Source: a virus. From it: a DNA stretch of 34,333 nucleotides. Of the stretch, positions 1-34,333 are shown one piece after another (position 1 is the stretch's first letter; each line of letters starts with the position of its first letter). A program made the position numbers and the translations under genes. Below the pieces are notes generated by a model, which saw nothing but the letters and a program-made list of their open reading frames with translations, was not told the origin of the DNA and did no database searches. The stretch lies in IMG/VR virus record IMGVR_UViG_3300011116_000672, positions 1 to 34,333 of that record. One strand, 5' to 3'.

Positions 1-158
1 CGGACGTCTGCGTGCCGAACAGGTAGAGATACCGGTCGAGCACGGCCATCGACACCCACGGGTCCGACGCGGTGCTGCGCTGCGCGTATTGCGTCGGGTC
101 CCACGTCGTGCCGTCGAGCAGGTCGCTCAGGTAGATCGTCGACGTCGCCGCGTCGAGC
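1..158. repeat. Left copy of 158-bp terminal overlap
   Basis: Bases 1-158 recur at 34176-34333 with two mismatches (T127 against C34302, G155 against C34330). The repeat lies inside a gene whose reading frame continues across the join, so it looks like the overlap of a circular assembly and not a packaged terminal repeat. On the coding (minus) strand the first difference changes Ser to Gly and the second is silent (Leu). Confidence 0.9.
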
Positions 159-610
159 GCGATGAAATAGCCATCGAGGTGGACGCCCATCGTCGTCGCG
201 CCCGTGCGGACCTGCGTGAACGCGTTGGTCTGCAGGTCAAAGATGTAGCCGTTGTCGCCGGAGCACACAAACACTTGGCCGCCGCCGTCGCCGTTCCAGC
301 AGAGGCTCGCTGGGTTGGTGTCACTGGCGACCGTGCCGCGCGACGTCAGCGCATACGTCGATGGGTCCACTTCGTAGAACACATTGCCAATCACCGCGAA
401 CACGCGCCGCTGACACGTCAGGGTCCCGCGACCAGGGCTGGTCGTGGCCGTGGTGAGTTGCTCCACGCCTGGCGTGGGATAGAGCGCCAGCGGCGCACTC
501 GCGCCGGCCACCTCTGCGCGCTCGACATACCAATTCACCGTCCGCTCGCCGCTGGCGAGCGGTGACTGGGCGGTGTAGCTGCCCCCGATGAAATTGGGAT
601 AGGCCGGCAT
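1..610 (-). CDS. P22 gp10-like tail accessory factor, N-terminal part
   Basis: This is the first part of a gene split by the contig ends. It starts at ATG 610, directly after the TAG of the gp4-like gene, and runs off at base 1. Joined across the 158-bp overlap it continues to the stop at 33331, giving about 484 residues; P22 gp10 has 472. The N-terminus (MPAYPNFIGGSYTAQS, then RTVNWYVE) and a repeated beta-rich pattern match the P22 DNA-stabilisation protein family. In P22 this protein closes the portal channel and carries the tail needle and spikes. Family assignment is by recognition; the position straight after the gp4-like gene supports it. Confidence 0.85.
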   Translation of the reverse strand, partial: MPAYPNFIGGSYTAQSPLASGERTVNWYVERAEVAGASAPLALYPTPGVEQLTTATTSPGRGTLTCQRRVFAVIGNVFYEVDPSTYALTSRGTVASDTNPASLCWNGDGGGQVFVCSGDNGYIFDLQTNAFTQVRTGATTMGVHLDGYFIALDAATSTIYLSDLLDGTTWDPTQYAQRSTASDPWVSMAVLDRYLYLFGTQTS

Positions 611-1348
611 CTAGAACCAGCCCCCGTCGAACTGCGCGCGCGACACCGTGCGCCGGCGGCCAAGGCCCGCGACCAGCCCGAGCGACAGGTCCGCCTCGCG
701 CAGGTTCGCGCGCTTAATCGCCGCTTTCGCGGCGACCGCCTGCTCCAGCACCACCGGCGAGGGCTGCGCCTGAAAGCTGGGCGCCAGCTCGACGGCGAGG
801 TTGCTTCGGAGGAAGCGGCGATACCCCGGCGGCAGCGCGACCGTGTCCGTCAGCGCCGCAAACTCCGTCAACGGGTTGGCGGTATAGAGCACGCCCTGCA
901 GGGTCGTGCTGGTGGGCACCGGCCAACAGGTCAACGTGCCCACCGGATACAGCGGGTCGTAATACCACGCGCTCGGGTAGGTGCTCTGGAACGTCTTCTG
1001 CCGAATGGCGGCGTAGGCGTCTTCCGTGAGTGGCCGACCCGCGAGATATTCGGTTACCGGCGACAGCGACGTGTCCTGGTAGCCAATATTCAGGATGGCC
1101 GCTGGCCCGGTGGGGCGCACGACATCGACGGTCTGCCCACTGCCGACGCTGTAGGCGTTGACGCCCGACGTCAACGCCCAGGTGGTGCGCGTCCGCCCAT
1201 ACATCGTCAGCCCCTCCGTCGCGAGGGCGTCGAGCCAGTCGTTGACGCGCGCCAGCGCGAGCGCGCTGTCTTCGGGCGCCGGCACTTCGCCGGCCGCCAC
1301 GACGCCCAAGTCTTGCAAGGCCGCCGTGATGGCGTCGCCAATCGTCAC
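611..1348 (-). CDS. P22 gp4-like head-tail connector / tail accessory factor
   Basis: A 245-residue protein with a GTG start at 1348, four bases past the stop of the preceding small gene. The N-terminal helix region (IGDAITAALQDLGV, then RVNDWLDALATEGL) and the C-terminal RRFLRSNLAVELAPSF segment, followed by an Ala/Lys-rich helix, resemble gp4-type connector proteins that bind under the portal ring. It is longer than P22 gp4 (166 residues) because of a central beta-rich stretch (about residues 60-170). This longer form is, from memory, common in distant P22-like phages. Order coat, small protein, gp4, gp10 fits a P22-type tail machine. Confidence 0.75.
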   Translation of the reverse strand: MTIGDAITAALQDLGVVAAGEVPAPEDSALALARVNDWLDALATEGLTMYGRTRTTWALTSGVNAYSVGSGQTVDVVRPTGPAAILNIGYQDTSLSPVTEYLAGRPLTEDAYAAIRQKTFQSTYPSAWYYDPLYPVGTLTCWPVPTSTTLQGVLYTANPLTEFAALTDTVALPPGYRRFLRSNLAVELAPSFQAQPSPVVLEQAVAAKAAIKRANLREADLSLGLVAGLGRRRTVSRAQFDGGWF

Positions 1349-1351
1349 GGG

Positions 1352-1621
1352 CTAGACCTGATACAGCGCGACGAGCGCCGTGGCCGTGGTGCTGGTGCTG
1401 TTAATCCGAATCGGGGTGATAGGCAGCACGGTGCCCGCCGGGACGCCCGTGAAGGTGCCCGTGGTGCCGTCGCCCATCACGGCGACGACGTTGCCCGTGC
1501 CCCCGACGTAGATGGCCTGGGGCGCCTTCGCCTTGCCGTCGTCGGCCGTCGTTTCGCCGATGTCGACCGTGTCGCTCGGCGTGATGGCGACCCACTTCTG
1601 AAAACTATCGCGTGACCGCAT
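1352..1621 (-). CDS. Small head-associated protein next to coat gene
   Basis: An 89-residue beta-rich protein. ATG 1621 has an AGGAGG ribosome site seven bases upstream. The sequence contains AIYVGGTGNVVAVMGDG, FTGVPAGTVLPI and RINSTSTTAT, a pattern I recall from many small phage proteins encoded beside coat genes. The exact virion role is not established here; a minor head or decoration protein is an inference from position. It lies between coat and the gp4-like connector. Confidence 0.65.
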   Translation of the reverse strand: MRSRDSFQKWVAITPSDTVDIGETTADDGKAKAPQAIYVGGTGNVVAVMGDGTTGTFTGVPAGTVLPITPIRINSTSTTATALVALYQV

Positions 1622-1647
1622 GACGTGCCTCCTGCGAACGAGAACGG

Positions 1648-1677
1648 CCCGGTGGTGAGCACGCGCCCACCACCGGG
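1648..1677 (-). promoter_or_regulatory. Hairpin in coat / small head protein spacer
   Basis: A perfect 10-bp inverted repeat CCCGGTGGTG / CACCACCGGG with a 10-base loop lies in the 71-base spacer after the coat stop. On the minus strand it is followed by CCGTTCTCGTT, which is only weakly T-rich. It could be a leaky terminator that lowers expression after the very abundant coat mRNA, or a 3' stabilising structure. It ends about 27 bases before the next start codon. Confidence 0.55.
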
Positions 1678-1692
1678 TCAGGGGTCACGCGA

Positions 1693-2922
1693 CTAGGCCG
1701 CGCCGCCTGCGATACGCACCGCCCATTCGGGACGGACGACCTTCATGCCGAACAGCACGTCGAACCGGCACTTGAACCGGTCGTTGTCGCCGTCGTAGTA
1801 GCGCACGAAGCGCAGCGAGACGCCGCTGTCGGCATCGGTCTTCACCGAGGCCATGTCGACGCCCTGCGGCTTCTGCAGCTCGGCGAACGCCAGCGCAATC
1901 GCGCTCTTGTGCCACGCCATGTTCTGCGCGGTGAGCGTGTTGGCCGCGCCGAGCACGGTGAGGGCCGCGTTGTCCGCCGGCGAGCCGCTGACGGTCTGCT
2001 GCGCGCCCGACGCCGTGATGGCCGGGTAGATGGGGATGGTCGCGTTGCCCGAGCCGTCCGACGACACGTTGGCCGTCACGACGAACTGCTGCAGCACGCC
2101 CGTGTTGGCCTTGCTCACCGGGTTGACGGCGTAGACGCCGGCGATGGTGAACACGTCGCCCTGCTTGAGGCGCGAGGCCGCTGAGGCCGTCCAGCCGTCG
2201 GTGACGAGGCTGCTGCCGGTCTGGCTGGCGCCGTTGACGAGCGGCGTGCCGCCGAGCGGGCCGACCGTGTGCGTCGCCACGTTCTGGTCCATCTGCCAGT
2301 TGAAGCCGGCGACGTTCATGCCCATCTCGGCGTCGTCATACTGCGACGAGATTTTGCCCGAGCGGTTGAACAGCCCCTTCAACGCGTCGATGATGTTCGC
2401 CTGGCTCTGCGGCCCGATGACCATCGCGCGCTGCCCATCACGCGGGCACGCGAACTGGTCGAGCTTGGCGCCGGCGTCCAGATAGGTGGAGAGCGCCGTC
2501 GGCGTCGTGCCGGGCGTGCCCACCGCGTTGGCGACCTGCTTGTAGGCGTTCGACAGGATGTAGCTGTCGACATAGTTCGCCAGCAGCACAATCTGCGGCT
2601 TCAGAATCTGGTCGCTGAAGCTCGACAGCGACAGGGCCATGTCCGACGACGTCACGAACGTGTCGACGCCAATCTGCTGGTCCACCGTCAGCGAGGTGTA
2701 CTCGTCGGTGATGTCCTGTGCGGAGTAGGTGGCCCCGGTGCGAACGGTGTACTGGTTGGGCTTGCGGATGCGAATGGTCGCGCCCGTCGCCGACTGGTTG
2801 CCGTTCTGGCCGAACAGTGCCTCAAACTTGCGGTCGGTGTGCTGCGTCGCCGCCAGGTTGTTGCGGAAAATCCGCAGGGCTTCGAGCGTAATGACGTCGT
2901 TGGTCAGGAATGAATTTGCCAT
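1693..2922 (-). CDS. Major capsid (coat) protein, P22 gp5-like
   Basis: A 409-residue protein (P22 coat has 430). The N-terminus (ANSFLTNDVITLEALRIFRNNL), the early beta-hairpin with TGATIRIRKPNQYTV and the C-terminal VRYYDGDNDRFKCRFDVLFG match the P22-type HK97-fold coat family. Residues about 225-320 are Gly/Ser/Thr-rich and may form the inserted I-domain. ATG 2922 lies four bases after the scaffold stop. Scaffold directly upstream and tail-machine genes directly downstream fit the assembly order of P22-like phages. Confidence 0.9.
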   Translation of the reverse strand: MANSFLTNDVITLEALRIFRNNLAATQHTDRKFEALFGQNGNQSATGATIRIRKPNQYTVRTGATYSAQDITDEYTSLTVDQQIGVDTFVTSSDMALSLSSFSDQILKPQIVLLANYVDSYILSNAYKQVANAVGTPGTTPTALSTYLDAGAKLDQFACPRDGQRAMVIGPQSQANIIDALKGLFNRSGKISSQYDDAEMGMNVAGFNWQMDQNVATHTVGPLGGTPLVNGASQTGSSLVTDGWTASAASRLKQGDVFTIAGVYAVNPVSKANTGVLQQFVVTANVSSDGSGNATIPIYPAITASGAQQTVSGSPADNAALTVLGAANTLTAQNMAWHKSAIALAFAELQKPQGVDMASVKTDADSGVSLRFVRYYDGDNDRFKCRFDVLFGMKVVRPEWAVRIAGGAA

Positions 2923-2925
2923 CGC

Positions 2926-4029
2926 TTATCTCGCGCCAAACGAGCGCCGCACGGCCTCCCACTCAGCCAAGGAGCTGATGTCTTTGGGGTCGCGCGCGCC
3001 GGTTGGCACACTGGCTCCGCGTCCGACCGGCTGAATCGGAGGCTTGGCCTGTGAGAGGGAGGGCTGCGACACCGAGCCGCTGGATGCAGCGTCGAGCCTG
3101 GCTTCAATGCGACCGACCTCGCGCATGGCGAGCATCGGGTGCAGCGCACGAATGCGCCGAAAGTCGTCGGGGTGGTTCGACAGGTACCGCATGACGTGCT
3201 GCGGGTGGTCCATCTCCAAGAGCGCGTCGGCAATCGCCGTCCCGCCGTCGGGCTGCTCGCCGGGCTGCAGCGACATCGCGGGCCGCAGCTCCAGCACCTC
3301 GGGCGACAGGCCCGTCAGGAGCGCCGGATCGGCCTGCTCAGCGGCCTGCATCCGCTCCGCGAACGCACTCGCGCGCGTCTGCCGGAGGTCGGCCGCCTGC
3401 TGCGCCTCGGCTTGCGCCTGGGCATGCTGGAGGAGTTCCAAATACTGCTGCCGCGCCGACCACCGGGCCGTCGCCGCGACGAACTCGGCGTAGGTCTGGT
3501 AGTGCTCCTCAGACGGCGGCGGGTCACTGGCCTGCGCCTGCGGCGCGCCCTGCGGCATCGCCGGTGGCATCGCCTGGGCGGGCGGCGCCGTCATGTCCGG
3601 GGCCATGCGGCCCTGCTGAAGCGCCTCCAACTGCTGGCGCAGCGCCGCCGCCTCGCGGCGCGCCTGCTCGCGCTCCCAGACGACGTGGGCGATGCGCTCC
3701 TGCGGGTTCTTGCGGCGCTCAGGCGCCGACGTCTCGACCGCCTCGGCCGGCTGGACCTCTGCCGTGTCTAGAGCTGCCTGGGTCGCGTCTGGCGCGTCGG
3801 TCTTCGTGAACCGGCCGCGTGTGTCGCGCGCGCGCTCGCCGGCGCGCTCCTCCTGCTCGCCGAGCAGGCGCTCGCGAATGGTGTCGGCGCTGTCGCCGCG
3901 CTCGGGCGGCGTGCTGCTGTCTTTCAACAGCTGGGGGCGTGCGGCCTCGTAGTCGGCCAGCGAGCCAATAGTCGAGGGGTCCGGCGTGGCCGGGGCGGGG
4001 GCGTCGACGACAGCGGTCGGTTCGCTCAT
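2926..4029 (-). CDS. Scaffolding protein
   Basis: 367 residues from ATG 4029, chosen over upstream in-frame codons because those lie inside a terminator hairpin and an AGGA site sits five bases before this ATG. The protein is Ala/Gln/Glu-rich and hydrophilic. A coiled-coil region (about residues 105-140) is followed by a Pro/Gln-rich linker, and the C-terminus has basic residues (EWEAVRRSFGAR). This composition and the place just before the coat gene are typical of procapsid scaffolds, whose basic C-terminal helix binds coat. Sequence identity to P22 gp8 is not obvious by eye, so the call rests on context and composition. Confidence 0.8.
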   Translation of the reverse strand: MSEPTAVVDAPAPATPDPSTIGSLADYEAARPQLLKDSSTPPERGDSADTIRERLLGEQEERAGERARDTRGRFTKTDAPDATQAALDTAEVQPAEAVETSAPERRKNPQERIAHVVWEREQARREAAALRQQLEALQQGRMAPDMTAPPAQAMPPAMPQGAPQAQASDPPPSEEHYQTYAEFVAATARWSARQQYLELLQHAQAQAEAQQAADLRQTRASAFAERMQAAEQADPALLTGLSPEVLELRPAMSLQPGEQPDGGTAIADALLEMDHPQHVMRYLSNHPDDFRRIRALHPMLAMREVGRIEARLDAASSGSVSQPSLSQAKPPIQPVGRGASVPTGARDPKDISSLAEWEAVRRSFGAR

Positions 4030-4045
4030 GCAGTCCTGAAAACGC

Positions 4046-4086
4046 AAAAAAGCCCGCACCGACAGCGTCTCGCTGTCGATACGGGC
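4046..4086 (-). terminator. Strong intrinsic terminator upstream of scaffold gene
   Basis: On the minus strand two 16-base arms (4071-4086 and 4052-4067) pair fully, with two G-U pairs, around an AGA loop. They begin GCCCG and end CGGGC, and are followed at once by six T. It ends 17 bases before the scaffold start. Transcription arriving from the portal and accessory genes should stop here, so scaffold and coat need read-through, antitermination or their own promoter. No T-run follows on the + strand, so it works in one direction only. Confidence 0.9.
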
Positions 4087-4175
4087 CAATCCCAGGCCGC
4101 GAAGCGCTGGGCGTCTAGCCTATGAGTGGCGCGATGACGTTGCGCCGTTCAGGGTGGGGCGTCGCGCCACCCGCA

Positions 4176-4400
4176 TTACGCGGGTCGCCGCACCACCCCT
4201 TCACGGGTCCGCAGACCCCTGTGTTCGTAGTCTACGCCTCGTTCCTTGCACCACAACCGCTGCGGCGTAATCAGTTCGATATATTGCGGCTTCCCGCCGC
4301 TGAAGCGCACGAGCACGTCGCCGTCATGGCGCGCCTGCCAGAGCTGCTCCAGTAGCTCGGCGAAGGTGGCGCCTGCTATACTTGACGCCTTGTCAACCAC
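4176..4400 (-). CDS. Small protein, unknown function
   Basis: A 74-residue ORF from GTG 4400 that overlaps the stop of the 42-residue ORF before it by eight bases; GGAAGG lies about seven bases upstream. Sequence: an Ala-rich start with LLEQLWQARHDGDVLVRF, then LITPQRLWCKERGVDYEHRG and a basic tail. I do not recognise the family. It is the last gene before the terminator that precedes the scaffold gene. Tight coupling to its neighbours supports expression. Confidence 0.5.
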   Translation of the reverse strand: MVDKASSIAGATFAELLEQLWQARHDGDVLVRFSGGKPQYIELITPQRLWCKERGVDYEHRGLRTREGVVRRPA

Positions 4401-4521
4401 GCTGCGCCTTCCCGTGACGTCGCTGGCTCGCGCTAAATGCCCGGCGTGCGGCTTTGTCGTGGTCGCGCAGTCGTATCGCGCCTGCGCGGACGCGCAGCAC
4501 GACCATGTCGCCGCAGCTCAT
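4393..4521 (-). CDS. Very small basic protein, unknown
   Basis: A 42-residue ORF (MSCGDMVVLRVRAG...), rich in Arg/His/Lys in its second half. Its ATG forms an ATGA overlap with the stop of the 365-residue gene, and its TGA lies eight bases into the next ORF. No domain is recognised. Evidence for coding is only the coupled overlaps at both ends, which match the habit of this genome. Confidence 0.4.
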   Translation of the reverse strand: MSCGDMVVLRVRAGAIRLRDHDKAARRAFSASQRRHGKAQRG

Positions 4522-5615
4522 CGCGCCCCATCGGGCGATGCCGATGGCAGCGCCGCTAGCAAGCCCGCAATCGCGCCGGCGGTCCAGCCTTTCTGCGACA
4601 ACGCCTGACGCAGCCGATCCCGGTCAAGCATCGCGCCGGCCTCTAACAGCCCCTTGCGCTTCAAAATGTCCAGCGGCCCGCCTTGGTGGCTCAATCCCTT
4701 GGCGTTACGCGTGCCTTCCCACATCGTGGCGAACGTGCTGCCGACCTTGCGGGCTGGCTCAATTTGCGCCAACGCGTCTTGGAGCGCCTGCTCATAACGC
4801 AAGTAAATGTCTGTGTCCGTGAGGGCGCCCCGCGCTGGCAACCCTTCGGCCCGCGTCATGAGCGCCCGCAGCGCCGGAATCTCTGGTTGGAGCTTGTCGC
4901 CTGTCGCGCCGGCCGCCCACAGTGTATGCACGTCCACGGGGATGCGAGCGTCGCCGACCATGAACCCTGACATCGCCTCCACCTTGTCGCCAGACAGCGG
5001 CGCATCTGCAAGGGCGCGGTTGATGTTGGGCACCTTTGATGGCGCCATCGTAATCTTGACTGGCTGCAACTGCTGCGCGGCGTCCACTGACATAGCGGCG
5101 TTGGGGTGCTCCAATGCCCACAAGTGCGCGGCTACGGACTCCGCCGTGTTGACCGGCACAGATGTGTTGGGAGACGTTGCGCCCCACAAACGCGACCACT
5201 GACGCGCGGCGCGCGCATCGCGCCCAACGGCTGCCGCCAGCTCGTCGGTCATCGCGTCCCAATTTGCGGTCAGCGGCAGCTGTAGCCCGTGCCGATACAA
5301 CTGCGCCAGCCGGTCCACCACCTGGTCGCGCAACTGGTAGACGCCAGGCACGCGCGTCGCTTTCACACCTTTTGCCAAGCTGCCGACCGGCTTCGCCAGC
5401 TCCAGCAACGTGCCGCGCTGAACAGCAGCCAGCGGCGCCGCCGGCCCCATTTGCGCGACATCCAGCGTCGCAGGGTTTGCGACGGTATCCGCACCCAACG
5501 CATCGGCCAACAATTGCAACAGCGTCCCTGCCGGCTGACGGAGCGGCTCCGGCGCGCGCGACGCCAGCGCGGCAACGTCAATCGGCGCTGGGCGCCGCAT
5601 AAGTGGTCCTGGCAT
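4518..5615 (-). CDS. Phage protein, possibly HhH-GPD-like
   Basis: 365 residues from ATG 5615, two bases after the stop of the 754-residue gene, with GGAGG about ten bases upstream. A central region reads RLWGATSPNTSVPVNT, later APLSGDKVEAMSGFMVG and IPVDVHTLWAAG. From memory this ATSP-x-TSV ... LSG-x-KV ... D-x-H/R-W arrangement recurs in phage proteins that resemble helix-hairpin-helix DNA glycosylases. No catalytic Lys/Asp pair is confirmed, so enzymatic activity is speculative. Placed among virion genes, it could be co-injected with the DNA. Confidence 0.4.
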   Translation of the reverse strand: MPGPLMRRPAPIDVAALASRAPEPLRQPAGTLLQLLADALGADTVANPATLDVAQMGPAAPLAAVQRGTLLELAKPVGSLAKGVKATRVPGVYQLRDQVVDRLAQLYRHGLQLPLTANWDAMTDELAAAVGRDARAARQWSRLWGATSPNTSVPVNTAESVAAHLWALEHPNAAMSVDAAQQLQPVKITMAPSKVPNINRALADAPLSGDKVEAMSGFMVGDARIPVDVHTLWAAGATGDKLQPEIPALRALMTRAEGLPARGALTDTDIYLRYEQALQDALAQIEPARKVGSTFATMWEGTRNAKGLSHQGGPLDILKRKGLLEAGAMLDRDRLRQALSQKGWTAGAIAGLLAALPSASPDGAR

Positions 5616-5617
5616 CG

Positions 5618-7882
5618 TTACTTCGCCTCCTGTTGTCCCGCGCCGGTCGCCATGATGCCGCCGAGTGACAACAGCGGCAGCCCCTTTGTGAGAATCGCCC
5701 GCTTCATCTCGGGCGTGAGGCGCACCACCCAGGCGGGCGCTGTCTTGCCCTTCCCAGCCGCCACGCGCAGTTGCTCGACACGCCCGCCAAACGGCTTGAC
5801 CAGCTTCTCCAGCCGCTTGGGCAACAACTTGTCGTAGAACTCGTGCATCCCTTCGCCGCCGACCTTAATATCCTCGCCATACAACGACCGCAGCGTGCCA
5901 CGCGGCTCTTGCGCCAACAACTTGGCCGACAGCTCTTTGCCAATCATTGCAGGCAGCATGTCTGGGGTCACGCCGGTCTGCTCCATGACCGTCCGACCGT
6001 TCTTGTCGTACGCCCTGAAGTCGGTGCCGGATAAATGCACCTCCGACACTTGCTTGCTGAGGTCGTAGCGCTTGGCCTGCGTCTCGCCGGCCGTGACCCC
6101 CAGCCACTGCGCCTCTGGGTCTTGCGCGGCTTCGAGGAGCTGCTGCTTCAGGCCAAGCTCAGGCCACGCGTCTTTGAACGGCAGGTCTGGCACGACTCCG
6201 TTCGACGCGGCGCCGTACCCCTGCTTCTTCCCGGCTTGGTGCAAGTCGCTTTGCACTTCTTCAACAAACCGCCCACGCTCACCTGACTCCAGCGCCCGCG
6301 TGTTTGCGCGCGTATGCACAATGGGATTACGGTCGTCAGGGAAATGGGTATGGACAAACCCTTCCGCGTCGCGCAACTCGTTTAGAGCGCTTTTCCACTC
6401 CGCTTCGGCCTCCGTAACGCGCTGTGCGGCCTCCCGCCCAACCGCACTGAGGTCACTCACGCCATTCCTGTCTGGCGCGCCCCATCGCTCGCGCTCTGGA
6501 ATATTCCGGTATCGCTCATGCGCCGCCGACACGCCGGCGTCTGCGGCCACTACGCGCTGCTGGGCTGCGGCTACCGCGTTAGCATCTGACGGCATCTTCA
6601 GCATGGAGACGCTGTAATCCGTGCCCCCTGGCACTTGCCATTTGTCGTGGCGTGCCTCGCTTGCATTCATCGCGTCGCCATAACGGTTGACATCATCGGC
6701 ATGGCGCATCACCGCGTCTAAATCATCGCCAGCAAAGCCATGCAACTGCAGCCACCCTCGCGCACCGTCGCTACCACTCGCCGCCTCGCGCGCCATCTGC
6801 CGAGCATTCAGCGCATCGGTTCTGTACTGGTTCGCGCCGTTGATGCGAATCTCTGCCGCCAACGCAGCCTTCGTGTCGCCGCGCTCACGGGCGCGCTGGT
6901 AATCTGCCCACGCGCCTCTCGCCATCGCCTCCCCGCGCGCACGCATGACGGCCTCAATTCGAGAATCAAGGGCGTCAGCTGCCGCGTACAGCTGTCGTCG
7001 CGACGCCTCTGCGGCGTTCTTGCTGTAGAGCGTGCGCTCCACGTTGAGCGGGTTGGCCTCCAGGTGTGCCTGCAAGTCGGCGGGCGTCACCACCTGCCCC
7101 TTGCGGCTCTCCAGAAACTCCGGCACCCGGCGCCACGCCAACTCCTCGGTGCTGAGGCCTTCGGGCGCGCGCTTCAGCGCGTTGAGCACGCTTTCGGCCT
7201 TCATGCCCTTGGCCGGCAACGTCGCCGCCGCGCGCTCTAGGCGGGAGTAGAAGCCACCAGCGCCGAGCAGCGACCCTGCCGCCGCCACGCCCTGCAGCCC
7301 ATGCTCGGGGCCAACCACGAAGTCCGCCAGCGTACCGCCCAGTTGGACGAGCGATGGCGCACCACGCCGCGCGGCTTCGCCCTGAAACGTCGCCTGCGCC
7401 TCGGCCGGCTGCATCGGGTCAACGACGGGCCGTGACGGCCGACGGCCCGTCGCCGCGTCATACACCACGCCTGCCGCTGCCGGCAGCACCGCGTTGGCAG
7501 CACTCAGTATTCGGAGCGGCGAGGTGTAGGGCGCATTCGCGGGGTACGACCGCGAGGGCGGCGCATCCAGGGCGCCAAAGAGCGACCCCAGCGTACGGCC
7601 TGCCCATCCGGCGGCCGGGGCAATCACCTGCTCGCGGAGCCACTGGTTCGCGTCGAGCGGCCTCTGCCGCTGCGCCAGCATCGACAGCAATGAGCCGTTC
7701 GCGGGCGGTGACGCCGGCGCCGGCAGCAGCCCTTCGGCGATGGCGAATTGGCGCTCGTCATCAGACAGCGCCGCCAGCTCCTCGGGCGTGGCCTGCGCGA
7801 ACTGCTCGCGCAGCTGCGAGCGCAGCCGCACGTCCGGCGTCATGGTGATGGGAACGGTGACGGTCGTCTCACGCTGTGGCAT
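5618..7882 (-). CDS. Large polyvalent-protein-domain virion protein
   Basis: 754 residues from ATG 7882 with a GGGAG site upstream. The N-terminal third is Ala/Pro-rich with hydrophobic Gly/Ala stretches (about 110-140 and 195-215); the middle is helical and charged. The C-terminal third (about 525-745) has FVEEVQSDLHQAGKKQGYG, LPFKDAWPELGLKQQLLEAA, TAGETQAKRYDLSKQV and KVGGEGMHEFYDKLLPKRL. This pattern is known to me from the C-terminal domains of phage and prophage 'large polyvalent proteins', thought to be co-injected effectors or head proteins. No catalytic site is assigned. It sits between the portal and scaffold genes, where P22 has nothing similar. Confidence 0.6.
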   Translation of the reverse strand: MPQRETTVTVPITMTPDVRLRSQLREQFAQATPEELAALSDDERQFAIAEGLLPAPASPPANGSLLSMLAQRQRPLDANQWLREQVIAPAAGWAGRTLGSLFGALDAPPSRSYPANAPYTSPLRILSAANAVLPAAAGVVYDAATGRRPSRPVVDPMQPAEAQATFQGEAARRGAPSLVQLGGTLADFVVGPEHGLQGVAAAGSLLGAGGFYSRLERAAATLPAKGMKAESVLNALKRAPEGLSTEELAWRRVPEFLESRKGQVVTPADLQAHLEANPLNVERTLYSKNAAEASRRQLYAAADALDSRIEAVMRARGEAMARGAWADYQRARERGDTKAALAAEIRINGANQYRTDALNARQMAREAASGSDGARGWLQLHGFAGDDLDAVMRHADDVNRYGDAMNASEARHDKWQVPGGTDYSVSMLKMPSDANAVAAAQQRVVAADAGVSAAHERYRNIPERERWGAPDRNGVSDLSAVGREAAQRVTEAEAEWKSALNELRDAEGFVHTHFPDDRNPIVHTRANTRALESGERGRFVEEVQSDLHQAGKKQGYGAASNGVVPDLPFKDAWPELGLKQQLLEAAQDPEAQWLGVTAGETQAKRYDLSKQVSEVHLSGTDFRAYDKNGRTVMEQTGVTPDMLPAMIGKELSAKLLAQEPRGTLRSLYGEDIKVGGEGMHEFYDKLLPKRLEKLVKPFGGRVEQLRVAAGKGKTAPAWVVRLTPEMKRAILTKGLPLLSLGGIMATGAGQQEAK

Positions 7883-7888
7883 GGTCCG

Positions 7889-8020
7889 CTATCTCCCGAG
7901 CAGAAGCCACCGCAGTCGCCCCCACAGGGAGCGCTGCAGCACGATGTCGGTCACGCGCACGAGGAGGTGCGCCTGCGCCGCTTGGATGTCGCGCACCGAC
8001 GTGCGCTTGGCTGTCGTCAT
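7889..8020 (-). CDS. Small basic protein, unknown
   Basis: A 43-residue ORF starting MTTAKRTSVRDIQAAQAHLL and ending in a Trp/Leu/Arg-rich segment (LWGRLRWLLLGR). ATG 8020 has GGGAG six bases upstream. It fills the gap between the repeat protein (stop at 8031) and the 754-residue gene (start 7882). The amphipathic, basic C-terminus could touch a membrane, but nothing in the sequence proves a role. Confidence 0.5.
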   Translation of the reverse strand: MTTAKRTSVRDIQAAQAHLLVRVTDIVLQRSLWGRLRWLLLGR

Positions 8021-8030
8021 CTCCGTCTCC

Positions 8031-8843
8031 CTACCGATGCGCGATGGCGAGCAGTAGCATCGCGATGTCGTCGTCGTCCTGGCGCGCGTGCGCGAGCGGG
8101 TCTACCGCGACTGTGGCCGCCACCTGCGCGGGCGCCGCAGCCCACCAGGCCATCGCCACGCACGGGTCGGGCGCGGGGGCCGGTGGGGGCAGCACCACCT
8201 CGACCACGGCTGCCCGCCACTGCGGCGCCACGGCCACCAGGGCCGCCCGCCCCACTGCCGCTTGCGTCTCGCGCCGGGTGAACAGTGTGTCGGGTAGATA
8301 GCCGCCGCCCGTCGGCGTCTCCGCGCCAGCGGTGACGACGCCAGTGCCGCTCAGGCTGGCGGCTTGCGTGTCGACGGCGCCCGTGCCGGCGGTGCTTTGC
8401 GCGCCGGTGCCGGTCAGGCTTGCGGCAGCGGTCGTGAGCGCCCCCGTGCCGACGAGCGTCTGCGTGCCATCGCCCGCGAGGCTGGCGGCAGCCGTCGTCA
8501 GGGCGCCCGCGCCAGCGACGTCTTGAATGCCCGACGCAGACAGGCTGGCTGCAGCACTAGTGACACTGGCCGTGCCGGCAACGGTGTCTTCTCCGGTGGC
8601 CGTCAGACTGGCCGCTGCGCTTGTGAGCGCTCCGGCGCCGGTGTAGGCGAGGGTGCCTGACGCCGTCAGCGACGCGGCCGCACTTGAGAGGCTGGCCGTA
8701 CCGGTAAAGGTCAGGTTACCGGATGCCGCCAGCGCCGCCGCTGCGGTGGTAATGGTGGCGGTCCCGGTGACCGCCAACTGAGCGTAGGTAGCCAGCCCAG
8801 GACGTCTCCACCGCAGTGGGAATGCGCGTCCGTGTCGGGCCAT
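8031..8843 (-). CDS. Virion protein with seven 21-residue repeats
   Basis: 270 residues from ATG 8843. Residues 23-169 are seven exact-length 21-residue repeats of the type x3-G-T/A-G/A-x-L-T-x-A-A-A-S-L-x-x-x-G, each beginning with a small beta-like segment and centred on AAASL. The C-terminal 100 residues are non-repetitive: a Gly/Pro turn, TLFTRRETQAAVGRAALVAVAPQWRAA, a proline run and an acidic end (DDDDIAML). The regular period suggests a beta solenoid or fibrous stalk. A role in a fibre or head appendage is inferred from its place in the virion gene block. Confidence 0.6.
   Translation of the reverse strand: MARHGRAFPLRWRRPGLATYAQLAVTGTATITTAAAALAASGNLTFTGTASLSSAAASLTASGTLAYTGAGALTSAAASLTATGEDTVAGTASVTSAAASLSASGIQDVAGAGALTTAAASLAGDGTQTLVGTGALTTAAASLTGTGAQSTAGTGAVDTQAASLSGTGVVTAGAETPTGGGYLPDTLFTRRETQAAVGRAALVAVAPQWRAAVVEVVLPPPAPAPDPCVAMAWWAAAPAQVAATVAVDPLAHARQDDDDIAMLLLAIAHR
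8337..8777 (-). repeat. Seven tandem 63-bp coding repeats
   Basis: Seven consecutive 63-bp units (441 bp) encode the 21-residue repeats at residues 23-169 of the repeat protein. The protein pattern is better kept than the DNA, which points to selection on structure after old duplication and not to a fresh expansion. Confidence 0.85.
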
Positions 8844-8846
8844 CTA

Positions 8847-9359
8847 TCAGACCTCGAGAATCATGTAGCAGTAGGCGTTGACCGCCGCACCAAAGGTGAC
8901 GCGGATACGGGCAAACTTGCCTGCCTGAATGATCGGTTCGCGGCCGAGCGGGAACTGTTGAATGAACTGGTTGGTGGGGGCGATCAGCTGGGGACCGGCC
9001 AGATTGCGGACGGCCGTAATCGAACCTTCGGCTGTGGCCGTATAGCCAGTAGACGTGGTGCCCACGCTGAACAGGGCCGTCGTGGGATCGCCCCCGAGGA
9101 GCGCGGCCGTATCAAATTTGGTGATGTCGTTCGCGACGCTGGCCGTGACCGTGGCTGCGACGTCCGTTTCGATGAGTTCTACCTTGCCAGGGGTCGCAGC
9201 CGCTGCCCCATCAAACGAAATGCCCCATTCGATGACGCGGGCGGCCACCGTGGCTCCGGGTTTTACTTGGAGCAGGGTCTTGATTGCGGTGCCCGTCGTC
9301 ACCGTCGCAAACGCGGCCGTCGTTTGCATCGGCCCATTGCCAATCAGATACTGTGCCAC
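8847..9359 (-). CDS. Small virion-type protein, unknown
   Basis: 170 residues if started at GTG 9359, which has AAGGAG five bases upstream; a GTG two codons earlier overlaps that ribosome site and is less likely. The sequence begins VAQYLIGNGPMQTT. It is rich in Ala/Thr/Val, with VIEWGISFDG, LIETDV and PIIQAGKFARIRVTF, giving a likely all-beta fold. From memory similar proteins accompany glycine-rich and fibre genes in metagenomic phages. No enzymatic motif is seen. Its neighbours are the glycine-rich protein and the 21-residue repeat protein. Confidence 0.55.
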   Translation of the reverse strand: MAQYLIGNGPMQTTAAFATVTTGTAIKTLLQVKPGATVAARVIEWGISFDGAAAATPGKVELIETDVAATVTASVANDITKFDTAALLGGDPTTALFSVGTTSTGYTATAEGSITAVRNLAGPQLIAPTNQFIQQFPLGREPIIQAGKFARIRVTFGAAVNAYCYMILEV

Positions 9360-9368
9360 AACCACTCC

Positions 9369-10172
9369 TTAGAAAAACGCCGCACGCTTGACGCCTTGCC
9401 GAGATTGGACTGTTTGCCCAAAATACTCGTTTTGCACTGTAAACGTGCCTGATGCTGTAAAGGTGTGAATCGTATTACTACCACTGGTGGTGATCGTGCC
9501 ACCCGTTGCTCTTAGCAGGCCCGTGGTATAGCTGATAATGACAATACCCGAGCCGCCCGCGCCGCCATTGGTCGATACGCCGGAGTTACCACCACCACCG
9601 CCTCCGCCGTTTCCTCGATTGGTCGTGCCATTGGCGCCCGTGTTTGCGCCCGTTGACGAGCCGCCAGTACCGCCAACGGCATACGTGACCGACGAACCTG
9701 AAATTGACGAAGCGGTGCCGCTACCGGCCGCACCTGCGGACCCGCCAACACTGTTACCTCCGGCGCTTGACGCCCCACCTCCACCGCCGCCGCCAGTATT
9801 GGTAGTGGTGGAGTTGCCACCCGCATTGCCTTGACCGCTCGTGCCTGACCCACCGGTGCCACCGCGAGCGCCACCACCACCAGAACCACCCGCTCGACCA
9901 TTATTGAGTGAGCCTGACGTGGCATGGGCACCGCCACCGCCTGCCGTCGAGGTAATGGTGCTGAAGACCGAATTGGTGCCGTCGCCTCCAGGATTCGTTC
10001 CAGTCCCTGCGGCCCCTCCGCCACCAACGGTGACGGTATAGGCCGTTGCGGTAACATTCAGGGTCCCCGTTTGATAGCCACCAGCGCCACCGGCTCCGGC
10101 ACCAGACTGGGTGTTATCACCGGGGCCGCCGCCAGCTCCGCCCGCCACCACCAGATAGGTTACGGTTGCCAC
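9369..10172 (-). CDS. Glycine-rich fibre-like protein
   Basis: 267 residues from GTG 10172, preferred because GGGAGG lies just upstream and the product then begins ATVTYLVVAGGAGGG, the usual start of this family; an in-frame ATG at 10184 is the alternative. Residues about 10-215 are dominated by Gly/Ser/Thr/Asn with runs of five to eight Gly. A short C-terminal beta segment follows (TIHTFTASGTFTVQ). Glycine-rich domains of this kind in phage adhesins can pack as polyglycine-II helices and carry receptor-binding loops. A receptor-binding or appendage role is inferred. Confidence 0.6.
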   Translation of the reverse strand: MATVTYLVVAGGAGGGPGDNTQSGAGAGGAGGYQTGTLNVTATAYTVTVGGGGAAGTGTNPGGDGTNSVFSTITSTAGGGGAHATSGSLNNGRAGGSGGGGARGGTGGSGTSGQGNAGGNSTTTNTGGGGGGGASSAGGNSVGGSAGAAGSGTASSISGSSVTYAVGGTGGSSTGANTGANGTTNRGNGGGGGGGNSGVSTNGGAGGSGIVIISYTTGLLRATGGTITTSGSNTIHTFTASGTFTVQNEYFGQTVQSRQGVKRAAFF

Positions 10173-10498
10173 GGCTCCTCCCATACATAGGTCACGGTGT
10201 TCAGGACAAATTCTGGTCCAGGCGAGGGAGGAATAAAGACATCGCGCTCTGCGTCGTAGGTTCCTCCCACACAGGCGTAATTGGCTCGAAACGGCTCACC
10301 GGCATCAGGCTGATTGGTGACCGGGTCGTAATGCACATTCCCACGCGTGTTGTAGGAGGTTTGCTTCCAGCGCCCACCGAGCAGATCGTGACAGAACGCC
10401 TCACCGCGCACACCGGGAAGCGGACCCGCGTCATCGTTTGAGACGACGATGACTCGAAGGACGACGTTGCTGTCACCCAGTTCTGCAAAGTGGGCCAC
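10160..10498 (-). CDS. Phage protein of the 'MAHFAELG' type
   Basis: 112 residues from GTG 10498. The N-terminus MAHFAELGDSNVVLRVIVV, followed by EAFCHDLLGGRWKQTSYNT and GGTYDAERDVFIPP, is a pattern I recall from many marine and freshwater phages, usually near tail-fibre genes; its function is unknown. It overlaps the glycine-rich gene downstream by 13 bases, which suggests they are translated together. Confidence 0.65.
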   Translation of the reverse strand: MAHFAELGDSNVVLRVIVVSNDDAGPLPGVRGEAFCHDLLGGRWKQTSYNTRGNVHYDPVTNQPDAGEPFRANYACVGGTYDAERDVFIPPSPGPEFVLNTVTYVWEEPWQP

Positions 10499-10501
10499 GG
10501 A

Positions 10502-10909
10502 TTAGCCCTTGTTTTCGGTGTAGGTGAAGCTGGTGATGGAGACTTGGGCTCCGCTCGAAATGGCGGTCGAGTTCAGGACCAGGTCGGCATTGGAGGTGCC
10601 CACGCTGCCATCGAACACGACCGTCGTGCCATCGCTCTTGAGCGCGCGGAACCAGGTCGCGGTGCCGGTCGCATCCGCGCTGCTGTCGCTGGTAATGGCG
10701 TTGGCCGTGGCGACGCCGTTGCTCGCCGCCCCAAAGGCCGTCGCGTTCCAGCGCAGCTCGGCGAGCTTGGTCTGCGTCGTGACGGCGGTGTCCGCCGTCG
10801 CGGGCTGCGTGCCGTCATAGAGGCGGAGGTAGCCGTTGTTCAGCAGCGGGCACACGGCGTCGGCGGCTGCGCTCACCGCCACGTTGCTGCGCTTGGGATT
10901 TAGAGCCAT
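10502..10909 (-). CDS. Virion-type protein, paralogue B
   Basis: 135 residues from ATG 10909, preceded by AAGGAG. It contains SAAADAVCPLLNNGYLRLYDG, ATAFGAASNGVATANAI, TWFRALKSDGTTVVFDGSVG and ITSFTYTENKG. It aligns over its length with the gene upstream (10913-11308): both have AAADAVC, a YDG turn, a W-x-RA core and a D-G-x-VG strand. A beta-sandwich head or appendage protein is likely from composition and place. The function is not known to me. Confidence 0.6.
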   Translation of the reverse strand: MALNPKRSNVAVSAAADAVCPLLNNGYLRLYDGTQPATADTAVTTQTKLAELRWNATAFGAASNGVATANAITSDSSADATGTATWFRALKSDGTTVVFDGSVGTSNADLVLNSTAISSGAQVSITSFTYTENKG

Positions 10910-10912
10910 CGT

Positions 10913-11308
10913 CTATCGTTCTCCTTCGGGTTCCACATACGTCACCTGCGCGACGCTCACCGCCGCGTGCGGCGTGACGGTGTCGACGGTCACCACCATG
11001 TCGACGTCTCCAGTCATGCCAACCGTGCCGTCGCACACGGGGGCGCCGGTCGCCGACACCGCGCGCCACCACGTCAGGCGCCCCGCTCGCGCGGCCCAGG
11101 TGGCCGACAGCGGGCGCGACACCGCCATGCCATCGCGGGCCGGCGCAAACGCCGGCGTGCTGAACGTCAGGGTGGCGAGCGGCGCACGCGTCACGCGCGC
11201 CTCGCACGAGGCGGGCCGCACCCCGTCATAGAAGTGCAGCTGCCCGCCATCCAACTGCCGACACACCGCGTCCGCCGCCGCATTGCGCGCCTGAAGCGTC
11301 CGTCGCAT
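10913..11308 (-). CDS. Virion-type protein, paralogue A
   Basis: 131 residues from ATG 11308, right after the portal stop (TAG 11311) with a G-rich ribosome site. NAAADAVCRQLDGGQLHFYDGVRPA, TWWRAVSATGAPVCDGTVG and VSVAQVTYVEPEG line up with paralogue B immediately downstream. It is more Arg- and Pro-rich than B and more diverged from the family pattern, as expected after duplication. Function unknown; probably a head or appendage component. Confidence 0.55.
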   Translation of the reverse strand: MRRTLQARNAAADAVCRQLDGGQLHFYDGVRPASCEARVTRAPLATLTFSTPAFAPARDGMAVSRPLSATWAARAGRLTWWRAVSATGAPVCDGTVGMTGDVDMVVTVDTVTPHAAVSVAQVTYVEPEGER

Positions 11309-11310
11309 GA

Positions 11311-13725
11311 CTAGAGCCCCCCGTCCCCCACCGGCGTCTCTGCCGGCGCGGCCGTGCCTGCGTCTAGCCCCTCCACACCCGGCGTCTCCAGCGGTGCGTC
11401 GAGCGGTGCGTCAAGCGGCACCTCTGGTGGCAGCGCCTCCACCGGGGCGCTCTCCAAGCCCATCACCAGGCCCGTCTGCGGGTCACGCACCACGCGGTAG
11501 GTCTTCGGCTGTGGCGGCTGCTTCACCGCTTGCAGCAGCGCCGCCAGGTCGCGCGCCCCGCCACGCGGGCCGGCAAACAGCGGCTGCTGGGCATACTGCT
11601 GCTCCAGCGCGAGCGCCTGCGCCTCATTCTCGGCCTGCTTGTCGAGCAGCACGCCCTTGGTGAGGGCGTCGATTTTCTTCACCTCAATCTGCGCGGCGTT
11701 CTTCATTGCCTGCAGCTGGATGTCGGCCTGCACGCGCATCTGCTCCAACTGCAACTGCGCCTGGTGCTTCGCCTGCTCCGTTTTCACGTACGCACTGGCC
11801 TGCTGCAGCTGCTGCTGGGCCTGCTGCAGCTGCTGCTGCAACTGCGGCACCAGCACCTCAGGCGGCGGCCCCTGCGCGTCGTCGTCGTTTAGATACGGGA
11901 ACATCTGCGCGCGCTGCTTCTTCAGAATCTCCGCAATTTCTTTCGCGCCAGGGAAGTCGCGGAACTTGAAGTAAATCGGGCCGATGAGGGGCATGAGCGC
12001 CGGCGCGGCCGTCAGCACCTGCCCGATCTCCTCGGCGCCCTGCTCCAGACGCGTCTGGTAGTTGCGCCCGATGGTCACCGACACGTTGTAGACGCCGCGC
12101 GAGAGGTCGTACTGCTCCACGCGCCCCGGCCCGCGCGTCGGGCCGCCCATCGGCGCCATCGGCGCGGGACGCGGCCGCCCCTCGCGGTCCCGCACGAACG
12201 GCGCGTTCACCATCACCTGCCGGCTGTCGTCCTCGCCATCGAGCAGCTGCACAATGCGGCCAGGGCGGTCGTAGATGCGCGGCAACAGGTCGAGCACGAC
12301 CTTGGCCTCGTAGGTCATCGCCATCGACGCCAGGTTGTCGAGATAATGGCTCGTCGCCGTGTCCGCCTGCTGCTGTAGCGCCAGCAACGCGCGCCCGCTG
12401 CGCTCGCCGCTATTAATGCGGCCGAGCGAGGGGTCGTAGACAGCGGTGGTCGACTGGATGAACGAGTCGGCCTGCTGCATCAGCGCCATCGACGTGTTCA
12501 TCCGCGAGGCGTCGACCGGCACGCGCTGCGGCGGCGCCGCCGGCTGGCCGGCGATGGTCGTGGGCTTGTATTTCAGGGTGGGAAAGTTGCGCGTGTTCGC
12601 CTGCGCCCACATCTGCTCGTAGCCCTCGTCCTGACCCTCGGCCAGCAGGAACGGGGCGCGCGGCTCCAGCGCCGCAATCTCCACGGCGTTCGACGCCGCA
12701 AAGTTGAACAGCTTCTGGCCGTCCTTGGCCGGGCGAATCATGCCGACGAACCGGCGCTCGCCGTCAAACGGCTGCAATTCCTTGCCGACGACCGGGATAA
12801 TGGGGATGTAGCGCCCGTTCCACTCCTGCGGGGCCGTCAGCTCCTCGACCCCGTTCATCACCGACCACCACACCTTCGGCACTTTCACTGCACGACGCGG
12901 GGCGTCCGCCGGCACCAGCGCGGCCTCCTCGGGCGTCAGCTCATCCGCAAACACGACGCGGCCATCGGCCAGGCCGACATACTCGCGTGCCACCTGCTCG
13001 ACGCGCCAATACTCAGCGATAAGCACCGCGTTCTTGTCGCCGCCGTCCACGCGCACCCAGTCGGGCACCTCGCGCACCAGCGCCCGCAGCGCCTGGTCGT
13101 CGTAGTCCGCGAGGGCGCTCTTGGGATACTCGCGCTTGAACTTGTCGAGGCTGAGCCAGGTGCAGAGGAACGCATACTCGCCGTCGGACCAGTCGGGCAT
13201 CTGCGCCGACGGGTCGAGGTAGACCTGCTCCTGCTGCAGGATGCGCTCAATCACCACCTTCTGGTCGAACGGGTTGCCGCAGTGCTCGTCGTAGACCGTG
13301 TTGACGCGGTAGAACCCCATCCCCGCCTTGACGGCCCGGTCGAACGCCCACCCGCGCGCCAACTGCGCCCTACTGTCGCGCTCGATATGGCGATACAGGT
13401 CTTGCAGCATCGCCGCCGTGTCGGCGTTGGCGTCCTCGCTCACCGGGTGCACGTTCACGCCCAGATGCGCCGCCTTCTGCTGGTTCAGCACAATCTGGAT
13501 GGGCTGGTCGAGCTTGCTGATGCTGAGCGTCGGGCGCGGCGGGATGGCGACATTCCCGACCACCGACCCCTCGCGCGCGCGTCGGCTCTCGGCATCCCAC
13601 TGCAGCTCGGGCACCTGGAACGCGAGGTCGTCGCGCTCCCGGTCGCGCTGCTTTTCATACGCATCGCGCGAGAGCTTGAACCGCTTAATTGCGTCCGCGA
13701 CCGTCTGTGCGTCCTTCTCAGCCAT
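11311..13725 (-). CDS. Portal protein, P22 gp1-like
   Basis: 804 residues from ATG 13725. This ATG shares its A with the terminase stop (TAATG) and has GGAG about nine bases upstream; an in-frame GTG at 13740 is less likely. It forms the dodecameric ring at the capsid vertex through which DNA is pumped. Family signs include RDRERDDLAFQ near the N-terminus, SKLDQPIQIVLNQQKA, YLDPSAQMPDWSDGEY, and YDPSLGRINSGERSGRALLALQQQ in the core. A Gln-rich coiled coil near residues 620-720 corresponds to the long P22 barrel. A Pro/Ala-rich acidic tail follows. It is longer than P22 portal (725). Confidence 0.9.
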   Translation of the reverse strand: MAEKDAQTVADAIKRFKLSRDAYEKQRDRERDDLAFQVPELQWDAESRRAREGSVVGNVAIPPRPTLSISKLDQPIQIVLNQQKAAHLGVNVHPVSEDANADTAAMLQDLYRHIERDSRAQLARGWAFDRAVKAGMGFYRVNTVYDEHCGNPFDQKVVIERILQQEQVYLDPSAQMPDWSDGEYAFLCTWLSLDKFKREYPKSALADYDDQALRALVREVPDWVRVDGGDKNAVLIAEYWRVEQVAREYVGLADGRVVFADELTPEEAALVPADAPRRAVKVPKVWWSVMNGVEELTAPQEWNGRYIPIIPVVGKELQPFDGERRFVGMIRPAKDGQKLFNFAASNAVEIAALEPRAPFLLAEGQDEGYEQMWAQANTRNFPTLKYKPTTIAGQPAAPPQRVPVDASRMNTSMALMQQADSFIQSTTAVYDPSLGRINSGERSGRALLALQQQADTATSHYLDNLASMAMTYEAKVVLDLLPRIYDRPGRIVQLLDGEDDSRQVMVNAPFVRDREGRPRPAPMAPMGGPTRGPGRVEQYDLSRGVYNVSVTIGRNYQTRLEQGAEEIGQVLTAAPALMPLIGPIYFKFRDFPGAKEIAEILKKQRAQMFPYLNDDDAQGPPPEVLVPQLQQQLQQAQQQLQQASAYVKTEQAKHQAQLQLEQMRVQADIQLQAMKNAAQIEVKKIDALTKGVLLDKQAENEAQALALEQQYAQQPLFAGPRGGARDLAALLQAVKQPPQPKTYRVVRDPQTGLVMGLESAPVEALPPEVPLDAPLDAPLETPGVEGLDAGTAAPAETPVGDGGL

Positions 13726-15038
13726 TAAGCCCAGCTCCACTGCGAGGGCGCCACCGTGCCCCCGAACATCTCGTCGACCGTCCGCGTCGGCTTGGCCGGC
13801 GGGGTCTTGTGCCGCGCGGCCAGGCCACGAAACGCATCCGCCGCGTGCGACGCCCAGTCATGCACCGGCGTCGCCTTGAACTCCTGCAGGCGCGTGTTGT
13901 AGTCGCGCCGGTAGTGCATCAGCGCGTCGATGAGCGGCGCGGTTTTCTCGGCGTCAAACCAGCAGCGCGCCAGCAGGAGCCGCGCGGCGTGAATGCCGTC
14001 CTCCACCTCGTTGTGCCCACCCGTGAGGCGCGGCGTCACCTGGAACCGCAGGCCGTAGCTGGCCGCCACTTCCAGGCGGCTCTTGCCGGTGCCCAGCTCG
14101 CGCACGGCGATGTCGTGCGGCGCCCAGTGCGTGCCGTAGGCGTAGCCCCGCTGCTGCAGCACCTGCGCGTAGTGCGGAAAGCCCTCGCCGCTCGCCTCGT
14201 AGAAGTCGACGACGCGCACCTCGCCCGAGCGCAGGCTCTGCGTGAACACGATGCTGGTCGCGTCGCCCATGCCCAGATCCCAGTCGGTGTCGACCGGCAG
14301 CGCCGGGTCCACGGGCACGCGCGTGAGACGCCCGTCGGTGCGGGCCTGCTCCAACTCGCGCGCGTAGATGGCGCCACGCACGGCCGCCGAGAACGAGCAC
14401 TCCCATTCCTGGGCATACTCGTCCGCTGTCATGCTGCGGCGCGCGTCGGCCAGCTCGGCGTCGTCAATCAGGCCCGTTTCGCTCGCCTTGAACTCGAGAT
14501 ACGCCCAGCCGTCGGTGCGCTGCGCGTGCTGCGCCATGTCGTAGAACGGCCCGCGTCCGTTGGGCGTGCCCAGAAACAACGCCTTGCCCTTGCGGTCAGC
14601 CAGCGCCGGACGGAGCACTTCAGAGAACACGTTGTTCTGGTGCATCCCGAACTCGTCGAGCACGACGAAGTCCGCGTAGATACCTCGGAGCGCGTCGGGG
14701 TTGTCGGCGCCCACCAGTTGCACGCGCGCGCCGTTGGGCAGGTTCACCGCCAGGTCGCTCTCGCGCTGCTCGGCGTCGGGAATATCGCGCGTCGCCGCCT
14801 TGAGGTAATCCCAGGCCACCTGCCGGGCCTGCAGGCGGGTCGGCAGCACAATGTAGCAACGCGTGCGCGGGAGCGCGCTTTCGAGCGCGACAAACACCGC
14901 GTGATGCACGGCCGCGACCGTTTTCCCCATGCGGCGGTGGCAGACGGCCACCACGAAGCGGTGCTGCTCCAGCGCCTGGTGCAAGGCCACCTGCTGCGGG
15001 CGTGGCGCGTAGCCGAGGTCCATCTCCACCTCGGTCAT
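13725..15038 (-). CDS. Large terminase subunit (TerL)
   Basis: 437 residues; the ATPase-nuclease motor that packages DNA through the portal. The ATPase domain shows Walker A at C33-HRRMGKT-40, Walker B VVLDE at 125-129 and the coupling motif LGTPNG near 156-161. The nuclease domain has candidate acidic residues D252/D254 (in TDWDLGMGDATS), D309 (APHD) and D394/D401 (HDWASHAADAFR). The ATG at 15038 overlaps the stop of the preceding ORF as ATGA. The gene precedes portal, as in most tailed phages. Confidence 0.93.
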   Translation of the reverse strand: MTEVEMDLGYAPRPQQVALHQALEQHRFVVAVCHRRMGKTVAAVHHAVFVALESALPRTRCYIVLPTRLQARQVAWDYLKAATRDIPDAEQRESDLAVNLPNGARVQLVGADNPDALRGIYADFVVLDEFGMHQNNVFSEVLRPALADRKGKALFLGTPNGRGPFYDMAQHAQRTDGWAYLEFKASETGLIDDAELADARRSMTADEYAQEWECSFSAAVRGAIYARELEQARTDGRLTRVPVDPALPVDTDWDLGMGDATSIVFTQSLRSGEVRVVDFYEASGEGFPHYAQVLQQRGYAYGTHWAPHDIAVRELGTGKSRLEVAASYGLRFQVTPRLTGGHNEVEDGIHAARLLLARCWFDAEKTAPLIDALMHYRRDYNTRLQEFKATPVHDWASHAADAFRGLAARHKTPPAKPTRTVDEMFGGTVAPSQWSWA

Positions 15039-15256
15039 TGCACGCCACCGGCCGGCGTCATCAGCTCCAGCACCAGGAGGCGCCCGCTCTCCTGCAAGAT
15101 GAGATCGTCGGCCGCGTCGTCAATCGACCGCTCTAGCAGCACCTCGCCCTCTTCCACGAGGCGCAGCGCCCACTGGCGGCCGGCGCGCACGAGATACACC
15201 TGCTGCTGACGCGCGGCGTCCTCGTGTAGAAGATATGAGCCAGGCCGCAGCGTCAC
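15035..15256 (-). CDS. Small protein between terminase genes
   Basis: 73 residues from GTG 15256, which makes a GTGA overlap with the small-terminase-like stop. The sequence (TLRPGSYLLHEDAARQQQVYLVRAG..., then LLERSIDDAADDLILQESGRLLVLEL) looks like a small mixed alpha/beta protein. No family is recognised. The ATGA overlap at its end with the large terminase implies coupled translation and perhaps a packaging role. Confidence 0.6.
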   Translation of the reverse strand: MTLRPGSYLLHEDAARQQQVYLVRAGRQWALRLVEEGEVLLERSIDDAADDLILQESGRLLVLELMTPAGGVQ

Positions 15257-15489
15257 CACGGCCGCTTCACCACAATCGTGACCGGCGCCTCGGCGTCGCC
15301 TTCGAGCTTCGTCGGTAGGCACTTGCCGACCAGCGCCATGAAGCTGCTGGGGTTCGCCTGCGCCTGCTGCAGTAGATAGTCGGCGCCGCCGGCGCGGTCG
15401 AGCGCCTCCAGCAGCATGGCGCGGACCTCGCCGGTGATTTTGTTGGGCACGCCCTTGACGCGGCCCTTGCCGGCATTCGGGGGCGTCAC
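15253..15489 (-). CDS. Putative small terminase subunit
   Basis: 78 residues from GTG 15489 (GTGA overlap with the ORF before). It begins TPPNAGKGRVKGVPNKITGEVR, then MLLEALDRAGGADYLLQQAQANPSSFMALVGKCLP. The basic GKGR-x-KGVPNK-x-T start and helical body are found in short phage proteins often encoded next to the large terminase and proposed to recognise packaging DNA. It is shorter than P22 gp3 (162). The call rests on position and family impression. Confidence 0.55.
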   Translation of the reverse strand: MTPPNAGKGRVKGVPNKITGEVRAMLLEALDRAGGADYLLQQAQANPSSFMALVGKCLPTKLEGDAEAPVTIVVKRPW

Positions 15490-15659
15490 GCGCGCCTCCG
15501 ACGGGCAGCAGTCCGCTGCACTTTGCTGCGCGGCGGCGCCACCTGTAGCGCCTGCTCGGCCTGCCGCTGCAGCTCGATGTCCCGCCAAAACCGGAGCGGC
15601 ACGCAGCCGCCCACTAGCGCGCACGTCTCCGGCACGCACACCTCCGTCGCGCAGCTCAC
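15486..15659 (-). CDS. Small Cys-containing basic protein, unknown
   Basis: 57 residues from GTG 15659, overlapping the NinB-like stop as GTGA and ending in a GTGA overlap with the next gene. It starts SCATEVCVPETCALVGGC, with four Cys in the first 19 residues, and ends with a strongly basic tail (AARRRRA). The Cys spacing could bind a metal, but no known family fits. Confidence 0.5.
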   Translation of the reverse strand: MSCATEVCVPETCALVGGCVPLRFWRDIELQRQAEQALQVAPPRSKVQRTAARRRRA

Positions 15660-16054
15660 GCCGCCACCTCGTCCTGCCAGCCGGTCAAATCAGCGCCCAG
15701 GTGGGTGAGGAACGCCTCGACCGTGTCGACATACTCCGCAAACTGCGCCGAGCGCAGCGCGGGGGTGCGCTGGCGTCGCGCCAGGCCGGTGCGCGGGTCG
15801 ACCGGTAGGGCCAGCAACTGCTGCGCCACTGCCTCGTGCAGCGCCTCGGGGCCGTCATCCCAGCCCAAACTGCGCGCGGCGACCGTTAGGAGCGCCCAGT
15901 AGCGATTGTTGGCGGGCAGGCTGCGGCGGGCGGCCGAGCGCACCACCAGCTCCACGGGCTGGCCGGCAAGCCCCGCCAGGTCCGCTCGAAACGCCGCGCG
16001 GTCGCGCAGCTGCAGGTGGCCGTCGGCGTCGACGGTCGCGCGATGAGAGCCCAC
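15656..16054 (-). CDS. NinB-like recombination protein
   Basis: 132 residues from GTG 16054. The region LVVRSAARRSLPANNRYWALLTVAA, followed by ALHEAVAQQLL and SAQFAEYVDTVEAFLTHLG, resembles the NinB/Orf group, which in lambdoid phages binds ssDNA and helps phage recombination. Similarity is by pattern (S-L-P-x-N-x-x-Y-W ... EF/QF-x-x-Y-V/I-x). It is the first gene after a 128-base gap and leads into the packaging genes. Confidence 0.55.
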   Translation of the reverse strand: MGSHRATVDADGHLQLRDRAAFRADLAGLAGQPVELVVRSAARRSLPANNRYWALLTVAARSLGWDDGPEALHEAVAQQLLALPVDPRTGLARRQRTPALRSAQFAEYVDTVEAFLTHLGADLTGWQDEVAA

Positions 16055-16182
16055 GCTCGCAGCCTACAGACCGCCGCCCGCTCTGCCTATGGCGCCCCCG
16101 CGATATGTCGAAAATCCCGCCGACCCCTCCGCATTTTCGCTGTCAAGGGTTAGTCTTCAACGGTGACTCCCGTATGCGCGAA
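16055..16182 (-). promoter_or_regulatory. 128-bp intergenic region ahead of late genes
   Basis: This is one of the few non-coding gaps in the minus-strand cluster, so it is the natural place for a late promoter. The minus strand has TTGACA at 16146-16141, but no good -10 box lies 16-18 bases downstream, so a sigma70 promoter is not shown. No hairpin with a T-run is seen either. A phage-specific activator could be required. Confidence 0.3.
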
Positions 16183-16626
16183 TTACTTCCGCCGCGACTT
16201 GCGGGGCGATAAGTAATCAGCCGCCGCACGCAGCCGCTCCGGCGAGTCACCGGCGTGACCAAGAACGCGATTGCAAGATGTGCAGAGTAGCCCGCGCACT
16301 TCACCCGTTTGGTGGTTGTGGTCCACGTCAAACATCCTCTGCGGGGATTCGGGCCGCTGGCAGATGGCGCAGCATCCATTCTGTTGAGCCAGCATCCTGT
16401 TGTAGTCCGCGAACGTGACCCCATACTTTTTCAGGAGGTGGCGCTCGCGTTCGCTATCGCGGTTGGCCCAGTATCGCTTCCGGTCATAGCCGACTGCCGT
16501 GACATATGCCTTATGAGCTGACGTCTTGCAGGGCTTGCACCGCGCCATATACCCGTGCTTCTTACTGCGGTCGCGGAAGAACTCGGTTAGTGGCTTCGTC
16601 TCGTTACAGGCCGTGCAAGTCCTCAC
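16183..16626 (-). CDS. Endonuclease VII-type HNH nuclease
   Basis: 147 residues from GTG 16626, with GGGAGG six bases before the TAG-GTG junction. An N-terminal zinc site (CTACNE ... CKPCK) is followed by a His-Cys nuclease core: CCAICQRPESPQRMFDVDHNH, then GEVRGLLCTSCNRVLGHAGDSPERL. This is the recombination endonuclease VII pattern, in which D-H of VDHNH and the final N form the active site and four Cys bind zinc. T4 endonuclease VII resolves branched DNA before packaging; many phage copies are free-standing and could also be homing-type. Confidence 0.85.
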   Translation of the reverse strand: MRTCTACNETKPLTEFFRDRSKKHGYMARCKPCKTSAHKAYVTAVGYDRKRYWANRDSERERHLLKKYGVTFADYNRMLAQQNGCCAICQRPESPQRMFDVDHNHQTGEVRGLLCTSCNRVLGHAGDSPERLRAAADYLSPRKSRRK

Positions 16627-17632
16627 CTAAGACCTCCCTATACGCCTTGATGAACTCCGCGGCAAGCGGCGGCACAATGGCGTTGCCGTACCCGCGCAGT
16701 CGTCCCACTCTGGCGGGTATCCCATGAGCCAGCGGGAAAAGGCCGGGTTCAGTTGGCCGGGCTTTGCCGTCTCGACAGGCGAGCCATTCGAGGTCAGACC
16801 AGCCTGACGCGGCAACTGGTCGAGCCGCGCACGTGTGCTTCCGTCCGGGTTCGTGGCTTCCGTCGCCATCCCCGGCGAGTCCTTCCAGTCCCGACTGCTC
16901 GGCGTGGCCCACGTCGCCAAGCTCGCCGCATCGACCAGCGTGTGGCCCGCGTGGATACCAGTCGGCGGAATCCTGCGCCGTGTCGCCGTACTGTTGCGGC
17001 TGTTGCTCGCATCGCCGACGGTCGCCGTCGGCCAACTCGCCAGCAGTGCAAAATCGTCCAGATTGCTCCCGTGCCGAGTCTCGCCCATTGCCCTCTTTAC
17101 TTGCCCGCCCTGGTTCCCGTCCCTGCTCTGCGCGGTCGGCCACGAACCACAATCGCTGCCGGATGTGCGGTGCGCCGACGCTCGCAGCAGGCAGACCGAC
17201 CGCCCCGACGGCGTAGCCTTCTCTTTCCAGGTCATCGCAAACCAGATCGAGCCATCCGTGATTAATCGCTGCTTCAACCTGCTCACCAAAGACGACGTGA
17301 GGGCGGCACTCGCGGATGAGGCGAAACCACGCCGGCCAAAGGTGGCGCGGATCGTCGGTGCCGGCTTGCTTGCCCGCACTTGAGAAGGGCTGGCAGGGGC
17401 AACTGCCGGTCCAGACTGGCCGGTCGTCGGGCCATCCGGCGAGCCGCAAGGCGTAGGACCATCCCCCGATCCCGGCGAAGAAGTGGGCTTGTGTGTACCC
17501 TCGGAGATCGTCGGGCCGAACATCGATAATTGACCGCTCATCTACATCTCCCGCCGCGATGTGCCCTGCTGTGATGAGTTCACGCAACCAGGCCGCGGCA
17601 AAGGGGTCATGCTCGTTGTAGTAGGCTGCCAC
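16604..17632 (-). CDS. DNA C5-cytosine methyltransferase
   Basis: 342 residues from GTG 17632, with AAGGA six bases upstream. Motif I FAGIGGW (52-58), motif [15 protein letters not shown] with catalytic C80, motif VI as GEQV (116-119; usually ENV), motif VIII QRLWFVA (159-165) and motif [16 protein letters not shown] (313-327) are all visible. The target-recognition region (about 170-290) is Gly/Arg/Asp-rich and low in complexity. It probably protects phage DNA from host restriction. A 304-codon ORF in another frame overlaps most of the gene. Confidence 0.85.
16627..17541 (-). CDS. Overlapping gene inside methyltransferase (MSGQLSMFG type)
   Basis: 304 residues from ATG 17541 in a different frame from the methyltransferase. 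It has its own GGGAG site six bases upstream and its TAG stop abuts the GTG of endonuclease VII. It starts [11 protein letters not shown], has [13 protein letters not shown], several [15 protein letters not shown] segments and ends [19 protein letters not shown]. From memory this pattern recurs as hypothetical proteins in many proteobacterial prophages beside cytosine methylases. Long shadow ORFs are common in this GC-rich DNA, so length alone proves nothing; the ribosome site, the abutting junction and the recalled family support it. Confidence 0.5.
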
Positions 17633-17634
17633 GC

Positions 17635-17823
17635 TTAGTCCTTCAGGTTCCGGCGCGGCGCCCGCACTAGCGCACCGGGCAGCTCGTGCGTCAGATAGCG
17701 CTGCCGGCAGATGCGGCACTCGCGCAGACGGGTCACGCCGCGCTCGGCCGTGACCCGGTAATGCACCACCCGCGCCCCGAGCGCCCCGCACGCCGGGCAC
17801 GGCACCCCTCGACGGCGCGTCAC
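17635..17823 (-). CDS. Small zinc-ribbon protein
   Basis: 62 residues from GTG 17823 (GTGA overlap with the gene before). CPACG (9-13) and CRICR (36-40) form a four-Cys zinc ribbon similar to the N-terminal ribbon of NrdR or Ogr-like phage activators; the region between is basic. It lacks the ATP-cone domain of NrdR. A DNA-binding regulator is plausible. Its stop is followed within three bases by the methyltransferase start. Confidence 0.6.
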   Translation of the reverse strand: MTRRRGVPCPACGALGARVVHYRVTAERGVTRLRECRICRQRYLTHELPGALVRAPRRNLKD

Positions 17824-18263
17824 CGCAACGCCCCCTGGTCCCGCAGCTCGATGGCGATGCGCCGCACCGTCGCGTAGCCCACGCCCAACTGGCGCGCAAT
17901 CCCGCTCGGCGACGTGCCCCCGCGCAGCGCCTGCGCCACTCGCTCCACCAACTGCGCGCGCGCCACTACGCGGTCACGCTGCCACTGCTGCGTGCAGTCT
18001 TCGCACCGCACGCGCCCTTCGTTGACGCGCGCGAGCGACAGATGCGCTCGGCAACCCACGCACACCTGCTCACTGAACCGGCGAGGCCCAACATGGCCTC
18101 TCCCAGGCCCGCCACGCGCCGATGTCGACGGGGAGGTGCCCAACCCCCCGAGCCCCTCGTCGCGCAGCACGTAGCCACGGCTACGCCACCCACTGCCGTC
18201 ATCACCCACGAGCTCATGGAGCGACGACCGCCCCGACCACACCACCGTGTACGCCTGCCTCAT
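17820..18263 (-). CDS. Zinc-finger / HTH protein
   Basis: 147 residues from ATG 18263 (ATGA overlap). The N-terminal half is Gly/Ser/Arg-rich. A four-Cys zinc site (CVGC, then CEDC, about residues 69-91) is followed by a C-terminal helix-turn-helix (TSPSGIARQLGVGYATVRRIAIELRDQG, about 116-143) like those of resolvase or Sigma-70 region 4. The combination suggests a DNA-binding regulator, perhaps of late transcription, but this is inference. Confidence 0.55.
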   Translation of the reverse strand: MRQAYTVVWSGRSSLHELVGDDGSGWRSRGYVLRDEGLGGLGTSPSTSARGGPGRGHVGPRRFSEQVCVGCRAHLSLARVNEGRVRCEDCTQQWQRDRVVARAQLVERVAQALRGGTSPSGIARQLGVGYATVRRIAIELRDQGALR

Positions 18264-18766
18264 TCACCACCTCGTCCCTTGCCGCTGACCCGCTGCTGCG
18301 CGTAGCGCGCCTGCTGCGCGCGCTGTCGCACCAGCACCGGGTTGTCCGCCCAACACCCACACCGCGTTACCGCCGGTGCCCCACCCGGCACCGGTGTGCC
18401 ATCTTTGGTGTGCCACATCGTCGTCGGCGCCCAGCCACTGTCGTTGCACGTCGCACAACACGGCGCGTACACCGCCGTCTGCACGATCGCGCGCCCCGTT
18501 GGCAGATGCCCCACCACCTGCGGCTCCGCCAGCGGCGTGACCAGGCTCGGCACGTCGGGCAGCGCGGCCGGCGCTAAGTCCGCCAACTGCCGCAACTCGG
18601 CCGGCGAGGGGAACCGCTCACAGCGTCGAGCGGCCTCCCGCACGGCCGCGCGCAGCACCGGCTCGGGCAAATCTTTGAGCCCCAACCAGTGCGTGTTGAG
18701 GTCGGCCGGCGCGAACGGGAGCCCACGTAGGTCGGCGAGCGCGTCACGCAACTCAGCGAAGCTCAC
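18260..18766 (-). CDS. Helicase-loader-like replication protein
   Basis: 168 residues from GTG 18766, GTGA overlap with the initiator gene. The N-terminal half (LPFAPADLNTHWLGLKDLPEPVL, then AARRCERFPSPAELRQLADLAP) resembles small phage replication proteins that follow an O-like initiator. The C-terminal half has a likely zinc site (CCATCNDSGW ... CGCW). By position it corresponds to lambda P-type loaders, which recruit the host DnaB helicase. No Walker motif is seen, so it is not a DnaC-type ATPase. Confidence 0.5.
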   Translation of the reverse strand: MSFAELRDALADLRGLPFAPADLNTHWLGLKDLPEPVLRAAVREAARRCERFPSPAELRQLADLAPAALPDVPSLVTPLAEPQVVGHLPTGRAIVQTAVYAPCCATCNDSGWAPTTMWHTKDGTPVPGGAPAVTRCGCWADNPVLVRQRAQQARYAQQRVSGKGRGGE

Positions 18767-19557
18767 GACGCCGCCTCGTCGCTGGGGCGCCAGGTATCCC
18801 AGCTGTCGACCCGCTTGGCCGGCGCCGACCGACGCGCGCCCATCCGCGCCGACCGGTTGAACCAGTTGACGAGGAACGCCGGCATGCCACGCGCGGTCTT
18901 GCGGCCGTTGGCCTCGACGTAGGCCAGCGCCTGCCGACACTCGCGCTCGATGTCGAGGTCTGGGTAGAGCTGCTGCCACGACGCCACCTGCGGCGCGGTC
19001 AGCGGCCAGCTGGCTGTCGAGCCTTGCGTCGGGAACGTGAGCACCGCTGGCTCGTCCGGCGCCGGCGACGGCGACGCGTCAGCGGCGACGGCCCCCTCCT
19101 TCCCTTCCTTTCCCTTCCCTTCCCTTCCCTTCCCTTCCCCTTGTGCATGCACAAGAGGCGTGGGGCACGCGTCGTCCACGCGTGGGGCACGCGTCGAAGT
19201 GTCGGCATCGTCGGGGGTTGCAGGCGGGACCGGGAGAGTCGACGCGCTCTCCCGGTTGTTGATGACCTGATGCCGGTGCCATGAGGGAATGCACCCGTAC
19301 TCGCGCCCACCTGACGCGTATCGCATGACAAACCCACGCGTGGTCAACGCGTCGAGCACGCGTGCGAAGTCCACGTTGTCGTAGGGCAGGCAGTCGAGCT
19401 TCAGCGCCTCGGGCACCCACGCGAACCGTCCCTCGCGGTCCGCCGCCGTCCACAGGCCGGCGAACGCCACGCGCAGCGGTAGCTTCGTCTCGACCTCGGC
19501 GCGGTAGAGCCCAACATGCCGAAACAGGTCGGGCTTAATCGTGCGGATGCGCGCCAT
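18763..19557 (-). CDS. Replication initiator (phage replisome organiser-like)
   Basis: 264 residues from ATG 19557. The N-terminus ARIRTIKPDLFRHVGLY and the following LRVAFAGLWTAADREGRFAWVPEALKLDCLPYD, then GCIPSWHRHQVI, match the winged-helix N-terminal domain of phage replisome organiser and O-like proteins. A low-complexity linker rich in Gly/Lys/Glu (about 136-153) joins a C-terminal domain with YVEANGRKTARGMPAFLVNWFN, probably for the helicase loader. The gene contains a cluster of DNA repeats that looks like an origin, as in lambda O. Confidence 0.75.
   Translation of the reverse strand: MARIRTIKPDLFRHVGLYRAEVETKLPLRVAFAGLWTAADREGRFAWVPEALKLDCLPYDNVDFARVLDALTTRGFVMRYASGGREYGCIPSWHRHQVINNRESASTLPVPPATPDDADTSTRAPRVDDACPTPLVHAQGEGKGREGKGKEGKEGAVAADASPSPAPDEPAVLTFPTQGSTASWPLTAPQVASWQQLYPDLDIERECRQALAYVEANGRKTARGMPAFLVNWFNRSARMGARRSAPAKRVDSWDTWRPSDEAAS
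19092..19363. other. Candidate replication origin inside initiator gene
   Basis: The elements, in order on the + strand, are: a 51-nt uninterrupted pyrimidine tract (19092-19142) made largely of CCCTT units; a perfect 16-bp palindrome CTTGTGCATGCACAAG (19140-19155); ACGCGT at 19167, 19178 and 19189, with a 5/6 copy AGGCGT at 19156, all exactly 11 bp apart; a 9-bp inverted repeat CCGGGAGAG / CTCTCCCGG with an 8-nt loop (19230-19255); and a second ACGCGT array at 19336, 19347 and 19358, again 11 bp apart. Eleven bp is not a codon multiple, so protein coding does not explain it. Phased iterons inside an initiator gene resemble lambdoid origins. Confidence 0.65.
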
Positions 19558-19635
19558 TCAGACCTCGACGCGCTCGCCCTGAGCCAACCGCAGCAGCGTC
19601 GGCGTCACCATCTCTACCGATACAGAAATACTCAT
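19558..19635 (-). CDS. Tiny ORF before initiator gene
   Basis: 25 codons (MSISVSVEMVTPTLL...) starting in an ATGA overlap with the VRR-NUC stop and ending in a TGA that abuts the initiator ATG. It fills the whole gap between the two genes. It may be a coupling or leader peptide; coding is supported only by the junctions. Confidence 0.35.
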   Translation of the reverse strand: MSISVSVEMVTPTLLRLAQGERVEV

Positions 19636-20018
19636 CTCGTCTCCTGTGTGCGATACCAGGGCACTTGGCGCTCGGTGATATACCGGTGCTCTACCAGCCA
19701 CCCCACAACGTTGTTCAGCGTCCCGACGACGTGGCCCACCCCCGCGTCGATCGCCAGTTCACGAAACGCCACCTGCGCGGGGCGCAGCCGGTGCTGCTGC
19801 CCCTCACGCTTGACTTCAATCCACACCTGGCGGCGGGCCGGTGGTGGCCCGAACGCAAGCAGGTCTGGCACACCCGGCGTCTGGCCAGTGCCGCGATGGC
19901 TCCGGCCGTCGGCGGGCGACGGATGGCCGAGCACATATACCGTCCACCCGAACGTCCGCAGTAGCTGCACGATGTGTTGCTGCTCGACCTTCTCAAGCGG
20001 CGGCTTAGAGCAGCGCAC
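19632..20018 (-). CDS. VRR-NUC family nuclease
   Basis: 128 residues from GTG 20018. The PD-(D/E)xK fold is visible: E12 in the first helix, P51-D52 in TPGVPDLLAF, E68-V-K70 in WIEVK, and Q82 in RLRPAQVAF. VRR-NUC proteins are structure-specific nucleases, often found in phages near replication genes, where they may cut branched DNA. The start overlaps the previous gene by 14 bases. Confidence 0.85.
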   Translation of the reverse strand: MRCSKPPLEKVEQQHIVQLLRTFGWTVYVLGHPSPADGRSHRGTGQTPGVPDLLAFGPPPARRQVWIEVKREGQQHRLRPAQVAFRELAIDAGVGHVVGTLNNVVGWLVEHRYITERQVPWYRTQETR

Positions 20019-20289
20019 GACGTTTCTTCACCTCATCGCTCAGGTCCGCGTAGTAGCGGACGCCTCGCTGGGTCATGCGCGGCTCGTGCGACTGGCAGAG
20101 GCTGGTAAATCCGTGCTGCGGCGCGGTGGTCCACCAGCTGCCGGCGCTTCGCGGCTCGTCCGCGCGCGTGCCGCGCGGTCGCAATTCCCAACGGGCCACG
20201 CCCACGCCACGCCCTCGACGCCCTGTCTCCGCTCCCGCTCGGCCCACCACCGCGCGGTAGCCATCGACACCCTGTCGTCCACGCGTCAC
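20005..20289 (-). CDS. Basic protein, unknown
   Basis: 94 residues from GTG 20289, with AGGAGG five bases upstream of the GTG, which is one of the strongest ribosome sites here. It is Arg/Gly-rich with RRGRGVGVARWELRPRG, WWTTAPQHGFTSLCQS and a charged C-terminus (YYADLSDEVKKRRALL). No domain is recognised. The basic charge fits nucleic-acid binding in this replication and recombination block. Confidence 0.5.
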   Translation of the reverse strand: MTRGRQGVDGYRAVVGRAGAETGRRGRGVGVARWELRPRGTRADEPRSAGSWWTTAPQHGFTSLCQSHEPRMTQRGVRYYADLSDEVKKRRALL

Positions 20290-20384
20290 CTCCGCCTCCT
20301 GTTGCCTTCGTCAAGCCAGTCCTGCAGGTCGCGCCGGAGCCGCCGCCGACGCCACCACACCCGCAGCCACCGCCACGGCGTCAC
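20286..20384 (-). CDS. 32-residue Trp/Arg-rich peptide
   Basis: An ORF from GTG 20384 (GTGA overlap with the winged-helix gene stop) to TGA 20286 (GTGA overlap with the next gene). The product has five Trp in the first 11 residues or just after (MTPWRWLRVWWRRRRLRRD) and ends NRRRR. It is extremely basic and could be an amphipathic helix. It is either a real micro-protein or a spacer that keeps ribosomes moving between two genes. Confidence 0.4.
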   Translation of the reverse strand: MTPWRWLRVWWRRRRLRRDLQDWLDEGNRRRR

Positions 20385-20710
20385 GACGTCACCCGCGTGT
20401 GCATCGCGCGCTCAATCTCGAACGCGCGCTGCGTCATCTGCTGAGCCTGGTGACGCAGCCACGCCGCCGCGTGCCGCGCCTCCTCGACCGTCGCCTCCTC
20501 GATGAGGCAGTAGCCCTGCTGGCCGCTCACAATCCGGCCACCGCTGGCGCTCGCCAGCGCGCGCAGCTCGCGGTCGTTCCACCCCGCGCTCCGCAGCTCG
20601 CGGGCGGTCGTCCAGCCCTTGTGCGCGAGCGCGCGCACCAGCGCGTCGACGTCAGCGGCGCCCGAGCGCGACGACCAGAGCGTCGGCTGACTAGAAGGGC
20701 GCGTCGTCAT
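20381..20710 (-). CDS. Winged-helix regulatory protein
   Basis: 109 residues from ATG 20710, with GGAG five bases upstream; the start lies 20 bases inside the SSB-like gene. Residues about 22-72 (VDALVRALAHKGWTTARELRSAGWNDRELRALASASGGRIVSGQQGYCL) form a winged helix-turn-helix, and the C-terminus is a long helix (EEARHAAAWLRHQAQQMTQRAFEIERAMH). The same arrangement is common in proteobacterial phages next to recombination or replication genes. Role unknown. Confidence 0.6.
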   Translation of the reverse strand: MTTRPSSQPTLWSSRSGAADVDALVRALAHKGWTTARELRSAGWNDRELRALASASGGRIVSGQQGYCLIEEATVEEARHAAAWLRHQAQQMTQRAFEIERAMHTRVTS

Positions 20711-20981
20711 CGAATCTCCGGGGGCTGCCACCGGGGGCTCGCCGACCGCTGGTGTCGCCGGGCTTCCAGGTGTCGAGGACCGCATAGTGCGTGGGCTTAG
20801 TCGTGTCGCTGGTATCGCGCTTCCGGCGCACGATGATGTTTGTGTAGCCCTTCAGGTCGGCGTGCTGGCGCGCCCAGTCTAAGAACTCCGCGCCCACGCT
20901 CACGCGCAATTCCACTTCGTCGAACTTGTTCGTGCGCTCACGCACCCAATACGCCGGGGCGTACTGCTTCTGCTCGCTCAT
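20691..20981 (-). CDS. SSB-like protein with acidic tip
   Basis: 96 residues from ATG 20981 (ATGA overlap). The body (YWVRERTNKFDEVELRVSVGAEFLDWARQHADLKGYTNIIVRRKRD) has strands compatible with a small beta fold. The protein then has a Gly/Pro/Arg linker and ends in DDDAPF, very close to the DDDIPF tip of bacterial single-strand binding proteins, which recruits partner enzymes. It follows the annealing protein and exonuclease, so an ssDNA-binding role is plausible but not shown; a canonical OB fold is not evident by eye. Confidence 0.5.
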   Translation of the reverse strand: MSEQKQYAPAYWVRERTNKFDEVELRVSVGAEFLDWARQHADLKGYTNIIVRRKRDTSDTTKPTHYAVLDTWKPGDTSGRRAPGGSPRRFDDDAPF

Positions 20982-21283
20982 CGCTGCTCCTTGAGGCGCA
21001 GCAGCGCCTCCACTTCGGTGTCCACTTCTTCTAGAAACGCCAGCGCCTTGGCGGCGTAGGCGGCAATCTCGTCCTCGTTGCGCTCTAGGCGCACGATGAA
21101 TAGCTGCAGGTGTTCAGGCAGTTGGGGGCAATAGGAGACGAAGTCCACCCACTGGACCTGCGGCCCAGCGACCCAGAGCTGATGCACCAGCTGCGCGCGG
21201 TGCTCAGCGGGCACGCTGCCAGCTTTGAGATAGCCGACGTGACGCGCAGGGCGCGGGCACTTAATCTCGACGAGGCCGGTCAC
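20978..21283 (-). CDS. YqaJ-type exonuclease, C-terminal ORF
   Basis: 101 residues from GTG 21283, with GGAG seven bases upstream, and GTGA overlap with the stop of the N-terminal ORF. It begins TGLVEIKCP, the E-x-K part (E6, K8) of the PD-(D/E)xK active site of YqaJ/lambda exonuclease nucleases. It continues with HRAQLVHQLWVAG and WVDFVSYCPQLPEHLQLFIVRLERNEDEI, typical of the C-terminal half of this family. Alone it lacks the catalytic Asp. Together with the upstream ORF it makes one complete family-length nuclease. Confidence 0.8.
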   Translation of the reverse strand: MTGLVEIKCPRPARHVGYLKAGSVPAEHRAQLVHQLWVAGPQVQWVDFVSYCPQLPEHLQLFIVRLERNEDEIAAYAAKALAFLEEVDTEVEALLRLKEQR

Positions 21284-21615
21284 TCAATGACTCCGTCAGG
21301 GCTGCAGCCGGCGGCGCAGTCGTCGTGCGAGATAAAGCCCACACGGGTGTCCACCAGTTGGCCCGTGCGCGACTGATAGGCTTGGAGCGCGGCGCCCTCA
21401 AGCTCGACGCCGCGCTGCATGTCGGCATTGGTGTAGGTATCCTCAGCCGGCTGACCAGTGAGCCGCTCGCACACCAACCGCATCCGCAGGTCGCGGCGCG
21501 CCGCTGCCTCGCCGCTCTTGATAGTGGCGAGCATGTCCTTGGCATCGCTGGCGGTGAGTCGCCCGAGCCGCAACGTAAACCACTCGTGCGTGCGCTGTTC
21601 AATGACGTGCCTCAT
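21280..21615 (-). CDS. YqaJ-type exonuclease, N-terminal ORF
   Basis: 111 residues from ATG 21615 (ATGA overlap with the ERF gene). It has the family start EQRTHEWFTLRLGRLTASD, MQRGVELEGAALQAY with E73, and SPDGVIE with catalytic D107, and stops right there. The next conserved motif (VEIKCP) is at the start of the following ORF in the -1 frame. A 5'-3' exonuclease of this kind resects DNA for the annealing protein encoded upstream. The split is either real (two subunits or frameshifting) or an indel. Confidence 0.8.
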   Translation of the reverse strand: MRHVIEQRTHEWFTLRLGRLTASDAKDMLATIKSGEAAARRDLRMRLVCERLTGQPAEDTYTNADMQRGVELEGAALQAYQSRTGQLVDTRVGFISHDDCAAGCSPDGVIE

Positions 21616-22208
21616 GCCGCCACCTCCCTCGCCGCCGCCTTGAGATCGGCCAGCGACTCGGCGTGCGCCTGCTGCGCGTATGCGCGGAACTCCACTGGCG
21701 CCGCGCTCCACGCGCTCTGCAGCGCGGCGTAGCCGGTCGTGGCTGTTGCGCCGAACTCTCGCCACCAGACCGCAAACCCAGCCGGCTCTGGCGCGCGCGC
21801 AGGCCGCGACGTTGGCGCCGACGCCGCATTGCCGTCGTCGTCCTCGGGGGCCACGCCGACCATGGCCGCGAGCGCGTAGCGGCGAGCGTACGTGATGCAA
21901 CTACCGATGGCCTGCGGCGTGTCCTGCGCCGCCGTCATCGTCAGCGCCGACGACAGCGACTCCCCACTCTCGTGGAGCAGGAGCGTCGTGACCGTGACGC
22001 GCTGCCCATCCGCCGACGGCATCTGCACGACCGACAGCCCGTGCTTGACGAGCGCCGGGCGGCACGCGTCCCACACTTCGGACAGGTCCGCGTAGCTGCT
22101 CTTGAAGTGCGGGTTCTTCTTGCTTTTCGCCGCGCCGCCGACCTCGGCCTGCGCCTTCGCCAACGCAGCGGCCAGCTGCGCGACCGGTGCTACACTCGTC
22201 GTGCTCAC
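21612..22208 (-). CDS. ERF-type single-strand annealing protein
   Basis: 198 residues from GTG 22208, GTGA overlap with the gene before. The core (SKKNPHFKSSYADLSEVWDACRP, HGLSVVQMPSADGQRVTVTTLLLHESGE, QAIGSCITYARRYALAAMVGVAPEDDDGN; about residues 28-130) is the ERF recombinase family first known from P22. It anneals complementary strands in phage recombination and genome circularisation. The rest is a Pro/Ala linker and an Ala-rich helix. Pairing with an exonuclease downstream is the usual two-component system. Confidence 0.9.
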   Translation of the reverse strand: MSTTSVAPVAQLAAALAKAQAEVGGAAKSKKNPHFKSSYADLSEVWDACRPALVKHGLSVVQMPSADGQRVTVTTLLLHESGESLSSALTMTAAQDTPQAIGSCITYARRYALAAMVGVAPEDDDGNAASAPTSRPARAPEPAGFAVWWREFGATATTGYAALQSAWSAAPVEFRAYAQQAHAESLADLKAAAREVAA

Positions 22209-22405
22209 TTGTCGTCTCCTGATGTCAATGAGCCGCGCGTGTCGGTGCCCACCACCGGCACGCGCACCTCGTTTTGATACCGCTGCTCTAGCGCCACCGC
22301 GCTGTCGCCAAACACCCGCACCCACCGCTGGGCCGCAATGTGCGGCGACCGGTCCCGGTTGAAGCGGTAGTTGCTGTAGACAAGCTCGCTGATGAGCGAC
22401 GTCAT
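22205..22405 (-). CDS. Small protein, unknown
   Basis: 66 residues from ATG 22405 (ATGA overlap). It contains YSNYRFNRDRSPHIAAQRWVRVFGDSAVALEQRYQNEV and a polar C-terminus. No membrane segment and no domain is recognised. It lies between a small membrane protein and the annealing protein. Confidence 0.5.
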   Translation of the reverse strand: MTSLISELVYSNYRFNRDRSPHIAAQRWVRVFGDSAVALEQRYQNEVRVPVVGTDTRGSLTSGDDK

Positions 22406-22548
22406 CGGCGCACCGCCCGCCAGAGCGCGTCCCACGCCGCGCACAGGAGCCACGTCAGCAGCAGCCATGCCCCGGCTACCGCCATGAACGCCGCCACCTC
22501 AGGCGCCGTGCGCTGCAGATGCGCCACCGTCGAGGCCAGCGTCGTCAT
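22402..22548 (-). CDS. Small single-span membrane protein
   Basis: 48 residues from ATG 22548 (ATGA overlap). Residues about 17-40 (EVAAFMAVAGAWLLLTWLLCAAW) form one hydrophobic span, followed by a short basic end (RAVRR), so the C-terminus is probably cytoplasmic. As an early gene it could be a superinfection or membrane-modifying protein; no family is recognised. Confidence 0.5.
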   Translation of the reverse strand: MTTLASTVAHLQRTAPEVAAFMAVAGAWLLLTWLLCAAWDALWRAVRR

Positions 22549-22754
22549 GCGCGCACCCCCGCTTCGACACGCTGGCGGCAGCTCTCCAGCCACCGGTCGA
22601 TGTCTTCCCGCCGATACAGCCGACGGGCCTTCGGCCCCGTGCCGTACCGCACGCTCGGCACCCCGTGCGTCACTGCTGTGCGGTGCCACCCAGCGGCCGT
22701 CGTGCCGACATACGCCGCCGCCTGCCGCGTATTGAGATACCCCTCACTACTCAC
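22545..22754 (-). CDS. MerR/excisionase-type HTH protein
   Basis: 69 residues from GTG 22754, overlapping the 59-residue gene by eight bases. YLNTRQAAAYVGTTAAGWHRTAVTHGVP, then KARRLYRREDIDRWLES is a winged MerR-type DNA-binding domain as in excisionases and AlpA-like regulators. Being second in the early operon of an integrating phage, it is a good candidate for the recombination directionality factor, or for a Cro-like regulator. Confidence 0.65.
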   Translation of the reverse strand: MSSEGYLNTRQAAAYVGTTAAGWHRTAVTHGVPSVRYGTGPKARRLYRREDIDRWLESCRQRVEAGVRA

Positions 22755-22926
22755 CGAACACCTCCCGCTCTCTCCATGCCTCGAACTGCTCATCCTCGGC
22801 CTGCCCCGCCCACCACTCGGCGTCGGCCTGGTCCTCCGCGTCCCGGCACGCTAGGCACTGGTCGTCGGCGTCGTAGCCCGTCTCCCGGTCAGCGGGCGAT
22901 ACGCGCCCGCACGTGATGCACTCCAT
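22747..22926 (-). CDS. Small zinc-binding acidic protein
   Basis: 59 residues from ATG 22926, with GGAG four to five bases upstream. Two CxxC pairs (CITC at 3-6, CLAC near 23-26) suggest a zinc ribbon. The rest is very acidic (DAEDQADAEWWAGQAEDEQFEAWREREVF). It is the first gene leftward from the operator region, so it is probably immediate early. Confidence 0.6.
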   Translation of the reverse strand: MECITCGRVSPADRETGYDADDQCLACRDAEDQADAEWWAGQAEDEQFEAWREREVFGE

Positions 22927-22951
22927 AGCGCTCCGTGTCGATAACGATAGG

Positions 22952-22991
22952 CCAAATTGCCTACGCCAACTAGGCAATAGTATGCAATTTG
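22952..22991. promoter_or_regulatory. Operator-like inverted repeats in divergent region
   Basis: The gap between the leftward early operon (start 22926) and the rightward repressor (start 23027) holds nested inverted repeats: ATTGCCTA (22956-22963) and TAGGCAAT (22971-22978) around seven bases, plus CAAATTGC (22953-22960) and GCAATTTG (22984-22991). It is the most AT-rich stretch of the neighbourhood. These are good repressor-operator candidates. Clear -35/-10 pairs could not be assigned with confidence on either strand. Confidence 0.65.
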
Positions 22992-23026
22992 ACTAAAGCG
23001 CTTCCATCAGGTGAACACATGGGGAT

Positions 23027-23533
23027 ATGCTTTCTTCTGCTATGCCTCCAGCTCCCTCCCTCGTCGCCCCCGCCTTCGGAAAACACCTAGAGCGGTTGCG
23101 GGGTCGACTGTCGCGGGCCGACTTCGGCGAGCAGCTCCGCGCGGCCTGTCCGCTCCCGATGAAACTGGGCGGCGCGATACAGGCGTGGGAGCGTGGTCGA
23201 ACGCTGCCGCCGTGGCCCGTTCTCATCGCGTATGCGCGCGTGACGGGAGAGCCGCTTGGCGCGCTGCTGAATGTGCTTGTAGAATCCCTCGCTACTAGAG
23301 ACGGCCGCGAGTTAGGCTGCCGTTTTACTCATGGGATGGCTACTGATGGTCCCTCGCGTCCTGCCCTTCACCTCGCGGCCCTTGAGGCCGACAACGCCCA
23401 ACTGCGCGCCGACCTTGAACGGCTTGCCGCTATCGCCGGCCAGCTCGTCGCCGTTGCCGTTGCGGCACACAAACGTGGTGGCGCTGGCGCAAGAGCTGGC
23501 GCAGCTCGACCCGGAGGCCGCCGCCGTGGTTGA
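23027..23533 (+). CDS. Cro/CI-type repressor (XRE HTH)
   Basis: 168 residues from ATG 23027 (alternative ATG 23042). Residues about 18-85 (FGKHLERLRGRLSRADFGEQLRAACP..., IQAWERGRTLPPWPVLIAYARVTGEPLGALL) are an XRE-type helix-turn-helix. A coiled coil follows near 118-140 (LAALEADNAQLRADLERLAAIAGQLV), useful for dimerisation. The last 25 residues turn into Gly/Arg/Ala-rich nonsense-like sequence, while a better helical end is open in the +1 frame down to the integrase start. The gene is divergent from the early operon and is the likely lysogeny repressor. Confidence 0.7.
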   Translation: MLSSAMPPAPSLVAPAFGKHLERLRGRLSRADFGEQLRAACPLPMKLGGAIQAWERGRTLPPWPVLIAYARVTGEPLGALLNVLVESLATRDGRELGCRFTHGMATDGPSRPALHLAALEADNAQLRADLERLAAIAGQLVAVAVAAHKRGGAGARAGAARPGGRRRG

Positions 23534-23582
23534 GGCGATGCTGGAGAGCCTGTTGCGCGAATTGCGCGTCGGCCGGCCATGA
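23475..23582 (+). other. Probable C-terminal repressor segment in +1 frame
   Basis: From GTG 23475 the third frame reads VVALAQELAQLDPEAAAVVEAMLESLLRELRVGRP and stops in an ATGA overlap with the integrase start. This is a sensible amphipathic helix, unlike the Gly/Arg-rich end of the long repressor frame. Either the repressor gene has a one-base indel near 23465-23475, a +1 frameshift occurs, or this is a separate 35-residue coupled ORF. Confidence 0.5.
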
Positions 23583-24565
23583 AGGGCTGCTACCGCACGC
23601 CGCATGGCTGGCTGTGCCAGGTGCGTATCCACGGGGTGCTCTATCAGCAGCGCTTCCCAGCGACGGCGTCGCGTGAAATACGCCAGCGGTGGCTGACTGA
23701 GCAGCAGATAGCCCACCGACACGACACGGCGCGCCGCCGCAGCGGCTTGTTGCGTGACGACGCGGTGCGATACCTCGCCGCCGTGCGCGCAATGCCGACA
23801 TTCACCGACAGGCAGCGGCACATTGGCCGATGGGTGGACGCACTGGGCGCGCGCCAGCGGGCCAGCCTGACCTCCGCTGAAATCAGCGCGCAGCTGCAGA
23901 CATGGCGACACACGCTGTCAGCATCGAGTTGCAATCACCTGCGGACGGCCCTGCAGCACCTCTGGTCTGTCCTTGACGGCAAGAGCGCTCACAATCCGGT
24001 GCGCGACGTGCCGCGAATGCGCGAGCCGCGACCCCAGCCCGTGTCGATAACGTATAGCGACATTCAGCGAGCCCTGGCGTCGATGCGCGACACGCCGACG
24101 CGCGCGCGGCTCGCCGTGCTGGCCGCCACGGGGCTTCCGAGCAAACAAGTTGGCCTACTCACCGCCGACGACGTTGACGCGGCACACGGGCGCCTGCGTG
24201 TTCGAGGGCGCTCAAAGGGCCAGGGGGCGCCAGGACGGACACTGCCCCTGTCGGGCGACGCGGTGCGCGCATTGGGCGACCTGGCGCGCCACAACGCGTG
24301 GGGTGCGTTTTCTAATAGCTCACTGAACAAGGCGTGGAAGGGCGCGTGCCGGCGCACGCTAGGGCGCGCCGACTGGTCGGTCTACAGCCTGCGACACGCC
24401 TTCGCAACACGCGTATATGCAAACGGCGCAGACCTGCACACCGTCGGCGAACTGCTCCTGCATTCGTCCCCGTCACTGACAGCCCGCTACGCACTAGCGG
24501 CAGTGCCGGCAAGGCTGCGCGCCGCCGTAGACATCCCAACAACACCGCCGCCGAGCTCTAAGTAG
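23579..24565 (+). CDS. int: Tyrosine-type integrase
   Basis: 328 residues from ATG 23579. The N-terminal arm and core-binding domain extend to about residue 150. The catalytic domain keeps K213 (in RSKGQG), R272-H273 (SLRHAFATRVY), H295 (LLLHSSPSL) and the nucleophile Y304 (TARYALAAVP). The usual first Arg (T-G-x-R) is replaced by P187 in AATGLPSKQVGLL, and the His of HxxR is Tyr (YSLR). I recall similar integrases with these changes from environmental phages, so it may still be active. The adjacent attP supports function. Confidence 0.88.
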   Translation: MKGCYRTPHGWLCQVRIHGVLYQQRFPATASREIRQRWLTEQQIAHRHDTARRRSGLLRDDAVRYLAAVRAMPTFTDRQRHIGRWVDALGARQRASLTSAEISAQLQTWRHTLSASSCNHLRTALQHLWSVLDGKSAHNPVRDVPRMREPRPQPVSITYSDIQRALASMRDTPTRARLAVLAATGLPSKQVGLLTADDVDAAHGRLRVRGRSKGQGAPGRTLPLSGDAVRALGDLARHNAWGAFSNSSLNKAWKGACRRTLGRADWSVYSLRHAFATRVYANGADLHTVGELLLHSSPSLTARYALAAVPARLRAAVDIPTTPPPSSK

Positions 24566-24809
24566 TCTACATTTCAGTCTACACTGTCCAGTAAGTAGTT
24601 GTATTTACGGCACTTAACAGGGCGCCATCCGGCCTTCTAAGCCGGGGGTCGCAGGTTCGAGTCCTGCCGGGCGCGCCAATAAATACGGCCGTTTTCGCCA
24701 ACTTTAGCGAGAAAATCGCCAAAACATGGCCCTGATGCAATATTCCGAAACAGGCCTGTTTTGCATTGTTTTGTATTTGTAGATTCTAAAAAGTCTACAG
24801 GAGTCTACA
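24564..24809 (+). other. attP: attP with paired arm repeats
   Basis: Four direct copies of AGTCTACA flank the tRNA-like core: 24564-24571 and 24576-24583 on the left (12 bp apart; the first overlaps the integrase stop), 24792-24799 and 24802-24809 on the right (10 bp apart). All four point the same way. Paired arm-type sites on both sides of a tRNA-derived core next to the integrase gene are the classic layout of an attP. The right part is AT-rich and holds the palindrome AAACAGGCCTGTTT (24748-24761), possibly an IHF/Xis or terminator region. Confidence 0.88.
24629..24678 (+). other. 3' part of tRNA-Arg(TCT): attP core
   Basis: CCGGC-CTTCTAA-GCCGG is an anticodon arm with anticodon TCT. A five-base variable region, the T arm GCAGG-TTCGAGT-CCTGC, the acceptor strand CGGGCGC, discriminator G and CCA follow. 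The D arm and the 5' acceptor strand are absent, so it is not a working tRNA gene. It should restore the 3' end of a host tRNA-Arg(TCT) gene on integration. Confidence 0.92.
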
Positions 24810-24840
24810 AACCGAGCACCGGCCTTGCGCGCAAATGTCG

Positions 24841-24913
24841 GCCACCCTCGACGCTCCCAGCCGCACGGGATTGTGCGCCCGGCTGCGGGGTCCAGCCGGC
24901 CGTCGAAGGTGGC
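24841..24913. terminator. Structured region after lysis genes, possible terminator
   Basis: Nested inverted repeats lie 12 bases beyond the holin-like stop: 13-base outer arms 24841-24853 and 24901-24913 (12/13 match), CAGCCG / CGGCTG (24858-24863 and 24880-24885), and a perfect CCGGCTG / CAGCCGG stem (24879-24899) with a 7-base loop. There is no T-run on the minus strand. It may end the late transcript or belong to attP architecture. Confidence 0.45.
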
Positions 24914-24924
24914 ACGGGTCGTGG

Positions 24925-25098
24925 CTACTGCGGAAGGACGTGCGACGGCTGATTGGTCAGGAGCCGCAACACAATATTGCCGACCGCAACCACGGCCGTG
25001 GCTGCGCCCTGCGGGACCGGCAGCACGCCCGTCAATTCGACGGTCGCCGTGACGATGTTGAACCAAAACGTCTTGCTCGCGAACAGGCTCTTGCTCAT
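24925..25098 (-). CDS. Holin-like membrane protein
   Basis: 57 residues from ATG 25098, which has AAAGGA about eight bases upstream. The sequence SKSLFASKTFWFNIVTATVELTGVLP, then AATAVVAVGNIVLRLLTNQPSH, gives one or two hydrophobic spans and resembles small phage membrane proteins encoded with endolysins. A longer in-frame form starts at ATG 25194 (89 residues), coupled by an ATGA overlap to the gene before, adding the basic MNPVKLLRVYARANRLLSL end. It is the last gene of the late operon. Confidence 0.6.
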   Translation of the reverse strand: MSKSLFASKTFWFNIVTATVELTGVLPVPQGAATAVVAVGNIVLRLLTNQPSHVLPQ

Positions 25099-25190
25099 TG
25101 TGTGTGTCCTTTCATACGACTGCGTGCCCTGCTGAATCAGCGACAGCAATCGGTTAGCGCGCGCGTAGACGCGCAACAGCTTCACCGGAT

Positions 25191-25388
25191 TCATTCCCCG
25201 TCCCCATCGCCCTGCGACGCCGCGACGGTATCCGCGCCCCGCACGACGTCGTCCCAGACCATCCAGCCCCGCGCGCGCGCCACTGGCACCGCATCCGCCG
25301 TTACACGCAGCGTCACCAACTGCTCGTCGTCGTCGACGTAGCCCACCTCGACAAACCTAGGCTCGTCGTCCGGCGTTGGGCGCGACAT
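25191..25388 (-). CDS. Small acidic protein in lysis cassette
   Basis: 65 residues from ATG 25388, whose start lies 32 bases inside the endolysin gene; its TGA overlaps the possible long holin start as ATGA. The sequence (RPTPDDEPRFVEVGYVDDDEQLVTLRV, then ARGWMVWDDVVRGAD) is acidic and soluble-looking, with no membrane span or lipobox, so it is not an evident spanin. Function unknown. Confidence 0.5.
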   Translation of the reverse strand: MSRPTPDDEPRFVEVGYVDDDEQLVTLRVTADAVPVARARGWMVWDDVVRGADTVAASQGDGDGE

Positions 25389-25731
25389 ACTCAAAGTGCC
25401 CCATGTCCTTGAACCGACCTCCCCAGCGCAGACCGATCCGCTCACCGATGGCGCCGAGCTTCTGCCATATCGGGTCGCCGGCATCCCACTGCAACTTGTC
25501 TGGACCGTGCAGGTCGTACTGGCTATAGGGCACGATGTCGATGGCGTCCCCGTCGAGGTGTTTGCTATGCACGGTCCACGACACGCCCTTGGCGAGGTTC
25601 GCGGCGTGCTCAGCGGGCGTTCGCAACGTGTCGACGACGAGTACTGGAATACCAGCCTCGACGGTACGCGCCAGCAACTCCATTGCGAGCGGCCTGAAGC
25701 GCGGCGACAGGTCGTCCAGCGCGCGGCTCAT
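25357..25731 (-). CDS. Endolysin: L-alanyl-D-glutamate peptidase (M15-type)
   Basis: 124 residues from ATG 25731 (ATGA overlap). The T5-endolysin / VanY-type zinc site is complete: H58-x6-D65 in SKHLDGDAID and D109-x2-H112 in KDMGHFEYV, with LRTPAEHAANLAKGVSW before it. By analogy H58, D65 and H112 bind zinc and D109 is catalytic. It cuts the peptide stem of peptidoglycan. T5 endolysin has 137 residues and no signal peptide; none is seen here, so a holin is needed. Confidence 0.9.
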   Translation of the reverse strand: MSRALDDLSPRFRPLAMELLARTVEAGIPVLVVDTLRTPAEHAANLAKGVSWTVHSKHLDGDAIDIVPYSQYDLHGPDKLQWDAGDPIWQKLGAIGERIGLRWGGRFKDMGHFEYVAPNAGRRA

Positions 25732-25925
25732 CGTGACGCCATCGCGTCGAGCTTGCGGTCGAGCGCGCGAATGACCTCAATCGCCTCGTCGTGCCGCTCC
25801 TCCAGCCGCTTGTAGCGCTCGGCGCACACGGCTTCGTGCACATTCACGCGCGATTCGAGGCGCAGCAACCACGCCAGCGCCAGCACGGCCGGGACCACGA
25901 ACGGCATCAGCGCCGGCCAGTCCAT
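25728..25925 (-). CDS. Membrane-anchored coiled-coil protein of lysis cassette
   Basis: 65 residues from ATG 25925 (TAATG overlap). Residues about 5-22 (ALMPFVVPAVLALAWLL) form one membrane span. The rest is a charged helix (YKRLEERHDEAIEVIRALDRKLDAM) suited to a coiled coil. Position just before the endolysin suggests a holin, antiholin or short inner-membrane spanin-like function. Too short and generic to decide. Confidence 0.55.
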   Translation of the reverse strand: MDWPALMPFVVPAVLALAWLLRLESRVNVHEAVCAERYKRLEERHDEAIEVIRALDRKLDAMASR

Positions 25926-26359
25926 TACACCGCTGCCTGCATGGCCGCCCAGAGGGCGTCTTTGCGCGCCTGCGTTAACACCCCGCTCCCCACGCAGTAG
26001 GCCAGCATGGAGGCCACCAGCGGGTCGTCAATGTTGAACGGGTCGACGGCCGCTTGAAACAACGCGGCACCCTGCGCGAGCACGGGGTCGGCCTGGGTGA
26101 ACATCGCTGCGTATTCGGCCGGCGTCAGGAGCTGAATGAAGGCAAACTTGCTCAAGCGCCGCACGGGCGCTGGGTCGGGCGGCGGCGTGAAGGTGCCGTC
26201 GGCGTTGGCCGTCGCCCCTTCGACCGCCGTCGCGAAGACTGCTTCGCTCACCTCGGTCAGCGCGGGCGCGATTGTGACGCCCGACCAGTCCGCGCGCGAG
26301 GCCGTCAGCTGGTTATGCACAGCGCCCTCGCGCACTTCGACGAAATACCGTGTCTGCAT
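25925..26359 (-). CDS. Putative tail-fibre-associated protein
   Basis: 144 residues from ATG 26359 (TAATG overlap). The N-terminal half is beta-like (RYFVEVREGAVHNQL, then WSGVTIAP). The C-terminal half is helical (KFAFIQLLTPAEYAAMF, DPLVASMLAYCVGSGVLTQARKDALW), a pattern seen in small proteins that accompany tail genes. It could be a fibre chaperone or minor tail protein; this is inferred from position after the fibre gene. Confidence 0.45.
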   Translation of the reverse strand: MQTRYFVEVREGAVHNQLTASRADWSGVTIAPALTEVSEAVFATAVEGATANADGTFTPPPDPAPVRRLSKFAFIQLLTPAEYAAMFTQADPVLAQGAALFQAAVDPFNIDDPLVASMLAYCVGSGVLTQARKDALWAAMQAAV

Positions 26360-26622
26360 TAGTAAAACTCCACGACGGTAAACTGCCCCTTGTAGTTATC
26401 ACCAGCCCCGTTGTTGCCTTCGGTCGAGACGGTGACGGTCGTGGCATTCGTCAAGACCCAACGCAGGCCAAGGGCCGTCGCTTTGTACGACCCCTGCGGC
26501 AACACCACTGACTTGGTGGTGTCCACTGAGGTAATCGTGGCCGTGCCAGACACCACATTGGTCCCCGTGAACGAAACGTTGCCGGTTTGAATCGACTTGA
26601 TAACGCTCGGTGCGTAGCTCAT
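26359..26622 (-). CDS. Small tail-associated protein
   Basis: 87 residues from ATG 26622, with GAAGGG upstream. SVIKSIQTGNVSFTGTNVVSGTATITSVDTTKS, then RWVLTNATTVTVSTEGN and FTVVEFY is an all-beta pattern I recall from many phage proteins encoded after tail fibres. The role is not known; it may sit at the end of the fibre. The TAATG junction couples it to the next gene. Confidence 0.6.
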   Translation of the reverse strand: MSYAPSVIKSIQTGNVSFTGTNVVSGTATITSVDTTKSVVLPQGSYKATALGLRWVLTNATTVTVSTEGNNGAGDNYKGQFTVVEFY

Positions 26623-26638
26623 GGCCGTGGTGCCCTTC

Positions 26639-27691
26639 TCAGATAATTAGCCACGCGCTGCCCGTCGACAGCAGGCTGAGGCATTGATACTGCTGACTGA
26701 ACGCCTGCGTGGTGGCGCCGTCGATGGTTTCCGACGCGTTGCCGTCCAGCGTCACGGTCGCGCCAGACCCCGTGAGCTTCACATGCACGATGTAGCCAGC
26801 GGTGCCGCTCGTCGCATACAGGTTGACCGTGGCCGTGCCCGTGCAATTCACGAACTGCAGCGCGCCATTGCTGGACGCCAGCGTGATGGTGCCGCTGCCG
26901 CTCGTGGTGTACGCCGCCGTGGCGCCAGAGAACGAGGCCCACGTCGAGTCGCCGCGCAGGTAGGCGCTGCTGTTCGCCGTGCCGCTGCCAAGGCGCGCCG
27001 TCGGCACCGTGCCCGTCGTCAGCGTCGCCGCGTGCAGCGCGGCGGGCGGCGGCGTGAGCACCAGAGACGTGGTGGTCTGCGCCGCGCCGACGAGGCGCGC
27101 GTTGGCTGGGGCCGACGCGGTCAGGGCGCCCGCCGTCGCCGACACGTAATACAGCGTGCCAGCGCTCAGACCGCTCAGGTTCTCTGCCAGCAGGCCGCCC
27201 ACCCGAATGCTGCCGGTGTCCCCAGCGGTCAGGTTCGCGAGCGCCAGGCCAATCGCAAGCGCCGCCGAGCTGCTGTAGGTGTTGTTGGCGTCCGCGAGAT
27301 ACCAGCGCCCGGCCGTCGTGCTACCACTGCCGTCGCTGAGATACACCACCTGCCCAGCAGTAATGGTCGTGCCGGCGATGCCGTCCACGTCGAGGCTCGA
27401 GGCGCTGGTCGGCACCGTGCTGATGTTGTCGGCGGTCCACACCGTGCTCGCCGCCGCTGTCTTCAGCAGGAACTTGTAGCTGTTGCCTGGCGTCAGGAAC
27501 ACCGTCGCGCGCCCGGCGCTGTCGAGCACCACCGGGTTGGCGTTGGCGACCGTCAGGTCGACGTCGCTGTAGGTGGTTGCCGGCGTCGTGGTGCCCGCCT
27601 CGTAGGTGTAAAGCAGGCCGCCCGCGACCGGGTCGCCGTTGGCGTCGAGGCCGGTGAAGACCGGCGCGGGCATGATGGTGCCGGTTGCCAT
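26639..27691 (-). CDS. Tail fibre / tailspike with head-binding-type N-terminus
   Basis: 350 residues from ATG 27691, AAGGAG nine bases upstream. The N-terminus (PAPVFTGLDANGDPVAGGLLYTYEAGTTTPATTYSD, then NPVVLDSAGRATVFLTPGNSYKFLL; residues about 8-75) resembles the P22-type domain that attaches spikes to the virion. The middle and C-terminus are Ser/Thr/Gly/Ala-rich beta repeats, with RLGSGTANSSAYLRGDSTWA near residue 230, a motif common in collar segments of fibres. No enzymatic spike domain is evident. Probable receptor-binding protein. Confidence 0.75.
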   Translation of the reverse strand: MATGTIMPAPVFTGLDANGDPVAGGLLYTYEAGTTTPATTYSDVDLTVANANPVVLDSAGRATVFLTPGNSYKFLLKTAAASTVWTADNISTVPTSASSLDVDGIAGTTITAGQVVYLSDGSGSTTAGRWYLADANNTYSSSAALAIGLALANLTAGDTGSIRVGGLLAENLSGLSAGTLYYVSATAGALTASAPANARLVGAAQTTTSLVLTPPPAALHAATLTTGTVPTARLGSGTANSSAYLRGDSTWASFSGATAAYTTSGSGTITLASSNGALQFVNCTGTATVNLYATSGTAGYIVHVKLTGSGATVTLDGNASETIDGATTQAFSQQYQCLSLLSTGSAWLII

Positions 27692-30121
27692 TTACTTCTG
27701 CTCCTTGCCAGGCGCATCCTGCGCCGGCATCTCGGCGTTCAACATCTGCAGCACGACGCCGGCATACTTGGCGGCCTCGGGCGTGTTGGGCATGGACGCG
27801 CCCTTCACGAGCGCCCGCACGATGCGTGGCGAGCGCAGCATCGCCGAGAGCGCCGCGCCAGCGCCTTGCGCCGCCATGCCCGTCACGGGGTCCGCGATGA
27901 ACTGCTGCACCTGTGCGAGCAGCGCCGCCATAAATCCCGTGCCGCTGCGGTTGGGGTTGTCACTGACGCGCTGCATCACGCGCGTGAGATAGTCCAGGTC
28001 GCGGCGGAACGTAGGGTCGGGCGCCACAATCTCCAACGTGCGCGGCCCAAGACTGTTGAACCACGTCCGAAACATGCTCAGGTCTTCGAGCGTAGGCTTG
28101 CGCGCCTTCGCGAACTCAGCCGCGACGTCGTCCATGGACGCGCGGAGCAACATCGGTGGCACATCGGGCGCAATCTTCGCCAGCGCCTGCAGCTGCGCCG
28201 CGTGGCTGTCGCGGGCACCGAGCAGTTGGCGCGCCACGGCAGCCGGCTCCGTCGCCAGCGTCGGCCCGGCCGCCGCTTGTCCCTTGGGCAGCTGTGCGAA
28301 CCACGCATCGACCTGCCGTCGGATACCAGGGTTGCGAAACATCAGCGCCTTGGTGTCGTCGCCGAGCCGCGCGTACGACGCGCGCAGCGCCGTCGCCTTG
28401 TCGAGGTTCACGACGCCGTCATCGGTGAATTTGCCAATGGCTTGCGACAGCCACGTCCGACCGAGCTGCGGCATCGTCTGTGGCGCGACCTTCGCCACCT
28501 GCTCGAGCAGCCCCACGCCCTTGTCGTCCGTCCACGTCATCTTGTTGAATGCCTGTACGCCCTCCTCGCTGAACTGCTGCAGCACGTCAGCGACCTGCAT
28601 TTTGGCGGCGTGTGTTGAGCGACCCGCGTTCAGGGCCGCCAGGGCTTCTGGCCCCGCGTGTGTCGAGACGGCTTGGTCGATGCGCTCGCGCAGCACCTTG
28701 GCGAGGCTGGCGGCAGTGCCTTGGTTGATGTTGCGGACATCCGCCGACGCGGCCTCGCGCGCCAGGTCTAGCAGTCCCGACCGCGCCCGCTCCGCTGCGC
28801 GCGCAGACACCACATCTGGGCCGTTCAACAACTTGTTCAGCGACGCGTACGCCTGCGAGGCGTTCTTCATCGCCATCGGCAGCTCGTTCAGGTCGCTCCA
28901 CAACTCTTGGACAAAGCGCGCGGTCTTCAGGTCGGTGATGTCGACCGGTGTTTCGATAGCTTCCACGATCGGCTGCGGCCCCGTGCCGCCCGTCATGACT
29001 GGGCGCCCGGCCGCATCGAGGACTCCAGACGGGCGCGGCGCTTGCCCCGGCGTGGTGCCGACCGTTACGGGCACGCGCGCCGCCCGTATCCGGGTGAACG
29101 CGTCGTCGTAGGCGCGTTCGGCCTGCTGCCGCAGGTCGCGCACAGCGCTGGTCAGCGCCTGTGTCGCCTGCGCGCCGGCGCCACGCGCGGACGTCTCGCG
29201 TCCCCCCAGGCGGGCCTGAATCTGCTCGGCCGCCGCACCGTAGCCGCGCCCAATCGCGTCGCGCGTCTGCGCTTGCGCCTGCTGCGCGCGTGTGCCCACC
29301 GCAAACGGGTCTGTCGGTGCGGCCACGCCCGTGCGCGCCGCTTCGCGCTCCCACTCGCGGGCGTAGGCTTGTCGGGTGCGCGCGTCGGCGCGTGTGGCAA
29401 TCGCCGAGCCCCCAATCGTGCGGTCGGCGAGCCACTGGGCGCCGCTGGCGACACGGTTACCGGTCGCCGTGCCAACGTCCACTGGGAGTCCACGGCTGAC
29501 GGCGTGCTCCACAGCGCGACGCTCGACCGTAACCGGGTTGCGTGCGCGCACGCGCGCCACGGCTGACGGCGCCATGAGGCCCCCAAGGGTTGCGCCTGCG
29601 AACTCGCCCATGTCCCCGACCGCGTCGACCTGGTCGGGCGTCATGCCCACGCGGCGCGCCCCGGCCTCCATCACCGGACGGGCTGCCTGGCCGGCGACAT
29701 AGCTACTGCCCATCGCTGCCGACGTCGCGACGGGGGCGGCGGCCAACGCGCGCACCAGCGGGACGAGCATGGGGGCCAGGTTCCCCGCCGTGCCCATCGT
29801 GCTCTCTGGCGCGTGCATCGCGCGCTGCACCGCAGGCTCCTGAATGACGCGCGGCATCCCCGTCACGCGGCGAATGACATCGCCGGCGCCGAACACAGCT
29901 TGCGGCACGACAGCCGCCATGCCTTCCGCAAAATCGAGCGCACCACGTCCCACTGGGTTGTCGACGCCGGCACGGTCAGCCCACGTCGGGACCGTCTGAC
30001 GCGGTGCTGCGGCCGTCGGCTGTGCGCCGATAGTGGACCAGCCTGTGCCATCCCAGCGATACCGCTGTGTGTCTCCTGTGGGCTTCTTCCACTGCGGGTC
30101 GGTCGACACGTAGTCGGGCAT
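27692..30121 (-). CDS. Large ejection (internal virion) protein
   Basis: 809 residues from ATG 30121, right after the TAA of the 516-residue gene. It is Ala/Arg/Gln-rich and mostly helical. Hydrophobic Gly/Ala patches lie near 105-155 (LAPMLVPLVRALAAAPVATSAAMGSSYVAG) and 715-770 (GFMAALLAQVQQFI ... AGAALSAML), which could insert in membranes. As the last and largest of the ejection-type genes it is in the place of P22 gp16, which enters the cell with the DNA. The call rests on order, size and composition. Confidence 0.6.
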   Translation of the reverse strand: MPDYVSTDPQWKKPTGDTQRYRWDGTGWSTIGAQPTAAAPRQTVPTWADRAGVDNPVGRGALDFAEGMAAVVPQAVFGAGDVIRRVTGMPRVIQEPAVQRAMHAPESTMGTAGNLAPMLVPLVRALAAAPVATSAAMGSSYVAGQAARPVMEAGARRVGMTPDQVDAVGDMGEFAGATLGGLMAPSAVARVRARNPVTVERRAVEHAVSRGLPVDVGTATGNRVASGAQWLADRTIGGSAIATRADARTRQAYAREWEREAARTGVAAPTDPFAVGTRAQQAQAQTRDAIGRGYGAAAEQIQARLGGRETSARGAGAQATQALTSAVRDLRQQAERAYDDAFTRIRAARVPVTVGTTPGQAPRPSGVLDAAGRPVMTGGTGPQPIVEAIETPVDITDLKTARFVQELWSDLNELPMAMKNASQAYASLNKLLNGPDVVSARAAERARSGLLDLAREAASADVRNINQGTAASLAKVLRERIDQAVSTHAGPEALAALNAGRSTHAAKMQVADVLQQFSEEGVQAFNKMTWTDDKGVGLLEQVAKVAPQTMPQLGRTWLSQAIGKFTDDGVVNLDKATALRASYARLGDDTKALMFRNPGIRRQVDAWFAQLPKGQAAAGPTLATEPAAVARQLLGARDSHAAQLQALAKIAPDVPPMLLRASMDDVAAEFAKARKPTLEDLSMFRTWFNSLGPRTLEIVAPDPTFRRDLDYLTRVMQRVSDNPNRSGTGFMAALLAQVQQFIADPVTGMAAQGAGAALSAMLRSPRIVRALVKGASMPNTPEAAKYAGVVLQMLNAEMPAQDAPGKEQK

Positions 30122-31672
30122 TTACTGCTCCGTCCCTGGCGGCGGCGCGGCGCCGGTGGCCGCCGTCTTTAGCTGTAACAGCCGCTCACGGTTCCGCTTG
30201 GTCGCTGCCAGGTTGGCGCGGAACACCGATGGGTTCTGCGCGGGGTCTGGCAGCTGGTCAAGCATCCGCCGCTCCTCGGCGGCGCTCACGGCCGTGCCCG
30301 ACAGCAGGTTAATGATCTGGTTCCGCAGCGTGGCTACGTTCGCGTAGAACGTCGCCTGGGCCGTGCTCGGCGCCATCCCCGGCAGATTCTTCGTCGCCTG
30401 CGCCCACCGCCCCGCCACCGGGCCAATCCACTCGTCGCTTATCGACTGCTCAATGTCGGTGAGCAGCGCCAGTGTGGCGGCATCGTTCGCCGCGCTCAGC
30501 CGCTCTGCGCCCGTGGGCGTGCGCGGCACCGGCTGCTGATTCGGGCCAAGCACCGGCGTGGCGGTCGGCGCGGTGCCGTCTACCGGCCGCGTCACCGCCA
30601 TCGGGCCATTCTGTCCCTGGATGATGACGGGCAGCACAGGCGCGCGCGGGTCACGCGCCGCCTCATCGAGCTGCCGGCGGATGGTGAGTTCTTCCGCGTA
30701 GGTCACGTCCTCTGGCCGCTTCCCCCGTGAGGCGGCATACCGCGCAATCGCGCGCGCCAAATCCGACGGAGGCGCCGACGACTGCCCTTGCGACGCCTTC
30801 CAGCGTGGATACTCGGCCAGCTGTGCCGGGGTCAACGTCGCGCCAGGCGCTAGGCCCAGCGAGGCGCGGTAGGCGGCCATCATGTTTTCTTCCGCCGTCG
30901 GCGTCTTCGGGGCGCCCTGTAGGCGGTCGCTCGGCACGCCAAAGGCCGGGAGCGCAGGCCGGTCGAGCGTCTCGCCGGGGGCGACCTTGTCGCCTTTCAG
31001 CCGCGCTGCGTATGCCGCACCCTGCGCCTCCATCAGTGCTTTCTGGAACGATGGCGCCGACGCGATGACCGACTGGCGCTCGGCCTCGTCAGCCGCCGCC
31101 CAGTCGCCAGCGCCAGGCTGCTCGAACTGCCGGGCGCGGTCCACCAGCCCCTGCGTGAACTGCGCGTCGGTGAGGTCGCCCGCACGCCGCCGCGCGTCCA
31201 CAAACGAGGCGTAGGTCGGCGAGGTGGCCGCCGACAGGCCCAGCTCATCGAGCCGCTGGTCGCGGAGCTGCTTGGCCGCCGCTGCGCGCGTGCGCGCCTC
31301 GGCGATGACGGCCGTGGCCTGATGCGGCTTCAGCTTGTTGATATAGGGTGTCAGTTGCGACAGGTCCGTCGGCATGTTATCGACCGCCGTCTGGATGTCG
31401 CGCTGCCGCATGACCTGGTCGTACTGCACGCGCGACAGCTCCTGCTGCCGCTTGCGCTCGGGCGCGTCCGCGATGGCCTGCGCGATGCCAGACCCGGTCT
31501 GTGCGATGTTCTGCCACAGCTGCCCGGCCAATGCCATGCGCCGCTCGTCCGCCGCTGCCTGCGCGCGCGCCTGCCCCTGCATCAGCTCCAGCAGCGTGCC
31601 GACATAGGGGTTGGTGTAGCGCTCAGGCCGCTGGTAACCACTTGGCGCGAATGGGACGGTATAGTCCGCCAT
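30122..31672 (-). CDS. Ejection (DNA-transfer) protein
   Basis: 516 residues from ATG 31672 (TGATG overlap), rejecting upstream in-frame codons. The N-terminus (PYVGTLLELMQGQARAQAAADERRMALAGQLW) starts a long helical region; the C-terminus has RNQIINLLSGTAVSAAEERRMLDQLPDPAQNPSVFRANL, a pattern I know from internal or ejection proteins of many podoviruses. It takes the place of P22 gp20. Probably packaged in the head and expelled before the DNA. Confidence 0.65.
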   Translation of the reverse strand: MADYTVPFAPSGYQRPERYTNPYVGTLLELMQGQARAQAAADERRMALAGQLWQNIAQTGSGIAQAIADAPERKRQQELSRVQYDQVMRQRDIQTAVDNMPTDLSQLTPYINKLKPHQATAVIAEARTRAAAAKQLRDQRLDELGLSAATSPTYASFVDARRRAGDLTDAQFTQGLVDRARQFEQPGAGDWAAADEAERQSVIASAPSFQKALMEAQGAAYAARLKGDKVAPGETLDRPALPAFGVPSDRLQGAPKTPTAEENMMAAYRASLGLAPGATLTPAQLAEYPRWKASQGQSSAPPSDLARAIARYAASRGKRPEDVTYAEELTIRRQLDEAARDPRAPVLPVIIQGQNGPMAVTRPVDGTAPTATPVLGPNQQPVPRTPTGAERLSAANDAATLALLTDIEQSISDEWIGPVAGRWAQATKNLPGMAPSTAQATFYANVATLRNQIINLLSGTAVSAAEERRMLDQLPDPAQNPSVFRANLAATKRNRERLLQLKTAATGAAPPPGTEQ

Positions 31673-32463
31673 CAGCTCAGCCCCGCGTTGAAGATGGTCG
31701 TCGCCGACGGGTGACTGTAGGTGTAGACATCCCACGCTCGGTCAAACCCACGGTTGCTAGCGTTCTGCCGCGCCGCTTGGTCGTTCTGCCACGACGCCAG
31801 CCCAGGCGCGTAGCGCTCCTTCGCCGTCCCGAGGTTGGTGTTGTAGGCGTTCAGGGCGCGGTTGTAGACGTTGCCGTATTCCTGACTCGCCATGTTCTGG
31901 CCGTAGCTGAGGATGTCCTTGAGCGTGCCGCCCGTCCGCAGCGTGCCGCGCCCGGCCGCGCTCTGCTCAAGCGCTTTGCGGCCCTGGTCAAGGCGGAACT
32001 GGTAGCCGGGGTCGGCGAACATGCCCTCGGCGCCAGGCGCGGTGAAGTCCGCGAACTCAAACTTCGGCGCGTCCTTGAGCCACGACAGGTCGGGCGCCAT
32101 CGGGCCGCCCCAGGTGTAGTAGTCCTGGTAGCTGCCCGTGGCCGACGGGCCGCTTGGGCCGCCCCCGCTGGCGCCACCGCCGCCGGCTGCCGCGTCACCG
32201 GGCTTGGGCGGCAACGCCCAGCCCTGCGCTTTGTAGACGCTGTTGAGCCACTGGTCGCCCTTCGACGTGCCCCACGGGTCGCCGGTGGTGTAGCCACCCC
32301 ACGTCGGGTCGTAGCCAGGCGACCCTGGCGCGATGGTGTCCCATCGGCCCGTCGTGTCGTTCCACACGCTGTTGGGCGGCGGACCACCAACGCTGTTGTC
32401 TACTGCGCCCGTGGACGTCTCGTAGCCGTCGTCGTACCAGTTACCGTACATGTCGAAGGGCAT
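31672..32463 (-). CDS. Ejection protein, gp7-like
   Basis: 263 residues from ATG 32463. The N-terminal half is rich in Gly/Pro/Trp/Tyr/Asp and disordered-looking, with a Gly run (AAAGGGGASGGG). The C-terminal half has FADPGYQFRLDQGRKALEQSAAGRGTLRTGGTLKDILSYGQNMASQEYGNVYNRALNAYN, a recurrent motif (DPGYQFR ... Q-x-ASQEY-x-N-x-YNR) of gp7-type DNA-transfer proteins. Its order before the other two ejection genes fits P22 (7, 20, 16). Confidence 0.75.
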   Translation of the reverse strand: MPFDMYGNWYDDGYETSTGAVDNSVGGPPPNSVWNDTTGRWDTIAPGSPGYDPTWGGYTTGDPWGTSKGDQWLNSVYKAQGWALPPKPGDAAAGGGGASGGGPSGPSATGSYQDYYTWGGPMAPDLSWLKDAPKFEFADFTAPGAEGMFADPGYQFRLDQGRKALEQSAAGRGTLRTGGTLKDILSYGQNMASQEYGNVYNRALNAYNTNLGTAKERYAPGLASWQNDQAARQNASNRGFDRAWDVYTYSHPSATTIFNAGLS

Positions 32464-32465
32464 GG

Positions 32466-32858
32466 TCAGCCTCGCTGCAGCATGTTCCCGAGCGTGCCGG
32501 GATACCGGTTAATGGCACCACCGCCGAACGCGCCCTCCAGCAGGTTGCGCGACGCGGCGCGGTAGGGCGCGCGGAGCTGCTGCTGCGCCTCCCACTGCTC
32601 CTTCTGCATCCCCACCATCTCGTTGTAGCGGCGCGTGTCCTCAGCCTGCTGCGCTTCCCAGCGCAAGCGGTCCTGCTCGGCCTGCTGCTGCAGAAACGCC
32701 TGCTGCTCACGAAACATCTGCAGCTGCTGCGCGAGCGACTGCTGATTCATCCGGCTCTGCGACCGGTTGCCGAACAGGCCACTGAACAAATTGAAGCCGC
32801 CCTGAATCAGGGCTGGCGCTACGATGGGCCACATAGATGTGTCCTTTGTCTCATCCAT
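32466..32858 (-). CDS. Small coiled-coil virion protein
   Basis: 130 residues from ATG 32858 (TAATG overlap). A hydrophobic N-terminal stretch (MWPIVAPALIQGGFNLFSGLFGN) is followed by a Gln/Glu/Arg-rich coiled coil (about 45-95) and a Gly-rich end (EGAFGGGAINRYPGTLGNML). The arrangement suggests a small ejection protein or gp14-type factor; it leads directly into the gp7-like gene. No exact family is assigned. Confidence 0.55.
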   Translation of the reverse strand: MDETKDTSMWPIVAPALIQGGFNLFSGLFGNRSQSRMNQQSLAQQLQMFREQQAFLQQQAEQDRLRWEAQQAEDTRRYNEMVGMQKEQWEAQQQLRAPYRAASRNLLEGAFGGGAINRYPGTLGNMLQRG

Positions 32859-33334
32859 TACGCGTCGACCTGCTCGGCGACGAGCCACAGGCTGTACGCC
32901 ATCGCCGCCGCCCCTGTGCTGCTATAGGCCGTGCTGTAGGTCAACGGCGTGCTCGCGTCAATCGCGACCAGCACCGTGTCGCTCTGCACGGTCGTCGTGG
33001 TGTTGCTCGTCATGGCCGCGCCGGCCAGCGTGCAGGTCACACCGCCGTTGGTGAATCCCAGCGTGACCGTCAGGCTGCTCGACGTGCTCGCCGCCGTGGT
33101 GATGCGCGCCAGGTAGCTGACCCGGTAGACGCCCGTCGCCAGCGCGCCCAGCGGCAGCGCCGTTGCGCCGATGGCGGCGGTCTGGCCTTCCACCGTGACC
33201 GTGGTCAGCCGATACGGCGCCTCCTGCACGTCCTGCTGCAGCGTCGTGAACCAATTCACCCACGGCGTCGACAGGCGGCCGTCCGTGCGCCGCGCAATCG
33301 GGTCGTTGTAGGGAAACGGCGCGGCCTGCGTCAC
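32858..33334 (-). CDS. Tail protein following gp10 (possible needle/tip)
   Basis: 158 residues from GTG 33334 (GTGA overlap with the gp10 stop). The N-terminus (FPYNDPIARRTDGRLSTPWVNWFTTLQQDV) is a short segment seen at the start of several phage tail proteins. The rest is a Thr/Ser/Val-rich beta domain (TTVTVEGQTA ... YRVSYLARITTAASTSSSLTVTLGF ... SLWLVAEQ). P22 encodes its needle, gp26, at this place, but the long coiled coil of gp26 is absent, so needle function is only a suggestion. Confidence 0.5.
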   Translation of the reverse strand: MTQAAPFPYNDPIARRTDGRLSTPWVNWFTTLQQDVQEAPYRLTTVTVEGQTAAIGATALPLGALATGVYRVSYLARITTAASTSSSLTVTLGFTNGGVTCTLAGAAMTSNTTTTVQSDTVLVAIDASTPLTYSTAYSSTGAAAMAYSLWLVAEQVDA

Positions 33335-34333
33335 GCCACGCCCTCCACCACGGCTCCCAGCAGGCGCCACGGCACCGGGTCGCTGACCACAATCTCCGGC
33401 ATCCAGCGCCGGGCGCGGCCGTTTCGCAGCCACCGCACGCGCGCGCCGTACTGACCCAGCGCTCCCGCGCTGCGCCACCGCTCAGCGCCCCAGGTTTTCC
33501 CACCGTCGGGACTAATCGCCAGCGACACCTGCGGGTTGCTACCTTGCCCACTGACGGCGCCCAGGCCAGGCTCCAGGAGCAATTCAAACGACGGCACCGT
33601 CAGCCACGCGTTGTCGTTGAACAGCGCGGGCGCCCGGCGGAGCCGCCGCAGGGGCAGTCCGTCGACATCCCGCGCCACGCTCGCGGCGAGGCGATAGAGG
33701 CCTGCGCCGTTGCGGTCGAGCACGAGGTGCTCCGACGTGTGCGGCACGTAGAGGTGATAGAGCGCACGCGCGGCGGTGTAGGCGTTTTGCGCGCTGTCCC
33801 AGGTGCCGCGCTCGGTCCAGCGCAGGCCCGTCCCCAGCTCCAACGTCGCGGTCACATCCAGCGCCCACGTCACGCCGGCGGTCGGGAGCGTTAACACATA
33901 GAACGTGTGGCCCTGGTCGGTGTAACTGTCGCCGATGGCATCGCTGACCACCCCGTAGTGCTCCAGCGCGACCGCGAGCGCGAAGGTGCCGGCCGGCTCC
34001 GGCGTGAAGCCCTGCGCGCGATACACCTGCCCCTCGCCATCGCGGGTCGCGCCCAGCCACAGCAACACGTTACCGGCGACGCGCGCCGAAAACGGCGCCG
34101 CGCACCCCACCGCCATCAGGCCCGAGGGATGCGGCTGGAACGGGAACGGAAACGCGCCGGCGTCAAACCACACTTCGGACGTCTGCGTGCCGAACAGGTA
34201 GAGATACCGGTCGAGCACGGCCATCGACACCCACGGGTCCGACGCGGTGCTGCGCTGCGCGTATTGCGTCGGGTCCCACGTCGTGCCGTCGAGCAGGTCG
34301 CCCAGGTAGATCGTCGACGTCGCCGCGTCCAGC
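33331..34333 (-). CDS. P22 gp10-like tail accessory factor, C-terminal part
   Basis: Continuation of the gene that starts at 610: the frame is open from the right contig end to TGA 33331, with the last 158 bases duplicated at the left end. RYLYLFGTQTSEVWFDAGAFPFPFQ is the gp10 hallmark (compare an FGTQTTEVW-type motif). VGCAAPFSARVAGNVLLWLGAT and the C-terminal beta strands (QVSLAISPDGGKTWGAERW ... RWLRNGRARRW) follow. The stop overlaps the next gene as GTGA. Confidence 0.88.
   Translation of the reverse strand, partial: LDAATSTIYLGDLLDGTTWDPTQYAQRSTASDPWVSMAVLDRYLYLFGTQTSEVWFDAGAFPFPFQPHPSGLMAVGCAAPFSARVAGNVLLWLGATRDGEGQVYRAQGFTPEPAGTFALAVALEHYGVVSDAIGDSYTDQGHTFYVLTLPTAGVTWALDVTATLELGTGLRWTERGTWDSAQNAYTAARALYHLYVPHTSEHLVLDRNGAGLYRLAASVARDVDGLPLRRLRRAPALFNDNAWLTVPSFELLLEPGLGAVSGQGSNPQVSLAISPDGGKTWGAERWRSAGALGQYGARVRWLRNGRARRWMPEIVVSDPVPWRLLGAVVEGVA
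34176..34333. repeat. Right copy of 158-bp terminal overlap
   Basis: This stretch matches bases 1-158 in 156 of 158 positions. Removing one copy closes a circle of about 34,175 bp with the gp10-like gene intact. Confidence 0.9.

Follow-up and report, generated by a model that had tools for sequence, protein, structure and literature searches.

Within the window, as we call the whole 34,333-nucleotide stretch of viral DNA analysed here (IMG/VR virus record IMGVR_UViG_3300011116_000672), one locus very probably encodes a single C5-cytosine methyltransferase as two polypeptides read from overlapping frames, of which frame A would be catalytic and frame B would carry target recognition and motif IX. 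The enzyme is probably made of two overprinted proteins because selection on hundreds of relatives assigns the part that chooses the methylated site to frame B.

Frame A is the methylase frame, running on the minus strand from a GTG start at 17632 to its end at 16604. Frame B is an ATG-initiated ORF of 304 codons on the same strand (16627..17541); it is frame A +1, so that the whole of B lies within A. Its ATG is preceded by GGGAG and then 6 nt (the sequence 5′ of the ATG is ATCGCGGCGGGAGATGTAG), with a TAG in frame with B immediately 5′ of the ATG, and its TAG stop (16629-16627) adjoins the GTG (16626) of an endonuclease VII ORF. The features of the locus are as follows.

16604..17632, minus strand: frame A, C5 DNA-cytosine methyltransferase, catalytic large-domain polypeptide, 342 aa with a GTG start (PF00145, phrog_363, HhaI alignment)
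17462..17479, minus strand: frame A motif I (FAGIGG), from the sequence, columns 52-57 being conserved
17381..17398, minus strand: frame A motif IV (PCQPFS, with the catalytic Cys), from the HhaI alignment
17138..17173, minus strand: frame A motif VIII region, from the HhaI alignment
16667..16690, minus strand: frame A motif X (YGNAIVPP), from the sequence, overlapping the end of B (+1 frame) within A281-318, which is constrained in both frames
17548..17552, minus strand: Shine-Dalgarno (SD) sequence GGGAG of frame B, from the sequence
16627..17541, minus strand: frame B, nested +1-frame gene for the proposed specificity/motif IX polypeptide (stop depletion, start enrichment, pN/pS, phrog_1008)
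17170..17316, minus strand: frame B residues 76-124, predicted helix and beta-hairpin (AlphaFold blocks, pLDDT mostly 82-87)
16756..17142, minus strand: frame B residues 134-262, three WPTP-type modules (WPTAQSRD.., WPTATVGD.., WATPSSRD..), units shuffled among relatives, with B-dominant substitution
16693..16755, minus strand: frame B residues 263-283, motif IX-like segment, near-invariant in 212 loci (hhalign to actinophage in-frame methylases)
16183..16626, minus strand: endonuclease VII-like gene, given as context (PF02945, E=4.4e-27)

Just upstream of the methylase, a small ORF (17635-17823, minus strand) has a NrdR-like zinc ribbon (PF22811, E 4e-7), and a further ORF (17820-18263, minus strand) has a weak C-terminal helix-turn-helix match (PF13384, E 1e-4, under the curated cut-off). 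Elsewhere in the window, a 506-codon ORF (13689-15209, plus strand) lies antisense to a terminase large subunit-like ORF of 437 codons (13725-15038, minus strand) and is probably a high-GC shadow ORF.

Frame A matches phrog_363 with E=3.7e-87 and PF00145 with E=2.6e-19, the latter only over profile positions 66-167 of 324, with the match ending at motif VIII; the HhaI alignment likewise spans residues 70-167. Motifs I, IV and VIII of the C5 catalytic domain are present in A by the PF00145 and HhaI alignments and, with YGNAIVPP included, A carries the motif set of the M.EcoHK31I-type large subunit (I-VIII and X). In 117 of the 119 anchored loci, A is open as far as motif X. Between motifs VIII and X, the chain of A has no segment corresponding to motif IX; an IX-like segment is found in B instead.

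The protein read from frame B matches phrog_1008 (E=1.2e-30), while most of it is not recognisable to Pfam as a methylase domain. AlphaFold prediction of B alone gave a mean pLDDT of 58, the helix and hairpin of residues 76-124 being ordered and the rest of the chain being of low confidence. The hairpin is followed by modules of ~27-72 residues, each opening W-x-T-P and numbering 1-7 per protein, and related modules recur at varying positions and across subfamilies (WPTPCSSDNRDRG.. in window-type B, WPTPSASDNRDRG.. in C72C1-type B). B ends in LNPxxxxWLMG[LY]PxxW, almost invariant across the 212 loci, and as a sequence pattern this segment (LNPxxxxWLMGYPxxW) fits motif IX of C5 methylases. By hhalign it aligns with the in-frame methylases of actinophages (P 95.8%, E 6.5e-9, 21 columns); a sequence search against solved structures in the PDB, for which the segment is too short, gave no significant match. 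An earlier note on this DNA had singled out the 304-codon ORF with its GGGAG, ATG and stop against the endonuclease VII GTG, which the sequence confirms, and had described repeated WPTP-like units and a characteristic C-terminal end, both of which are there. Its comparison with many ‘hypothetical proteins’ near prophage methylases also holds, as phrog_1008 matches B and GenBank records annotate B. The B of a Paenibacillus polymyxa plasmid methylase (L413, 1296-2786) comprises four modules, and the +1 frame there shows the motif IX-like end twice, which suggests a duplication; in the epsilon15 methylase (L420, 698-1867), motif X is directly preceded by an additional segment (ARLGRVEPGVARVASSNRVGRLKGYGNAIN) that looks like a duplicate of that part.

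In many actinophage methylases, the catalytic domain is continued in frame by LPTP modules, by RLxxxFxEWMMGxPxGWVT, which is motif IX-like, and by motif X. The C-terminal 90 residues of a modelled member have pLDDT mostly of 85-96, M.HhaI is the best match of the whole model, and the LPTP modules of the fused enzyme are predicted to be disordered (pLDDT <50). In Firecracker, L186 and L203, the corresponding part, with motif X, forms a separate +1 ORF that overlaps the catalytic ORF at its end, and L202 (fused) and L203 (split) have the same C-terminal part. In methylases of Vibrio and Alteromonas plasmids, one ORF continues past motif X into a B-like domain (the domain is present in 31 records, of which six read through). 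This tandem-fusion domain aligned with C72C1-type B over 48 columns (hhalign P 96.8%, E 2.7e-10), whereas against the B profile of the window the motif alone matched (24 columns, P 65%); our search for tandem-fusion relatives found them in plasmids only and none in viruses or phages. Among individual actinophage loci, Mycobacterium phage Ochi17 (L164, MK359307.1, 1525-2284) has its methylase halves split by a frame change and annotated as two ‘DNA methylase’ genes, and the methylase of its relative SG4 (L170) is intact. Fused actinophage methylases keep a +1 ORF of ~110 codons (MDLFSGHSVPYSETLPTSGMTRNG..) overlapping motif VIII (L173, 651-2186), possibly a remnant of frame B, and the Propionibacterium phage B22 methylase (L175, 84-2183) has a long insertion of intein-like look in its catalytic region.

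It could be argued that B, although a real overlapping gene, makes a separate protein (e.g. anti-restriction, regulatory or DNA-binding) that merely sits inside the methylase gene. The selection on B would be compatible with any function, its start is its own, and Pfam is silent on methylase identity for most of its length. We nevertheless consider this unlikely, as the IX-like segment absent from A sits in B, the B-type part is fused in frame to catalytic domains in actinophages with a related domain in tandem in the Vibrio and Alteromonas plasmids, the module array is located where C5 methylases have their target-recognition domains, and B is never found apart from A in the subfamily. To collect relatives, we scanned IMG/VR twice, once with A and once with B, which gave 160 loci; together with the window locus, all 161 encode both A and B, with B always +1 to A. 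A scan of GTDB genomes with the B profile gave 80 loci, mostly in Proteobacteria with some in other phyla and again all +1; a solitary frame B was looked for within the subfamily and not found among the 160 viral and 80 genome loci.

Judged by its stops and starts, frame B, nested +1 in the methylase gene, is a real gene. The tested stretch of B is stop-free in 100 of the 161 loci, where synonymous shuffling of A predicts 4.2; the same shuffling detects no stop depletion in the +2 frame (observed 11.5 stops per locus, against 10.4 expected). Over A codons 41-300, the 130 non-redundant phage relatives have 0.0000-0.0004 B stops per codon, where ~0.011 are expected, and stops reappear on both sides of this interval. 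An in-frame ATG for B is available in 127 of 129 loci, falling at A column 37 in 85 (36 expected) and at A column 31 in 52 (32 expected); stop avoidance begins at both of these columns, and stops are enriched just upstream. The chosen B start is preceded by an SD match of at least 4 nt in 104 of 128 loci. Taken together, the ATG enrichment, the upstream stop enrichment and the SD matches indicate that B most likely starts by itself. Both its start and its stop are conserved, the end of B lying a median of 29 nt from the A stop in the 114 loci where B ends within A. These observations bear on a second alternative, in which programmed +1 frameshifting from A would deliver the C-terminal half of B as part of a single-chain methylase, with A alone as the other product. 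B is indeed A +1, and a chain joining A (I-VIII) to B (modules, IX) would look like the single-chain methylases, but B possesses an ATG and a ribosome site that are conserved, stop avoidance sets in at that ATG, far upstream of any useful shift point, and A remains open to motif X in nearly all anchored loci; we regard such frameshifting as very improbable.

Substitution patterns show which frame is under selection in each region. We calculated pN/pS from 112 close pairs, using each sequence at most three times. In the non-overlapped N-terminus, pN/pS is 0.15 for A and 2.26 for B, and over A41-100 it is 0.16 for A and 1.93 for B, so that the first ~60 residues of B are under little selection of their own. 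The values approach each other over A101-165 (A 0.36, B 0.80) and are reversed in the target-recognition region, A166-280, at 0.32 (0.29-0.35) for B and 1.18 (1.09-1.29) for A, the intervals being approximate because pairs share sequences. Over A281-318, which holds the C-terminal motif, both frames are constrained (A 0.34, B 0.47). Codon-position rates in the target-recognition region are.276/.137/.140, compared with.080/.054/.183 in single-frame actinophage methylases, whose corresponding region has an ordinary codon-position pattern; the fastest position is A position 1, which is the third position of B. By pN/pS, with the codon-position rates in agreement, protein-level selection between motif VIII and the C-terminal motif is on B and not on the annotated methylase frame, and purifying selection is found in both frames over A281-318 and A101-165. 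We rejected by the synonymous-shuffle and pN/pS tests the idea, now of negligible probability, that B is a shadow ORF, open and similar among relatives only through the conservation of A and high GC: high-GC genomes do leave alternative frames open and the window has many long ORFs in non-coding frames, but the constrained stretches lie tens of standard deviations beyond the shuffle nulls, the outcome is the same at GC ~0.50, and both the codon-position pattern and the pN/pS of the two frames are inverted. The earlier suggestion of a large, conserved overprinting with both frames in use is therefore supported, with the refinement that B would be the second half of the methylase itself and not an unrelated gene. 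Frequent second-frame stops in homologues and constraint in one frame only, named beforehand as observations that would tell against it, were both looked for and neither was seen. That the overlap accounts for the low-complexity target-recognition region of the methylase is true in a stronger form, given the pN/pS of 1.18 for A and 0.32 for B there.

The arrangement recurs in other subfamilies. In C72C1-type and Lacticaseibacillus phage R23.9-type methylases (GC ~0.5), B is stop-free and stops resume after it, with 2 stops over codons 61-240 in one subfamily where 189 are expected and 0 in the other where 85 are expected; both have B-dominant substitution in the target-recognition region. The SD and ATG of B are near-identical across C72C1-type loci, and window B is homologous to C72C1-type B over 203 columns (hhalign 99.7%, E 4e-27) while the A proteins are 30% identical. 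Lactobacillus phages thus share the arrangement, and it probably recurs in bacterial, cyanobacterial and archaeal plasmids, where B-like open frames were seen as single cases, one plasmid methylase each, in Paenibacillus, Bacteroides, Leptolyngbya and the archaeon Methanomethylovorans. Well-known laboratory phages also carry the nested frame, in E. coli phage N15 gene 58 and in the epsilon15 cytosine methylase. Some GenBank records annotate B alone and others B and A, those of K1 phages and Salmonella phages naming B an overlapping methyltransferase or ‘Mte8-like protein’; in Salmonella phage W5_chr3 (L169, PP996006.1, 1485-2414), only B is annotated (Mte8-like) and the catalytic frame is unannotated. 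Our search of the open-access literature found no paper describing the overlap of methylase and B.

In the two-polypeptide enzyme that we propose, A would provide the catalytic large domain (I-VIII), cofactor binding and motif X, and its stretch between VIII and X would serve chiefly as a spacer whose frame stays open so that X can be read. B would be translated independently, from an ATG with a ribosome site within A, to give a partner of ~300 aa, built of a helix-hairpin scaffold, tandem exchangeable WPTP modules that may read DNA in target recognition, and the motif IX-like segment. If A and B are expressed together and assemble into the active enzyme, B would determine the methylated site or sites, and phage DNA would presumably be shielded from host restriction. 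More broadly, we think it reasonably probable that the locus belongs to a large and ancient class of C5 methyltransferases, spread over phages and plasmids as well as bacteria and archaea, in which the specificity half is a +1 nested gene with a shuffled module array and multi-site methylation, and of which most database entries describe half the enzyme. To our knowledge, long same-strand nested overlaps with clear two-frame selection are rare in double-stranded DNA genomes; the window-type overlap is ~300 codons long and is seen at hundreds of loci. Such an overlap would account for the unusual, low-complexity target-recognition regions that many phage methylases have. An annotated ‘DNA cytosine methyltransferase’ expressed without the nested gene would then be incomplete as an enzyme, and the overlap provides a setting in which module exchange alters two overlapping proteins at once. 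Frame B proteins were already known to databases (phrog_1008; K1-phage and Salmonella phage records); what is new is the selection evidence, the module arrays, the breadth, and the inversion by which B outweighs A in the target-recognition region.

Among known systems, M.EcoHK31I has a small subunit read from an alternative frame inside the gene of its large subunit, which would make the locus in the window a viral relative in kind. M.EcoHK31I consists of two polypeptides, the large with motifs I-VIII and X and the small with motif IX (PMC3404938), a partition that A and B would share; they are likened to it by motif layout and not by sequence. The system of the window differs in being viral, in having a B of ~300 aa with several modules, and in that selection puts the target-recognition region in B; the predicted M.EcoHK31I target-recognition domain is reported to be in the large subunit (PMC3404938), which speaks against our reading. 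M.AquI (alpha/beta) has its catalytic half and its target-recognition/motif IX half on separate polypeptides (PMC3404938). Firecracker gp6/gp5, L186 and L203 share that partition, their second ORF holding IX as well as X. Motifs IX and X occur together on the second polypeptide in actinophage L176, L186 and L203, whereas the window has motif X in A, with an overlap that spans nearly the whole gene. The phrog_1008 and K1-phage ‘Mte8-like’ proteins are frame B proteins, labelled only as DNA methyltransferase, with no dual coding, selection or two-subunit reading attached. Multispecific phage C5 methylases of the SPR and phi3T type have tandem exchangeable target-recognition modules between motifs VIII and IX; the modules of the window are alike in being tandem and exchangeable, but theirs lie in a single chain and those of the window in the +1 frame, on the other chain. 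Finally, the ShiLan phage methylase contains an out-of-frame HNH, a mobile insertion of disjunct distribution (PMC11855218), and so likewise has an alternative-frame ORF in a phage methylase, but B is neither an insertion nor an HNH and is conserved across its family.
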